NCBI GenBank assembly: GCA_947488625.1
Contig: CANKZR010000001.1
Coordinates: 1,674,001-1,738,000 of the forward strand
Length of the DNA stretch: 64,000 nt
From: an uncultured Sphingomonadaceae bacterium
GTDB taxonomy: Bacteria; Pseudomonadota; Alphaproteobacteria; Sphingomonadales; Sphingomonadaceae
Direction: 5' to 3'
Below are positions 1 to 64,000 of this stretch, piece by piece. Each line of letters begins with the position of its first letter. Position 1 is the stretch's first letter. The position numbers and the translations under genes are program-made. The notes below the pieces were generated by a model. That model had not been told where the DNA came from, did no database searches, and worked only from the letters and a program-made list of their open reading frames with translations.

Positions 1-173
1 AACACCAGCGCGCCCCCGTTCATCACCACCTTCTCCCCACCTGCGCCGGTCCGTACGAAAGCGGTTTCCTTGGAGGCCCGGCGATACATCTTCAGCAGGA
101 AAATAAAGATCGTCGCCACGACGATCACGATCCCTACAATGCCAATCAGGCCAACGTTCAGAAAACTCTCCAT
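1..173 (-). CDS. yqiK: Flotillin / YqiK-type SPFH-domain membrane protein (N-terminal part only)
   Basis: The visible 57 residues start MESFLNVGLIGIVGIVIVV and contain one membrane helix (about residues 7-27), then the SPFH-type entry reading ...RRASKETAFVRTGAGGEKVVMNGG. This is the characteristic start of bacterial flotillins of the YqiK type, which form membrane microdomain scaffolds. The gene runs off the left edge, so the SPFH and coiled-coil parts are not seen. It lies 24 bases downstream of yqiJ on the same strand, the usual yqiJ-yqiK order, and this supports the call. The family assignment rests on the N-terminus plus the neighbour. Confidence 0.8.
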   Translation of the reverse strand, partial: MESFLNVGLIGIVGIVIVVATIFIFLLKMYRRASKETAFVRTGAGGEKVVMNGGALV

Positions 174-197
174 TTCTTCTCCTGTTATTATCTAGTT

Positions 198-854
198 TCA
201 GGACATTGGCGCCAGCTTGCGCTCTGCCAGGGGCACGCCGAAAAAGACCTGTCCCTCGCGGCGCACGAGCAATACCTCGTCCCCCTCGTGAATGACGCTC
301 GCATTCTCATGTGGCTCGAGCATGACGTAATGCGCATGGCCATGCCGGTCGCGCACTTTCGTTCTGGCCGGCGAGCCGCGAGCGGCCCTGCCGGTGGTGA
401 TGGTGCCGCGCCGTCCGACGAGGCTGTTGAGCCCGACGGCACTGGTCTCGTCCTGCGGCAGGAGGCGGCCTAGCGGGCGCACCAGCACGGCGGTTGCAGG
501 CAGGCTCGCCCCGCCGGAAAACAGCGCGGCGAGGCCCGCATAGAGAGGGCTGCCCGTAAGATCGGTGGCAAACAGCTGGATGCTCATCCCGATCAACGTG
601 AAAAGGAGCAGGAAAACCACCAGCCACACCATCAGCGGCACCCGCCCCAGGCCCAGCAAGGTAAGTACGGCCCCGCCAAATCCGGCAGTCGGCGCTTCTA
701 CCGCGTCGGCGTCAAAATCGGGTGCATCCGCATCAAGGCCGACATCACCGCCGAAATCGAAATCGCCGAGACCTATCAGTTGCAACACGAGAGCGAGCAC
801 CAACAACCCGAAAGCGATGGCAAATGGCAGGTTGTAATCGGCAAGCAGGCTCAT
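198..854 (-). CDS. yqiJ: YqiJ-family inner-membrane protein with C-terminal OB-fold (NfeD-like)
   Basis: 218 residues from the start MSLLADYNLPFAIAFG. An in-frame methionine 8 residues upstream is possible, but this start gives the typical N-terminus. There are about three membrane helices (residues 8-28, roughly 62-78 and 80-100). The first two are separated by an acidic loop rich in Asp and Gly. The C-terminal third (about 140-212) has the OB-fold pattern: LVGRRGTITTG, then KVRDRHGHAHYVMLEP, then VIHEGDEVLLVRREGQVFFGV. YqiJ/NfeD proteins partner flotillins and are thought to affect membrane organisation or envelope stress. It is the first gene of the yqiJK pair transcribed leftwards. Confidence 0.85.
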   Translation of the reverse strand: MSLLADYNLPFAIAFGLLVLALVLQLIGLGDFDFGGDVGLDADAPDFDADAVEAPTAGFGGAVLTLLGLGRVPLMVWLVVFLLLFTLIGMSIQLFATDLTGSPLYAGLAALFSGGASLPATAVLVRPLGRLLPQDETSAVGLNSLVGRRGTITTGRAARGSPARTKVRDRHGHAHYVMLEPHENASVIHEGDEVLLVRREGQVFFGVPLAERKLAPMS

Positions 855-1028
855 CGTAACGCGCGCCGCCCGGCGCATTGCCGAGGGCGTCCTTTCATTT
901 TGGGGCCAATTTTATCGGTGTCCCTTCCCGTCCCGTTCATATGGCAGAAATGTTGGAAAAAATCCAGAAATATCGGATGAAACGAGTCCGATTTTGACTG
1001 TTGCCGCACTTGGCCTAAGAGAAAATCA

Positions 1029-1526
1029 ATGCGCACGACTATTTCCCTTATCGCTTCCGGGATCACCCTTTCATTGGCCTCACCCGTGGTGGCGAAAGAC
1101 AGCCTCGGCGTGTTCGGGCAGTGGGGAGCATTTCGTGATTCTCAAGTCCCGCGTTGCTATGCCATTGCTACGGCTGAAGCATCCCGCAACCGCCGCGACT
1201 TCGAGCCTTACGCAAGCGTCGGCACCTGGCCACGCCGCAACATTCGCGCGCAGGTGCATTTCCGGTTGAGCCGCGAGTTGTCGGACAGTCCGCGAATACG
1301 GCTCGCCATCGGCGGACAAAGGTTCGATCTGACGGGAGGCGGCAGCGACGCGTGGGCGGCGAATGCGCAGGACGATGCGGCTATATTGGCGGCCATGCGG
1401 GCAGGCAGCCGACTTTATATCAGTGCGACCGACAACCGCGGCAATCGTTTTACCGATCGCTATTCGCTGCAAGGCGCAGCAACCGCGCTGGATGCAGCGC
1501 AGGTGGGGTGCGCGCAACTGCGCTAG
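1029..1526 (+). CDS. Secreted protein, weakly IalB-like (invasion-associated locus B family)
   Basis: 165 residues. A Sec signal peptide (MRTTISLIASGITLSLASPVVA) is followed by LGVFGQWGAFRD and a conserved-looking CYAIATAEASR. The C-terminus ends in a second cysteine (VGCAQLR), so a disulfide is plausible. This layout resembles short periplasmic proteins of sphingomonads related to the IalB family, in which two cysteines flank a small beta domain. I cannot assign a function. It stands alone between the divergent yqiJ and a convergent outer-membrane gene. Confidence 0.6.
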   Translation: MRTTISLIASGITLSLASPVVAKDSLGVFGQWGAFRDSQVPRCYAIATAEASRNRRDFEPYASVGTWPRRNIRAQVHFRLSRELSDSPRIRLAIGGQRFDLTGGGSDAWAANAQDDAAILAAMRAGSRLYISATDNRGNRFTDRYSLQGAATALDAAQVGCAQLR

Positions 1527-1531
1527 CCACG

Positions 1532-1565
1532 AAAAAGGGCCGGAGGATCGCTCCCCCGGCCCCTT
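1532..1565 (-). terminator. Rho-independent terminator for the outer-membrane gene
   Basis: A G+C-rich inverted repeat, GGGCCGG (1537-1543) with CCGGCCC (1556-1562), is followed on the minus strand by five T residues (complement of 1532-1536). It sits between convergent genes ending at 1526 and 1585 and best terminates the minus-strand gene. The plus strand has only a weak T tract. Confidence 0.75.
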
Positions 1566-1584
1566 CATTCGATGGTCTATTCGA

Positions 1585-2271
1585 TCAGAAACGGTAACCA
1601 AAGCCCACCGCGACCTGATGACGATCCAGATCGGCATCGAAGCGATCGCTTTCGCCAGTGTCGTCGTCGAAGAAGTCATCGTCGTTGAAGTCGAATTCGC
1701 CTTCGGAATACTTGGAATAGCGATATTCCAGCTTCACGAAGGTGTTCTCGCTCATGGCATATTCCGCACCAGCGCCTACGCGCCAGCCGTCAAGATCCAG
1801 GTCGGTTTCAAGCTCGTCTGTGCCGTTGTCGGCCAGCAGGTTGAAGCGAGCGTTGGTGTAACCGCCCTTGGCGTAGACAAGCAGGTTGTCACCGGCCAGG
1901 ACACCTGCACGCGCACCGACGTAAATGTCGCGTCCGGTGCTGAGTTCAGCGCCGAAGCCGAGGTCTTCCAGATCACCGTCGACGACTTCGGTTTCTGCGG
2001 TCGACCCGGTAAGTTCGGCTTCCGCGCCCAGTACAATGCCACCTACGGCGACATCATAACCAACGCCCACGCCGTACATGAAGCCATCGATGGACTGATC
2101 GTCCTCGTCGTTGAGGTCGTTATCGACGCTGCTACCGGCCTTGCTGATATCGTATCCGGCGATGCCTTCGATACGCGGTCCGGTGAATGCCGAGTTGTCC
2201 TGCGCGGCGGCGGGGACGGCCAGCGCCGTTGCCGAAGCCGATGCGAGAATGAGTGCGATATCCTTTTTCAT
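1585..2271 (-). CDS. Outer-membrane beta-barrel protein (OmpA/Opa-like small porin fold)
   Basis: 228 residues from MKKDIALILASASATALA, a clear signal peptide cleaved after AAAQ. The rest is a chain of alternating amphipathic strands typical of the OMP_b-brl / opacity family (for example GVGYDVAVGGIVLGAEAEL, VGARAGVLAGDNLLVYAKG, WRVGAGAEYAMSENTFVKL). The last residues, VAVGFGYRF, end in the phenylalanine recognised by the BAM complex. A very acidic loop near residues 185-215 is probably surface exposed. Such proteins are abundant in sphingomonads. The ligand or role is unknown. Confidence 0.85.
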   Translation of the reverse strand: MKKDIALILASASATALAVPAAAQDNSAFTGPRIEGIAGYDISKAGSSVDNDLNDEDDQSIDGFMYGVGVGYDVAVGGIVLGAEAELTGSTAETEVVDGDLEDLGFGAELSTGRDIYVGARAGVLAGDNLLVYAKGGYTNARFNLLADNGTDELETDLDLDGWRVGAGAEYAMSENTFVKLEYRYSKYSEGEFDFNDDDFFDDDTGESDRFDADLDRHQVAVGFGYRF

Positions 2272-2639
2272 TATGTACTCCATTTCTTGTTTCACCACGA
2301 GATTTCCCGTGCGTGGACAGCCATAATGATGCGGATCACGGGTTCGTTTCATGAACCCAGCACAACGAAAAACCTGTGGTTTTTGAGCAACAATATTACT
2401 CGACGAAATGCATTAATGGCTCGACGAACGGCAGGAACATTTGCAAATTGATAGCCGGGTAGATGATTAGTGCGCGCTCCATCGCAAAATCTACCCGGCT
2501 CATCCTCGAAAAAGGCGTTCCAAACGCCTTATCGATGAATTCGTCCGTCCTGACGGCGAAGGCAAGGGAACCGGTACGAAGGCTCGGCAAACGCATCTCC
2601 TTCCCAAACCGCTCCGACATCCCTATATCGCTGCCTCCC
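2272..2639. other. Divergent intergenic region, no gene seen
   Basis: This lies between the minus-strand beta-barrel gene and rlmN and should hold both promoters. It is A+T-rich around 2360-2430 and contains a short perfect hairpin, AAAAACC-tgt-GGTTTTT, near 2368-2385. The rlmN frame stays open upstream to 2463, so part of this stretch could be coding if translation starts earlier than 2640. Nothing else is supported. Confidence 0.5.
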
Positions 2640-3881
2640 ATGGCCGATACGACACTGATGAGCATTCCCGGGCAGGTAGACCCGGTACCCGTCGCGCGCG
2701 AGATAACGCCGCGCGCCGATGGGCGTGTGGACCTGATCGGTCTGCCCAAAAAGGATATTGCTGTCCTGTTCGAAGGCGCCGGGCTGGACGCGCGCCAGGC
2801 CAAGCTGCGGGCGAAGCAGGTATATCACTGGCTCTACCATCGCGGCGTTACCGATTTCGAGGCGATGACCGACATCGCCAAGACCATGCGGCCATGGCTC
2901 GCAGAGCGGTTCGTGATCGGTCGCCCCGATGTAGTAGAAGCGCAGCACAGCACCGATGGTACGCGAAAATGGTTGCTAAAAACGCCGGACGGTCACGAGT
3001 TCGAGATGGTTTTCATCCCCGATGCGGACCGCGGTACGCTGTGCGTTTCCTCTCAGGTCGGTTGCACGCTCAACTGCACCTTCTGCCACACCGGCACCAT
3101 GCGACTGGTGCGCAATCTGACCATTGGCGAGATCGTGGGCCAGGTGATGCTGGCGCGCGATGCATTGGGTGAATGGCCTAAAGGCAAGATGGATTTCGCC
3201 GAAGTGGAGGACGAGGCGGAATATACCGCCGATGGCCGCTTGCTGACCAATATCGTGATGATGGGCATGGGCGAGCCGTTGTACAATTTCGATAACGTCC
3301 GCGATGCGCTGAAACTGGTAATGGACGGTGACGGCCTTGCCCTGTCGAAGCGCCGCATTACCCTTTCCACCAGCGGCGTGGTGCCGGCCATGGCGCGTTG
3401 CGGGGAGGAGATCGGGGTAAACCTCGCTGTCTCACTCCACGCCGTAACCAAGGAAATCCGCGACGAGATCGTGCCCATCAACCGGAAGTACGGGCTGGAA
3501 CAGTTGCTGCAGGCCTGCGCCGATTATCCCGGTGCCTCCAACGCGCGGCGCATCACCTTCGAATATGTGATGCTGAAGGACAAGAACGACAGCGACGGAG
3601 ATGCGCGCGAACTTGTTCGGCTGCTGAAGCATTACAAGCTTCCCGCCAAGGTGAACCTCATTCCGTTCAACCCTTGGCCGGGCGCTGCCTACGACTGTTC
3701 TACGCCGGAGCGGATCAAGCGCTTTTCCGATATCGTCTTCGAAGGTGGCATCTCCGCCCCAGTGCGCACCCCGCGCGGGCGCGACATCGATGCGGCATGC
3801 GGCCAGCTCAAGACCACGGCGGAGAAAAAAAGCCGTGCGCAGCGTGACCGCGAGGAAGCCGAAGCCGCCGCTGGGGCATGA
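2640..3881 (+). CDS. rlmN: Dual-specificity RNA methyltransferase RlmN (23S rRNA A2503 / tRNA A37)
   Basis: A radical-SAM enzyme that makes 2-methyladenosine at 23S rRNA A2503 and at A37 of some tRNAs. With the start at 2640 ([15 protein letters not shown]) it has 413 residues, in the family range. Earlier in-frame starts from 2463 would add an unconserved tail. The cluster-binding motif C142-x3-C146-x2-C149 ([12 protein letters not shown]) is intact. So are the SAM-binding [12 protein letters not shown] segment and the C-terminal catalytic cysteine region ([12 protein letters not shown]). The stop overlaps the start of the next gene (ATGA), implying translational coupling with the small methyltransferase. 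Confidence 0.95.
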
Positions 3882-4470
3882 CCGACGAAGCGACCGTCGC
3901 GTTCTACGATCGCGAGGCGCCCGCTACACGATAAGCTCTGCGCAAGGGCCCGCGCGCCATCTTGACGAGTTTCTGGATCGGCTGCCAGCGAGCGCGCATA
4001 TCCTCGAACTCGGTTGCGGTGGCGGTCGCGATGCCAGCCGCATGATCGAACGCGGATTCACCGTAGATATGACCGATGCCTCGCGAGGCATGGTCCGGAA
4101 AGCGCGAGAGCGCACCGGCCAGGACGTGCGGTTGCTCCGCTTCGAGGAACTCGACGCGGTCGATGCCTATGGTGCCGTGTGGGCCCATGCCTCCTTGCAT
4201 CACCAACCAATGTCCGGGCTCGGCGAAGTGCTCATCCGCATCCACCGCGCCATCCGCGTAAACGGATGGTTCTTCGCCAACTATATGCCGGGTTGTGGCG
4301 AGGGGCGTGATCGGTTCGGACGCCTGTACAATTGTGCTCCATCGGGCCATCTGCTGGAACTCTATCGCAGCACCGGTTGGCAGGTAGATCAGGCCGAGAA
4401 GTACGGTAGCGACAGCATCGGCGGGGTGAAACGCGACTGGATCGCTATGACAGCGTTCAAGCTCGACTGA
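3878..4470 (+). CDS. Class I SAM-dependent methyltransferase, N-terminal frameshift
   Basis: Translation from the ATG at 3878, which overlaps the rlmN stop, gives [15 protein letters not shown] and then a stop at 3932. The +2 frame carries on as RYTISS...[17 protein letters not shown] to 4470. Inserting one C in the run at 3920-3922 joins both parts into a continuous protein with a normal methyltransferase N-terminus. Motif I (LELGCGGG) and the downstream Asp acidic loop ([10 protein letters not shown]) are intact. It is therefore either a recent 1-base deletion or a sequencing error. An internal start in the second frame is possible. Substrate unknown; coupling to rlmN is suggestive but not proof of an RNA substrate. 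Confidence 0.65.
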
Positions 4471-4595
4471 TCGCCGCATGAAAACGGCTCATCTCGAAAT
4501 GCCAATTCCAACGCGTCGTTCATGTTCAGTATCGGTTCTATGAACGAAAAGCGGTTTCCGACACAGAGCGATGTCGAATCGGAAAGGTAATCGCC

Positions 4596-5066
4596 ATGAA
4601 CAAGACTCTTCTTGCAATCGCCGCCGCCTCATTGGCAGTTCCCGCCGCGCCTGCCGTTGCGCAGCAGGGTCCGCCGTCCTGGGCTCCCGCACACGGCTAT
4701 CGCGACAACGACCGACACGATCGCTACGACCGCGACCGTTACGAGGTTCGCTACGACCGCGACGATCGACGCGACCGTCGCCGCTACCGCGACCAACGCC
4801 GTCATCGCGACTATGATGATCGTGGCCGCTATTACGAACCGCGTCAGGTACGCCGTGGCGACCGTGTTTGGCAGGGCCGCGATGGCCGCTATTACTGCGA
4901 GCGGGACAACGGTACCACGGGCCTGATTATCGGCGCTGCCGGTGGCGCGCTGCTCGGTCGCACTATCGATACAGATGGCGATCGCACCGTCGGTACGCTG
5001 CTGGGCGGTGCGCTTGGCGCAGTCCTTGGTCGTGAAATCGACCGCGGTGGTGCACGCTGCCGCTAA
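4596..5066 (+). CDS. Glycine-zipper 2TM-domain surface/periplasmic protein (17 kDa antigen-like)
   Basis: 156 residues. A signal peptide (cleavage near AVAQQG) is followed by a strongly charged Arg/Asp/Tyr-rich stretch (about 35-95, many RYDRD repeats). Then come YYCERDNG and a C-terminal glycine-zipper pair: GLIIGAAGGALLGRTID and GTLLGGALGAVLGREID. This matches the Gly-zipper 2TM (Rickettsia 17 kDa antigen) architecture, which inserts in or under the outer membrane. There is no lipobox cysteine at the cleavage site, so it is probably not a lipoprotein. An intrinsic terminator follows, so it is likely monocistronic. Function unknown. Confidence 0.75.
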   Translation: MNKTLLAIAAASLAVPAAPAVAQQGPPSWAPAHGYRDNDRHDRYDRDRYEVRYDRDDRRDRRRYRDQRRHRDYDDRGRYYEPRQVRRGDRVWQGRDGRYYCERDNGTTGLIIGAAGGALLGRTIDTDGDRTVGTLLGGALGAVLGREIDRGGARCR

Positions 5067-5091
5067 TCCCGGTTATCGCCGGAACTACATG

Positions 5092-5128
5092 AAACGCCGT
5101 CGCTCTCCCCCAGGAGTGGCGGCGTTTT
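5092..5128 (+). terminator. Rho-independent terminator
   Basis: The stem AAACGCCG (5092-5099) pairs with CGGCGTTT (5120-5127) and runs into a T tract. It lies 25 bases after the stop of the glycine-zipper gene. Confidence 0.75.
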
Positions 5129-5275
5129 GTCGTGTGCGTTGGAGGAACTGAACAACTTTCTCATATCAGGCGTAGGGTTACGATTCCGAAAAGAGTGACA
5201 ATTCCTGGTCCAACTTGCGGAACTCGTGCATCGCACCGCCCGTTGCTCATCCGGCGTAACCGATAGGAGATGAGA

Positions 5276-5791
5276 ATGGCGGAAACGCTCGGCCCCGCGC
5301 TTCCTCACGAATTGCAGGAACATGCACGCCGCGTGCTGCGAAAAGCCTGTGACTGCGAATGTCCCATTGCCGCAGCCGAAAGCTGCACCGGCGGGCTTCT
5401 GTCCGCATTGCTAACCGATATCCCCGGTTGCAGCCATATGTTTGAGCGTGGGTTCGTGGTCTATTCCGATCAGGCGAAATGCGACCTTTTGGGTCTGGAA
5501 CGCGCCATGGTGGAAGATTGCGGGGCGGTAAGCCGGGAGGTCGCGATTGCCATGGCCAAGGGCGCCCTTGCCCGTTCCGACGCTGGCCTGAGTATCTCAA
5601 TCACAGGCTATGCTGGCCCGCCCGGCGAAGGTGATGACGGCGAAGAGGGGCTTGTTCATTTCGCCTGTTCCCGCAAGGGTAACGCCATGAGCCATCGAGA
5701 ATGCCATTTTGGAAAACGTGGACGCCAGGGTGTACGCATTGCTGCGCTGGAAGTGGCGCTAGACCTTATCGAACAGGAACTTGGTGAATGA
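5276..5791 (+). CDS. pncC: CinA C-terminal-type nicotinamide-nucleotide amidase (NMN deamidase)
   Basis: 171 residues from the second ATG at 5276, chosen because AGGAG at 5265-5269 is correctly spaced for it and too close to the ATG at 5270. This is a stand-alone CinA C-terminal domain, without the N-terminal MoaB/CinA domain. The nucleophile loop AAES36CTGG and the YSDQAK68 lysine are present, as is ISITGYAGP. The enzyme deamidates NMN to nicotinic acid mononucleotide, recycling NMN released for example by DNA ligase. The stop overlaps the start of nadE (ATGA), an apt pairing because nadE amidates the downstream product. Confidence 0.88.
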   Translation: MAETLGPALPHELQEHARRVLRKACDCECPIAAAESCTGGLLSALLTDIPGCSHMFERGFVVYSDQAKCDLLGLERAMVEDCGAVSREVAIAMAKGALARSDAGLSISITGYAGPPGEGDDGEEGLVHFACSRKGNAMSHRECHFGKRGRQGVRIAALEVALDLIEQELGE

Positions 5792-7848
5792 CTGCCGAAA
5801 CGCACCCTTTCTTCGACATGCACAGCCACGGTTTCGTTCGCGTGGCCACCAGTACACCCAAGGTCCGCACCGCTGACGTCGCTTTCAATGCTCAAGCGAT
5901 TATCGAACAGGCGCAGATGGCGCACGAGCAGCATGTCGACCTGCTGCTTTATCCCGAAATGTGCCTCTCGTCCTATGCGCTGGACGATCTTGTCATCCAG
6001 GCTGCCCTGCTCGACAGTGTGGAAGAACATATCGAGGAGATCAGACAGGCCAGCACGGAACTGACTCCCGTGCTGGTGATCGGGGCACCGCTGCGCCGCA
6101 ATGGCCGTATCTACAACTGCGCGTTGGTAATCGCCCACGGCGAATTGTTAGGTGCCGTGCCGAAAACCTATCTGCCCAACTATCGTGAATTCTACGAGAA
6201 GCGATGGTTTGCGCGCGGCAACAACTGCCGCGACCTGTGGATCCCCGTGGGCGGAGAGGAAATCCCGTTCGGCGTGGACGTGATCTTCAGCGCGCAGAAC
6301 CTGCCCGGTTTCATTTTCGGCGTAGAGATTTGCGAGGATTTCTGGAGCCCCATCCAGCCCGGCACCATGGCCGCGCTGGCCGGAGCCACTATCATCCTGA
6401 ACCTTTCGGCCAGCAACATCACCATCGGCAAATCGGATGAGCGGCACCTGCTGTGCAGGGCAAGTTCAAGCCGCTCGGTCTGTGCCTATGCCTATTCGGC
6501 CGCCGGTTTCGGCGAAAGCACGACCGATCTTTCCTGGGACGGTCAGGGAATGGTCTACGAGCTGGGTGACCTGATGGTGGAAAGCGTCCGCTTCGAACTG
6601 GAACCCGAACTGTGCGTTACCGACATCGATACCAGGCGCATCCTCAACGACCGGATGCGCATGCAAACCTTCAACGATGCCGTGGAGGACGCCGGGCGAC
6701 CCGAGGACAGCTATCGCACCATCAGCTTCGAGCATGATTACGCCAGTAGCGATATTGGGTTGCGTCGCCCTATCCGCCGGTTCCCCTTCGTGCCCAACCG
6801 CCAGGACAAGCTGGACCAGGACGCTTACGAGGCGTTCAATATTCAGGTCGATGCGCTGATGCGACGAATGAAGGCGACGAGATCCGAAAGCCTGGTGATC
6901 GGTATTTCGGGTGGGCTCGATTCCACCCATGCCCTGATCGTGGCGGCCAAGGCCTGCGACAGGCTGGGGCTGCCCCGCTCCATGATCCGCGCCTACACCA
7001 TGCCCGGATTTGCCACTTCGGATGATACCAAATCCAATGCCTGGAAATTGATGGAGGCTTTCGGAACGACGCCGGAAGAGATCGATATCAGGCCCGCCGC
7101 GCAGCAGATGCTCACGGATATGAACCATCCCTTCGCCGAGGGAAGAAAGCACTACGACGTCACGTTCGAGAACGTACAGGCGGGCCTTCGTACCGACTAC
7201 CTGTTTCGCCTGGCTGGCCACCACAAGGGCTTCGTTATCGGAACGGGAGATCTTTCCGAACTGGCGCTTGGCTGGTGCACCTATGGCGTGGGTGACCAGA
7301 TGAGCCATTACGCGGTGAATGCAGGCGTCCCCAAGACGCTGATCCAGTATCTGATCCGATGGGCAACGCGCACCAACCAGTTCGAACCTGTCGTCGACGA
7401 TGCGTTGGAAGCCGTGCTGGGGACCGAAATCAGCCCCGAACTAGTACCCGCCGATGATGACGGTAATATCCAGAGCACGCAGAGCATCATCGGCCCCTAC
7501 GAGTTGAACGACTTTTTCCTTCACCACACCATCCGCTGGGGGCAAAAGCCCAGCCACATCGCATTCCTGTGCTGGCATGCCTGGCGTGACGTGAATGAAG
7601 GAAGCTGGCCGCATGAATTCCCGGAGGCGCTCAAGAACTCCTACGATCTGCCCACCATTCACCACTGGCTGGAAAATTTCGCAAAGCGGTTCTTCCAGTT
7701 CAGCCAGTTCAAGCGCAGCGCTCTGCCCAATGGCCCGAAGGTAAGCGCTGGCGGAGCACTGTCACCTCGTGGAGACTGGCGCGCGCCCAGCGACGCGGCG
7801 GCAGACGTATGGCTGGCCGATCTACGCGAGAATGTACCTGCGGAATGA
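5788..7848 (+). CDS. nadE: Glutamine-dependent NAD(+) synthetase
   Basis: 686 residues, matching the large two-domain form also seen in Mycobacterium. The N-terminal nitrilase-type glutaminase (about 1-300) has catalytic E57 (YPEMCLSSY), K126 (VPKTYLPNYREFYEKRWF) and C182 (GVEICEDFW). The C-terminal ammonia-dependent synthetase has the ATP pyrophosphatase loop S374-GGLDS. It converts nicotinic acid adenine dinucleotide plus glutamine and ATP to NAD. It overlaps pncC by 4 bases. No residue appears to be missing. Confidence 0.95.
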   Translation: MTAETHPFFDMHSHGFVRVATSTPKVRTADVAFNAQAIIEQAQMAHEQHVDLLLYPEMCLSSYALDDLVIQAALLDSVEEHIEEIRQASTELTPVLVIGAPLRRNGRIYNCALVIAHGELLGAVPKTYLPNYREFYEKRWFARGNNCRDLWIPVGGEEIPFGVDVIFSAQNLPGFIFGVEICEDFWSPIQPGTMAALAGATIILNLSASNITIGKSDERHLLCRASSSRSVCAYAYSAAGFGESTTDLSWDGQGMVYELGDLMVESVRFELEPELCVTDIDTRRILNDRMRMQTFNDAVEDAGRPEDSYRTISFEHDYASSDIGLRRPIRRFPFVPNRQDKLDQDAYEAFNIQVDALMRRMKATRSESLVIGISGGLDSTHALIVAAKACDRLGLPRSMIRAYTMPGFATSDDTKSNAWKLMEAFGTTPEEIDIRPAAQQMLTDMNHPFAEGRKHYDVTFENVQAGLRTDYLFRLAGHHKGFVIGTGDLSELALGWCTYGVGDQMSHYAVNAGVPKTLIQYLIRWATRTNQFEPVVDDALEAVLGTEISPELVPADDDGNIQSTQSIIGPYELNDFFLHHTIRWGQKPSHIAFLCWHAWRDVNEGSWPHEFPEALKNSYDLPTIHHWLENFAKRFFQFSQFKRSALPNGPKVSAGGALSPRGDWRAPSDAAADVWLADLRENVPAE

Positions 7849-7992
7849 GAATTACCTCACCGCAGTCAACCGACCCCGCCGGCTTTCACGTTCCGACATG
7901 GCATCGTACCAAAAGCCCGGTTGTCTCGCCCGCGCGCGCCTCTATCGTGATGGTATGCGAACATACTCTCATTTGACCTTGTCGGACCTGTC

Positions 7993-8751
7993 ATGACCCC
8001 GAGGGCAGTTCTCGTCACCGGAGGCGCAAAGCGGGTGGGCGGTGCGATCAGCCGCCGTTTCGGCGAAGCAGGCTGGCATGTCGTCGTTCATTGCAACCGC
8101 TCGGTAAAGGCGGCCAATGCACTGGCCGACGAATTGCCGAGCGCCGAGGTCGTGCAATGCGATCTGGCGAACCTGGACGAGGCGGCAGCGATGGTGCGCA
8201 CGTTATCGAAAAGGCTGGAAGATTGGCGATGCATGATCAACTCGGCATCGATCTTCGAACCCGACGATGTAACCGCTCTGGATATAGAGACGAACCGGAA
8301 AGCAATGAACATCAACGCCGCTTCCCCTGCCCTGCTGGCGCAGACCTACCTCGCCCATGCCACCAGCCGCGCGGGTTTGCGGGTGGTGCAGGTGACGGAC
8401 CAGAAGCTGGCCAACCTCAACCCGGATTTCTTCAGCTATACGATGAGCAAATCCGCCGCCGATATTGCCGCGCGCATGATGGCAATGGTCCACCGCGATG
8501 ACGACAAGGTCTATACCCTTGCTCCCGGCGCTATCCTTCCCAGCCACGACCAGAGCAGCACCGAGGCCGAGCGATCGCATAGGCTGAACCTGCTGGAGCG
8601 GCACACTGCCGCCAGCGAAGTTGCCGATGCTGCGCTGTTCCTCGCAGAAGGCCCCCTGGCCAGCGGGCAATCGCTTTACATCGATTCAGGGCAACACCTG
8701 TTGTCGCAGTCGAGGGACGTGATCTACCTCGAACGCGAAGGAGACGCCTGA
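7993..8751 (+). CDS. SDR-family oxidoreductase, pteridine reductase / FolM-like
   Basis: 252 residues. The Rossmann start VLVTGGAKRVGGAISRRF has the TGxxKRxG form seen in pteridine reductases and dihydromonapterin reductase (FolM), rather than the commoner TGxxxGIG. The catalytic pair is YTMSK (YxxxK). The segment TDQKLANLNPDFFSY before it is also typical of that subgroup. These enzymes reduce pterins with NADPH. The stop overlaps the start of the cytochrome b gene by one base (TGATG), so the gene belongs to a redox operon with a molybdopterin enzyme. Whether its substrate is a pterin is inferred. Confidence 0.72.
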   Translation: MTPRAVLVTGGAKRVGGAISRRFGEAGWHVVVHCNRSVKAANALADELPSAEVVQCDLANLDEAAAMVRTLSKRLEDWRCMINSASIFEPDDVTALDIETNRKAMNINAASPALLAQTYLAHATSRAGLRVVQVTDQKLANLNPDFFSYTMSKSAADIAARMMAMVHRDDDKVYTLAPGAILPSHDQSSTEAERSHRLNLLERHTAASEVADAALFLAEGPLASGQSLYIDSGQHLLSQSRDVIYLEREGDA

Positions 8752-9449
8752 TGGCGAAGAAGCGGAAACGTCATGCGATTTCCACGCGTATCTGGCATTG
8801 GGTCAATGCGCTGGCGCTGATCATCCTGTTCATGAGCGGTCTCAATATCTCCAACGCGCATCGCCGCCTTTATTGGGGCGATGGCGGGTTTCTGCCCGAA
8901 CAGGCCTGGCTCGAAGTGCCACGCTTTCCCGGATGGGCCACCATTCCCGACTACTACAGCCTGGCGGCGGCACGAGACTGGCACGTTCTGTTCAGCTTGG
9001 TGCTGGGTTTCTCGCTCTTGGCCTTCATGATCTCTGCATTCTTCAACGGCCACATGAAGCGCGATATCTTCGCAAGTCGCCGGGAATGGAAACCGTCGAA
9101 CATCTGGCGCGACGTCCGAGAGCACCTTAAGTTCAACTTCGATCATGGCGCCGGAAAGTACAATATCCTGCAGAAGATCTCCTACGCAGGCGTGATCCTG
9201 ATCCTGATACCTCTGATGATCTTTACCGGCATGGTGATGAGCCCGGGCATGGAAGCGGCCTGGCCATGGATGACGGAGATGTTCGGCGGACGACAGAGCG
9301 CGCGGTCATTGCATTTTATCGCGGCCTGGCTGCTGTTCGCCTTCTTCGTGGTGCATATCCTGCTGGTGCTGGCCGCCGGACCGATTGGGCAGATCCGCGA
9401 TATGATCACCGGCGGCAAAATCGAAGGAGACGACGATGCAACGGCGTAA
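8751..9449 (+). CDS. Cytochrome b561/b6-type membrane protein, electron partner of molybdoenzyme
   Basis: 232 residues with four hydrophobic helices (about 18-38, 80-100, 140-162 and 183-208). Candidate haem ligands are H19 (RIWHWVNALAL), H79 (RDWHVLFSLVLG) and histidines near the last helix (SLHFIAAWLLFAFFVVHILLV). This is the pattern of the bacterial cytochrome b561 / hydrogenase-type cytochrome b family. It overlaps both neighbours (1 base with the SDR, 14 bases with the molybdoenzyme). That arrangement implies it passes electrons between quinone and the Tat-exported molybdopterin protein. Confidence 0.82.
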   Translation: MAKKRKRHAISTRIWHWVNALALIILFMSGLNISNAHRRLYWGDGGFLPEQAWLEVPRFPGWATIPDYYSLAAARDWHVLFSLVLGFSLLAFMISAFFNGHMKRDIFASRREWKPSNIWRDVREHLKFNFDHGAGKYNILQKISYAGVILILIPLMIFTGMVMSPGMEAAWPWMTEMFGGRQSARSLHFIAAWLLFAFFVVHILLVLAAGPIGQIRDMITGGKIEGDDDATA

Positions 9450-10176
9450 TTTCCTGGTTGCGGCGGGTGCTGCATTTGTGGCCGGATGCAGCGAAATCGG
9501 CAAGACGAACTGGTTCGGCAAACTGGTGGACGGTGCCGAAGGCTGGCACCGCGGATTACATCGCGCGCTGGGTGTCGGTCGTATTCCTATGGCGCCGGAA
9601 TACAGCCGCGCCGATCTCTCACCGTATTTTCGCGGTAACGGCAGCCTGACGGTAGATACGGATGCCTATCGCGCGGCCGAGGCGGAAGGGTTTGCAAACT
9701 GGCGACTGGCCGTGGGCGGGCTGGTGGACAATCCGGGCGAACTCACGATGGACGATCTTCGCGCCCTGCCCCAGCGCACGCAAATCACGCGGCACGACTG
9801 CGTGGAGGGCTGGAGCGCCATCGGCGAATGGACCGGCCCGCAACTCTCGCGAATACTGGAGACAGCAGGGGTGCAGCCCGAAGCAAATTTCATCATCTTT
9901 CGTTGCGCCGACAATCTGAACGGAGCGGACTATTATGAAAGCTGCGACATGGACGATGCGATCCACCCGCAAACCATCATCGCACACCAGTTGAACGGCG
10001 AGGCCCTGCCCGTTCGCAACGGTGCCCCGCTGCGCCTGCGGATAGAGCGGCAGTTGGGCTACAAACACGCCAAGTACCTGACCGGAATCGAAGCGGTTGC
10101 AAGTCTGGATGGTTATGGGCAGGGCAACGGCGGCTATTGGGAAGACCGGGGCTATCAGTGGTATGCTGGGATCTGA
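9436..10176 (+). CDS. Molybdopterin-dependent oxidoreductase, sulfite-oxidase / YedY fold, Tat-exported
   Basis: 246 residues. The N-terminus MQRRNFLVAAGAAFVAGC carries twin arginines and, after the hydrophobic stretch, a cysteine, so it is Tat-exported and may be lipid-anchored. The sulfite-oxidase-type core has the Mo-binding cysteine C122 in TRHDCVEGWSAIGEWTG and the motif ADNLNGADYYESCDMDDAIHP. It is shorter than MsrP (about 330 residues) and lacks a dimerisation domain. The substrate cannot be read from the sequence. The paired cytochrome b recalls MsrPQ (protein-methionine-sulfoxide reductase), but MsrQ is a different family. Confidence 0.85.
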   Translation: MQRRNFLVAAGAAFVAGCSEIGKTNWFGKLVDGAEGWHRGLHRALGVGRIPMAPEYSRADLSPYFRGNGSLTVDTDAYRAAEAEGFANWRLAVGGLVDNPGELTMDDLRALPQRTQITRHDCVEGWSAIGEWTGPQLSRILETAGVQPEANFIIFRCADNLNGADYYESCDMDDAIHPQTIIAHQLNGEALPVRNGAPLRLRIERQLGYKHAKYLTGIEAVASLDGYGQGNGGYWEDRGYQWYAGI

Positions 10177-10620
10177 TCAACCTTCTGGCGGATAAACCCT
10201 GTTCATCGCCTCCCAGTTGACCTTCACCAGTTCCTCCAGAACGTCCAGATCGATGTCGGCCAGCTTGTTGATGTAGAGGCAGCTCTTGCCCCGAGAATGC
10301 TTGCCGAGACGTGCAAGCAATTCCTCGTTCCTTCTGGCGGTAATGTCCTCGCAATATCCGCCCATGAGATAGATCGAATGCTTTGCCTTTCGCGGGGAGA
10401 AGCCTGTCCGCAGAAAATCGCCTTCACGTCCGCTTTCGTATTCGTAGTGATAGCTGCCATAGCCGATCATGCTCGGCCCCCACATTGCCGGTTTTTGTCC
10501 CGTCACCTTGCGGAACAAAGCGTCCAGCACGTGCGCTTCCTCGCGCTTTCGGGCGTGATCCACACTATCGATGAAGGCCTCTACGCTCGCTTCGGTCGGC
10601 TGGGTCTTGTTCTCGCTCAT
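10177..10620 (-). CDS. DUF1801-domain protein
   Basis: 147 residues, start MSENKTQPTEASVEAF. The core VDHARKREEAHVLDALFRKVTGQKP...MIGYGSYHYEYESGREGDF, plus GFSPRKAKHSIYLMGG and LGKHSRGKSCLYINKLADID, is typical of DUF1801, a small domain of unknown biochemical role related to the YdhG/frataxin-like fold. It is convergent with the molybdoenzyme gene, with no bases between the two stops. The long reading frame continuing upstream of 10620 is antisense noise over the CFA genes. Confidence 0.85.
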   Translation of the reverse strand: MSENKTQPTEASVEAFIDSVDHARKREEAHVLDALFRKVTGQKPAMWGPSMIGYGSYHYEYESGREGDFLRTGFSPRKAKHSIYLMGGYCEDITARRNEELLARLGKHSRGKSCLYINKLADIDLDVLEELVKVNWEAMNRVYPPEG

Positions 10621-10710
10621 GGGGAGCGATGCTAGCGCAGAATTGACAGGGCGCCAAACGGCTCGCAAACCTGCGCGAAACTCAAACGCAATGCGGGGAA
10701 CTTCACGCCT

Positions 10711-12024
10711 ATGTGGCTGCTCGACAAGATGCTGACGAAACTGATCCGTGCTGGCAAGCTGGTAATCACCGATTACGACGGCAAGGTTTACGAATACGGC
10801 CCCGGTGGGGACGTTAACGGCGAATACGGCGAACCGATCCGGGTGCGTCTCACCAACAAGAAGGCCTCCAGCCACATCGCCCGCTACCCCCAGGTCGGGG
10901 CAGGTGAAGCCTACATGTGGGGCTGGCTCGTCGTGGAGGAACCCCACGATATCAGGGACATGGTGCTTTATGTTACCAGCCAGGCCAAGGTGCACGGCGA
11001 CAAGGCGCTGCAACCGCAAGGTCCGCTCAAGCGCCTGGCGCAGAAGACCGCGGCGAAGATCGACAGCGTCAACCTCAAGAGCAAAGCGCGCAAGAACGCC
11101 GAGCATACCTACAACCTGACACGGCAGCTGTACGAACTCTTCCTCGACGAAGACCGGCAGTACACCATGGGCTATTACCGCGACCCGTCCAACAGCCTTG
11201 AAAAGGCGCAGCTGGACAAGAAAGCGCACATTGCCGCCAAGATGTACATGCAGCAGGCGCGCGAGATGGATCGCCCCTTGCGCGTGCTGGATATCGGCTG
11301 TGGCTGGGGCGGGCTCGCGCTCTATCTCAACAAGCACTACGGCGCCGAAGTACTGGGCGTGGCGCTTGCACCGGATCAGATCGCCTTCTGCAAGGAGCGC
11401 GCGAAGGAGGCGGGCGTTTCCGACAAGGTACGCTTTGCACTGATGGATTATCGCGACGTGGAAGGCACCTTCGACCGGATCAGTTCCGTCGGCTTGCTGG
11501 AGCATGTCGGTACGCCGCACTATCCGCAGTTCATGAAAAAGACGCACGAGTTGCTGGCACCCAAGGGCGTCATGTTCAGCCACTGTTGCGGCCGCGCGGG
11601 CCCTCCGGGCTTCACCGATGCCTGGACGCGCAAATACATTTTTCCCGGAGGCTACATTCCCGCCCTTTCCGAACTGGTCACGGAAAGCGAGAAAGCCGGC
11701 TGGCAGGTGATGGACGTGGAAGCCATGCGCTTCCACTACAGCCACACGCTGGAGGAATGGTACAACCGCACCACCATGCACGAGCGGGAACTGGTGGAAC
11801 TGTACGACGAGGAATTTTTCCGCATGTGGCAATTCTACCTTGCGGGCGCGGAGCAGAGTTTCCGCCACGGTACGCTGGTGAACTGGCAGATGATCTACGT
11901 GAAGGATCGCGAGGCTATCCCGATGACAGGCGATTTCGTGTACGAGGAAAGCGAACGCCTGCGGGGGCTGGAGGAACCGCCCCAATGGCATCTCGATCCG
12001 GCGCTGGAACAGGCGGCGGAGTAG
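10711..12024 (+). CDS. Cyclopropane-fatty-acid-synthase-like methyltransferase, divergent active site
   Basis: 437 residues with the CFA-synthase layout: an N-terminal lipid-binding domain (about 1-140) and a SAM domain with VLDIGCGWGGLALYL near residue 190. Two positions that in E. coli Cfa bind the catalytic bicarbonate differ. The Cys of the YSCxYW motif is M153 (YTMGYY). The HTIG motif reads H291-C-C293-G, so the Ile is Cys. The EHVG glutamate and the HYSHTLEEW tyrosine are kept. It may therefore methylate a lipid by a modified reaction, or depend on C292/C293. It is followed after 15 bases by a canonical paralogue. Confidence 0.82.
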   Translation: MWLLDKMLTKLIRAGKLVITDYDGKVYEYGPGGDVNGEYGEPIRVRLTNKKASSHIARYPQVGAGEAYMWGWLVVEEPHDIRDMVLYVTSQAKVHGDKALQPQGPLKRLAQKTAAKIDSVNLKSKARKNAEHTYNLTRQLYELFLDEDRQYTMGYYRDPSNSLEKAQLDKKAHIAAKMYMQQAREMDRPLRVLDIGCGWGGLALYLNKHYGAEVLGVALAPDQIAFCKERAKEAGVSDKVRFALMDYRDVEGTFDRISSVGLLEHVGTPHYPQFMKKTHELLAPKGVMFSHCCGRAGPPGFTDAWTRKYIFPGGYIPALSELVTESEKAGWQVMDVEAMRFHYSHTLEEWYNRTTMHERELVELYDEEFFRMWQFYLAGAEQSFRHGTLVNWQMIYVKDREAIPMTGDFVYEESERLRGLEEPPQWHLDPALEQAAE

Positions 12025-12039
12025 ACCGGCGGAGGCCCC

Positions 12040-13287
12040 ATGAGCACCACCCTGATCGACCGGCTGATCGGCAAGGCAATCGAGCACGGGACTCTGAAGC
12101 TTACGCATCATGATGGCAGCAGCGCCACCTATGGCCAGCCGCATCCGGATTACCCCGATGTTGCGATCCGGCTGGCCGACAGTAAAGTGATCCGTGATAT
12201 CGCGCTCGACACCAAACTGGGCGTCGGTGAGGCTTTCATGGATGGCCGTATCATCATGGAACGCGGCGGGATCATGGAACTGATAGAACTGGTGCGTCGC
12301 AACCGGCCGTGGGAAGCGAAGGGCAGTTTCGGACAACTGGCGCCGCACCGACGCGCACTGAAGCGCCTCGCCTTCATCAAAGACAGCTTCAACAACCCCT
12401 TCAAATCGAAGGACAATGTCGCGCATCATTACGATATCGGCAACGATCTTTACAAGCTGATGCTGGACGAGGAACACATGCAGTATTCGTGCGGTTACTG
12501 GCCGCGCGATGGCATGAGCCTGGGCGAGGCGCAGGAGGCGAAACTGGCGCATATCGCCGCCAAGCTGATGCTGGAGCCGGGCGACCACGTGCTGGATATC
12601 GGATGTGGCTGGGGCGGCATGGCGATCTTCCTCGCCAGCCGCGCCGATGTGCGGGTAACAGGCATTACTCTTAGCGAGGAACAGCTCGCCCTCGCCCGCG
12701 AACGGGCCAAGGCTGCCGGTGTTGCGGACAAGGTTACCTTCGAACTCGTGGACTACCGCGATCTTGCCGCGCGCGGGGAGACCTTCGATCGCATCGTATC
12801 GGTCGGCATGTTCGAGCATGTCGGCGTGCCGCAATACGAGACCTTCTTTCGCGATTGCGCGCGAATGCTCTCGGGCGACGGAGTCATGCTGCTGCACACC
12901 ATTGGCCGGTTCGGCAGCCCGGTGGCGGCAGAGGCATTCACGCGCAAATACATTTTCCCCGGCGGCTATATCCCGGCGCTCAGCCAGATGATGGAGCCTA
13001 GCCAGAAGGTGCGACTGATGGCGACGGACGTGGAGGTGCTGCGGGTCCACTACGCAAAGACGCTGCGCGAATGGTATGCGCGGTGCATGGAGCATCGCGA
13101 AACCATCATCGCGATGTTCGACGAACGCTTCTTCCGCATGTGGACATTCTACCTCGCGGGCGCTGTTTCCACTTTCGAATGGGGCGGGCTTTGCAATTTC
13201 CAGGTGCAATACAGCCGCAACCGCTATGCCCTGCCGTTGACGCGCGACTATATCGAAGAGGCTGAGCGCAAGCTCCTGTCCCGATAG
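12040..13287 (+). CDS. cfa: Cyclopropane-fatty-acyl-phospholipid synthase
   Basis: 415 residues. Bicarbonate ligands of the family are present: C151 in YSCGYW, the EHVG glutamate and H286-T-I288 in LHTIGRFG. The SAM site is VLDIGCGWGGMAIFL. The enzyme adds a methylene from SAM across the cis double bond of membrane phospholipid acyl chains, usually in stationary phase or under acid stress. It sits second in a four-gene run with a divergent paralogue, a MATE exporter and a secreted LRAT-like protein, all within 15 bases of each other. Confidence 0.93.
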   Translation: MSTTLIDRLIGKAIEHGTLKLTHHDGSSATYGQPHPDYPDVAIRLADSKVIRDIALDTKLGVGEAFMDGRIIMERGGIMELIELVRRNRPWEAKGSFGQLAPHRRALKRLAFIKDSFNNPFKSKDNVAHHYDIGNDLYKLMLDEEHMQYSCGYWPRDGMSLGEAQEAKLAHIAAKLMLEPGDHVLDIGCGWGGMAIFLASRADVRVTGITLSEEQLALARERAKAAGVADKVTFELVDYRDLAARGETFDRIVSVGMFEHVGVPQYETFFRDCARMLSGDGVMLLHTIGRFGSPVAAEAFTRKYIFPGGYIPALSQMMEPSQKVRLMATDVEVLRVHYAKTLREWYARCMEHRETIIAMFDERFFRMWTFYLAGAVSTFEWGGLCNFQVQYSRNRYALPLTRDYIEEAERKLLSR

Positions 13288-13289
13288 TC

Positions 13290-14636
13290 TTGCCCGCCCC
13301 TGTACCCCTCACGCGCCGCGCGATATTCGCGCAGGCCTGGCCCATCATGCTGGGGCAGGCATCCGTGCCGCTGGTGGGCATCGTCGATACAGCAGTGATC
13401 GGGCGCACGGGTGATGCCGTGGCGCTGGCCGGCGTGGCACTGGGTGCGACGATCATCACGCTGGTGTTCTGGACCTTCGGCTTCCTGCGCATGGGAATGA
13501 CGGGCCTGACCGCACAGGCCCAGGGTTCCGGAGACAAGCCCGAAGTAGAGGCGCTGCTGCTGCGCGCGCTCGCCATCGGCATCGGGCTTGGTTTCATCGT
13601 TCTGGCCATCAGCTGGCCGTTGAGCGAAGCAGCGCTGGCCATGATGAGCGGGACCGCTGCGGTCGACGGCGAGGCGAGTGGTTACATGCAGGGCCGCTTC
13701 ATGGGCGCGCCTGCGGCCTTATCGGTCTACGCCATCAATGGCTGGTTGCTGGGCCTTGGCCGCACGCGTGAGGCGCTGGCACTCCAGATCGTGATGAACC
13801 TCGCCAATATCGCCCTCGATATCTGGTTCGTCTGGGGCATGGGCTTCGGTGCCTATGGGGTCGGTCTTGGCACTGCTTGCGCGGAAGGCATCGCACTGGT
13901 GCTCGGCTTGTTTATCGTAGGGCGCGTGGCTGGGGCCAATGTACTGGCCATCATCGCCCGCTCGCCCCGCTCCCTGCTCACAAACCGTGCGCGTCTTGCT
14001 AAGCTGTTTGCCGTCAACCGCGACATCATGATCCGCACCATTGCCTTGCTGATCCTCTTCACTTGGTTCGCCAACGCCGGGGCGCGGTTGGGCGCAGAGA
14101 CTCTGGCCGCCAACCACGTGCTGCTGCAGTTCGTCAGTTTCGCCGCCTTTATTCTCGATGCCTTCGCCTTCACGGCGGAGGAGCGCGTTGGCAGCGCATT
14201 TGGCCAGGGTGACAAGCCGCGCTTCATGCGCGCCGTCCGTTTGACGGGAGAGTTTTCACTGATCAGTGGGGCGGGGTTAGCACTATCGTTCCTGTTGCTC
14301 GGGGGGCCGTTGATCGACTTCCTCACTACCGATGCAGGAGTACGTGAAACCGCGCGCGCTTATCTTCCGTTCGCGGCCCTGGTTCCGTTGGTCGGCATGC
14401 CAAGTTGGCTGCTGGACGGCGTATTCATCGGGACCACGCGCGGCAAGGCGTTGCGCAATGCAGGGGTGCTGGCAACCGTTCTCTATATAGCGCTCGACCT
14501 CGCGTTGCGTCCGTTTGACAACACCGGCGCATGGATCGCAATGACAGCCAGCTATCTCTTGCGTGCGGGCGGGTTGGCATTGTATTTGCCGCGACTGATC
14601 AAAGACGTGGGAGATGCCCCACCATCCGGAGTTTGA
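13290..14636 (+). CDS. MATE-family efflux transporter (DinF-like)
   Basis: 448 residues with about 12 hydrophobic segments. It opens IFAQAWPIMLGQASVPLVGIVDTAVIG, the usual start of MATE transporters of the DinF/NorM type. The start codon is taken as TTG at 13290, two bases after the preceding stop, since no ATG lies before the first helix. These proteins export cationic drugs or lipids using Na+ or H+ gradients. Position behind two lipid-modifying genes suggests an envelope or lipid-related substrate, but this is inference. Confidence 0.88.
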   Translation: MPAPVPLTRRAIFAQAWPIMLGQASVPLVGIVDTAVIGRTGDAVALAGVALGATIITLVFWTFGFLRMGMTGLTAQAQGSGDKPEVEALLLRALAIGIGLGFIVLAISWPLSEAALAMMSGTAAVDGEASGYMQGRFMGAPAALSVYAINGWLLGLGRTREALALQIVMNLANIALDIWFVWGMGFGAYGVGLGTACAEGIALVLGLFIVGRVAGANVLAIIARSPRSLLTNRARLAKLFAVNRDIMIRTIALLILFTWFANAGARLGAETLAANHVLLQFVSFAAFILDAFAFTAEERVGSAFGQGDKPRFMRAVRLTGEFSLISGAGLALSFLLLGGPLIDFLTTDAGVRETARAYLPFAALVPLVGMPSWLLDGVFIGTTRGKALRNAGVLATVLYIALDLALRPFDNTGAWIAMTASYLLRAGGLALYLPRLIKDVGDAPPSGV

Positions 14637-14645
14637 CCGACCGCC

Positions 14646-15191
14646 ATGATCCGCAAATTCTGTTCCCGTTTCCTTGCCGGCCTGCTGATGATTTGCGCGA
14701 TGCTTGCCGTTGCTGGCCCTGCTCGGGCGGATGTCGATGTGCACTTCCATTCGTTCAACGGCTCCGTGCTCTGGGGTCGTTATCCGCACACTTTCGTCGT
14801 GTTCGATGGAGAGCTGGAGGATGGCACCCGCGTCTCCGAAAATTACGGCTTTTCAGCCCGCAGCTCCGTCGAGGCCATCTCCTCGGGTCCGGCGGAACAC
14901 ATGATCCTTACCGAAACCGAACGCACGATTGCCGAAACCAATCGACATTTCACCGTCACCGTATCGGATCGCCAGTATCGCCGCTTGCTGGCGACTGTAC
15001 TTGCCTGGAGGGACTATCCTGGCAAGTACTACGACCTCGACGAGAACAACTGCATACATTTCGTCGCGGCGCTGGCCCGTGCAACGGGGCTGGAAGCGGA
15101 TGTACCCGAAGAGTACTTGCGCCGCCCCAAGGCCTGGCTGAACTACGTCACACGCCTCAACCCCCAGTTGGGTGCCAGAGAGATAGACTAG
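14646..15191 (+). CDS. Secreted protein with LRAT/NlpC-like permuted papain motif
   Basis: 181 residues with a signal peptide (cleavage near ARADVDV). H48 (YPHTFVVFDG) precedes C136 in DENNCIHFVAALARATG. The order His-then-Cys and the NC-x-HF signature are those of the circularly permuted papain-like group (LRAT, HRASLS, permuted NlpC/P60), where the motif is NCEHF. Such enzymes are thiol acyltransferases, phospholipases or amidases. It lies 9 bases after the MATE gene in a lipid operon, which makes a lipid or peptidoglycan thiol hydrolase plausible. The call rests on motif reading only. Confidence 0.55.
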   Translation: MIRKFCSRFLAGLLMICAMLAVAGPARADVDVHFHSFNGSVLWGRYPHTFVVFDGELEDGTRVSENYGFSARSSVEAISSGPAEHMILTETERTIAETNRHFTVTVSDRQYRRLLATVLAWRDYPGKYYDLDENNCIHFVAALARATGLEADVPEEYLRRPKAWLNYVTRLNPQLGAREID

Positions 15192-15254
15192 TTTGCGATA
15201 TACGTAGCGCGCTGCTAACCGCCGCCTCGCATTACTCCGTAACGGGAACCGTCC

Positions 15255-16475
15255 ATGTCTGAAATCAAACGCGTCGTCCTCGCCTATTCCGGCGGGCTGG
15301 ATACCAGTGTCATTGCAAAATGGCTGGAAACCGAGCGTGGGCTCGAAGTCGTCACCTTTACTGCCGATCTGGGCCAGGGTGAGGAAATCGAACCAGCGCG
15401 CGAGAAAGCGCGCGCCATGGGCATTCCCGACAAGCACATTTATATCGAGGACGTGCGCGAGGAATTCGTAAGCGATTACGTCTTCCCGATGATGCGCGCC
15501 AATGCCCGCTACGAAGGCGATTACCTTCTGGGAACTTCGATTGCCCGTCCGCTGATCTCCAAGCGGCTCGTCGAAATCGCCCACGAAACCGGCGCAGATG
15601 CCATCGCGCACGGCGCAACCGGCAAAGGCAACGACCAGGTGCGGTTCGAGCTTTCGGCCTATGCGCTCGATCCCGATATCAAGGTAATCGCCCCTTGGCG
15701 CGAGTGGGATCTTACGAGCCGCACCGCATTGATCGCCTGGGCCGAAGAGCATCAGATCGCCGTGCCCAAGGACAAGCGAGGCGAAGCGCCCTTCTCCACC
15801 GACGCGAACCTCCTGCACACCTCGTCCGAAGGCAAGGTGCTGGAAGATCCGTGGGAGGAAACCCCCGATTACGTTTTCTCCCGCACGGTCTCTCCACTGC
15901 AGGCACCTGACGAGCCTGAATATGTCGAGATCGGCTTCGAAAAGGGCGACGGCGTTTCGCTGAATGGCGAGACGATGAGCCCGGCCACTCTGCTCACCGC
16001 CTTGAACGAACTGGGCCGCAAGCACGGTATCGGGCGTCTCGATCTGGTCGAGAACCGCTTTGTCGGCATGAAATCGCGCGGCATGTACGAGACGCCGGGC
16101 GGCACGATCTACGCCGTTGCGCATCGCGGTATCGAGCAGGTGACGTTGGATCGCGGGGCTGCCCACCTGAAGGACGAGCTTATGCCGCGCTATGCGGAGC
16201 TGATCTACAACGGCTTCTGGTTCAGCCCGGAACGCGAGATGCTGCAGGCCGCAATCGATCTCAGCCAGGAGAAGGTGAACGGAACCGTGCGCCTGATGCT
16301 CTACAAGGGCGGCGCTCACCTGGTGGGCCGCAAGTCCCCCAATTCGCTCTATTCCGAAGCGCATGTAACGTTCGAGGACGATGCAGGCGCCTATGACCAG
16401 CAGGACGCTGAAGGCTTCATCAAGCTGAACGCCCTGCGATTGCGCCTTCTGGCGGCGCGCGATCGCAGGCGATAG
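15255..16475 (+). CDS. argG: Argininosuccinate synthase
   Basis: 406 residues, the full family length. The ATP-pyrophosphatase loop [10 protein letters not shown] is at residues 10-19. The family segments [42 protein letters not shown] and [19 protein letters not shown] are all present. It condenses citrulline and aspartate to argininosuccinate in arginine biosynthesis. The gene stands alone; the start ATG at 15255 follows a short A+T-poor leader. Confidence 0.97.
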
Positions 16476-16502
16476 TTTCAGTCGAAACGCCGAGCCGTTG
16501 AC

Positions 16503-16545
16503 TTGTCCACCCTTGTCCACCGGCAATTCTTTGCAAAGTGGATAA
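16503..16545. promoter_or_regulatory. Cluster of three DnaA-box-like sequences
   Basis: TTGTCCACC occurs at 16503 and again at 16513 on the plus strand, and TTATCCACT (complement of 16537-16545) on the minus strand. The DnaA box consensus is TTATCCACA, with G allowed at position 3. Three near-matches in 43 bases, two in direct repeat and one inverted, sit 28 bases after argG and upstream of the putative RNA. The rest of 16476-16694 shows no gene. Chance occurrence cannot be excluded, and nothing else looks like an origin. Confidence 0.3.
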
Positions 16546-16694
16546 GTCGACGTCCCCGCTCTTGCCCGACTCGGCCCTGTGGGCGCACCTTGCTTGTATC
16601 GAGAGTGAAGAAGGACCAGCTTCCTGCATCGCCCGACGAGGCAGGAAAACGGAAACCGAAGCGCACTCGACGCGATGAGAGCACGATCGCGGCG

Positions 16695-17065
16695 TAGGAA
16701 AGAGACATCGCTACCTTCGGGTAACGACGTGTCGGACTGTTGAAACCGCATCGACTGTCATCGGTTGGCCGGAACCCTTGGACCGGTATCGATGGTGACA
16801 CGCGCAGCTTGCTGCACGCGGCACCGCTCGAGATGCCAACCAGGGCGAAGGCTGCGGACAGGCCGCCAGACCTCGCAAGGACCGGTCCTCTGGATCCCCT
16901 TGCAAGACCGGGCACCTATCCGGCACCGGCGCGAGCGCCGGGCGACATATCCCTGGCTGAACCTTCGGGTTCGCGAGGGAGACACGCAAGGCGTAAAGTA
17001 TCACCCTCAGGGGTGGTCCACACGTCGGTGAGAGTGGGGTCGGTAGCGATACCGACCCCATTTTT
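16695..17065 (+). ncRNA. Putative structured non-coding RNA, family unknown
   Basis: No protein-like frame is present, but the plus strand holds a series of stable hairpins. These include TACC-TTCG-GGTA at 16712-16723 (extending to about 16704-16733), CCGGCG-cgag-CGCCGG at 16926-16941, and TCCCT...GAACC-TTCG-GGTTC...AGGGA at 16950-16980. CACCC-tcag-GGGTG lies at 17002-17015, followed by a perfect terminator at 17035-17065. Two C(UUCG)G tetraloops point to the plus strand as the RNA. I looked for the conserved RNase P, SRP and tmRNA signatures and did not find them. The 5' end is a guess; it could reach back to about 16500. It might be 6S RNA or a new RNA. Confidence 0.5.
17035..17065 (+). terminator. 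Strong Rho-independent terminator
   Basis: A perfect 11-base stem, TGGGGTCGGTA (17035-17045) with TACCGACCCCA (17050-17060), has a GCGA tetraloop and is followed by TTTTT. No coding gene ends within 550 bases upstream on this strand, so it most likely ends the putative RNA. Confidence 0.9.
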
Positions 17066-17205
17066 CGTTAACCATCGCGCGTTCCCGCCCGCCCGAACGG
17101 TTCGTCGCATTTTCGCCTCATTTCGCGACGGACCGCCCCGGTGAAGCGTTTTCAGGCCCGTGCCGGACTCGCTCTTGTAACTTCCATCGACTAACCCCGC
17201 TCTCT

Positions 17206-17784
17206 ATGGACGGGAACAACATCACCCGCGCTACCCTGCGCTGGATCACCCCCCTCGCTGCGCTTGCGCTGCTGGGGGCGACGGGCGTCAGCCGGGCGCA
17301 GGATGCGCAGTTCGCGGCGGAAAGCAGCGCCGCCAAGGCAGAGCCGCAGGCCCCGCAGCCGGCCTTCCAGCCCAGCGAAGCGGCGCAGTTCGAGAACGCC
17401 TTTGCCCGCTTTGCAGAGCCTATCGAGCCTGCCCTGCCCGATCACGCGGTGGACATCACCAGCATCGAACCCGCAGAGCCCAGCGCCACCCCCATCGGCC
17501 CCGGCGTTGCCAGCTATTACGGCCGCCGCTTCCACGGTCGACGCACCGCCAATGGGGAGCGGTTCGACATGAACGCGCTCACCGCCGCGCACAAGACGCT
17601 GCCCTTCGGCAGCCGCGTACGGGTAACGAACCCGCGCAGCGGCGCATCCGTCGTGGTGCGCATCAACGATCGCGGACCGTTCGTGCGCGGCCGCCACATA
17701 GACCTGTCGCGCGCAGCGGCAGAGGAAGTGGGCATCGTGCGTTCGGGCCATGGCCGGGTCGAGCTGGAACTGCTCGACGACTAG
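17206..17784 (+). CDS. rlpA: RlpA-like septal ring lytic transglycosylase (double-psi beta-barrel)
   Basis: 192 residues. A signal peptide or N-terminal anchor (residues about 10-33, ending SRAQDAQ) is followed by a Pro/Glu/Ala-rich linker. The RlpA double-psi barrel runs from about 100 to 190: [19 protein letters not shown], then [19 protein letters not shown], then [20 protein letters not shown]. No SPOR domain follows, so septal localisation is not shown. RlpA cleaves naked glycan strands during cell separation. The TANGE and NDRGPF catalytic-site motifs are intact. Confidence 0.87.
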
Positions 17785-17790
17785 GCCGCG

Positions 17791-18594
17791 TCACCCGGCG
17801 CGGCCCGCGCCGTCCTCCTCCCGCACGCACCACCATTCCGGCACCCCGTTCTGAAACGCCGCCAGCCGCGCGGCTTCGGATGCATGCCATTCGGCATCGT
17901 CCATGCCGCTGCGCGCCTGCGCATCGCCGGGCAAGGCGTCGGCCATCAGCGCAAGCCGCCAGTCCAGCCCCAGTTCGCGCCAGTCGCCATGCTCCTGGAA
18001 CTCCTCTTCTTCCGCCAATGTGGAACACATGGAACAGTGTCCTGAAGCAAAATCTGGCCCCTCCGCATCGCCCGCCTCCCCGGCCTCTGGCGTAGCCGCC
18101 TGCGAAGCGCGTTCCAGCGCATCCACGGCTGCATCGAATTCATGCTCCCCCAGCAGCGGAGCCTCGCATGTCTCGCAAGCCTCCGCCTCCTCGGCCCGCT
18201 TGTCGAGCCGCGCTAGGTGGGCGAGCAGCAGGCGCGAATCGTAACGCCTGCGGGTGGCGACCTCCTCCCCGTGGTAGAACACCGTCTCCTCCACCCCGTT
18301 AAGAGCGCGGTCGGCCAGCACCTGCTCCGCATGGTCGCGCGCGATCACCAGTGCCGCGTCCCAACACTTGCGAAAGGCCGGAGACGCCCGCCGCGCGCGA
18401 TAGGCCGTCTGCGCCGAAACCTGCACCGCCCGGCACGCGAGCCGCACATTGCCATGATTGGCCAGCGCCTTGCAGAACGCCGCCTGCTTTGGCGGCGTGA
18501 GCAATGGCGCAGGGCCGCTCTGCGGCGACGCGTTCAGCGGGCGCAGGGGGACGAGATTTGTTGTGTCGGGAGATGTGTGAGCGTCGGCGGACAT
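17791..18594 (-). CDS. HTH protein resembling phage terminase small subunit, acidic C-terminal tail
   Basis: 267 residues. The N-terminal region (about 30-100) holds a helix-turn-helix: PPKQAAFCKALANHGNVRLACRAVQVSAQTAYRARRASPAF, reminiscent of terminase small subunits and the HTH proteins derived from them. The middle reads AEQVLADRALNGVEETVFYHGEEVATRRRYD. The rest is acidic, with Cys pairs (CETCEAP and CSMCSTL) that could bind metal. No other phage gene is adjacent, so it is more likely a domesticated chromosomal gene. It is convergent with rlpA. Confidence 0.55.
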   Translation of the reverse strand: MSADAHTSPDTTNLVPLRPLNASPQSGPAPLLTPPKQAAFCKALANHGNVRLACRAVQVSAQTAYRARRASPAFRKCWDAALVIARDHAEQVLADRALNGVEETVFYHGEEVATRRRYDSRLLLAHLARLDKRAEEAEACETCEAPLLGEHEFDAAVDALERASQAATPEAGEAGDAEGPDFASGHCSMCSTLAEEEEFQEHGDWRELGLDWRLALMADALPGDAQARSGMDDAEWHASEAARLAAFQNGVPEWWCVREEDGAGRAG

Positions 18595-18667
18595 GATGGG
18601 CCTCGGTGTGCGGTTGCAGGACCGCGTAGGGAGGCATGGATTTGAGGGTGTAGGGAAGGGTTCTAAG

Positions 18668-19027
18668 TTACTTATGACGCGAAGAAATGAGACCTGAAAT
18701 CAGCATTTGCTGATTCTCACGCATGGATTCAATATCCTTTCGTAAAGACTCTATGGTCTTAACCAAGTCTATGAATTCTTCTCTTTCTATGGAGTTTCCG
18801 GAAAGATCTCTACGTCCGCTGATTTTTCTTGAACTGCCTTCAAGACTCGCTTCTGCAGCTTCTCTCATACGACGCGAAACCCAAACACCAATCTTCATGC
18901 CATCCTGCTTTGCAGCATCGCGCATAAGATCTACAGATTTTCGCTCAATACCTTTTATCGTATATTGGAGTTTTTCTTCCGGAGATTGAGTTGCCATCTT
19001 CTCTACATTTTGTGGAGAATTAGTCAT
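18668..19027 (-). CDS. Ribbon-helix-helix (Arc-like) small protein with C-terminal coiled coil
   Basis: 119 residues from ATG 19027; a GTG at 19048 is an alternative. The centre reads LQYTIKGIERKSVDLMRDA then AKQDGMKIGVWVSRRMREA: one beta strand and two helices, as in Arc/MetJ DNA-binding proteins. The C-terminal part (FIDLVKTIESLRKDIESMRENQQML) is a likely coiled coil. It lies in A+T-richer DNA whose codon use differs from the surrounding genes. It may be an antitoxin-like or plasmid-type regulator. No cognate toxin is evident; the gene across the 322-base gap on the other strand has an HExxH motif. Confidence 0.6.
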   Translation of the reverse strand: MTNSPQNVEKMATQSPEEKLQYTIKGIERKSVDLMRDAAKQDGMKIGVWVSRRMREAAEASLEGSSRKISGRRDLSGNSIEREEFIDLVKTIESLRKDIESMRENQQMLISGLISSRHK

Positions 19028-19349
19028 TTCGACGATTCCATTATCCACTATAAATCCATCGCTTTTCTAAAAACTGCCAGTGAGTTAATAGCTATTAGGG
19101 ATTGAGTCTCGTTACCATTGGGATAAACTCATTATCGAATGGTGGAAGACTTTTGGGGTGCCAGTGTCAACGTCCCGACTCACGAAATTACGCCTACTCG
19201 TGCTATTATAGCGATAAGCTGAATGATGTACCCCAATTATACCCTTGAAGTAGGCTTGCCAAAACCTTAACACGAATAGGTAGCGCGCGGGGGTGCGCAC
19301 GTTTTTCGAGCAACAAAAGGGGGTGCGTCACGCGAGAGAGGGTATCGAC
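19028..19349. other. A+T-rich divergent intergenic region in a small island
   Basis: No reading frame here looks real. The stretch separates the minus-strand RHH gene from the plus-strand HExxH gene and must hold both promoters. A near-perfect inverted repeat, CCTACTCGTG (19193-19202) with CACGAATAGG (19271-19280), has one mismatch and is a candidate operator for the RHH protein. Base composition differs from the flanking core genes. Confidence 0.4.
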
Positions 19350-20273
19350 ATGCCTGAAGAGAATGAGACTTCATTAATTGCCGCAGAAACTGTGCAAGAT
19401 TGGGCAGAGGACTGCATCGCTAGACTGCGGAAGTTTGCAGCAGACAATCCTACTGACGAAGTTTCGAGGCGTTTCGAAGCTGCACTTCGGGAAATCAAAA
19501 ACGTCGATGTCCGCAAACTTGATCGACGCGCATTTATTTTGAGTGAAGGGCTGTTCACCTTAAATGCGGTACCACTCAGTCGAGTTTTCCAGACCGTACT
19601 CGAAGAGCTTTCAATCGATGAACTTGAACTAGATCCCCAGGAAATAATTCCACTGTGCCGCATGATCGTGGCAATTTTTTTGCTCCACGAAATGCGTCAT
19701 ATTGATCAGGGTGTCGAAAGATTCGAGGCTATCCAATCTTTGAAAGAGCTTGGATTCTCACCGCTCATAGCAGAGCTCGATCTACTAGCTGACCGAGATG
19801 CGCTCGTGGCATTCGCGGCAATATTTGCGGATGACTTCGGCGGTGATTCTCTCGAAGCCTTCGCGACGGGGCTTGCTTTCTCTCCGTCGTATTTTTTCAA
19901 AGCATTCGATTTTGATCCAAAGACGAAGCCACATAAAACGCTTCGAGCAGTAAGCCTTATTCTTATGCTTGCGCGTATATACTCGGCGCGGGATGCTGGA
20001 GTTAAAGCAAATATAGATTTAACGGCTGCGCTTTCATTTTATGGGCTAGAAGCTATTGGCGAGACCACTCCGGCGCGATTTGTCATAATTGCGGAACAAC
20101 CCTCAAGGCGGATTTATCAAATCGCTGATGAAGATTGGTCGAATGCTCTGGCTGAAATAATCACTGCAGTTGAGGAACGCGACTATGGTCAAGCTCTTGC
20201 ATTTGCGATGGACATTGTAAAAAGGCGGGAATTCGAAAACAAGGTTGATCAAACATATTATAATCGGAGATAG
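19350..20273 (+). CDS. Unknown protein with HExxH zincin-like motif
   Basis: 307 residues from ATG 19350, favoured over an upstream GTG at 19293 because GAGAGAGGG lies just before it. The predicted helical protein has H113-E-M-R-H117 at the end of a hydrophobic stretch (MIVAIFLLHEMRHIDQG). 25 residues later comes E142-LDLLADRDA, resembling the third-ligand helix of ImmA-like and other zincins (E..AD..A). No signal peptide or membrane anchor is seen, so it is cytoplasmic. It lies in an A+T-richer segment with codon use unlike the neighbours, next to an RHH gene. I do not recognise the family; a metallopeptidase role is inferred from the motif only. Confidence 0.55.
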   Translation: MPEENETSLIAAETVQDWAEDCIARLRKFAADNPTDEVSRRFEAALREIKNVDVRKLDRRAFILSEGLFTLNAVPLSRVFQTVLEELSIDELELDPQEIIPLCRMIVAIFLLHEMRHIDQGVERFEAIQSLKELGFSPLIAELDLLADRDALVAFAAIFADDFGGDSLEAFATGLAFSPSYFFKAFDFDPKTKPHKTLRAVSLILMLARIYSARDAGVKANIDLTAALSFYGLEAIGETTPARFVIIAEQPSRRIYQIADEDWSNALAEIITAVEERDYGQALAFAMDIVKRREFENKVDQTYYNRR

Positions 20274-20381
20274 TAGCTACTCGCGCATTCGGCCATCCTG
20301 TACAACTTGCGATTTGGAGCCTGTCCACTTATAAGCTCTCGATTTTCCGCCAACGTAAAAACGTCGATGATCCAAGGCGCT

Positions 20382-20678
20382 TCACCCATAAAGCTGCGCA
20401 CAAGAGCGCGTGATGTCCTGCATCCGGGTGAGGTCGTCGCCAAAGGCGTCGGTCAGGGTGTAGCCATTGTTGGCGAATTCAGCTTCCATGCAGCCGCAGA
20501 TATCGGGCACGCGGGTGGCATTGGGCAGTTCGCGTTCCAGCCGCACCACGCAGCGGGCGACGAAATTCGATTGCAGGTCTGCATTCACTTCGGCGGCGAT
20601 CTCGTCGCGCGCGGTGAAGGAGAACGCGGCGAGGAAGCCGATCACTCCGGCGATAATGCCCACCAGCAGTTTCATCAT
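20382..20678 (-). CDS. Small membrane-anchored four-cysteine protein
   Basis: 98 residues, preceded by a strong GGGAGGG ribosome-binding site. The N-terminal helix (VGIIAGVIGFLAAFSF) anchors or exports it. The rest has cysteines spaced C-x17-C-x-C-x4-F (RCVVRL...DICGCMEAEF) with a final Cys near the C-terminus. A second protein in this window (47784-48107) has the same spacing and the same Arg at position 13 of the motif, so this appears to be a small envelope protein family. No function is known to me. Confidence 0.65.
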   Translation of the reverse strand: MMKLLVGIIAGVIGFLAAFSFTARDEIAAEVNADLQSNFVARCVVRLERELPNATRVPDICGCMEAEFANNGYTLTDAFGDDLTRMQDITRSCAQLYG

Positions 20679-20755
20679 GGTACATCCCTCCCCGTTCGTA
20701 ACGTTGCGAAGTAGCAGGATTGCACCTGATGGTTAAGATCGGGTGGAGAGGCGCC

Positions 20756-23683
<2,928 letters not shown>

Positions 23684-24150
23684 AGTCGGTCCAAGTGGGG
23701 CCTGACCCCCGGTTAGTCCAGTGGGCCTGAAGCACGTGTTGCCACGATGGCTGGAGCAGCCACCAACGTTCCTATAATGTTCTCTCGCGTTCCAGCAAGT
23801 CTTCTCGACGTCGCAGTATCCGTCCCAACGGGGCAGATGAAACCAATGCGCCAAAAGTTTCGCATTTAAGACATAAAGTTACACGCAAGGATTTGCGTAG
23901 TTTATGAAACTGCGACTCCGGGTTAAGTAACGGAAACTTAATCTTTGTTGCACGGAATTTGCGCTCAAGATGGGCAAATCCCCTGTTTCCCGCAGATCCC
24001 ACGGTTAACTCGTCGACACGTGTTGCCACTCAAGATCACGCAATTTGCGTAATACCCGGCTTGTCGCAAGCAGGCAGGTCTTCAACTCCTCTCCGGATAA
24101 AATCCAATCGTCGCAAGAATTTGGGCGGGTAAAACCGAGAGGATGCAAAC
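23684..24150. other. Divergent regulatory region between uvrA and the adhesin
   Basis: 467 bases without a convincing gene. It contains the uvrA SOS box at 23768-23782. Towards the adhesin it becomes A+T-rich (23850-23960), which suits a promoter. A ribosome-binding sequence GAGAGGA sits at about 24138, before the adhesin ATG at 24151. I see no RNA gene here. Confidence 0.5.
23768..23782 (-). promoter_or_regulatory. LexA / SOS box upstream of uvrA
   Basis: GTTC-CTATAAT-GTTC, that is GTTC-N7-GTTC, reading GAAC-N7-GAAC on the uvrA strand. This direct repeat is the established alphaproteobacterial LexA operator, different from the palindromic E. coli box. It is 85 bases before the uvrA start and overlaps a TATAAT-like sequence, so repression by promoter occlusion is plausible. 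Confidence 0.8.
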
Positions 24151-27036
24151 ATGATGAACACGCAAACCAGAATTTTTCGGGCAACCATGCTGGCCAGCGC
24201 TGGTCTGGCTGGAATGGCCGCGCCTGTGCTTTCAAAGCCGGCCCAGGCACAGGTTCTGCAACCCGTAGTTGATGTCTGTACGGGCATTTCTCTCGAAGAT
24301 TCCTTGTTGCGGGACATACTCTCGACAACCGTCGTGCCCACTGCTGGCGCTCTGGAAACGCTGTACGACAATCTGCTCGATATCGAGCTCAATATCGGGA
24401 TCGGCACGATCGACCTGCTCGATATCCCCGATGTCGATCTGGGCGTCGCCCAAACCACCGCTTCCCTTGCCGCAGGCGATCCCATTTCGCTGCAGGTGCT
24501 GGATACGGATGGAAACATCATTTCGCCGGGTGACTGTAACGTAACGGCGGACGGTTACACGTTGAACGATGCAGGCGGGATCGCCATCGGGGGCAACCAG
24601 ATTACCGGATTGGGAAGTGGGCAGATCGCGAGTGCAGGCGAACTGGACGCGATTGCCTTTGGCAATGGTGCTTCAACTGCAGCCGGCGCCAATGGCGCAG
24701 TCGCCCTGGGCACCGGTGCCAGCGCAACGGCGGCGAACAGCGTGGCACTGGGCGCAGGATCGCTCGCCGATCGCGGCCCGCAAACCGGCTATAGCGCGGC
24801 ATTCCTGAGTGGAACCTTCGATTCTGCAGGCTCTGTTTCGGTGGGCGCAGCCGGGTCGCTGCGCCAGATCACCAATCTCGCCCCCGGATCGGATGCCAAC
24901 GACGCAGCAACCGTGGGACAGGTTCAGGCAGCCATAGACAGTGTAAACGGCGCTGTTGCCAACGCGGTGCTATATACCGACGCTACCCAGACGGCCGTGG
25001 CCCTCGGAGGCGCTGGCGGAACAACCGTCTCCAACCTGGCGGACGGCACCGTAAGCGCGGCCTCGAGCGAAGCGGTAAACGGCTCTCAACTTTTTGCCAC
25101 CAACCAGCAGGTTGCCGCGAATGCGAGTGACATCACCACGCTGCAAACCGATGTAAGCGCGAACGCCGCCGATATTACCGTAAATGCAGGCGACATCGCC
25201 CAGTTGCAGGATACCGCGGTTCTCTATGACGATGCTACCCAGGCAGCAGTGACGCTGGGGGGTACTGGCGGAACCACCGTGGCCAACGTAGCAGATGGCA
25301 CGCTGAGCGCCTCCTCCGACGAAGCGGTAAACGGCTCGCAGCTTTTCGCCACCAATCAGCAGGTAGCTGCAAATGCAGGAGACATCGGCACGCTGCAAAC
25401 CGACGTGAGCGCGAACGCTGCCGACATCACCGTTCTTCAAGCCGATGTCGCAACGCAAGGCACCGCCATTACCAACCTGCAAGTCGCAGTTGGCGACAAC
25501 TCTGCGGATATAGCCGTCAACACCGGTGATATTGCGCAACTGCAGGACACGGCGGTACAATACGACGATGCCGCCCAGACCAGCGTAACGCTTGGCGGCG
25601 CTGGCGGTACAACCATCACCAATCTTGCGGCGGGTACCGTAAGCGCGGGCTCCAGCGACGCGGTGAACGGGGCGCAGCTCTTCGCCACGAACACGCAGGT
25701 GGATGCCAACACGGTCGCTATCCAGGCGAACGCCAACGCCATTCTCGCCGTCGGAAGCACGGGGGATCCGCTGGGCGTGGCCTATGACGATATCACCCGC
25801 ACCAGCGTGACATTCGATGGTGCTGGCGGGACACTTCTTGCCAATGTCCAGAGCGGCGAAGTGAGCGCCACATCCAGCGAAGCGGTGAACGGCAGCCAGC
25901 TTTTCGCCACCAACCAAGCCGTTACCGATCTTGATGGCCGAGTTACGATCAATGAGGGCGACATCAGTAATCTGGATGCGCGCGTTACCGTGAACAGCTC
26001 TGCGATCTCCAATAATACGACCGATATCGCCAGCCTGGACAGTCGCGTAACCACGAACCAGACAGACATTTCCAACCTCGACAGTCGTACGACGGTGAAC
26101 GAGACCAACATTGCAGGTAATTCGACAAATATCGGAAATCTCGATAATCGCGTAACCACCAACGAGGGCGATATCGCCGGTAACAGCACGGCGATAGCCA
26201 ACCTTGACGGGCGCGTGACCGTCAATACGACCGCCATTACCGAGGTCGAGGAGCAACTTGCCAACGTGCCCATCGGCTACGTCGCCGACAACGATCCGTC
26301 GGTTCGCAGCGATACCCCCACCAATACCGCCGCACTCTTGGGTGCAGGTGGAGACAGCGTGCGGGTTACCAACGTGGCTGCAGGCAATGTCGCTGCCGGA
26401 TCGGACGATGCCATCAACGGCTCGCAATTGGCAGCCACCAATTCCGCGGTCGCCGTCAACCGTTCGGACATCGATCGGAACACCAATGAAATCGCCGCGA
26501 TAAACACCAGGATCGCGGGAAGCATGATGGTATCGGTTCAGTATTCTGATCCTTCGGACCCCACCGTCAGCAATGGTGGTACGATGACACAGGACGTGAC
26601 CTTCATAGGGGTCGACGCGTCACAGCCCGTACGCGTCCACAACGTGGCCGACGGTACGCTGGCAACCGACGCGGTGAACGTGCGGCAACTACAGGCGAGC
26701 ATGTCGGAAACGATGGCACGATCGACAGCCTATACGGATGAGCGTTTCGACTTGCTCAGCAATGGGCTGAACCAGCTTGCCTTCGACCTCGACGAGGTAC
26801 GCGACGAGGCATTCTCCGGCACGGCAAGCGCCATGGCCATGGCGGGCATCCCGCAGACCATGGATCCGGGTCGTTCGATGGTGGGCGGTGCAATTGGCCA
26901 TTATCGCGGCAGAACGGCGTTCGCGATTGGCGTCTCCACCACCTTTAACGATGGCGGCGGGGTCATCACCGCGGGCGGCACCATGGATACGGATGGCCAC
27001 GGCGGCTTCAGCGCCGGTGCCGGGTTCAGTTTCTGA
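24151..27036 (+). CDS. YadA-like trimeric autotransporter adhesin
   Basis: 961 residues. The signal peptide ends near PAQAQVL. The passenger has YadA head repeats (residues about 165-210: AIAFGNGAST, AVALGTGASA, SVALGAGSLA). Several neck/stalk units with EAVNGSQLFATNQQV follow, then long coiled-coil stretches of repeated D-I-x-N-x-D and L-D-x-R-V-T motifs. The C-terminal anchor (about 860-961) runs from MSETMARSTAYTDERFDLL to the strands GGAIGHYRGRTAFAIGVS and GHGGFSAGAGFSF, with the terminal Phe. Trimers form a fibre on the cell surface that binds surfaces or other cells. It is followed by a very stable hairpin. Confidence 0.93.
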   Translation: MMNTQTRIFRATMLASAGLAGMAAPVLSKPAQAQVLQPVVDVCTGISLEDSLLRDILSTTVVPTAGALETLYDNLLDIELNIGIGTIDLLDIPDVDLGVAQTTASLAAGDPISLQVLDTDGNIISPGDCNVTADGYTLNDAGGIAIGGNQITGLGSGQIASAGELDAIAFGNGASTAAGANGAVALGTGASATAANSVALGAGSLADRGPQTGYSAAFLSGTFDSAGSVSVGAAGSLRQITNLAPGSDANDAATVGQVQAAIDSVNGAVANAVLYTDATQTAVALGGAGGTTVSNLADGTVSAASSEAVNGSQLFATNQQVAANASDITTLQTDVSANAADITVNAGDIAQLQDTAVLYDDATQAAVTLGGTGGTTVANVADGTLSASSDEAVNGSQLFATNQQVAANAGDIGTLQTDVSANAADITVLQADVATQGTAITNLQVAVGDNSADIAVNTGDIAQLQDTAVQYDDAAQTSVTLGGAGGTTITNLAAGTVSAGSSDAVNGAQLFATNTQVDANTVAIQANANAILAVGSTGDPLGVAYDDITRTSVTFDGAGGTLLANVQSGEVSATSSEAVNGSQLFATNQAVTDLDGRVTINEGDISNLDARVTVNSSAISNNTTDIASLDSRVTTNQTDISNLDSRTTVNETNIAGNSTNIGNLDNRVTTNEGDIAGNSTAIANLDGRVTVNTTAITEVEEQLANVPIGYVADNDPSVRSDTPTNTAALLGAGGDSVRVTNVAAGNVAAGSDDAINGSQLAATNSAVAVNRSDIDRNTNEIAAINTRIAGSMMVSVQYSDPSDPTVSNGGTMTQDVTFIGVDASQPVRVHNVADGTLATDAVNVRQLQASMSETMARSTAYTDERFDLLSNGLNQLAFDLDEVRDEAFSGTASAMAMAGIPQTMDPGRSMVGGAIGHYRGRTAFAIGVSTTFNDGGGVITAGGTMDTDGHGGFSAGAGFSF
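24970..26450 (+). repeat. Degenerate internal repeats of the adhesin neck/stalk
   Basis: Units encoding a core of the form EAVNGSQLFATNQQV, with preceding TLGGxGGTTVxNxAxGT, recur. They start their core at about 25068, 25321, 25656, 25879 and 26407, so the unit spacing is irregular (about 220-530 bases). The repeats are diverged at the DNA level. Copy number may vary by recombination, and the region could be misassembled from short reads. Confidence 0.7.
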
Positions 27037-27064
27037 CAAAAGCCCCGAAAAGGGTCGCACCAGT

Positions 27065-27093
27065 GCCGCGGCGGACCGATGGTTCGCCGCGGC
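27065..27093. terminator. Strong hairpin between convergent genes
   Basis: A 13-base stem (27065-27077 with 27081-27093, loop GAT) is perfect apart from one G-U pair and very G+C-rich. There is no T run on either side, so it may be a weak intrinsic terminator or a transcript-stabilising hairpin for the adhesin and the convergent regulator gene. Confidence 0.5.
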
Positions 27094-27137
27094 CTTCGCG
27101 TTATGGTTATGGCGTCCGGTTCGAGGTGTCCCGAGCG

Positions 27138-28427
27138 TCAGCCGGTACCAGTCTGCAGTATCCGCTCGCGTTCCCGGGCAACGCGTGCGCGGATCGGATC
27201 CAGCACCGTGCGCACTTCCGGCATGTCGCGGATATCGTCGTATAACGGATCGTCACGCAGCAGGCCGAAATCCAGTTGCTCAATTCCGACATAGGGCCAG
27301 CCATATTGCGGCAGGCGCCGCACCAGGGCCGCAGCCTCTTCCCTGTCACCCGACACGGCCGCGAATTTAAGCCGTCGCAGTGTAATTCCTATCCAGTCCT
27401 TATCGAGCTCTTCCCATTCCGAAGTCGATTGCCGCAGACTGGCAAGGTGCTGCCGCGCCTCGGCATCTCGCCCTGCACGCCGCATGGCCAGCACCAGGTA
27501 TGGTACGAAATCCGAGATTATCTCGTGGCGAAAACCCGTCATCTGGGCAAACGCGATCCATTCAGCATGATTGGCAAAGCTTGCATCGTAGAGCGCCAGC
27601 AATTCGTCATGACGGCCGTTCGACAGATACAGCGGCGCGGCCATCATCAGGAAATCTCCATTTGCCCACGGATCACTTCCCAGCATCGCTTCGGATTGCA
27701 GCGCCGCGCGGCCGGGCAGTTCGCGGGTCACCAGCATGGCCATGATTTCAGGCGGCAATCGGTTCTGGTAAGACCCTTCCATGAAGGCGGGCGGCAATGC
27801 CAGAAGAACTTCCATCATGCGATATTGCTGTGTGACGCCGTATCTGTGTTCCGCCGGCGTCATGATGGCTGCCGCCCTTCTTGTCAGCGCGTAAAATTCC
27901 GAGAGATCACCGTCGAGCCGTGCCAGGCGAGCATCGGCCAGCAATTTTTGCGAGGGTGTGATGGCGGCCGCCAGTATGTCGCGCTCCATTTTCCGCGCCA
28001 GTTCAAGATCGCCGTATTCTGCCGCCACGCTCGATCCACCCCAGCCAGCAGGCCACAGCGGATCGATCGCGATTATCCGGATCGGGCTTTCGAGGGGATT
28101 CGCACGCTCGAACTGGAACCTGCGCTGGACTATACCAAGCCAGTACCATGCTTCTGAATCACCTGGATCCAGTGCCACCGCGCGATGCAGATAAGGCAGG
28201 GTATCGCTCGGCCCCTCGCCAAGTTGGCCCCGCACCTTAAGCGCATCAACAGTATCCGGATCGATTTCCAGCGCCTGCTCTGCAAACTCCTTTGCCATGC
28301 GCCATCGCTCATACCGTTCTTCGACGCTTGAAGCGGGATATAGGTAGTGAGCCTTGGCAAGACCCCCCAGCCCCTCGGCAAAGTCGGGATTGCGGGCGAC
28401 AACCTGTTCCAGCAGATCGTGCGCCAC
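27138..28427 (-). CDS. TPR C-terminal half of a winged-helix regulator (separated by frameshift)
   Basis: About 429 residues of tetratricopeptide-type helices: HDLLEQVVARNPDFAEGLGG, FAEQALEIDPDTVDALKV, LHRAVALDPGDSEAWYWLG, and others. It has no start or promoter of its own. Removing one G from the run at 28442-28445 (minus strand GGGG) joins it smoothly to the upstream gene as LGLIRAEQRRVAHDLLEQ. I therefore read it as the C-terminal part of a CadC/adenylate-cyclase-like regulator. It would be non-functional or separately translated if the frameshift is real. Confidence 0.6.
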   Translation of the reverse strand: MAHDLLEQVVARNPDFAEGLGGLAKAHYLYPASSVEERYERWRMAKEFAEQALEIDPDTVDALKVRGQLGEGPSDTLPYLHRAVALDPGDSEAWYWLGIVQRRFQFERANPLESPIRIIAIDPLWPAGWGGSSVAAEYGDLELARKMERDILAAAITPSQKLLADARLARLDGDLSEFYALTRRAAAIMTPAEHRYGVTQQYRMMEVLLALPPAFMEGSYQNRLPPEIMAMLVTRELPGRAALQSEAMLGSDPWANGDFLMMAAPLYLSNGRHDELLALYDASFANHAEWIAFAQMTGFRHEIISDFVPYLVLAMRRAGRDAEARQHLASLRQSTSEWEELDKDWIGITLRRLKFAAVSGDREEAAALVRRLPQYGWPYVGIEQLDFGLLRDDPLYDDIRDMPEVRTVLDPIRARVARERERILQTGTG

Positions 28428-29388
28428 GCGGCGTTGCTCCGCCCCTGATCAGGCCCAGCGCGGTAAGGTAAAGTCGAAAGTCGTCAGCCGAGGCGTTCGG
28501 CGCAGTGACATTCGATGCAGCGGGCATCCCCAGTGCCTCCAGCAATGCGCGTGCAACCCTCAAGGGAAGCGATTGAGCGCTACCCGGCGCGCTGGCGAGT
28601 TCGCCATTCCAGACTACGCGGCCGTCTTGCGTATCTATCAGGCGACCGGAGATAACCACCCTATCGGCGGAGTTCCCGATGGTTCCTTGCCAGACGAAGT
28701 CGGTACCCAGGGTTTTGCCGATTTCAGCTGGATCGAGGCCCTGTTGAGCCATCTGCCGCGCGCTTTCGCTTGCCGTGACCTGCGTGTTGCGGCTTCGTGC
28801 CAGCTTGCTCCTGATTTCGGCTTCCATCCCGGTCGCGTAAAGCGGATCCACGCCTTCCTCGACGATCAACGGCAACATGGCGATACTTACAGCTTCCAGC
28901 CGCTCCACCGGTCGCGGCAGCAAGGAGGCGCCGACAATCGCCATCGCGACGATGACAATCGCTAAAGCTACAAACAGAAGCGGCTTTCGCTGAGGTCGAG
29001 GCGCTGCTTGCGAAGGTGGGCCATCATCGCTTTCGCCTTCAACATCACTGTCGCTGTCCGCCAACAAAAGGCGATACCCCACTCGTGGCACTGTTTCGAT
29101 CGTCACCGTATCGCCGCCCAGCTCCCGGAGTGCCGTGCGCAGCAGCGATAGCACGCGGTTAACCGAAGCATCCCCCACGATACGTCCGTCCCAGCAGCAA
29201 TCGATCAGATCGTCTCGAGAAAGGATCGTGCCAGGTTGCCGCGCCAGAGCCACCAGCACCTGCATCAGCTTGGGCTCGACAAGACGCTCCTCATCACCTT
29301 GCGATAGCCGACGCAGGGACGGTTCCACGCAAACGCCCGCGAGCATGAACGGTTGTTCATGCGCTAGGTCGATCCGTGACGCCAGCAT
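28309..29388 (-). CDS. CadC-like winged-helix membrane regulator, N-terminal half (frameshifted)
   Basis: The start is ATG 29388 (MLASRIDLAHEQPFMLAG); a GTG at 29460 is possible. The N-terminal winged-helix (about 15-105) reads LVEPKLMQVLVALARQPG, then LIDCCWDGRIVGDASVNRV, then ETVPRVGYRLLL, the OmpR/CadC effector fold. A linker and one membrane helix follow (LLFVALAIVIVAMAIVGASLL). A periplasmic FlgO/TolB-N-like domain (ATGMEAEIRSKLARSRNTQV...VWQGTIG) comes next. Near 28445 the frame leaves the expected protein and ends in unrelated sequence at 28309. The true continuation is the TPR frame to 27138. It is divergent from a urcA gene it may regulate. Confidence 0.68.
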   Translation of the reverse strand: MLASRIDLAHEQPFMLAGVCVEPSLRRLSQGDEERLVEPKLMQVLVALARQPGTILSRDDLIDCCWDGRIVGDASVNRVLSLLRTALRELGGDTVTIETVPRVGYRLLLADSDSDVEGESDDGPPSQAAPRPQRKPLLFVALAIVIVAMAIVGASLLPRPVERLEAVSIAMLPLIVEEGVDPLYATGMEAEIRSKLARSRNTQVTASESARQMAQQGLDPAEIGKTLGTDFVWQGTIGNSADRVVISGRLIDTQDGRVVWNGELASAPGSAQSLPLRVARALLEALGMPAASNVTAPNASADDFRLYLTALGLIRGGATPRGARSAGTGCRPQSRLCRGAGGSCQGSLPISRFKRRRTV

Positions 29389-29621
29389 CGTGCCGCTATC
29401 GTGCAAGTTCAAAAGTCGGTCCCCCGTTGGCAGAGTCGCATTGCCAATCGTTTTTGTCACTTAGCACAGTTCACGGGTTGAAATTGGTAATATTCTAACA
29501 GAATCGACTGTCATAAGGAAATCATAAGCCATTCATTCGATGGCCTTGGTAGCGCCATAACATTGAATTCGGGCAGTTCTCTTCTGGTCCAGACGGGACG
29601 CGACAACTCAGGAGAATTGCC

Positions 29622-29969
29622 ATGACCAAGACTTTTACTTTAGCCATCGCTGCTATTGCAGCCACCGTTCTTTCAACTCCCGCTGCAGCGCAAGAGCTGC
29701 GGAGTGTCGAGGTGGACTTCGCCGATCTGAACCTGGCCAGCGATGTGGGCGTCGAAAACTTCGACAAACGTATCCGCATGGCCATCGTCCGCGTCTGCTC
29801 CATCGGGGCTACATCGGACCGTATCGACAGCCAATGGGAGCGTCGGTGTGAGCGCGACACGCAGGCCAGAATAAACCCGATGCGCGATGAAAGGGTCCAG
29901 ATCGCCCGCAGCGGAGCGCGCGATCAGGTGGCTACATTGCGGATAGAGGCTCCTGCGCTGCAACGCTGA
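29622..29969 (+). CDS. UrcA family protein
   Basis: 115 residues. The signal peptide ends at AAAQE. The body carries the UrcA pattern, with VEVDFADLNLASDVGVENFDKR giving the usual V-x-(Y/F)-x-DLNL...G-x-x-x-(L/F)-x-x-R-I run. Two cysteines follow (VRVCSIG and WERRCERDT) that probably form a disulfide. UrcA proteins are small periplasmic proteins of unknown role, common in sphingomonads and Caulobacter. An AGGAGA ribosome-binding site precedes it and a strong terminator follows, so it is monocistronic. The divergent winged-helix gene is a candidate regulator. Confidence 0.85.
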   Translation: MTKTFTLAIAAIAATVLSTPAAAQELRSVEVDFADLNLASDVGVENFDKRIRMAIVRVCSIGATSDRIDSQWERRCERDTQARINPMRDERVQIARSGARDQVATLRIEAPALQR

Positions 29970-30007
29970 CACCTCAGGAATTCGTTCGGCGAAACCGCCG
30001 TTCGATC

Positions 30008-30052
30008 ACGGTGCCGGGCCCGACTGGTAAGTGGGAGGCCCGGCACCGTTTT
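30008..30052 (+). terminator. Rho-independent terminator after the urcA gene
   Basis: A 13-base perfect stem, ACGGTGCCGGGCC (30008-30020) with GGCCCGGCACCGT (30037-30049), runs into TTTT. It lies about 40 bases past the stop. Confidence 0.88.
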
Positions 30053-30137
30053 ATCTTTTGTGAAGGTTCTGGTTCGTCAACTGACACGGGTGTGCGCAGG
30101 GCTGGACGGCAAGGCTGACAATAGCCATCTTTGCTCC

Positions 30138-30671
30138 ATGTCGTCGCGCCGTCTGTTCATCGCCCTTCGCCCCCCGGAAGCCGTGGCAGAGGCGCTGCTC
30201 GATACGATGGAAGGAATATCAGGTGCGCGCTGGCAGGACGCCGATAATCTGCACGTTACCCTGCGCTTCATCGGTGAAGTGGACCGCCACACGGCGGCAG
30301 ATGTGGAAACCGCGCTGGATAGCCTGACCTTTGCAACTTTCCCCATATCCATTTCGGGTGTCGGTCATTTCGAGGGAAACAAGCGACCCAGGGCCATCTG
30401 GGCGCGGGTCGCGCCCTCCCCTCAACTCGATGAATTGCAGATGCGGGTAGAAATGGCCTGTCGCCGTGCGGGTTTGCGCCCTGAAACGCGCAAATTCGTG
30501 CCTCATGTCACCCTCGCCCGGCTAAATTCCGGCAGCGGGCTGATCGATGATTGGCTGCTTCGGCATGGCACCTTGAACCTTGGTCCGTGGACAGTCGATC
30601 GCATATCACTGTACGAAAGCGACCTTACACCGAATGGCGCCATCTATTCGGAAGTTGAAGTATTTCCCTGA
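30138..30671 (+). CDS. thpR: RNA 2',3'-cyclic phosphodiesterase (2H family)
   Basis: 177 residues from MSSRRLFIALRPPEAV. The two catalytic HxTx motifs of the 2H phosphoesterase family are present: H39-V-T-L in HVTLRFIGE and H123-V-T-L in PHVTLARL. Length and order match ThpR (LigT), which opens 2',3'-cyclic phosphate ends of RNA; its physiological role is unclear. The start is set at 30138 because translation further upstream (to 30060) has no similarity and would extend into the terminator region. Confidence 0.92.
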   Translation: MSSRRLFIALRPPEAVAEALLDTMEGISGARWQDADNLHVTLRFIGEVDRHTAADVETALDSLTFATFPISISGVGHFEGNKRPRAIWARVAPSPQLDELQMRVEMACRRAGLRPETRKFVPHVTLARLNSGSGLIDDWLLRHGTLNLGPWTVDRISLYESDLTPNGAIYSEVEVFP

Positions 30672-30866
30672 AATCACATATTCTTTGCGATTGTTTCGCA
30701 ATCAGCGCGATCCGCGCAACCGCGATTTCAAGACCCCGCAGGATGAGTGCATGACGGGACGAAGCGTGGACCAAGACCGTCTGCCGTCCGTTGATAGGGT
30801 GAAACGATACACGGCGGACCGACGCCTCTGAATTTTGCGTTGGTCTCCACAACCAACAGGATTCTT

Positions 30867-31760
30867 ATGTCGAACGCGGCAACAATCGAAGCTCCCATAG
30901 AAACAGAAGCCATAGCAATGCGGTCAGACCCGCGCGACGGCTCGACTCATCCTCCTAGTCCACCGCCACGCTCCGAAGGACGAACGTCTTCGAAAGGCGA
31001 AGAACTGCGTCCGGCCCTACGCTGGATGCGCGGTCAGATGGTGCAGGAGTTCATCAAACGTCTACGCAAGCAGCACCGGGGAGAGCGCGGCGCAAGCTTG
31101 CGTGGCCGCATGCGCAAGCGCAAGACTGCCATGGCCATGTCGGCTGCGGTGATGGGATTGAGCACGGGTGCAGCGGATATCTCGACGTATGATCCGAAGT
31201 ACTCCATCTCCTTCGCCGATCTCGATGGCACGCAGCAGCGTGTTAATGCGCTCGACCTGAAGGTGAGTGAGACCATGAAGGAAGCTCTGGCTGAAGAGGA
31301 GGGCGTGCGTCTTGTCGTATATCGCGACGTTGCAGGCTATCCGACTGTTGGCGTGGGCCATCTGGTCACTCCGGACGACGGCCTATCGGTCGGCGACCGC
31401 ATTACTTACGATCAAGCCATCGAGTTTCTGGAAAAAGACCTTGAGAAGGCCGAGGAAGGCGTGGAGCGACTGGTGGGTGACCTGCCAATCTACCAGCATG
31501 AATTCGACGCGCTTGTCGATCTTGTATACAATGTCGGTGAGGGCAATGTGTCCCCCAGTGAAAGCCCGCGTCTGAATGATGCGATTGCCAATGCCGATTA
31601 TGAAGGCATCGCGCGGCAACTTGAATATACGACAGCAGCCGGAAAGGTTGCGCGCGGCCTTCAGTACCGCAGCGAACGTCGCCAGGCGATCTTCATGGAA
31701 GCAGCTTACGACGATCCGCGTGCAGTAGAGGTCGAAACTACCGGGCAGGTCAGCGCCTGA
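30867..31760 (+). CDS. GH24 phage-type lysozyme with long N-terminal extension
   Basis: 297 residues from ATG 30867, preceded by AGGA. The C-terminal domain (about 135-290) is T4/P21-type lysozyme with the catalytic triad E145, D154 and T160 in EEGVRLVVYRDVAGYPTVGVGH. Spacing is exactly that of T4 lysozyme (E11, D20, T26). Residues 1-95 are charged and low-complexity (Arg/Lys-rich RLRKQHRGERG). A hydrophobic stretch (TAMAMSAAVMGLSTGAA) follows and may act as a late signal-anchor. No phage genes surround it, so it is a chromosomal muramidase and not an obvious endolysin cassette. Confidence 0.85.
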   Translation: MSNAATIEAPIETEAIAMRSDPRDGSTHPPSPPPRSEGRTSSKGEELRPALRWMRGQMVQEFIKRLRKQHRGERGASLRGRMRKRKTAMAMSAAVMGLSTGAADISTYDPKYSISFADLDGTQQRVNALDLKVSETMKEALAEEEGVRLVVYRDVAGYPTVGVGHLVTPDDGLSVGDRITYDQAIEFLEKDLEKAEEGVERLVGDLPIYQHEFDALVDLVYNVGEGNVSPSESPRLNDAIANADYEGIARQLEYTTAAGKVARGLQYRSERRQAIFMEAAYDDPRAVEVETTGQVSA

Positions 31761-31806
31761 TCACCGGCTCTTGTACCCGCATCTGCCCCGCTCCATCTGA
31801 CGAACC

Positions 31807-32466
31807 ATGACCTTTATTTCGCAAACACCAACAGCAAGACCCGCCCCGGCCCGTATCGTTGCCGCGCTGGCGGGTCTTGTGGTGTTGCTGGGATGCTCAG
31901 CCGAAGAGCCTATTCCGCTGGATACATCGGGTGAACTCGATATCCCCGCGCAGGCAGGTTCTGCCGCTGTGGAGGCCGAACGCGACTGCCTGCTGGTCGT
32001 ATGGGAGCAACAGGCAGCCCCCAACCCGAATTTCGACCGAGCCAACGATCCTGTCGAAGGTGGGCTTATATCATGTGCCACCGGCACCAGCGCCAGCCAG
32101 TACGAGGCTGCGCTGACGGCCTTGCGCAATGCAGCTTCGGGGAATGACCGCACTGCCTTGCTGCGCGAGTTGAATGTTCCGCTGCTGTACATAGATGCGA
32201 ACGGCGACCGCCGCGAACTGGCGGATACCGATCTTGCAGCCGACGAATTCGAAGAAGTATTCTCGCCCGAAATGTTGGCGCTGATGCGGGAACTGGACCT
32301 GAACGAGATGACCGTTGTTCCTGATCAGGGTGGTTTTTTCGAGCTCGGCGCGATCTGGCTCAGCCCCGGAGAGCCGGGTGGGCGCCCGCGCCTCGTCACG
32401 ATCAACCGTCAGGCCCTGGCCGAAGCGGCAGCCAAGGCCTCGCTGGATGAGGAAACCTCCTCCTGA
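31807..32466 (+). CDS. Putative lipoprotein, unknown function
   Basis: 219 residues. The N-terminus (TARPAPARIVAALAGLVVLLGC) is a lipoprotein signal with lipobox LLGC. The mature protein is acidic, with LDLNEMTVVPDQGGFFELGAI and a C-terminal PRLVTINRQALAEAAAKA. I do not recognise the family. It precedes the M3 peptidase gene by 120 bases on the same strand, and both may be outer- or inner-membrane lipoproteins. Confidence 0.6.
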   Translation: MTFISQTPTARPAPARIVAALAGLVVLLGCSAEEPIPLDTSGELDIPAQAGSAAVEAERDCLLVVWEQQAAPNPNFDRANDPVEGGLISCATGTSASQYEAALTALRNAASGNDRTALLRELNVPLLYIDANGDRRELADTDLAADEFEEVFSPEMLALMRELDLNEMTVVPDQGGFFELGAIWLSPGEPGGRPRLVTINRQALAEAAAKASLDEETSS

Positions 32467-32586
32467 CCGAAGCGTTCAGGCTCTTGGCAGCTTGTATCCT
32501 TAGGACTATGCGCCAAGTTTCATAAGTAACGACCTACGCCCGGTTTCTGGGCGCAACGATAATCATCACAAGGAAGAGACGCCCGA

Positions 32587-34803
32587 ATGCGCAAATCGAC
32601 CCTACTCGCCACTACCATGATCGCGGCTTTCGCCAGCGCCTGCACGACGATGGAGGATGCCGACATGAATGCTTCCGCACAATTGCCCGGTACTGCCGAG
32701 TATAATCCGGAAATCCCCGAAGCGACCAGCATCTTTGCCGAGCTTTCGCCGCTGTACATGCATGCGCCGCAGTTCGACCAGGTTTCGGATGAAGAATGGC
32801 AGGGTATCGTGGAAGAGGCGATTGCCATCCAGTTGGCCGAGGTTGATGCCATCGCCAACAACCCCAATCCCCCCACCTTCGCCAATACGCTGGTAGAGAT
32901 GGAGCGTTCCGGCCAGGTTTTCTCCCGCGCATACGGCGCTTTCAGCCAGGTCGTTTCCGCCAATATCAACGATACCATCGCCGCCACGGACGAAGCATTG
33001 GCTCCGCAGGTCGCATCGATGTACGACAGCATCTATCTCGATCCGGAACTGTTTGCGCGGGTGAAGGCGGTTTACGACAACCGCGCTGCCATGGCGATGA
33101 CGGCCGAAGACGCGATGCTGCTGGAAACCACTTACGACGAGTTCGTTCACCGCGGTGCCGAGTTGGGTGCCGAGCAGCAGGCCGAGCTACGCCAGATCAA
33201 CGAGCGACTGTCCTCCCTTTCGTCGCAGATCTCGCAGAAGATCACCACCGGTCAGAACAACGCCGCGATTTTTGTGAGCGAACGCGAAGGTTTGTCCGGC
33301 CTGTCCGAAGGCCAGATCGAAGCCGCCGCTGCCGCTGCCGAAGAACGAGGCCGCCCCGGCGAATACATGCTTTCCGTCAGCAACACGACCGGCGTGCCGC
33401 AGTTGGCGCAGCTGGACAATCGCGAAATTCGCGAGCTTCTTTACCGGTCCAGCGTTGATCGCAACCAGACCGGCGAGGCATCCACACTGCCGCTGATCCG
33501 CGAAGTGATCGCGCTGCGCAACCGCCGTGCCCAGCTGTTCGGTGAGCCGAGCCACGCCAACTGGCAGATGTACGATCGCATGGTATCCGACCCGGCAATG
33601 GCCATCGGCTTCATGTCGGACATGGTGCCTGCCCTTCGCGCAACGCAGGAACGCGAAGCGGCTGTGCTTCAGGAGCGGATCGAGCAGGATGGTCACGATT
33701 TCACCCTCGCCCCGTGGGACTGGCAGTATTACGCCAGCAAAGTGAGGCAGGAACGCTACGCCCTCGATAACGAAGAGATCAAGCAGTACTTTGTGGTCGA
33801 TAACGTGCTGGAAGACGGCGTGTTCTACATGGCGGAACAGCTTTACGGCCTGACCTTCGAAGAACGCAGCGACATTCCCACCTATCACCCCGATGTGAAG
33901 GTCTACACCGTCTTCCATGATGGTGAGGAACAGGCACTGTTCTACTTCGACCCCTTCAGCCGCGATTCAAAGCGTGGCGGTGCGTGGATGAGCAACTTCA
34001 TCGAACAGAGCCACCTGCTGGGGCTGAAGCCGGTCGTTACCAACACCCAGAACATCGCCCCGCCCGCCGAAGGCCAGCCGGCCCTGGCAACCTGGGATGA
34101 TGTGACGACCATGTTCCATGAATTCGGCCATGCGCTGCACGGCATCTTTGCCGACCAGCAGTACCCTTCGCTTTCGGGCACCAACACAGCGCGTGACTGG
34201 GTGGAATTCCCCAGCCAGTTCCACGAGAACTTCGCCGCCGAACCCGAAGTATTGCAACGCTATGCCCGCCACCACGAGACTGGCGAAGTCATTCCGGACG
34301 AGCTGATCACGGCCATCGACCGTTCCAGCAAGTTCAACCAGGGCCACAGCTTTGGCGAAGTGATCGCCGCATCGCTGCTGGACATGGAATGGCATTCGAT
34401 GGATCCTGCCGCGCAGGCTCCCGACGATGTGATGGCCTTTGAAGCAGCCGCGCTGGAGCGTATCGGTTTGCGCAGCGATCTGGTGCCGCCCCGCTATCGC
34501 ACGCCGTACTTCCGTCATATCTTCGAGCACGGTTATGACGCAGGCTATTACGCCTACACCTGGACCGAAATGCTGCATCACGACGCCTACAGCTACGTGG
34601 CGAACAACGGTGGCATGACCCGCGAGATGGGCGACCGTATCGTGGACACCTTCCTCGGCCAGGGTCATTCCAAGACGTACGAACAGATGTTCCGCGACTT
34701 TACCGGCCGCGATCCGCGCGTCGAGCCACTGCTGGAAGCACGCGGACTGATTGCAGAGGATGACGACGTTCAGGGCATCGACGGGGCCGAAGGCGCTGTC
34801 TAA
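32587..34803 (+). CDS. dcp: M3-family metallopeptidase, peptidyl-dipeptidase Dcp-like lipoprotein
   Basis: 738 residues. The start MRKSTLLATTMIAAFASAC gives a lipobox-like ASAC, so the protein is likely a periplasmic lipoprotein. The M3 zinc site is H511-E-F-G-H515 with third ligand E540 in DWVEFPSQFHENF, the spacing usual for the family. The active-site tyrosine region near the C-terminus (HGYDAGYYAYTW) is intact. Dcp removes dipeptides from peptide C-termini. Its stop overlaps that of the convergent btuD gene by four bases. Confidence 0.93.
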   Translation: MRKSTLLATTMIAAFASACTTMEDADMNASAQLPGTAEYNPEIPEATSIFAELSPLYMHAPQFDQVSDEEWQGIVEEAIAIQLAEVDAIANNPNPPTFANTLVEMERSGQVFSRAYGAFSQVVSANINDTIAATDEALAPQVASMYDSIYLDPELFARVKAVYDNRAAMAMTAEDAMLLETTYDEFVHRGAELGAEQQAELRQINERLSSLSSQISQKITTGQNNAAIFVSEREGLSGLSEGQIEAAAAAAEERGRPGEYMLSVSNTTGVPQLAQLDNREIRELLYRSSVDRNQTGEASTLPLIREVIALRNRRAQLFGEPSHANWQMYDRMVSDPAMAIGFMSDMVPALRATQEREAAVLQERIEQDGHDFTLAPWDWQYYASKVRQERYALDNEEIKQYFVVDNVLEDGVFYMAEQLYGLTFEERSDIPTYHPDVKVYTVFHDGEEQALFYFDPFSRDSKRGGAWMSNFIEQSHLLGLKPVVTNTQNIAPPAEGQPALATWDDVTTMFHEFGHALHGIFADQQYPSLSGTNTARDWVEFPSQFHENFAAEPEVLQRYARHHETGEVIPDELITAIDRSSKFNQGHSFGEVIAASLLDMEWHSMDPAAQAPDDVMAFEAAALERIGLRSDLVPPRYRTPYFRHIFEHGYDAGYYAYTWTEMLHHDAYSYVANNGGMTREMGDRIVDTFLGQGHSKTYEQMFRDFTGRDPRVEPLLEARGLIAEDDDVQGIDGAEGAV

Positions 34804-35531
34804 CCCTTCGTGATGAGGGCGCGCTGTCCGGGGTCTCCCAGCCAGCGCGCCCTTACACCCCAGACATCAATGATGATATCAAGCGACAGCGCCTCTTCGG
34901 GGGCGCTGTCTGCTTTCAGGACACCTCTATCCAGCACGATAACGCGGTCCGCGTGGTTCATTGCCAATGCCAGATCATGCAGTACCAGCACCACGCCAGT
35001 GTCCTTTTGCGCCTCGGTCCGCAGCACCCGCAGCAGACTTAGTTGGTGGGCGATGTCCAATGCGGCGAGTGGCTCGTCGGCGAGGATCCAGCGCGGTTCG
35101 CCAGTCAGAACACGGGCGAGCAACGCACGCGCCTTTTCTCCACCCGATAGTGTGGACATGGGACGATGAGCAAAGTCCGACAGGTCCGTGGCGGCCATTG
35201 CGCTGGCCACGGCAAATTTGCCCCGGTCGCCATGCGGCAATCGGCCCAGCGACACCAGATTGGCCACCGATACATCCCACGCGACCTCCGACGATTGTGG
35301 AAGGTAGCCGATCGCCTGCGCGCGCTTTCGTGGATGCAACCTGCCAAGCGGGTCACCATCCAGCAGCACCTCACCCCTATCGGGATGAAGCAAGCCCGCC
35401 ATCGCCGATAGCAAGGTGGATTTTCCCGCACCGTTCGGCCCGCAGATTGCCGTGATCGTGCCGGGTTCGAGCGCCGTGCTCACATCTTCAAGCCGGTCGG
35501 CGATAGAAATACTTCGGGCGGACAGCGTCAT
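34800..35531 (-). CDS. btuD: Cobalamin/iron-chelate ABC transporter ATP-binding protein
   Basis: 243 residues from MTLSARSISIADRLED. Walker A is GPNGAGKSTLLSAMAG, the Q-loop is GYLPQSSEVAW, the ABC signature is STLSGGEKARALLARVL, and Walker B is RWILADEPLAALD. The subfamily is the FecE/BtuD/HmuV type. Its start overlaps the permease stop (ATGA). The riboswitch, TonB receptor, binding protein and permease upstream indicate vitamin B12 import. It is the last gene of that operon. Confidence 0.88.
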   Translation of the reverse strand: MTLSARSISIADRLEDVSTALEPGTITAICGPNGAGKSTLLSAMAGLLHPDRGEVLLDGDPLGRLHPRKRAQAIGYLPQSSEVAWDVSVANLVSLGRLPHGDRGKFAVASAMAATDLSDFAHRPMSTLSGGEKARALLARVLTGEPRWILADEPLAALDIAHQLSLLRVLRTEAQKDTGVVLVLHDLALAMNHADRVIVLDRGVLKADSAPEEALSLDIIIDVWGVRARWLGDPGQRALITKG

Positions 35532-36490
35532 GCGAGCCCCCTTCGCATCCGCAGCAGCAGCATCAGGAAGAACGGCGCCCCGATCAGCGACAGGGCAATG
35601 CCCAGCCGAAGTTCGGTTACCATCGGAAGGATGCGGCACACCACGTCCGCCACCAGCACCAGCAACGCACCTGCCAGCGCGCTCGGTACAATCAGGCTGG
35701 ACGGGCGCTTGTCCGTCAGGGGTCGCACCAGGTGTGGCACGATCAGGCCGACGAAACCGATGATGCCCGCCACTGCCACGCCACTGCCTACGGTAAGGCC
35801 CGTGCCCAGCACCAGCAGTGCCATCAGCCGCCCCGGTGAAACGCCGAGCGAACGCGCGGCGGGCTCACCCAATGTCATCGCGTCGAGATCGCGGCCCGCG
35901 AACCATAGCAGGGCGAGGCCCCCTAGGGTGAGCGGCGCGGCCAGCATCACGTCGGCCCAACTGCGGTCGGTCAGCGCGCCCATCAGCCAGGTGACGATGC
36001 TGCTCATGGCGAAGGCGTTGGGGGCAAGGCTGATCGCCAGCGAGGTGAGCGCGCCTGCAAGGCTGGCGATCATCATTCCTGCCAGGGTAAACAGCGCGAT
36101 ACCGTGCGCGGGGTTTGCCGTGCGCCCGGCAATCAGCGCCAGCAGTGCCATCGCACCGCCTGCGCCCACCAGTGCGAACAGCGGCAGCAGGATCGCGCTC
36201 GCTACGCTGATGTACAGCGCGATGACTGCACCCAGCGCCGCGCCTGGAGCAATGCCGAACAGGCCTGGATCGGCCAGCGGATTGCGCAGGTAACCCTGCA
36301 TCGCTGCTCCTGCCGCGCCCAGACCGCTACCCACCACCAGCGCAAGCACCGCGCGCGGCAGGCGCAGTTCGACGAGAATCGGCACGGCATTGGGCGTCGT
36401 ATCGGGGTCCACCCACACGCGCCCCGTCAGTAGCGACAATGGCACCGCGATCACCAGCAACGCGATCAGGATAAGCGTGGCCCGAGTCAC
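35528..36490 (-). CDS. btuC: Cobalamin ABC transporter permease (FecCD/BtuC family)
   Basis: 320 residues from a GTG at 36490, which overlaps the preceding stop. There are about ten membrane helices with the family motifs LVELRLPRAVLALVVGSGLGAAGAAMQG, NPLADPGLFG and GxxxFVGLIVPHLVRPL. Length and motifs are standard for the BtuC/FecCD group. It pairs with btuD and the lipoprotein binding component to import B12 across the inner membrane. Confidence 0.9.
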   Translation of the reverse strand: MTRATLILIALLVIAVPLSLLTGRVWVDPDTTPNAVPILVELRLPRAVLALVVGSGLGAAGAAMQGYLRNPLADPGLFGIAPGAALGAVIALYISVASAILLPLFALVGAGGAMALLALIAGRTANPAHGIALFTLAGMMIASLAGALTSLAISLAPNAFAMSSIVTWLMGALTDRSWADVMLAAPLTLGGLALLWFAGRDLDAMTLGEPAARSLGVSPGRLMALLVLGTGLTVGSGVAVAGIIGFVGLIVPHLVRPLTDKRPSSLIVPSALAGALLVLVADVVCRILPMVTELRLGIALSLIGAPFFLMLLLRMRRGLA

Positions 36491-37308
36491 CCTGTGGCAC
36501 TTCTGATGCTGGCCAACCGCTCCATTGCGCGGGGAATGGTAGGACCACCGCAATAGAGCAGCGCCGGATCGAGATCGTATCGCGTCATTCCGGATGTTTC
36601 GCGCATGGCCGGATGTTCGGCGGCGCGTTCATCCCCGGTCGCAATCACCACCCGCGGCGGATCGGCCAGCACGCGCTCCAGCGGCAGGTAGGCACCCTGC
36701 CCCATTCCCCGCGCCGCCGAATGGCTGGCAAATCCAGTCCGTTCCAGCATGGCATGGGCGAGCGAGGCGTCGCCCGGCACCAGCCCACCTTGCTGCCAAA
36801 GTAAGGCCGCAACCGGTTCACCCTGCCAGCGATACTTGTCCCAGCTATCGGCAATGCGGCGGGATAGAGCCCTGGCGCGGTCCGGGTTGCCGGTTGCCGC
36901 GCCCAGCGCGGTGACCTGCGCAAGGCTGTCTTCCAGCGATCCCGCCATCCCCATGCTTTCGACCACGACACCCGCCTGTTCCAGCGCACGGCGGGTGGCT
37001 GGCGAAATGAACGGGTCGGCCACCACCATATCTGGGGCCAGCGCGAGAACTTCCTCCGCCGTACCGCCCGTTACGCCGTATTGCGCCGCCTGATCGACGG
37101 GCATGGAACTTGCAGCGGGATCGTGGCTGTAATGCGAGATCGCCAGCACCTGGCCAGGTGCCGCGATCTCGGCAAGAATAGCGTCGGCGCAAGGATTCAG
37201 GCTGACGATGGTCGGATGATCTTGCGCGGGCTGGTCCTGTACAGGTCGCACGGGCGGAGTGTCGGAGCACGCTGCCAGCATCAACGCGAGGGTCAGCACT
37301 GTCCTCAC
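36487..37308 (-). CDS. btuF: Cobalamin-binding periplasmic lipoprotein (helical-backbone metal receptor)
   Basis: 273 residues from a GTG at 37308, overlapping the TonB receptor stop. The signal VRTVLTLALMLAAC ends in a lipobox, so it is membrane-tethered. The fold matches the BtuF/FecB group: TIVSLNPCADAILAEIAAP, ISHYSHDP, VLALAPDMVVADPF and ALEQAGVVVESMG, joined by the long helical backbone. It binds B12 delivered by the TonB receptor and hands it to BtuC. Reading frames continuing upstream of 37308 are antisense to the receptor gene's end and not real. Confidence 0.82.
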   Translation of the reverse strand: MRTVLTLALMLAACSDTPPVRPVQDQPAQDHPTIVSLNPCADAILAEIAAPGQVLAISHYSHDPAASSMPVDQAAQYGVTGGTAEEVLALAPDMVVADPFISPATRRALEQAGVVVESMGMAGSLEDSLAQVTALGAATGNPDRARALSRRIADSWDKYRWQGEPVAALLWQQGGLVPGDASLAHAMLERTGFASHSAARGMGQGAYLPLERVLADPPRVVIATGDERAAEHPAMRETSGMTRYDLDPALLYCGGPTIPRAMERLASIRSATG

Positions 37309-39155
37309 AAGGCCAGTCGCGCCCCGATATGCGCGCCCCGCCCGGCCGTGGCGTAGCCCGCCGCGGTCTGGTAATCCTCGTCCCACAGGTTCTCGATCCG
37401 GCCGAAAACCTGCACCCGCTCGGTCACGTCGAAGCTTCCGCGCAACGTGAGCGTTTCGTAGCCATCCAGCCGCACCGCGTTGAAGGCATCGTCGAAATTG
37501 CCCGAGACAATCCGCAGATCCGCGCCCAGGGTCACCCTGTCCACCGGACGCCATTCTCCCGTTACCGTGGCAGCATGGCGCGGGCGGCGAGCCAGCGTCA
37601 GGCCGGTGTCGCGATTTTCCGCATCGGTATAGGCGTAGAGCGCCCCCAGCGTGAGGTCTGTTGCAGGACGCGCCCATAGCTCGGCCTCGACCCCGCGCGC
37701 CCTGGTGCGCGTGACATTGTCATAGGTGCCGAAAGGGCGGTCCTCGCAAATACCGTCTGATTGGCCGAAGCAGCTGACGAAGGCGATCTGGTTGTTGGTA
37801 TCGCGCTGGAACGCCGTAACCGCTGCATAGACCGGGCGCCGGTCCATCGTGCGCTCACCATAGGCCAGGCCAAGATCGAAGCTGGTGCTCTCCTCGGGTT
37901 CCAGCGCGATGTTGCCGAAGTCGGAATGCAACTGGAACAGGCTGGGGGCCTTGAAGCCTTCCCCGATGCTGGCGCGCAGTCGCCAGCCGGGGGCGACTTC
38001 GTAACTCGCGTCCGCGCCGAAACTGAACGCGGTGCCGAAGTCGGCATGGTCGTCCACCCGCACGCCGATATGGCCGGAAATGGCATTGTATTCGATGCCG
38101 CCCTGCACGTAAGCGCCGGAGATGCGCGTATCGTCACCCACATCGAACTGGGTCGCGTATCTTGTCCACTCGTTCTCTGCGCCGAAATGCACCAGCAGCG
38201 GGCCGATGGGCCGCCATTCCCCGCGCACGTCCAGCCGGTCCGATCGTCCCTGGCTGGTGAAGGTCTCGGCCCCGCTGCCGTCCAGATTGTCGCGCTCGGT
38301 ATCGGCGAAGCTATAGGCGGCAGAGACGAACAGTGCGCCAGTATCGTACACCGCACCGGTAGAGCCTGTCAGCTGGCGGGTTTCCTGCACTTCGTCCGTA
38401 TCCGCCAGGGTGAAACTGGGCGCGGGAAAACCGTCGATCTCCAGTTCGCCTTCGGCATAGCGGCTACGTGCGAATACTTCGAAACGATCGCTGAAATAAT
38501 AGCGGGCGTGGCCGTTCAGCGCCCATTGCTCGAACCCGTCTTCCTCGGTCCCGGCTTCTGCGGCGGAGACACCGTCGCTGGAAAACCACGTACCCGAAAG
38601 GCCCAGATAGCCGGTATCGGCATCTGCAAGCCCGCCCGAAACGGCGGCGCTGGCGGTATCGCGCGCGCCGTATTCGGCGTTGGCCCGCAATCCGCTCTGC
38701 GCGCGGGTGGACGCGACCACGACCCCGCCGATTGCGTCCGACCCCCAGATCGTTGAGTTGGAACCGCGCAATATCTCCAGCTTGGCCAGGTCCAGCGCCA
38801 GCAGCGTGCCGAAATCGAACCCACCCGATGGTGCAGCGGGATCGGCCACGCGCACACCGTCGATCACGGTCAACACCTGTTCGGCTTCGCTGCCGCGCAG
38901 GCGCACGCCCGTGAAGCTGCCCACGCCGCCGTTGCGGGTGGTGACAACGCCGGGTGCCCGCTCGAGAATGCGCGTCAGGTCTGCACCCTGCACCGCCTCG
39001 ATCTCGTCCGTGCCGATGACGGTGACGGCCTGGCCCGTATCCTCCACCTCGATGCGGGTGCCGGTGGCGGTAACGGTAATCGCGGCCTCGTCCTGCGCAA
39101 TGGCAGGGGTCGCGATTGCGAGGAAAGAAACACCAAGAAACAGATATTTAGACAC
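37305..39155 (-). CDS. btuB: TonB-dependent cobalamin receptor
   Basis: 616 residues from GTG 39155, which has GGAGG just upstream; the ATG at 39170 lacks a ribosome-binding site. The signal peptide ends AIAQDE. The plug domain has TGTRIEVEDTGQAVTVIG and LRGSEAEQVLTVIDGVRVADPA, close to BtuB. The barrel ends in WDEDYQTAAGYATAGRGAHIG with ARLAL at the terminus, BtuB-like. The substrate is supported by the cobalamin riboswitch directly upstream and by the transport genes that follow. It is the first gene of btuBFCD. Confidence 0.92.
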   Translation of the reverse strand: MSKYLFLGVSFLAIATPAIAQDEAAITVTATGTRIEVEDTGQAVTVIGTDEIEAVQGADLTRILERAPGVVTTRNGGVGSFTGVRLRGSEAEQVLTVIDGVRVADPAAPSGGFDFGTLLALDLAKLEILRGSNSTIWGSDAIGGVVVASTRAQSGLRANAEYGARDTASAAVSGGLADADTGYLGLSGTWFSSDGVSAAEAGTEEDGFEQWALNGHARYYFSDRFEVFARSRYAEGELEIDGFPAPSFTLADTDEVQETRQLTGSTGAVYDTGALFVSAAYSFADTERDNLDGSGAETFTSQGRSDRLDVRGEWRPIGPLLVHFGAENEWTRYATQFDVGDDTRISGAYVQGGIEYNAISGHIGVRVDDHADFGTAFSFGADASYEVAPGWRLRASIGEGFKAPSLFQLHSDFGNIALEPEESTSFDLGLAYGERTMDRRPVYAAVTAFQRDTNNQIAFVSCFGQSDGICEDRPFGTYDNVTRTRARGVEAELWARPATDLTLGALYAYTDAENRDTGLTLARRPRHAATVTGEWRPVDRVTLGADLRIVSGNFDDAFNAVRLDGYETLTLRGSFDVTERVQVFGRIENLWDEDYQTAAGYATAGRGAHIGARLAL

Positions 39156-39249
39156 AAAACCTCCAATCATAAACGAACACGTCGCTCATGACGGAGGGAG
39201 CGTAAACACGCTCTTCCGCAGGCCTTCGGTACACCCCGCCCGGCAGCAC

Positions 39250-39440
39250 AAGCGACAGTCTCAGGCAGGTCTCCTGGCTCCCGGATCAGTGCCTTGCGCC
39301 CGCCTTCCCACCCTTTCGGGCAGTGGCAATTGGGTGCATGGCTCCCCGGTCACAGTTGCGGGGGCAGCGCGGGTGTTCCACCCGCTTCCCTCTTAGATCC
39401 GGTTTCCCGGATAACCCGTGACGTCGCCGCCCCAATATGC
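39250..39440 (-). promoter_or_regulatory. Cobalamin (adenosylcobalamin) riboswitch
   Basis: On the minus strand the B12 box AGCCAGGAGACCTGCC is at 39264-39279. Upstream of it are the expected core helices (GGGTGGAACACCCGC-type arm near 39375, and the ACCGGGGAGCCATGCACCC segment near 39340). It lies about 95-285 bases before the btuB start. Binding of adenosylcobalamin is expected to shut off expression of btuB-F-C-D. The 392-base gap 39156-39547 is otherwise empty. The ends of the aptamer are approximate. Confidence 0.93.
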
Positions 39441-39547
39441 GCACATTCGCGGATGTGCAATGGCCCGCAACGCTCTTTACCGGTGTGATTAACCAGCCGG
39501 TAAGTGGCGTCCCTTTGTGAGACGGTTGCGGCAAGCGTGATGCAAGC

Positions 39548-40615
39548 GTGAGCGGTTCGCCCTATCGGCCCGGCGTGGATCAGATCGCCCGCCTTACACC
39601 GCAGCAACTGCTTGCCCAGCGTCGCCGCGCGCGCAGATCGCGCCGCATGTCGCTGGTTCGGCGCATCGGCGTGCTGGCTGCGGTGCTGGCCATGCCCGCA
39701 ATTGCAGCCGAAACAGCGTTCGAGCCCGAGATCACGCAGGCCCCTGCTGCCACGGTAGAACCGATGGGGTTCGAAACGCCGGGTGAAAGCTTCCCTGGCT
39801 CTGCCTTCTATTACCTCGCCGATACGCCTCCCGCGACTGAAACAATCGCCGCACCGAGTGGGGCTGAGGGTATGGCAGACTTGGCCTCGGCTACGCATTC
39901 CGCCATCGGTCCTGCTGCAGCCGCGCTGGTGGCGTCGGGCACCGGCACCGACATCATGCGCGCTCAGGAATGCCTTGCCACCGCCATCTATTACGAGGCC
40001 GCAAGCGAATCTGTCGCCGGACAAAGCGCCGTTGCCCAGGTCGTGCTGAACCGTGTGGCGCATAGCGCATGGCCCGGTACCGTGTGCGGCGTCGTCTTCC
40101 AGGGCTCGGCGCGGCGTACCGGCTGCCAGTTCAGCTTTACCTGCGACGGTTCGCTGGCACGGCGTCCGTCGCGCGGCGGGTGGGAGCGGGCAAGCCGGAT
40201 TGCGCGCGCGGCGCTGGCAGGCGCAGTGTATGAGCCGGTAGGTCTCTCGACCCATTATCACACGCTGGCCGTCAGCCCCTATTGGGCCCCCAGCCTTGCA
40301 CGTACCACGGTAATCGGCGCGCACGTGTTCTATCGCTGGCCTGGTGCAGCCGGGCAGCGGGCAGCCTTTGCATTCAACCATCGTGGCGGGGAGCCCGAAC
40401 CAGGACGTGCTGCTGCAACACGCACCGGCGCCCAGGATCCCGTCGTGCTGGCGAATGCTCCATCCCTCGAAATGGTTGAGCCGGTTGCTACCGAGAACCC
40501 ATCGCCAGCCGTCGATATGCCCACCCAAGTGGCAGCCACCAACGACCGTCTGCCATCGGCGGGTCGTGTCCGCAGCGAATATGCCAACAGCGGTCGCTGG
40601 ATAGAGCGCCCCTGA
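39548..40615 (+). CDS. SleB/CwlJ-type cell-wall hydrolase
   Basis: 355 residues from GTG 39548; an ATG at 39647 just before the hydrophobic segment is an alternative. An N-terminal signal anchor (VRRIGVLAAVLAMPAIA) is followed by a variable linker. The Hydrolase_2 (SleB) domain is at about 135-260: ECLATAIYYEAASESVAGQ, then AVAQVVLNRVAHSAWPGTVCGVV, then CQFSFTCDGS. The glutamate in YYEAASE is the likely catalytic acid. The C-terminal Pro/Ala tail is unconserved. The family cleaves peptidoglycan glycan strands. In alphaproteobacteria it is vegetative, not sporulation-linked. Confidence 0.85.
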   Translation: MSGSPYRPGVDQIARLTPQQLLAQRRRARRSRRMSLVRRIGVLAAVLAMPAIAAETAFEPEITQAPAATVEPMGFETPGESFPGSAFYYLADTPPATETIAAPSGAEGMADLASATHSAIGPAAAALVASGTGTDIMRAQECLATAIYYEAASESVAGQSAVAQVVLNRVAHSAWPGTVCGVVFQGSARRTGCQFSFTCDGSLARRPSRGGWERASRIARAALAGAVYEPVGLSTHYHTLAVSPYWAPSLARTTVIGAHVFYRWPGAAGQRAAFAFNHRGGEPEPGRAAATRTGAQDPVVLANAPSLEMVEPVATENPSPAVDMPTQVAATNDRLPSAGRVRSEYANSGRWIERP

Positions 40616-40762
40616 TCGGCGAAGCCGTGCACAGAGGCCGCCACAGGCTATTGAAGAACCTGTGAATTCAACGGAAACATTTCGGAAACCATCCCTTCCA
40701 ACCTTCGCTTAGCGGAGGCGTGCCTATAGGTCTGTCCGTCGCACCCCGCAGCCAACAAGAAA

Positions 40763-41089
40763 ATGACGGACCTCGCCCCCATGCCCATTCGCTTTGCCGC
40801 TTCCCTCAAACGCACCCATTGCCGGATGCCGCGCCCTCTGGTGCGGGCGCAGCGGTTTCGTCCGGCGAACGACAATCGCGGCAAGGCGGTCAAAAACGCG
40901 CACCTCCACGCAGCACTGCGCCATTTCGCGCAGTACGGACTGGCCGCGGCAGACCACGCGAGGCAGCAGGCAGTCGCCGCCAGTCACGCAGGCGACCGTC
41001 AGACCTTCGAATGGTGGCTGGAAATCTGCCGTGCCCTGGATCGACGGATGGCACACCGTATTGACGATCCTGCGCAGGCAGGCGGCTGA
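40763..41089 (+). CDS. Small basic conserved protein, unknown
   Basis: 108 residues. A strongly basic N-terminal half (RPLVRAQRFRPANDNRGKA) is followed by a helical region: ALRHFAQYGLAAADHARQQA then FEWWLEICRALDRRMAHRI. There is no signal peptide. Proteins of this type (short, with a W-x-x-IC-x-x-LDRR motif) occur in sphingomonads without known function. It lies between the SleB hydrolase and the mdh operon. It could bind nucleic acid given its charge, but nothing proves this. Confidence 0.6.
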   Translation: MTDLAPMPIRFAASLKRTHCRMPRPLVRAQRFRPANDNRGKAVKNAHLHAALRHFAQYGLAAADHARQQAVAASHAGDRQTFEWWLEICRALDRRMAHRIDDPAQAGG

Positions 41090-41232
41090 GCGCCCCTCCT
41101 CCGCAAATCAACTGCCGTACAAGTTTCATTTCCGCCATCCGCGAGGCAGCGGGGAACGAATTGCAGGTGCCCGCGTCAATTGTTGTAACGAATTACAGAC
41201 GAACGGGGTAGCCTATTGCTACTGCAAACTAT

Positions 41233-41263
41233 TTGCAACAACTGTCTGAATTCACTGTTGCAA
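41233..41263. promoter_or_regulatory. Perfect inverted repeat upstream of mdh, candidate operator
   Basis: TTGCAACA (41233-41240) and TGTTGCAA (41256-41263), separated by 15 bases. It is 115 bases before the mdh start, in the only sizeable gap ahead of the TCA operon. The spacing suits a dimeric repressor or activator. No regulator is known to me for this exact site. Confidence 0.4.
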
Positions 41264-41350
41264 TAGGGTTGCACGCGGCCTAGGGCGGCCCCATCGATTC
41301 CGGGTGACGAGTCTTGCGTGGGCGCTGGGCTGTCACCATTGGCAGGTTGA

Positions 41351-42351
<1,001 letters not shown>

Positions 42352-42352
<1 letters not shown>

Positions 42353-42675
42353 TGAACCTTGTCGCCTTTGCTATACCGCTCGTAATCTTGGGAGCACTAT
42401 GGCTTTTGGGCATCACGACATTGAGCAAAGGCGGGGCGAGACTTGCTAAAAGAAGTACGGTCGGACTGCTGGTCTATGGCATTGCTATAATCTTAGGGGG
42501 TCAAATCCTCGATGCGTTTGGTGCGATACCAAGGTGGATTTCCGGCTCTGAAGGATACGGGATTATCATTCCGCTGTTTATCGCGGGTTTAGCAATCCTA
42601 TCGGGCCTTCTTTTTTCAGCTATCAATGCGTTCGCATTCGACAAGCACAAATCAATTGAAAGATCTCAGGGGTAA
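42352..42675 (+). CDS. Small membrane protein of unknown function in the TCA operon
   Basis: 107 residues from ATG 42352, overlapping the mdh stop by one base. Three hydrophobic helices are predicted (about 3-20, 35-55 and 70-92) with a short basic tail ([11 protein letters not shown]). Base composition and codon use are visibly A+T-richer than the flanking TCA genes. It sits where sucC is often found, which suggests an insertion. I do not recognise it. Confidence 0.6.
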
Positions 42676-42679
42676 GCAA

Positions 42680-43570
42680 ATGTCCATCCTCGTAGACAAG
42701 AACACCAAAGTCATCACCCAAGGGATGACCGGCGATACCGGCACGTTCCATACCCAGCAGGCGCTGGACTACGGCACCAAGATGGTGGCGGGCGTTACTC
42801 CCGGTAAGGGCGGCACCGAGCATATCGGCCTGCCCAACTTCAACACCGTGCGCGAAGCGAAGGAAGCCACCGGCGCCACCGCATCGTGCATCTACGTGCC
42901 GCCGCCGTTTGCTGCCGACGCCATTCTCGAAGCCATCGAGGCCGAGATCGAGCTGATCATCGCCATCACCGAGGGTATCCCGGTGATGGACATGGTAACG
43001 GTGAAGCGCGCGCTTTCGGGCAGCAAGTCTCGCCTGATCGGCCCCAACTGCCCTGGCGTGCTGACACCTGAAGAGTGCAAGATCGGCATCATGCCCGGCT
43101 CCATCTTCAAGAAGGGCAGCGTGGGCGTCGTCTCGCGTTCGGGCACGCTCACTTACGAGGCCGTGCACCAGACAACGGCTGTCGGCCTCGGTCAGACCAC
43201 TGCTGTCGGCATTGGCGGCGATCCGGTGAACGGCACCAACTTCATCGATATTCTCGACCTGTTTCTGGACGACGATGAAACCAAGTCGATCATCATGATC
43301 GGCGAGATCGGCGGCAGTGCAGAGGAAGAAGCGGCAAAGTTCATCAAGGCTGAAGCCGCCAAGGGCCGCCGCAAGCCGATGGTGGGCTTCATTGCGGGTC
43401 GCACGGCCCCTCCGGGCCGTCGGATGGGCCATGCCGGCGCCATCGTATCGGGCGGCAAGGGCGGCGCGGACGACAAGATCGCGGCAATGGAAGACGCGGG
43501 CATCCGCGTTTCGCCTTCGCCAAGCGAGCTGGGCACCACGCTGGATGCCCTGCTGAAGGAACTGGCATAA
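42680..43570 (+). CDS. sucD: Succinate-CoA ligase (ADP-forming) subunit alpha
   Basis: 296 residues from ATG 42680, with the family N-terminus [18 protein letters not shown]. CoA-binding motif [22 protein letters not shown] and phosphohistidine region [20 protein letters not shown] are present. It converts succinyl-CoA to succinate with substrate-level phosphorylation, together with SucC. SucC is not in the window; the beta subunit must be encoded elsewhere. The stop is followed 48 bases later by sucA. Confidence 0.95.
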
Positions 43571-43618
43571 CCGCTCGCCCGTAGTGGGCATGTTCGGTAA
43601 CACACAATCGCGAGGCCC

Positions 43619-46459
43619 ATGATGGGTAAAGAGCCGCAGAACTTCCTCCCTGAAATGCCATCGCAGGAGGGCGCGCAGCCTGGCCCGTCGTGGAGCAATC
43701 CGCGGTGGCCGCTGAGCGACGATGGCGGCGACTGGGCGCAGGCCATGGACCCGACCGACATGGTCGCCGTGGTCAAGCAGGCCGCCACCAAGGCGGGCAA
43801 ACCCACCGATTCCGCCAGCATCGAGGCGGCAGCGCGCGATTCCATCCAGGCCATGCTGCTCATCCGGCTGTACCGGGTGCGCGGTCATCTGGGTGCGCAG
43901 CTCGATCCGCTTGGCCTGTCGCATCAGGACAACCCCGAAGAGCTGACGCTGAAATGGCATGGCTTCGAAGGGCAGGAAGACAAGGAAGTTTACGTCGGCG
44001 GCGCATTCGGTTTCGAATGGGTCAAGGTCGGCGAGCTCTATGCCGCGCTTCGCAACACCTATTGCGGGCACGTGGGCCTGGAATACATGCACATCGCCGA
44101 TACAGAAGAACGGCGTTTCCTGCAGGACCAGTTCGAGAGCCCCGAAGACACCATCCAGTTCACGCCCGAAGGCAAGCGGGCCATCCTGCAGGCGGTGATC
44201 CGCGGCGAGGAATACGAGAACTATCTCGGCAAGAAATACGTCGGCACCAAGCGTTTCGGTCTCGATGGCGGTGAAGCCATGATCCCTGCGCTGGAGGCCG
44301 TGATCAAGTACGGCGGCGCCACCGGCGTGCGCGAGATCATCTACGGCATGGCCCACCGGGGCCGGTTGAACGTGCTCGCGAACGTGATGGCGAAACCCTA
44401 CAAGGTAATCTTCCACGAATTTTCCGGCGGCTCCGCCAATCCGGACGACGTGGGCGGATCGGGCGACGTAAAATACCACCTTGGCACCAGTACCGACCGC
44501 GAGTTCGACGGGATCAAGGTGCATATGAGCCTCGTACCCAATCCGTCGCATCTGGAAGCGGTCAACCCCGTTGTGCTGGGCAAGACCCGCGCGCAGCAGG
44601 CTTTCCGTGACGATCTGGACACGCACGAGCAGGTTTTGCCCGTACTGATCCACGGCGATGCTGCCTTCGCCGGGCAAGGAGTCGTGTGGGAATGCTTCGG
44701 TCTTTCCGGCGTGCGCGGCTATTCCACCGGTGGCTGCATCCACTTCATCATCAACAACCAGATCGGCTTCACCACCAGCCCCAAGTTCGCGCGCTCCAGC
44801 CCCTACCCGTCTGACGTTGCTAAAGGCGTGCAGGCCCCTATCCTCCATGTGAACGGCGACGATCCCGAAGCCGTGACCTTCGCCTGCAAACTGGCCATCG
44901 AATACCGCCAGAAGTTCAAGCGCGACATCGTGATCGACATGTGGTGCTACCGCCGCTTCGGCCACAACGAGGGCGACGAGCCCAAGTTCACCCAGCCGCT
45001 GATGTACGACGAGATCAAGCAGCATCCTCGCGTGTCGGAAATCTATTCAGAGCGGCTGAAGAAGGAAGGCGTGCTGGAAGAAGGCACTGCGCCGGAAATC
45101 CGCCAGCAGTTCATCGCCCATCTCGATGAGCAGTTCGAGGCGAGCAAAAGCTACAAGCCCAACGACGTGGACTGGTTTGCCGGTCGGTGGAGCGGGCTGC
45201 ACAAGCCCGCCGACCCGGAAACCGCGCGCCGGAATGTACACACTGCGATCGAGAAAAAGCTGTTCGACAGTCTCGGTCGCACGCTCACCACGGTTCCCGA
45301 GAACCACACCGTCCACAAGACGCTGCAGCGGGTGCTGAATGCCAAGCGCGAAATGTTCGACAGCAGCGCCGGTTTCGATTGGGCCACGGCAGAAGCACTG
45401 GCGTTCGGCAGTCTCGTGACCGAAGGTTTCGGCGTGCGCCTGTCCGGCCAGGATTCGGGACGCGGCACCTTCAGCCAGCGCCATGCCATCTGGGTGGACC
45501 AGACGAACGAGGAGAAATACATTCCCCTCGCCACCCTGCCCCACGGCAAGTTCGAAGTGTACGATTCCACACTTAGCGAGTTCGGCGTACTCGGCTTCGA
45601 ATATGGTTTCAGCCTCGCCGATCCCAAGACGCTAGTTCTATGGGAAGCGCAGTTCGGCGACTTTGCAAATGGCGCGCAGGTGATGATCGACCAGTTCATC
45701 GCTGCGGGCGAAGTGAAATGGCAGCGTGCCAATGGCTTGGTGATGCTGCTGCCTCACGGGTACGAGGGCCAGGGACCGGAGCACTCCTCCGCCCGCCTCG
45801 AACGCTTCCTGCAATTGTGCGCGAACGACAATATCCAGGTGTGCAACATCACCAGTCCGGCGAACTACTTCCACGTCCTTCGGCGCCAGATGCTGCGCCC
45901 GTTCCGCAAGCCGCTCATCATCATGACCCCCAAGAGCCTGCTACGTCACCCAATGGCGAAAAGCGATTCCAGTTCGTTCCAGGGTGACAGCCATTTCATG
46001 CGCATCCTTTCGGACAAGAAAGAGATCGCGGACGACAATGTGCGGCGCCTGGTGCTGTGTTCGGGCAAGGTCGCCTACGACCTTATGGAAAAGCGCGACG
46101 AAGAGGGTGTGGACGATGTCTCCATCGTGCGCATCGAACAGCTTTACCCCTTCCCCGGCGAACCGCTGGCCAAGCGCATCAAGCGCATGACGAACCTGGA
46201 AGAGGTCGTGTGGTGTCAGGAAGAACCGCACAACAATGGCGCGTGGTTCTTCGTTCAGAACCGTATCGAAGACGCGCTTACCGCTGCCGGGCACGAGGGC
46301 ATGCGCCCCCGCTATGCCGGACGTGAGGAAGCCGCATCGCCGGCAACCGGCTTTGCCAAGCGCCACCAGGCGCAGCAGGCGGCGCTGGTTTCCGTCGCGC
46401 TGGGTCTTTCCGAACGCGGCACCACGGCTGCAAAGCGCAAGTCGCGCAACACGAAGTAG
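43619..46459 (+). CDS. sucA: 2-oxoglutarate dehydrogenase E1 component
   Basis: 946 residues, full length. Thiamine-diphosphate and substrate motifs are visible: [34 protein letters not shown]-type [11 protein letters not shown] and [22 protein letters not shown]. The N-terminal extension with [15 protein letters not shown] is usual for the family. E1 decarboxylates 2-oxoglutarate and passes the succinyl group to the lipoyl domain of SucB. Confidence 0.97.
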
Positions 46460-46506
46460 AAGAAAGCCCGCGAGCATTACTCGAGGGCACGCAAGGAACG
46501 CTGATC

Positions 46507-47763
<1,257 letters not shown>

Positions 47764-47783
47764 CTTTCCGGGAACCTGAGAAA

Positions 47784-48107
47784 ATGCTTAGAAGTATCAT
47801 GATAGTTGCCTTGTGCGGCCTTTCCCTCGCAGCTTGCGATGTGGCTTCGGATATTGCGGGCGACGCTATCGAGGGTGAGATTCGCAACACCATCGTCCAG
47901 CAGTGCCTGCAGGTTTCCGAAGGCGCTGGCATCGCTGCTGCGCGTCTAGGCGAAGTGTGTGAGTGTAGCGCCGAGACCTTCGTAAACGACCCTGACTTGA
48001 CGATGGACGATGTGAGCAGGGAACGCATCGAAGCAATCGTGAACGAATGTGCAGCCAGTACGGATTCCCCGGAAGAAGCCTCCAACCAAACGACGCCAGC
48101 GGAGTAG
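47784..48107 (+). CDS. Small lipoprotein of the four-cysteine family, inside the TCA operon
   Basis: 107 residues from MLRSIMIVALCGLSLAAC, a clean lipobox (LAAC). The mature part has C-x12-R-x4-C-x-C-x4-F, the same spacing as the protein at 20382-20678, plus a C-terminal Cys (NECAAS). It lies between sucB and lpd, 4 bases before the lpd start, so it is very probably co-transcribed with TCA genes. Function unknown. Confidence 0.68.
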   Translation: MLRSIMIVALCGLSLAACDVASDIAGDAIEGEIRNTIVQQCLQVSEGAGIAAARLGEVCECSAETFVNDPDLTMDDVSRERIEAIVNECAASTDSPEEASNQTTPAE

Positions 48108-48111
48108 AAAC

Positions 48112-49524
48112 GTGGCAGACTATCAGTACGACGTCCTCATCATCGGTGCCGGCCCCGGCGGCTATGTTGCAGCGATCCGCGCGGCACAGCTCGGGTTGAA
48201 GGTGGCATGCGCGGAAAGCCGCGACAAGTTGGGCGGCACCTGTCTCAACGTGGGCTGCATCCCGTCCAAGGCCATGCTGCACGCATCCGAATATTTCGAT
48301 GCCGCAACCAATGGCACGATGGAGCACATGGGCATCGAGGTGACGCCGAAGCTGAACATGGACAAGCTCCACGGTCAGCGGATCGAAGCGGTGGATGGCC
48401 TTACCAAGGGCATCGAGTTCCTGTTCAAGAAGAACAAGGTCGACTGGAAGAAGGGCCATGCCACTTTCGTGGATGCGCACACGGTAAAGGTTGGCGACGA
48501 GGAAGTGAAAGCGAAGGAAGTGGTGATCGCCACCGGCTCCAGCGTCACGCCTCTCCCCAATGTCGAAGTCGACAATTCCAAGCATATCGTGGTGGATTCT
48601 ACCGGAGCGCTGGAACTGCCCAAGGTGCCGGAGCACATGGTGGTGATCGGCGGCGGTGTGATCGGGCTGGAACTGGGCAGCGTGTGGCGCCGCCTTGGCG
48701 CGAAAGTGACCTGCGTCGAATTCCTGGACGAAATCCTGCCCGGCATGGACGGCGATATCCGCAAGGAATCGCGCAAGATTTTCAAGAAACAGGGCATCGA
48801 ATTCAAGCTCTCCACCAAGGTCACCGGCGTCAGCGTGAAGGGCAAAAAGGCCACGCTTACGCTGGAACCCGCCAATGGCGGCGACGAGGAGACAATGACT
48901 GCGGATTGCGTGTTGGTGTCCATCGGTCGCAAGCCCAATACAGATGGGCTGGGACTGGAAAACATCGGTCTTGAAACCAACGAGCGTGGCCAGATCGAAG
49001 TGGACGGCGAATTCCGCACTTCTGTCGAGGGCGTGCGCGCGATCGGTGACGTGGTGCCCGGTCCCATGCTGGCGCACAAGGCCGAGGACGAGGGCATTGC
49101 CGTCGCTGAATGGATCGCTGGCGAGACAGGCATCGTGAACCACGACGTGATCCCCAGCGTCGTCTACACCTGGCCGGAAATCGCCGGTGTGGGCCTCACC
49201 GAGGAGCAGGCCATCGAGAAGATGGGCGGCGACAAGAAGGCTGTGAAGACTTCCAAGTTCCCGATGATGGCCAACAGCCGTGCAAAAACCAATCATGAGC
49301 CCGATGGCCTGGTAAAGGTGATTGCCGAGGCCGAGAGTGACCGCGTGCTCGGCGTCTGGGCCATTGCCTCTGTCGCAGGAACCATGATTGCCGAGGCAGC
49401 GCTGGCCCTGGAGTTTGGCGCCACATCGGAAGACATCGCCTACACCTGCCATGCGCACCCCACCCATGCCGAAGCCATGAAAGAGGCGGCAATGGGCGTT
49501 CAGGGCAAGCCGATACACATCTAG
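48112..49524 (+). CDS. lpdA: Dihydrolipoyl dehydrogenase (E3)
   Basis: 470 residues from a GTG at 48112 (GGAG precedes it), giving the typical start VADYQYDVLIIGAGPGGYVAA. The redox disulfide is C44 and C49 in GTCLNVGCIPSK. The NAD loop is VIGGGVIGLELGSVW, the FAD motif is VRAIGDVVPGPMLAHKAEDEG, and the catalytic base His is near the C-terminus (CHAHPTHAEAM). It reoxidises lipoamide of the 2-oxoglutarate complex encoded next to it. Confidence 0.96.
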   Translation: MADYQYDVLIIGAGPGGYVAAIRAAQLGLKVACAESRDKLGGTCLNVGCIPSKAMLHASEYFDAATNGTMEHMGIEVTPKLNMDKLHGQRIEAVDGLTKGIEFLFKKNKVDWKKGHATFVDAHTVKVGDEEVKAKEVVIATGSSVTPLPNVEVDNSKHIVVDSTGALELPKVPEHMVVIGGGVIGLELGSVWRRLGAKVTCVEFLDEILPGMDGDIRKESRKIFKKQGIEFKLSTKVTGVSVKGKKATLTLEPANGGDEETMTADCVLVSIGRKPNTDGLGLENIGLETNERGQIEVDGEFRTSVEGVRAIGDVVPGPMLAHKAEDEGIAVAEWIAGETGIVNHDVIPSVVYTWPEIAGVGLTEEQAIEKMGGDKKAVKTSKFPMMANSRAKTNHEPDGLVKVIAEAESDRVLGVWAIASVAGTMIAEAALALEFGATSEDIAYTCHAHPTHAEAMKEAAMGVQGKPIHI

Positions 49525-49525
49525 G

Positions 49526-50344
49526 GTGTCAGTACGGGATCGCCTTCCCGCAATTGCGGCGCTGGCCATCCCGGTGCTGGCTGGCGCGCTGTACATGGCA
49601 CTGGGTGAGGCGCCAGCGCGTTATGTGATCACCAATATTGGTGCGCTGGTGATCGGCTGCCTCTGGATCGTGACCGGGCGCGGGCCGCATACGGCCACCA
49701 GTCGCCATTTGTTGGCTATCGCCACGCTGCTGGTGCTGCTGGCCCCGCTCGCCATCAGCCCGGAGGTGCGATCCACCAGCGGCGATCAAGTCTTGCGGTG
49801 GTTTCCGCTGGGTCCGCTTGCACTGCATACCGGCATGCTCGCCACCCCGGCGCTGGTCATGCTGGCAGCCCGCAATCGTCAACTGGCAGCACCCATATTG
49901 TTGGCCGCTCTCGCCGCAAGTTTCCTCCAGCCCGACGCCGCCACCGGTTTCGCCCTTACCTTCGCCGCTGTTGGACTGCACCACGTGACAAAGGACTGGA
50001 AGGTGGGTGTAGTGGCCGCCATCGGCTTCTTCGCATCGATCAAGATGGCGATGGTGGGCCAATTGCCACCCCAGCCATTCGTGGAACGCGTGCTGGTAGA
50101 AGCCGCAGGCCATTCAATCGTGCTGGCCCTTGCCCTGGCGGCGGCGATGATCGCTACTTTTTTCCTGATCCTTTTTGCCCTCCCTTTCGACAGGGCCAAG
50201 CGCTTCACCCTGGCCGGGCTGTTTTTCGGCTTCGGAATGATGGCGCTGATGGCGAATTACCCCACCCCCCTCATTGGCTATGGCGCAGCGCCCATCCTGG
50301 GTTTCGGCCTTGCCTTCGGACTTCACAGGATACCCCAGAGATGA
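49526..50344 (+). CDS. Multi-pass membrane protein, unknown function
   Basis: 272 residues from a GTG at 49526, one base after the lpd stop, with about seven to eight hydrophobic helices and short loops. It resembles uncharacterised sphingomonad membrane proteins with no clear catalytic motif. The stop overlaps the VOC gene start (ATGA). Possibly part of the same transcript as lpd. Confidence 0.6.
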   Translation: MSVRDRLPAIAALAIPVLAGALYMALGEAPARYVITNIGALVIGCLWIVTGRGPHTATSRHLLAIATLLVLLAPLAISPEVRSTSGDQVLRWFPLGPLALHTGMLATPALVMLAARNRQLAAPILLAALAASFLQPDAATGFALTFAAVGLHHVTKDWKVGVVAAIGFFASIKMAMVGQLPPQPFVERVLVEAAGHSIVLALALAAAMIATFFLILFALPFDRAKRFTLAGLFFGFGMMALMANYPTPLIGYGAAPILGFGLAFGLHRIPQR

Positions 50345-50772
50345 CCCAGCTTTCCCCCTTCCACCTCGCCTTCCCCGTCGACAACCTACAGGCTGCGCGC
50401 GAATTCTGGGGCGATGTCATGGGCTGCAAGGAAGGCCGGTCCACCAACGACTGGTGCGATTTCGACTTCTATGGCCACCAGATCGTGGCGCATCAGGCGC
50501 CATCCATCGTGGCCAAGGCCGGACATGGCACGAACCCGGTGGATGGCGACGATGTGCCCGTGCCACATTTCGGCATCGTGCTGGACATGGACGAATGGAA
50601 GGCTCTGGCCGAGCGTCTGATCGTGAAAGGCGTACAGTTCGACATTCCTCCGCGCGTTCGCTTCGAAGGCCAGCCGGGGGAGCAGGCGACCATGTTCTTC
50701 CGCGATCCGGCGGGCAACGCCATTGAGATGAAGGCTTTTGCAGACCGTTCGAAACTCTTCGCAACCGACTAG
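50341..50772 (+). CDS. VOC-family (glyoxalase/bleomycin-resistance) protein
   Basis: 143 residues. Two beta-alpha-beta-beta-beta modules: PFHLAFPVDNLQAAREFWGDVMGC and PVPHFGIVLDMDEWKALAERL, closing with FFRDPAGNAIEMKAF. Candidate metal ligands are H8, the His in VPHFGIV and the Glu in NAIEMKAF, as in metal-dependent VOC enzymes. The substrate is unknown. Coupled to the preceding membrane gene by a 4-base overlap. Confidence 0.82.
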   Translation: MTQLSPFHLAFPVDNLQAAREFWGDVMGCKEGRSTNDWCDFDFYGHQIVAHQAPSIVAKAGHGTNPVDGDDVPVPHFGIVLDMDEWKALAERLIVKGVQFDIPPRVRFEGQPGEQATMFFRDPAGNAIEMKAFADRSKLFATD

Positions 50773-50804
50773 CGGGGAAAGAACAAAGCGCCTATCGGGC
50801 GCGC

Positions 50805-51491
50805 ATGACGCGCCAGCAAATCATGCTCAAATTCGCCAGGTGGCACATCTGGCTCGGCTGGCTGGTCGGCCTGCCGGTGCTGATGTGGACGGTGACAGGT
50901 CTGATCATGGTGTGGCACCCGATCGAACATGTGCGCGGCAACCACTTGCGCGCCGAGATGCCGCCGTTGCAGGCGCAGACACTCGTAATGCCCCGTGTTG
51001 ACGGTCCTGTACGAAACATCAGCCTGCAAAGCCTGCCCGATGGACCCGGTTGGATCGTGGTGGATGATAGCGGTGCCCGCTTGCGCTATTCGCCGGAAGA
51101 CGGAAGGCCATATGCTCCCGTGCTGGAAGAAGATGCACGCGCCATAGCCGTTGCGGCCTATGCCGGTGGCGCCCCGCTGGAGACAGTGACCTACTACCCC
51201 GCTGACAGTGCCCCGAACGATCTGCGCACGCCGGCTAACAGCTGGCAGGCGCGCTTCGGTGATGACACGAACGTGTATATCCATGCGCAGACCGGTGAGG
51301 TGCTCGCGGTGCGCAGCGGTTGGTGGCGGGTGTTCGATTTCATGTGGGGACTGCACATCATGGATCTGGATTCGCGGAAGGATACCAGCCATCCCATTCT
51401 CATCACCTTCGCCGCACTGGGCGTGATCGGCTCCCTATTAGGATGCGTGCTGATGTTCCGGCGGCGCAAGGCACGGGTACAATCGACATGA
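50805..51491 (+). CDS. PepSY-domain membrane protein
   Basis: 228 residues with an N-terminal helix (WHIWLGWLVGLPVLMWTVTGLIMV), the start of the PepSY-associated/iron-regulated membrane protein family. A periplasmic PepSY-like module follows (DDTNVYIHAQTGEVLAVRSGWWRVFDFMWGLH) and a C-terminal helix (ILITFAALGVIGSLLGCVL). Often linked to siderophore reduction, which cannot be shown here. The stop overlaps the TRIC gene start (ATGA). Confidence 0.8.
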   Translation: MTRQQIMLKFARWHIWLGWLVGLPVLMWTVTGLIMVWHPIEHVRGNHLRAEMPPLQAQTLVMPRVDGPVRNISLQSLPDGPGWIVVDDSGARLRYSPEDGRPYAPVLEEDARAIAVAAYAGGAPLETVTYYPADSAPNDLRTPANSWQARFGDDTNVYIHAQTGEVLAVRSGWWRVFDFMWGLHIMDLDSRKDTSHPILITFAALGVIGSLLGCVLMFRRRKARVQST

Positions 51492-52108
51492 TCGCTCCCG
51501 TCCTCCCCCCGTTTCTCGATCTGGGCGGCACTGCGGTCTTCGCGCTTTCCGGCGCATTGCTGGCAGCGCGGCTCAATCAAACCTTCGTGACCTGCGCCTT
51601 CTTCGCATTGCTGACGGGCGTGGGCGGTGGATCGGTGCGCGATGCCATGCTGGGCGTACCGGCCTTCTGGCTGCGTGATTTCTGGGTTGTGCCCGTGGTG
51701 ATGGTCTGCGCGCTGATCGCGTGGTTTACGCCGCGCAAATGGTGGGAAGGCAGCTGGCTGGAATGGGCGGACGCGCTGGGGCTTGCATTGTTCAGCACGC
51801 TGGGCGTGGCGAAAGCGCTGGCCTTCGACGTGGCGCCGCTTGCCGCAATCATCCTTGGCGTGGTGACCGGCTGCGTAGGTGGCATCGTGCGCGACGTGAT
51901 TGCAGGCGTGCCGTCGATCCTGATGCGACCCGAGCTTTACGTGACGGCGGCCGCTCTGGCCTCCTCGCTATGCGGCGTGATGATCTTGCTGGGAATGCAA
52001 CAGGCCTGGGCAATGGGCATTGCCGCACTGGCGGGGTTTATCCTGCGCGGGGCGGCGATGTTCTGGCGGATCGAACTACCCGCCTATTCGCGCGAGGTTA
52101 GCGACTAG
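51488..52108 (+). CDS. TRIC-family (UPF0126) trimeric cation channel protein
   Basis: 206 residues with about seven helices in two repeats of the UPF0126 motif: LDLGGTAVFALSGALLAAR, then GVGGGSVRDAMLGVPAFWL, then GCVGGIVRDVIAGVPSILMR. The GGxxRD pairs line the ion path. Bacterial members (YadS/YicG type) conduct monovalent cations. Its stop overlaps that of the convergent gene. Confidence 0.87.
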   Translation: MIAPVLPPFLDLGGTAVFALSGALLAARLNQTFVTCAFFALLTGVGGGSVRDAMLGVPAFWLRDFWVVPVVMVCALIAWFTPRKWWEGSWLEWADALGLALFSTLGVAKALAFDVAPLAAIILGVVTGCVGGIVRDVIAGVPSILMRPELYVTAAALASSLCGVMILLGMQQAWAMGIAALAGFILRGAAMFWRIELPAYSREVSD

Positions 52109-52959
52109 CGCGCAGGCTGCTGGAAATCGGGTGCCTGTGCAGTGGTGTAGCGGCCATCGCCTTCCCATTCGCCGTCATCGACTTCCGCGTCGGACTGCCA
52201 GTCTTCGACATAGCCATCCTCTCCGGGCAACGGACCGCCGGGATAGGCCGGGCGCTGCCCGTCAGCGGCAGGTATCGTTGCGGACCGAGCTGGCATTTCG
52301 TCATAAGTGTAAGCCTCGTCGGCAGCCGTGCGGGTGGTAGCGCGGGCATTTCGATAGGCGGCATCGCTCATTTGCGTTCCGGTTGGCCCGGCATCCGCCT
52401 GGGAGTATATCCCGGCGCCGTAATCGATGCTGCGGATTTCCCCGCCGTTGTCGATAAAGCAGGTCCAGCGCTCGCCATCGCTCAGGGTGCCCGAAACATT
52501 CCAGCCACTGGCCGACCTGTCTGCACGATCCACGTTCTCGACCCGGTTGTCGCGATACTCGACCTGGTCCACGCACATGTCGACCGCGCTTTCCACGCCG
52601 CGGCTTTCGTAGCGGGAATCGCGCCGGTCATCGTAACGAACGCGCTCGCGCCGCTCGTCGCGACGATCCCGGTCGCGGTTGTTCGATGATCCGATAATAG
52701 CCGCAAGCGCACCCAGCACCACGACCCCGGCAACCACGTCACCTGCATCGATCCCGCGATCGCGGTGGCGATAACGGCCATGGCGACGATAGCGGCGATA
52801 CTGGTTAGCCTCGCCCGCTTCACCCGTATTCACTTTCAGGAACTCGCCAGCAGGGACTGCCACAGCGGGCATATCTGCTGCGGCGGCTGGCGTAGCCGCC
52901 ATGGAAAGCGCAGCGGATATGGCCACGACGCTGGCGAGTGAGCTGGGCTTGCGGACCAT
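52105..52959 (-). CDS. Secreted RYD-rich protein, paralogue of the next gene
   Basis: 284 residues. The signal peptide ends AAAADMP. An Arg/Tyr-rich segment leads to one hydrophobic helix, IDAGDVVAGVVVLGALAAII, then an Arg/Asp-rich stretch (RDRDRRDERRERVRYDDRR). Then comes a domain with two cysteines (VDMCVDQVEYRDNR and GERWTCFIDNGGEIRSIDY) and a Pro-rich tail. The helix and the two-Cys domain match the gene at 53056-53631. Function unknown; probably envelope-associated. Confidence 0.68.
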   Translation of the reverse strand: MVRKPSSLASVVAISAALSMAATPAAAADMPAVAVPAGEFLKVNTGEAGEANQYRRYRRHGRYRHRDRGIDAGDVVAGVVVLGALAAIIGSSNNRDRDRRDERRERVRYDDRRDSRYESRGVESAVDMCVDQVEYRDNRVENVDRADRSASGWNVSGTLSDGERWTCFIDNGGEIRSIDYGAGIYSQADAGPTGTQMSDAAYRNARATTRTAADEAYTYDEMPARSATIPAADGQRPAYPGGPLPGEDGYVEDWQSDAEVDDGEWEGDGRYTTAQAPDFQQPAR

Positions 52960-53055
52960 GGAATTCCCCCTGGAACTTCGGATTGCTAACGATGCTAGGC
53001 AGTCCAGACTGACAACAGCCTGAACCGCCTGCGGGTTAGTGGATTGGACCGGCTA

Positions 53056-53631
53056 TCAAAGACCGCGGATGCCGCTGAAATCGATGTCGACGACACGGCC
53101 ACGGCGGATTTCGCATTTGAAGCGGCCTTCGTCCCAGCCACTGTTGCGATAACCGCGACGGTAGTCGCCACGTCGACGATCGCCCCAGCCACGTCGCTGA
53201 TCGCGGTATTCGCGTACGGCGATCCGGCCTTCGACTTCGTAACCGCGACGTTCACGATCGACGTCGCGTATTTCGTACACTTCGGCGCGGCTGCCGGTAT
53301 AGCGCTGTGCAGTACGTTCGGCTGCACGCACACATTGCTCCACCGCTGTCCGTCCGTTGTTGTAGCCACCGCGATAATCGCCGCGATAGCCGCGCCTGTC
53401 ATACCGGTCGTAACGATCGTAGCGGTCGTTGTTACCAGAGGACAGAATGGCGGCAAGGCCACCCAGAACAACGGCACCGGCGATCACTTCACCGGCAGAA
53501 ATGCCGTCGCGGTCACGGTCACGATAACGGTGATCGTCAGCCATGGCGGGAGACGCCGAGGCCACTGCCATCGCACCTGCCGCGACGGTTCCTAGCGTGC
53601 CCTTGGCGAGAGCTTTGGTAATGGACTTCAT
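53056..53631 (-). CDS. Secreted RYD-rich protein, shorter paralogue
   Basis: 191 residues. The signal peptide ends PAMADDH. It carries the same helix (ISAGEVIAGAVVLGGLAAIL) and charged repeats (RYDRYDRYDRRG). The C-terminal two-Cys domain reads VEQCVRAAERTAQRYTG ... GRFKCEIRRGRVVDIDF. It lacks the Pro-rich tail of the paralogue. Both genes point the same way, 96 bases apart, and arose by tandem duplication. RNA-like or metal-like binding by the charged repeats is speculation. Confidence 0.7.
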   Translation of the reverse strand: MKSITKALAKGTLGTVAAGAMAVASASPAMADDHRYRDRDRDGISAGEVIAGAVVLGGLAAILSSGNNDRYDRYDRYDRRGYRGDYRGGYNNGRTAVEQCVRAAERTAQRYTGSRAEVYEIRDVDRERRGYEVEGRIAVREYRDQRRGWGDRRRGDYRRGYRNSGWDEGRFKCEIRRGRVVDIDFSGIRGL

Positions 53632-53762
53632 GGGGTCTCTCCTGTTCGTCCAAGTGGCAGGATTGCCACTTGTGATGACGGTTATAGAAGAGACCCCGTG
53701 AGATGACGCTGAACTTGCGTGTTAGGAACCGTTCAGGAAAGTCACACTTAACGTGAACGCTA

Positions 53763-55892
53763 TTACTCGCCGGGATTCAATCCCGTCCAGTAGGCAAGGA
53801 AGGCTGCAATATCAGAAGCTTCCTCGATAGCCTTGTCCGTCGGCTTGCCCGATCCGTGGCCAGCGCGGGTCTCAATCCGGATAAGTTGCGGGCGCTCACC
53901 CAGCTCCTCTGCCTGCAAGGCCGCGGTGTATTTGAAGCTATGACCCGGCACGACGCGATCATCCGTATCGGCAGTCGTCACCAGTAGCGCCGGATAGTCG
54001 GTATCGGGCTGAATATTGTGCAGCGGAGAATAGGCCCGCAGTATGCGCCAATCCTCCTCACGGTCCGGATAGCCGTAATCATCCACCCAGTATCGACCGG
54101 CAGTCCACTGGTCGAAACGCAGCATGTCCATCACGCCAACGGCGGCGTTGCCTGCAGCGAACAGGTCAGGCCGCTGGTTCGATACCGCGCCCACCAGCAG
54201 CCCGCCGTTGGACCCGCCCTGAATGGCAAGCCCCTCTTCCGGCGTGAGCCCTTCGGCGATCAGGAATTCGCCTGCAGCGATGAAATCGTCGAACACGTTC
54301 TGCTTGTTGGCCCGACGTCCGGCATCGTGCCACGCCTTGCCATATTCGCCGCCGCCGCGAATGTTGGCCAGCGCGAAGGCACCACCTGCCTCCACCCAGG
54401 CCATACGGCTGGTGGAAAAGCCGGGAGTGAGCGACACGTCGAAGCCACCATAGCCATATAGCAGCGTTGGCACGGCCTCGCCGCTGGCCGCCACATCGGC
54501 GCGGCGCATGATGAACATGGGTACGCGAGTGCCATCCTTGCTTTCGTAAAAACGCTGCTCCACCACGAAATCGTCGGGATCGAAGGTCAGTTCGGGCTCG
54601 GCAAAGACGGCAGCATCGCCGCTTTCCACATCGTAACGATAGATGGTGGCTGGGCGGTTGAAGCTGGAGAAGCTGTAGAACATCTCCGCGCTATCGGGAG
54701 AACCGTAGAACCCGCCTGCACTACCGATGCCGGCAAAGTCCAGTTCGCGTACGAGTTCGCCGTCCAGCGTGTGGATGTAGGCGGCAGAGGATGCGTCCTC
54801 CAGATATTCGACCACCAGGTGCCCACCCACTAGGGAAGCACCCGCAATCGGCTGTTCGCGCTCTGCAAGGACCTCGGTCCAGCCCGCTTCGGGATCGTCC
54901 ATGTCGATGGAAACCACCCGATACAGCGGCGCATCGGCATTCGTGGTGAAGAACAGTCGCGAGCCCACGCTGTCGATCAGACTCCAGGCGTTCTCGAACC
55001 CGGTCACGAGAGGGCGCGGTTCCCACCCGGCAGAAAGATCGATCAGGTTAACCTCGTACCGGGCATCGGTGCCCGTACTGGAGGTGACCACCGCCCAGCG
55101 GCCATCGGTGGTGGTCTGCGCGGTGTGGTTGCGCTCCGGATGATCGGGAGTGGAGAAAACCAGCGTGTCGTCCGCCTGCTCTGAACCAAGCGCGTGATAG
55201 TATATCGCCTGGTTCATGTTGAGAGCCTGGAAGTCCTCACCCTCCTCCGGTTCGGGGAAGCGGGAATAGAGGAAGCCGTCTTCGCCCACCCAGCTTAATG
55301 AAGTAAACTTGGCCCAGCGGATCTCTCCGCCGATCTGCTCTCCGGTGGCCACGTCCATCACGCGCAGGATGCGCCAGTCGGTGCCGCCGTCCTGCACGCT
55401 GTAAAGCAGCTTGCTGCCGTCGGGCGATGGAACCCAGCCCGATAGCGCGGTCGCGCCGTCCTCGGCCCATTCGTTGGGATCGATCAGCAGGCGCGGCTCT
55501 GCATCCAGGCTATCGCGAACATAAAGCGGCGACTGGTTCTGAAGGCCGGAATTGCCGGTGTAGAAATAGCGCCCGCCGCGCTCCACCGGAACCGAATAGC
55601 GCGCGTAGTCGTAAAGCTCCCCGATGCGATTGGCGAACCAATCGCGCGCGGGCAGTTCTGCCAGGTAGGCGTCGGTAACGGCGTTCTGCCGCTCCACCCA
55701 GTTTGCCACCTCTTCGCTATTGCGAACGTCCTCTTCCAGCCAGCGATAAGGATCGGCAACATCTTCGCCGAAAAAGGTCTCTACAACGTCGCCCTGGCGC
55801 GTTTCGGGATAATCAGGTGCAATCATATCCTGCGCGTTAGCGGGAATTGCAGTAGCGGCAAGCAGCGAGGCTGCGAGAATGGGGAAGCGCAT
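53763..55892 (-). CDS. Prolyl oligopeptidase family serine peptidase (S9A)
   Basis: 709 residues, including a signal peptide (ending ANAQDM). An N-terminal beta-propeller (PYRWLEEDVRNSEEVANWV onwards) covers a C-terminal alpha/beta hydrolase. The catalytic residues are S561 in GGSNGGLLVGA, the Asp in TADTDDRVVPGHSFKY, and H679 in RAGHGSGKP. This matches prolyl oligopeptidases (porcine S554, D641, H680). It cleaves short peptides after proline, here in the periplasm. Confidence 0.94.
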   Translation of the reverse strand: MRFPILAASLLAATAIPANAQDMIAPDYPETRQGDVVETFFGEDVADPYRWLEEDVRNSEEVANWVERQNAVTDAYLAELPARDWFANRIGELYDYARYSVPVERGGRYFYTGNSGLQNQSPLYVRDSLDAEPRLLIDPNEWAEDGATALSGWVPSPDGSKLLYSVQDGGTDWRILRVMDVATGEQIGGEIRWAKFTSLSWVGEDGFLYSRFPEPEEGEDFQALNMNQAIYYHALGSEQADDTLVFSTPDHPERNHTAQTTTDGRWAVVTSSTGTDARYEVNLIDLSAGWEPRPLVTGFENAWSLIDSVGSRLFFTTNADAPLYRVVSIDMDDPEAGWTEVLAEREQPIAGASLVGGHLVVEYLEDASSAAYIHTLDGELVRELDFAGIGSAGGFYGSPDSAEMFYSFSSFNRPATIYRYDVESGDAAVFAEPELTFDPDDFVVEQRFYESKDGTRVPMFIMRRADVAASGEAVPTLLYGYGGFDVSLTPGFSTSRMAWVEAGGAFALANIRGGGEYGKAWHDAGRRANKQNVFDDFIAAGEFLIAEGLTPEEGLAIQGGSNGGLLVGAVSNQRPDLFAAGNAAVGVMDMLRFDQWTAGRYWVDDYGYPDREEDWRILRAYSPLHNIQPDTDYPALLVTTADTDDRVVPGHSFKYTAALQAEELGERPQLIRIETRAGHGSGKPTDKAIEEASDIAAFLAYWTGLNPGE

Positions 55893-55969
55893 GAAATCTC
55901 CGGATAAATCGATCTGGTTGTTGATGTAACCAGTCTCTACCCAGTTTCAAGCGCGACGTTGGTCCAGCC

Positions 55970-57409
55970 CTATTCTTCCAGTGCTGCAATCACATCACGC
56001 GCGAAGGCCGCGATATCGAAACCGCTTCCGCCTGCCGGGTCTTCTCCGCGCCGCACGATGACCATGTCGAGGCTGGGAATGACTACGACATATTGCCCGC
56101 GATTGCCCTGCGCTGCAAAGGCGTCTTCGGGAACGCCCTCATATCCGCCCAGGAGCCACCAACCAGCGCCATAGCCCGATTGACCACTCGGTTGCGGGCC
56201 ACTCGGGGCGGAGACGTATCGGGTCCATCCTTCGGGCAGAATGCGGGTGCCGTCAGCCAGTACGCCGTCATCAAGGTAAAGTTGCCCGAAGCGCGCAAGA
56301 TCGCGCGCGGTAGTCCATACCTGGCTTGAAAGGATGTAGCCCCCCTGCCAGTCCGTCTCCGCAACGGTGTGAAGCATGCCTGCCTGCCGGAAGAAATCGG
56401 CAGGCGTATGTGCATCGAACCCATCGCGCACTGCGCGGATCGCCATGAGGGTATCGTTATTCGCATATCGCCAACTCGCACCGGGCATATGCACCAGCGG
56501 CCAGTCCGTCGCGTGCTCCTCCACCGTCGCGCCGCCATAATAAAGCGGATCGGTACGGCTGCCGCTGGTGTCGGAATAGCGACCCGACGCCATGCGCAAT
56601 GCATGATCTATCGTGATGGCTGCGCGCGGATCACCCTCACCCACGCCCAGACCTGCCGGATCATCGACGCTGGCCTCCCCGCGGTGCACGGCGGCGCCAA
56701 CCAGCGTCGCGGCGATGCTCTTGGCGACAGACCATGTGCGCTGCGGCACGTCCGGGCCGAAGTCCGCGGCGTATTCCTCATCCAGGACTGTCCCATTGCG
56801 CATGACGAGGATTGCGGTCGTGCGACTGTCTTCACCGTAGGTTGCGCCAAATGCGCGCGCGGACGCAGTTTCCAGCGCAGCACTGGCAGGTGCAGAGGGA
56901 AAAGGTCCTGCCGAAGTCTGCGTAATTGCAAACGACTGCTCGCTTCTGCCGACAACAGTGCTGCCGATCGGTTGCAGGGCGCAGCCCGCACCTGGCGTAT
57001 GAACGGCCATACGGGCGGGCATATCGCTTGCCCACTCCACTTCCACGTGCTGGACGATGCTTGCGCTCTGAACGTATCCGTCGGCGCTGCTGATATCGGC
57101 GGCGGCCTCTACCGTCTCGGCCTGCCCGTGTCGCACGATAGCGTAGGGGAGGTTTTGCACGATCTCATCAAGCGGTGCCTGAATGCCGGTGAGTTCCCAC
57201 TTCATCACGCTCTCGGGCGTGCGGGTGGCACCGTTGCGCTCTGCATTGGCGATCGCGCTGCAAAGGAACAACGCCTTGTACCCGGCGGCCAGCGCGCGGT
57301 CATACCGCTGCTGCATCTCGTCCTGCGAAATGGCCTGTGCAAAGCCGGGAGAGGTTGCGGGAATGGCGAGAGACAGCGCGGTGGCGGCCAGGAATACGTT
57401 GCGGATCAT
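55970..57409 (-). CDS. Beta-lactamase-family serine hydrolase (class C/PBP-like)
   Basis: 479 residues. The signal peptide ends PGFAQAI. An N-terminal region (about 25-150) has no match I recognise. The C-terminal serine beta-lactamase-like domain has S227-V-A-K230 (SxxK) and WRYANND (YxN). Such enzymes (COG1680) are esterases, D-aminopeptidases or peptidases; a beta-lactamase activity is not implied. It lies 77 bases after prolyl oligopeptidase on the other side and 87 bases from the ribosomal terminator. Confidence 0.82.
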   Translation of the reverse strand: MIRNVFLAATALSLAIPATSPGFAQAISQDEMQQRYDRALAAGYKALFLCSAIANAERNGATRTPESVMKWELTGIQAPLDEIVQNLPYAIVRHGQAETVEAAADISSADGYVQSASIVQHVEVEWASDMPARMAVHTPGAGCALQPIGSTVVGRSEQSFAITQTSAGPFPSAPASAALETASARAFGATYGEDSRTTAILVMRNGTVLDEEYAADFGPDVPQRTWSVAKSIAATLVGAAVHRGEASVDDPAGLGVGEGDPRAAITIDHALRMASGRYSDTSGSRTDPLYYGGATVEEHATDWPLVHMPGASWRYANNDTLMAIRAVRDGFDAHTPADFFRQAGMLHTVAETDWQGGYILSSQVWTTARDLARFGQLYLDDGVLADGTRILPEGWTRYVSAPSGPQPSGQSGYGAGWWLLGGYEGVPEDAFAAQGNRGQYVVVIPSLDMVIVRRGEDPAGGSGFDIAAFARDVIAALEE

Positions 57410-57441
57410 GTCCACTCTTGTGACATGCGCAGCGCAAAAGA

Positions 57442-57473
57442 AAAGGGCCGCCGGATTGCTCCGACGGCCCTTT
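57442..57473 (-). terminator. Terminator of the ribosomal operon
   Basis: The stem AAAGGGCCG (57442-57450) pairs with CGGCCCTTT (57465-57473), and further G-C pairs lie inside. On the minus strand it is followed by TTTTCTTTT, directly after the rplQ stop at 57497. Confidence 0.85.
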
Positions 57474-57496
57474 CGCATGTCTCGTGATCGAAGCGC

Positions 57497-57916
57497 TTAT
57501 GCGTCTTCGTATTCGTCCTCGGTCATCACCGGGCCGCTGTCCTGGCCCTTTGCGTCCATGTCGCGGTCCACCAGTTCGATGTAGGCGATGGGGGCTGCGT
57601 CGCTGGCGCGGTAGCCGGCCTTGATGACGCGGGTATAGCCGCCTTCACGGTCGGAATAACGCTCTGCCAGGACATCGAACAGCTTCTTCAGCTGCGCATC
57701 GTCCAGCAGGCGGGCGTGCGCCAGGCGACGGTTCGAAAGGCCGCCACGCTTGGCCAGCGTGATCAGCTTCTCGACGTAGGGACGCAGTTCCTTCGCCTTG
57801 GCGGTGGTGGTGAGGATCTGCTCGTGCTTGATCAGCGCGGCAGCCATGTTGCGGAACATGGCGGTGCGGTGCTGGCTCTTGCGGCTGAGCTTACGGCCCG
57901 AAATTCCGTGACGCAT
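57497..57916 (-). CDS. rplQ: 50S ribosomal protein L17
   Basis: 139 residues. N-terminus [17 protein letters not shown] and body [39 protein letters not shown] are the standard L17 sequence. The acidic C-terminal tail ([12 protein letters not shown]...) is variable. It is the last gene of the alpha operon. Confidence 0.98.
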
Positions 57917-58006
57917 ATTCTATACTCCAGTTCGAAACGGGCCCGTCTTACGGAAGCCCGATGCAGGCCGGCAAACGGGGTCCGGCCCAAACCCCTCTTG
58001 CGGCAA

Positions 58007-59062
58007 TTAGCCGAGCAGTTCCTGCTCCAGCTTCTTGGCCATTTCCTCGATGTTCTCAGGCGGCCATCCGGGGATGTCCATGCCAAGACGCAGGCCCATG
58101 CTCGACAGCACTTCCTTGATCTCGTTGAGCGACTTGCGGCCGAAATTCGGCGTGCGCAGCATCTCGGCTTCGGTCTTCTGGACCAGGTCGCCGATGTAGA
58201 TGATGTTGTCGTTCTTGAGGCAGTTGGCCGAACGTACCGACAGTTCCAGCTCGTCCACCTTCTTGAGAAGGTAGCGGTTGAGCTGGTTGGTGTCGCTTTC
58301 CTGCGGCTCTGCAGCAACGCCGATCATGGCGCTGGAAGGCTGCGGGATGCCGTCTTCGAAGTGGACGAACAGCGTCAGCTGGTCCTGCAGGATGCGCGCC
58401 GCATAGGCGATGGCATCTTCAGGGGTGACGGTGCCGTCGGTCTCGATGGAGAGTGAGAGCTTGTCGAAGTCCAGTTCCTGGCCAACGCGGGCATTCTCAA
58501 CCTTGTAGCTGACCTGCTTGATCGGCGAATAAAGGCTGTCGACCGGAATAAGTCCGATCGGCGCATCGGCCGGACGGTTCTGCACTGCGGGCGAGTAGCC
58601 CTTGCCGGTATCGGCGGTCAGTTCCATGTTCAGCGTGGCGCCTTCATCGAGGTGACACAGAACAAGATCCTTGTTCAGAACCTCGATATCGCCGGATACG
58701 GCAATGTCGCCGGCCTTCACTTCGCCGGGACCGGTGGCGGAAAGCTGCAGGCGCTTGGGGCCTTCGCCTTCCATCTTCAGCGCGATCTGCTTCACGTTGA
58801 GAACGATGTCGGTAACGTCTTCGCGCACCCCAGCCAGGCTGGAGAATTCGTGCAGCACGTTCTCGATCTTGATCGACGTGATGGCCGCACCTTGAAGGCT
58901 GGCAAGCAGGACACGGCGCAAGGCATTGCCCAGCGTCAGGCCGTAGCCACGCTCAAGCGGCTCAGCGACAAACGTCGCCTTGCGCTTCTTGTCTGCGCCT
59001 TCCTTGATTTCAAGAGTGTTCGGCTTCTTCAGTTCCTGCCAGTTCTTCGTGTTGACGGACAT
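58007..59062 (-). CDS. rpoA: DNA-directed RNA polymerase subunit alpha
   Basis: 351 residues. The N-terminal domain, with [20 protein letters not shown], assembles with beta and beta-prime. The C-terminal domain, with [30 protein letters not shown] and [19 protein letters not shown], contacts UP elements and activators. Complete, with usual length. Located between rpsK and rplQ as expected. Confidence 0.98.
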
Positions 59063-59169
59063 GGACTTCCCCTAAAGGTATTTCGTGGCACAAAGGCCGC
59101 GGAGCGCTGGTACGCCGCGGCCGATGCGAGTGACTGTTTGCGAGGGGTGAACCTCGCGGCAGGCTTCGA

Positions 59170-59559
59170 TCAGACGCGACGACGCTTGGACGGCCGCACA
59201 CCATTGTGCGGGATCGGCGTCACGTCGCGGATGCTGGTGATGGTAAAGCCCACCGCCTGCAGCGCCCGCAGCGCGCTTTCACGGCCCGAACCCGGACCCT
59301 TGATCTCTACCTCTAGCGTCCGCACGCCGTGCTCGGCGGCCTTCTTGCCCGCGTCGTCAGCAGCGACCTGCGCTGCATATGGCGTGGATTTGCGGCTACC
59401 CTTGAACCCCATCATGCCGGCGCTGGACCAGCTGATCGCGTTGCCCTGCGCATCGGTGATGGTGATCATCGTGTTGTTGAAGCTGGAGTTGACGTGCGCA
59501 ACACCGCTTGAAATATTCTTTTTGTCGCGGCGCCTTACTCGGCCTGGTTCGCGTGCCAT
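59170..59559 (-). CDS. rpsK: 30S ribosomal protein S11
   Basis: 129 residues. [32 protein letters not shown] and [23 protein letters not shown] are the hallmark segments of S11, ending [10 protein letters not shown]. Binds 16S rRNA at the platform near the Shine-Dalgarno cleft. Confidence 0.98.
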
Positions 59560-59614
59560 CTGTCGTATTCCTCGTATCTATAAAGAAGGGAAAAGCGCGG
59601 GGGTTCCCCCTTGC

Positions 59615-59983
59615 TTACTTCTTCTTGCCGGCGATCGGCTTGGCCTTGCCCTTGCGGGTGCGGGCATTGGTGTGGGTACGCTGACCGCGAACGGGCAGGC
59701 CCTTGCGGTGACGCAGGCCACGATAGCAGGCGAGGTCCATCAGGCGCTTGATGTTCATCGCGGTATTACGACGCAGGTCGCCTTCCACAGTGTAATCAGC
59801 GTCGATCGCTTCACGAATCTGCAGAACTTCGGCGTCCGACAGATCCTGCACCCGGCGCGAGTGATCGATACCGAGCTTGTCGGCAATCTTCACTGCAGTG
59901 GTGGGACCGATCCCGTGAATGTAGGTGAGCGCGACGATAACGCGCTTGTTGGTGGGGATGTTTACCCCGGCAATACGAGCCAC
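59615..59983 (-). CDS. rpsM: 30S ribosomal protein S13
   Basis: 122 residues, starting at a GTG (59983) as [15 protein letters not shown], followed by [16 protein letters not shown] and the basic C-terminus ([18 protein letters not shown]). Contacts the head of the 30S and the P-site tRNA. A 286-base gap precedes it, which may hold an internal promoter of the operon. Confidence 0.97.
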
Positions 59984-60269
59984 TTAATTCTCCATGCTCC
60001 ACAGGGAATGCGCCAGATGGACGCCCCTATCTCATAGCTACAAAAACCCGCCCCGGATGCGCCGAAAGCAAAAACAGGAGGCTTGCCGATGGCTGCCGCC
60101 TGATAGTGACTATCGATACTAATGGACGAGTAGTGCGCGCAGATAGGGTGATTCCCCTTCCGCGTCAACAGCCGAAAGCATGCCTACGGAATGTTCCGTT
60201 GCACACAGGAGCATCTGCGCTCCGAGCGGCATCATATACCTTGCGAAATCCTCCTAGTCAAAATTCCCG

Positions 60270-60833
60270 TTACTCCCCGTCGACAACCGTATCCACAGCG
60301 CCGCCCAGTCGTTCTACGAGGGCGGCAAGGAATTCGGATTGCACGCCATCCACAACAGGCGCAAATTGCGCCGGCGAAAAACGCGCCTCACCGCCGGTTA
60401 CGTAATCCCAACTGATGCGCGTGCCCATGCCCTCATCGTCCAGCGTGACGGTGAGCGTTCCGACCAATCCCTCGGACTGCAACGGGCCAAGCGACCCCGA
60501 CATGCGTAGTAAACTGCCGGGAATTACCACGATGACCCGCATGTGCTCCACCGAGCCTTCCGGCCAGTCCCCTTGCGCAGGGATCGCTTCGCAGAAACAA
60601 CCACCTGCAACGGGTTCGAGCGACAGGTTCCTGGCGTCGTCGGACCACGTATGGCTCCACCAGTTTTCAGGCTGGACAAGTTCCTGCCAGACAACTTTCC
60701 GATCGGCCGAAACGACGGCTTCGTCGTGCGTGGCGAAGCCACCCGTAGCGGACTCGACCACCTCGGCTGCCGCAGGAGCGGAAAGGCTGCAGGCAAACAG
60801 GCTGGCCGATATGGTCAAGAATGCGCAGTTCAT
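60270..60833 (-). CDS. SRPBCC-family protein (START/Bet v1-like) inserted in the ribosomal operon
   Basis: 187 residues. The signal peptide ends SAPAAAEV. The rest matches the SRPBCC fold of ATPase-activator/Aha1-like type: VVSADRKVVWQELVQPENWW, then WSDDARNLSLEPVAGGCFCE, then TRISWDYVTGGEARFSPAQFAPVVDGVQ. It carries a GGAGG ribosome-binding site. It sits between adk and rpsM, where normally rpmJ or infA may occur, so it is an unusual neighbour. Ligand unknown. Confidence 0.75.
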   Translation of the reverse strand: MNCAFLTISASLFACSLSAPAAAEVVESATGGFATHDEAVVSADRKVVWQELVQPENWWSHTWSDDARNLSLEPVAGGCFCEAIPAQGDWPEGSVEHMRVIVVIPGSLLRMSGSLGPLQSEGLVGTLTVTLDDEGMGTRISWDYVTGGEARFSPAQFAPVVDGVQSEFLAALVERLGGAVDTVVDGE

Positions 60834-60870
60834 GATCCCTCCTCCGAACGAAGATGGGATAGCGAGAGAG

Positions 60871-61521
60871 TCAGCTTGAGGCCAACACCTTCTCGATCGC
60901 GGTTGTCACGTCGTCGATGGATGCCATGCCATCGACACGCTGAACGATGCCGCGCTTTTCGTAATACGGAAGGATCGGCGCTGTCTTGGCGCGATATTCC
61001 TGCATCCGCGTACGCACCGTTTCCTCGGTATCGTCGGGTCGACGCTTGAACTCGGTGGAGCCACACTTGTCGCACACGCCTGTCGTGGAAGGAAGCTTGT
61101 GGCGATCGTGATAGCCTTCGCCGCAATTGGCACAGGTGAACCGACCGGTGACCCGATCGACCAGCGCCTCTTCATTCACCGACAGTTCGATGACATGATG
61201 CAGTTTGCGATTGTGGCCGGAAAGAATGTCATCAAGAGCCACGGCCTGTGCCTCGGTGCGGGGATAGCCATCGAAAATCGCACCAACATCATCGCCCATC
61301 GCCAGCAGTTCGGCATCGATCAGGGCGGAAACGATCTCGTCGGAAACAAGTTCGCCGCGATCCATGACTTCCTTGGCCTGGATGCCAACGGGTGTTTGCG
61401 CCTTCACGGCAGCCCTCAACATGTCACCTGTAGAGAGCTGGCGCATCCCATGATGCTCTACCAGGTTGGAGGACTGGGTGCCCTTGCCTGCGCCCGGAGG
61501 CCCCAAAAGGATGATATTCAT
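60871..61521 (-). CDS. adk: Adenylate kinase
   Basis: 216 residues. The P-loop GPPGAGKGTQ at the N-terminus, the LID with a zinc-like set CANCGEGYHDRHKLPSTTGVCDKCG, and the AMP site DGYPRT are present. It balances ATP, ADP and AMP. The Cys4 LID is of the zinc-binding type. Located after secY, a conserved spc-operon neighbour. Confidence 0.97.
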   Translation of the reverse strand: MNIILLGPPGAGKGTQSSNLVEHHGMRQLSTGDMLRAAVKAQTPVGIQAKEVMDRGELVSDEIVSALIDAELLAMGDDVGAIFDGYPRTEAQAVALDDILSGHNRKLHHVIELSVNEEALVDRVTGRFTCANCGEGYHDRHKLPSTTGVCDKCGSTEFKRRPDDTEETVRTRMQEYRAKTAPILPYYEKRGIVQRVDGMASIDDVTTAIEKVLASS

Positions 61522-61561
61522 GAAACGCGAATCCCCACTTCGAAGAACCTCCAGCGCTAGC

Positions 61562-62926
61562 CTAGCGCATGCGACCCTTCAACTTGGCCTTCTTGATTAA
61601 GTCGCCATACTGGTGCGCCAACAGATGCGACTGGATCTGGCTGATAGTATCAACGGTGACGTTCACCACGATCAGCAAGCTGGTGCCGCCCAGGAACAGC
61701 GGTAGGCCGGTTTGTGCTATGCCCCATTCCGGAATGATGCAGACTGCGGTGAGATAAATCGCACCCACGACAGTGATACGGGTGAGGACATAATCCAGGT
61801 AGTCGGCGGTGCGCTTCCCCGGACGAATGCCCGGAATGAAGCCGCCGTTTTTCTTGAGATTGTCCGCCGTGTCTTCCGGGTTGAAGACAACTGCAGTGTA
61901 GAAGAAGGCGAAGAACATGATGCCGAGGCCATACAGCAGCATGTAAAGCGGCTGACCGTGTGCCAGATACTGGTTGAGCGTCACGATGATGCCGCCCCAG
62001 GTACTGCTGGTGTCGACCGAATTACCGGCAAACTGCGTGATGGTCAGCGGCAAGAGCAAGAGCGAGCTGGCGAAAATCGGCGGAATAACGCCTGCGGTGT
62101 TCAGCTTGAGCGGCAAGTGCGAACGGTCTGCCTGCATCCCGCCGCGCTGCGTCGCTCGCTTCGGATATTGTATCAACAGTCGCCGCTGCGCACGCTCGAA
62201 GAAACAGATTACGAGGATCAGCACGACCACCATTACGATCAAGCCACCGATCAGCACCCCGCTGATGGAGCCGGTACGACCGCCTTCGAAAAGGTTGGCA
62301 GTGAACGTCGGGAACTGGGCAACGATGCCCGCCATGATAATGAGCGATACGCCGTTACCGATGCCGCGTGCGGTGATCTGCTCACCCAGCCACAGCAAGA
62401 ACATTGTGCCACCGACAAGATTGATCACGGCCACGATGCGGAACATGGGGCCCGGATCGACCACAGCCTGAAGCCCGCTTTGTGCGCCGTAAGCCTCGAG
62501 GCCCGAGGCCAGGAACCAACCCTGAATCGCGCACAGGAATACCGTGCCATAGCGCGTGTACTGGTTCAGCTTCTTGCGCCCGGCCTCGCCTTCCTTCTTC
62601 AGCGCCATCAGGCTGGGGTGCAGCGACGCAGCAAGCTGAATGACGATGGAGGCGGTAATGTAGGGCATGACGCCCAGCGCAATCAGGCTCATCCGCTCCA
62701 GCGAACCGCCGGAGAACATGTTGAACATGTCGAGGATGCCGCCGCGCGTTTGGTCGTAAAGCGTTTCAAGGATCAGCGGATTGACGCCTGGAAGCGGCAC
62801 GAAGCTGAGGAAACGGAAAACGATCAACGCACCGATGGTAAACCAGATGCGCTGCTTGAGCTCGGTGGCCTTGCTGAAGTTCGAAAAGCTCAGCGAGCTA
62901 GCAATATTGTCGGCGCGAGATGCCAT
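61562..62926 (-). CDS. secY: Preprotein translocase subunit SecY
   Basis: 454 residues, ten membrane helices. Family motifs are LPGVNPLILETLYDQTRGGILDMFNMFSGG, the cytoplasmic loops RRLLIQYPKRATQRGG and GKRTADYLDYVLTRIT, and the plug region near residues 60-75. Forms the protein-conducting channel with SecE and SecG. Complete and typical. Confidence 0.97.
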   Translation of the reverse strand: MASRADNIASSLSFSNFSKATELKQRIWFTIGALIVFRFLSFVPLPGVNPLILETLYDQTRGGILDMFNMFSGGSLERMSLIALGVMPYITASIVIQLAASLHPSLMALKKEGEAGRKKLNQYTRYGTVFLCAIQGWFLASGLEAYGAQSGLQAVVDPGPMFRIVAVINLVGGTMFLLWLGEQITARGIGNGVSLIIMAGIVAQFPTFTANLFEGGRTGSISGVLIGGLIVMVVVLILVICFFERAQRRLLIQYPKRATQRGGMQADRSHLPLKLNTAGVIPPIFASSLLLLPLTITQFAGNSVDTSSTWGGIIVTLNQYLAHGQPLYMLLYGLGIMFFAFFYTAVVFNPEDTADNLKKNGGFIPGIRPGKRTADYLDYVLTRITVVGAIYLTAVCIIPEWGIAQTGLPLFLGGTSLLIVVNVTVDTISQIQSHLLAHQYGDLIKKAKLKGRMR

Positions 62927-63030
62927 GAGAAGTATCTAAATCCTGGTAATTCCGCCGGTCCCTCCCGGCTCAGGAAGGCTAGATAGGGACGCGCGGGCCC
63001 GTTGTCGAACCCGCGCGTGCCGTTATCCGA

Positions 63031-63558
63031 TTATTTGGCGCTCTTGGCGGCCGTGTTGGCCTCACGACGAGCAGCCTTTTTCTCGTGCTCGGGCTTGCCC
63101 GGATCGATTACATCGACCTTGCCACCGGCCTTTTCGACGGCGGCAACGGCACCCTTGGAAGCGCCCGCAACATTGAATGTCAACTTGGACGAAATTTCGC
63201 CCTTCGCCAGCAGACGTACGCCGTCCTTGCCCCCGCGAGCCACACCGGCAGCCTTCAGCGCGGCGTGATCGATAGTTGACTTGGAATCGAGCTTGCCGTT
63301 GTCGACCAGCTTTTGAACCATGCCGATGTTCACTTCGGCGTAGTCCTTGCCGAACGGATTGTTGAAGCCGCGCTTCGGCAGACGCATGTGAAGGGGCATC
63401 TGGCCGCCTTCGAAGCCCTTTACGGCAACGCCCGAACGGCTCTTCTGGCCCTTCTGACCACGACCTGCCGTCTTGCCTTTGCCCGAGCCGATGCCGCGGC
63501 CTACGCGGATACGCTCTTTACGGGCGCCTTCGTTGTCACGGATTTCGTTAAGTTTCAT
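63031..63558 (-). CDS. rplO: 50S ribosomal protein L15
   Basis: 175 residues from ATG 63558, giving the family start [20 protein letters not shown]; a GTG three codons upstream is less likely. The Gly/Lys-rich [18 protein letters not shown] is diagnostic. The C-terminal domain is extended with Lys/Ala-rich tail typical of alphaproteobacteria. Confidence 0.97.
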
Positions 63559-63660
63559 AGTCTGCACTCGCTTTCGCTTTGTTCGCGCTGTTAAAATGGA
63601 AGCGGCCCGCTACGCGAGCGGGCCACCACCGTCAAATTGTTTTGCCTTTCGCGGCGGGCC

Positions 63661-63840
63661 TTAGCCCTCCACGATCTCCACAAGATGCGGGACTTTCGCC
63701 ACCGCGCCGCGAACTTCAGGCGTATCCTGACGCTCGACGACCTTGTGCATCTTGTTGAGACCAAGACCGATGAGGATCTTGCGCTGGCTTTCGGGCCGAC
63801 GGATCGGCGAACCGATCTGCTTGATCTTGATGGTAGCCAT
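63661..63840 (-). CDS. rpmD: 50S ribosomal protein L30
   Basis: 59 residues: [19 protein letters not shown], then [34 protein letters not shown]. This is the complete L30, short as usual. It lies 102 bases before rplO and five bases after rpsE, the canonical order. Confidence 0.95.
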
Positions 63841-63845
63841 CTATC

Positions 63846-64000
63846 TTACTCCGTGATCGCTTCAGCTTCGGCCTGGGCCTCGGCTTCGCTCACCTGGCCG
63901 CCACGACCCAACAGGTCTGCAACCTTCTTGCCGCGACGCTGCGCAACCGACTTCGGCGAAGACTGGTTGGTCAGGCCGTCGAAAGTGGCGCGGATCATGT
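63846..64000 (-). CDS. rpsE: 30S ribosomal protein S5 (C-terminal part only)
   Basis: The visible part is [27 protein letters not shown] followed by an acidic, Ala-rich tail ending EAITE. This is the S5 C-terminus; the N-terminus lies beyond the window. The gene order rpsE-rpmD-rplO-secY confirms it. Confidence 0.93.

Follow-up and report, generated by a model that had tools for sequence, protein, structure and literature searches.

The 730-base gap between argG (15255-16475) and an rlpA-like ORF (17206-17784; TIGR00413, 148.8 bits) encodes a folded structured RNA, likely on the plus strand, that almost certainly represents a new RNA family. The locus lies in a window of 64,000 nucleotides (G000:C1:1674001-1738000) from a sphingomonad-group genome, and coordinates are given as positions in this window. 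On balance we favour a lineage-specific gene for a large structured noncoding RNA with its own promoter and terminator, which would be wired to DnaA, GcrA and CcrM and would act in trans.

The sequence-only reading of this DNA had reported that the gap holds no recognisable protein gene; sequence, Pfam and ORF conservation agree. Four ORFs of the gap (the longest of 145, 134 and 116 aa) gave zero Pfam matches, and no conserved long ORF was found among 30 relatives. Where a start codon is retained in 80% or more of the 30 relatives, the frame behind it is in most cases very uneven in length; one conserved minus-strand start reads out through the promoter block (median 50 codons, range 18-51). 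A few frames of 5-25 codons are common to relatives, which leaves some room for very small peptides. Beyond rlpA, a 267-aa ORF on the minus strand (17791-18594) gave no Pfam match; besides the window's copy it was seen near the locus in at most 12/30 same-genus loci, where flanks are short.

The RNA had been placed at 16695..17065. The 3' end was retained; the 5' start was moved to near 16598, most likely the true start as judged from a conserved ATCGA, about 100 nt of the 5' end having been missed. The conserved regulatory region begins near 16500, and its promoter of box-like sites and GANTC was absent from that reading, so the feature is larger than given. The two most conserved blocks are the promoter region (~16488-16575) and the 3' domain (~16919-17069), and the body between them is variable. 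The overall fold consists of five domains in a row followed by the terminator, and the MFE structure of the window's RNA agrees in outline.

16598..17065, plus strand: structured noncoding RNA, ~468 nt; covariation over 111 pairs, more GU than AC cells
16599..16670, plus strand: RNA domain I; closing helix 16599-16606/16663-16670
16671..16764, plus strand: RNA domain II; closing helix 16671-16681/16755-16764, double changes in 7/10 pairs, C(UUCG)G loop
16768..16853, plus strand: RNA domain III; helix 16782-16790/16832-16840, double changes in 8/8 pairs
16855..16922, plus strand: RNA domain IV; closing helix 16855-16862/16915-16922
16924..17030, plus strand: RNA domain V, a three-way junction; from 47 sequences across genera plus the same-genus alignment
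16924-16933/17021-17030, 16935-16944/16985-16994 and 16998-17001/17016-17019, plus strand: helices of domain V
17032..17065, plus strand: intrinsic terminator; 14 pairs, 11-bp perfect core, GCGA loop, T5

Covariation was counted in two alignments, one of 30 whole RNAs from the same genus and one of 47 3' domains from many genera (54 loci with a match, 7 near-duplicates left out). The same-genus consensus had 111 pairs in 21 helices with 88.9% of cells paired, and 93.3% of cells were paired in the 3' domains; both shares are favoured by structures derived from the same alignments as were used for counting, and the number of double changes is the stronger measure. Double changes were present in 57 pairs and 271 cells of the same-genus alignment, compared with 99.6±9.1 cells in shuffles (0/500 as high) and 58-85 cells when partners were slid by 1-3 columns; the 3' domains gave 149 cells, compared with 38.0±7.6 in shuffles (0/500) and 16-40 in slid controls, related genomes not being independent and cell counts overstating events. 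The fold of the 3' domain is thus preserved in other genera, and the compensatory substitutions on which the earlier reading had staked the structure exceed the controls in both alignments. Weaker helices of the same-genus consensus were helix 14 (67.7% of cells paired) and helix 7 (74.1%). The terminator stem was paired in all cells of the 30 same-genus relatives.

The successive hairpins described before, including two with C(UUCG)G loops, were found in the sequence. The reported terminator was confirmed as an 11-bp perfect stem TGGGGTCGGTA/TACCGACCCCA (17035-17045/17050-17060) with a GCGA loop and T5 at 17061-17065; a simple terminator scan did not list it. The MFE of 16598-17065 was 4.8 sd below that of dinucleotide shuffles (0/100 as low). 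The minus strand folds too (z -5.1), and the strand therefore cannot be read from stability alone. The plus strand was assigned from the promoter direction, from a U-tract that is on this strand only, and from wobble cells, counted with the terminator helix left out: GU exceeded AC by 199 to 93 in the same-genus alignment and by 140 to 37 across genera.

Some further properties of the RNA were recorded. A local hairpin at ~16926-16941, CCGGCG(CGAG)CGCCGG, can form between the 5' strands of two junction helices; it was paired in 97.5% of cells in the 47 sequences and had 2 double-changed cells, a number reached by 40/500 shuffles. This hairpin excludes the three-way junction; a two-state switch is conceivable on that count and not supported beyond it. 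U content averaged 14.7% in 45 RNAs. GAATC, one form of the CcrM site, occurred once inside these 45 RNAs compared with 36.6 expected from a first-order model, and is near-absent within the RNA, whereas the promoter keeps GANTC. A CsrA-sequestering RNA was considered, CGGA and GGAA being enriched among 4-mers, and was set aside as unlikely, with GGAG depleted and AGGA not among the 28 most enriched 4-mers shown.

Rfam 15 gave zero matches at gathering score in the argG-rlpA region, and 0/20 relative loci matched any family. Five matches were obtained in 16440-17230 at E ≤ 10, all far below gathering scores, and RNase P, SRP RNA and tmRNA were not among them, in line with the earlier statement that their core signatures were not found; ARAGORN reported no tmRNA in the 64-kb window. 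Of the two identities then offered, a 6S-like RNA was rejected. The 6S model (RF00013) has no match here even at E ≤ 10, and the genome's own 6S sits elsewhere (G000:C1:1451898-1452066, 47.5 bits, cut-off 46.4). 6S is a structured RNA of the same genomes at a separate locus: it was located at a separate place in 21/21 genomes tested, the window's included, 8 of them over the curated cut-off. The other identity, something new, stands, as does the description of an unassigned structured RNA ended by a terminator, given the covariation, the lack of an Rfam family at gathering score and the conserved promoter and terminator. No description of the argG-rlpA RNA was found among the open-licence PMC papers listed. 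The window's only Rfam match at gathering score was a cobalamin riboswitch (39246-39434, minus strand, 129.6 bits).

A DNA search of 61 genomes matched 32, all of the same genus (32/37 of the genus searched). Two 3'-domain models, R1 and R2, were built from family sequences, and their matches in the family include training sequences. These models placed the RNA in 32/37 same-genus genomes and in 96/199 family genomes at E ≤ 0.01 or 65/199 at E ≤ 1e-4, the window's genome included. At E ≤ 1e-4 matches were obtained in 25/147 genomes of the order, all within the family; the class gave 2/240, both within the family. Outside the family the RNA was found in none of these draws of 147 and 240 genomes, for which stricter filters were set that lose weak matches. 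Named genomes were scanned for the box pattern described below, and 20 of 80 listed loci were tested with R2; the matches listed came mostly from unrelated genomes and form no census. Among these 20, 13 gave none and seven, all in records titled as sphingomonads, scored 100-135 bits: three Altererythrobacter (including A. segetis), Erythrobacter, Qipengyuania, Croceicoccus and a Sphingomonadales MAG. R2 scored 134.6 bits in both G016 and L138.

Five same-genus genomes gave no match. In G020, G026 and G033, rlpA follows argG within ~200-280 nt (junctions L263, L261 and L264, respectively), so the RNA is absent; G026 is 84% complete and the junction is present. The RNA is therefore not essential in these three genomes. 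A GC-rich terminator-like hairpin is retained at L263 and looks like a remnant. The other two, G028 and G032, are cut by N or contig ends, and one still has the box pair. In G035 the RNA is 378 nt (L011, 1267-1644), ~90 nt shorter through loss in its 5' half; promoter, 3' domain and terminator are retained.

Probable relatives were also seen further away. At L250, L257 and L260, which represent three other genera, a box pair of exact motif (26, 37 or 25 bp) lies downstream of argG, and R2 matches weakly (21-30 bits) 563-708 nt beyond the assumed start; GANTC is in the promoters of L250 and L260. Weak family matches (E between 1e-4 and 0.01) numbered 35 places, 20 of which were fetched. In ten, a TTATCCAC box precedes the terminator end by 384-774 bases; nine of these also have GANTC (not L287), only three have the opposite box GTGGATAA, at 25-26 bp, and only one lies beside argG. 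The ten without the TTATCCAC box were left out of the relatives. No box pair was found downstream of argG in 7/10 other-genus family genomes or in 5/5 other-family genomes without a strong match. The strict counts probably underestimate the spread of the RNA within the family, or at least that of its promoter and terminator, although with looser box spacing. The terminator hairpin (GCAA or GCGA loop) is similar in sequence in L250, L257, L260 and the ten boxed weak loci, and the similarity persists where the RNA body cannot be aligned; the hairpin may have a role beyond termination.

The promoter region contains three sites resembling DnaA boxes and a putative core promoter with an embedded methylation site.

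16503..16511, plus strand: DnaA-box-like site 1, TTGTCCACC in the window, TTATCCAC in many relatives
16513..16521, plus strand: DnaA-box-like site 2, TTGTCCACC, 10 bp after site 1 in the same orientation
16537..16545, minus strand: DnaA-box-like site 3, TTATCCACT as read on that strand; start-to-start distance from site 1 to its GTGGATAA, 35 bp
16562..16567, plus strand: putative -35, TTGCCC, aligned with TTGNNN of relatives
16568..16572, plus strand: GACTC, a GANTC (CcrM-type methylation site) directly 3' of the -35; N varies among promoters
16586..16591, plus strand: putative -10, CACCTT, with a spacer of 18 nt

In a typical relative the block reads TTATCCAC, a second TGTCCAC 10 bp on, and GTGGATAA 35 bp from the first, start to start. 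Loci of other genera have both outer boxes exact in 23/26 cases, always spaced by 35 bp; in distant relatives often one or two boxes are recognisable, and pairs are 25-26 or 37 bp apart, not 35. Compared with TTWTNCACA, the boxes have one or two mismatches. The exact box form is tied to this RNA alone: the pattern TTWTCCAC-N27-GTGGAWAA was found in 49/199 family genomes at one place each (reversed control 0), and 49/49 places lie beside an R1 match, 407-587 bases start to start. The window's own first box, TTGTCCAC, does not match this exact pattern. Judged by these motifs the three boxes are candidate DnaA sites to which DnaA would bind. An RNA stem formed by the outer boxes was rejected; several relatives combine TTATCCAC with GTGGAAAA, which breaks the pairing and keeps two box-like sites.

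Downstream of the boxes the order is TTGNNN, GANTC, a -10-like element and ATCGA as the likely start. Many relatives have CATTCT or CAGTCT as -10 with a 17-nt spacer. GANTC is present in 74/76 promoter rows, or 73/75 distinct ones once the identical L039 and L183 are merged; L002, the nearest relative, and L059 lack it, as do the distant L257 and L287. It lies 18-40 nt after site 3 in 69/76 promoters (200 base shuffles: average 6.4, maximum 13) and 3-6 nt after TTG in 67/76. The 71 matches in the 18-40 nt interval have C as N in 56, A in 11, G in 2 and T in 2. The first position of GANTC after box 3 is at 22-24 nt in 66 rows, 12 in five and 29-30 in three. The -35/GANTC unit of the five is 11 bp, or one helical turn, closer to the boxes, and the GANTC of the three is 6-7 bp further on, still before the -10. 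This pattern looks like selection for a CcrM site.

GcrA (PF07750 over cut-off) is encoded in 8/8 genomes tested. The methylase of the window's genome has a RAMA match over cut-off and an NF050803 score of 611.7 bits, below the NCBIfam CcrM model cut-off of 830, and is therefore called CcrM-like. What a GcrA/CcrM promoter should have, a conserved GANTC in the core promoter and genes for GcrA and a CcrM-like methylase in the genome, was found. In the cited account, Caulobacter GcrA bound to hemimethylated ctrA P1 extends over the -35 together with the GAnTC next to it (PMC3667746), and in a bioinformatic analysis, as cited, Caulobacterales and Sphingomonadales are the only groups in which ctrA is listed among GcrA targets (PMC7987155). 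By its motifs the RNA promoter is quite probably wired to DnaA, GcrA and CcrM.

The distance from the RNA to hemE, which marks the origin by proxy only, was 0.286-0.432 of the chromosome in 16 single-contig genomes (sizes rounded for 12). In G018, GC skew sampled in 20 stretches of 20 kb had its cumulative minimum near hemE; the sampled skew of G010 was too noisy to show a clear minimum. With hemE taken as the origin, replication would reach the locus in the later half of the round. The locus as oriC, suggested by the DnaA boxes, was rejected: in G018 the RNA is far from hemE and dnaA, and the skew minimum is near hemE.

Known systems were compared as they are described in the cited passages. 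CcnA, a cell-cycle noncoding RNA at the replication origin of Caulobacter crescentus, is presumably activated by CtrA and acts on CtrA and GcrA (PMC8959179). It resembles the argG-rlpA RNA as an alphaproteobacterial noncoding RNA whose promoter is presumably under a cell-cycle master regulator; it differs in its place at the origin, compared with 0.286-0.432 of the chromosome from hemE, and in the presumed CtrA control, compared with DnaA-box-like sites and GANTC here, the comparison being by description, not sequence. EcpR1 of Sinorhizobium meliloti is a trans-encoded, stress-induced RNA acting on the cell cycle (PMC4414408), the role proposed here; the likeness is by description only. EcpR1 is described as rhizobial and induced by stress; for the argG-rlpA RNA, pairing with dnaA or gcrA did not exceed that with shuffled targets. 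The E. coli sites DARS1, DARS2 and datA are likewise small DnaA-box clusters away from oriC (PMC5742627, PMC8682772). In the DARS core as described, box I points against boxes II and III (PMC5742627), and the three boxes here also have one opposite to two. Start-to-start spacings are 14 and 12 bp in DARS1 and DARS2, compared with 24 and 10 bp here, read on the other strand, and the cluster here is coupled to a promoter and a structured RNA. In Caulobacter ctrA P1 a GANTC likewise adjoins the -35, by the cited description (PMC3667746); the promoter here has a further block of DnaA-box-like sites upstream and serves an RNA instead of a protein gene, and its methylation and GcrA control are predicted.

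The following sequence of events is proposed. DnaA would bind the three sites ~53-95 bp upstream of the RNA start, and GcrA would assist or gate RNA polymerase at the CcrM-methylated GANTC beside the -35, so that RNA expression would follow DnaA activity and the methylation state of GANTC. Passage of the fork would leave GANTC hemimethylated until CcrM acts. The intrinsic terminator would release the five-domain RNA, which would work in trans; regulation of a cell-cycle or division step through binding to a protein or an mRNA is its most likely mode. Transcription, the binding of DnaA and GcrA, timing and action in trans are all inferred, and a trans-acting role in the cell cycle is offered as a tentative working hypothesis. 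At late-replicated promoters the hemimethylated period is short, and the GcrA paper, in the part cited, raises the question of what methylation achieves there (PMC3667746); this weakens timing by fork passage.

Targets were sought as duplexes of 30-nt windows of the RNA with the 5' regions of dnaA (5 genomes) and gcrA (2 genomes). Best energies were -34.9 to -43.8, compared with means of -36.9 to -41.5 over 8 base-shuffled targets, and the best shuffled target beat the real one in 7/7 cases. For gcrA the real target was better than the shuffled mean in 2/2 genomes; the GC-rich RNA window responsible (offset 320) recurs for dnaA, and this pairing is not counted as signal.

A housekeeping or stress role for the structured RNA, with boxes and GANTC serving strong activation only and without cell-cycle regulation, is unlikely. 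Size, strong structure and low U content (14.7% average, 45 RNAs) do resemble those of structural RNAs, and no target was found among the dnaA and gcrA 5' regions; this account leaves aside that the box arrangement is unique to the RNA promoter in genomes with an exact match (49/49) and that GANTC is kept in 73/75 distinct promoters despite its shifting place, which suggests regulated use. There is hardly any chance of a known housekeeping RNA missed by the covariance models: size alone speaks for one, whereas 6S is elsewhere, none of 6S, RNase P, SRP and tmRNA appears here at E ≤ 10, and the 20 relative loci match no family at gathering score. The neighbours, on the same strand in most carriers, would suit a long rlpA leader, an argG trailer or an mRNA for small proteins: rlpA was found in 30/30 same-genus loci, argG in 29/30 (the contig ends there in the exception), and both in 26/26 loci of other genera. 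Such transcripts are very improbable given a separate promoter-like block after argG, a terminator that precedes rlpA by 140 nt, an inverted rlpA in L049, probable relatives away from argG in other genera, and the lack of a conserved long ORF or Pfam match in the gap.

The functional element may also be the DNA, the three boxes forming a DnaA-controlling locus (DARS-like reactivation, or datA-like titration) to which the RNA is secondary and in which adjacent transcription merely sets the activity of the box sites. Two tandem boxes and a third of opposite orientation give the arrangement described for the DARS core (PMC5742627), the outer boxes keep their 35 bp in other genera (exact in 23/26 loci), and the chromosomal position is kept in 16 genomes. 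Between boxes I and II the spacing nevertheless departs from the DARS value by roughly one turn, and covariation over 111 pairs along 470 nt, the conserved -35/GANTC/-10 and the terminator are left unexplained, which makes this reading quite improbable as the whole account; a DnaA-control site and an RNA function can both be true at once. A joint version, with a DARS-like box triplet and a CcrM/GcrA-gated promoter together driving a large multidomain RNA that feeds back on replication or division, is speculative and rather doubtful. If true, one compact element would read initiator activity and chromosome methylation and answer with an RNA, not a protein; no description of a replication-coupled control device of this kind was found among the papers listed.

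We return to the favoured reading, a trans-acting structured RNA under a DnaA/GcrA/CcrM-wired promoter. To our knowledge few bacterial RNAs this large, with a conserved multidomain fold, lie outside known families, and we know of few alphaproteobacterial noncoding RNAs tied to the cell cycle. The fold is defined, the promoter itself states a testable hypothesis (DnaA and GANTC methylation), and three same-genus genomes without the RNA are available for comparison. If confirmed, the sphingomonad DnaA-GcrA-CcrM circuit would have an RNA output.
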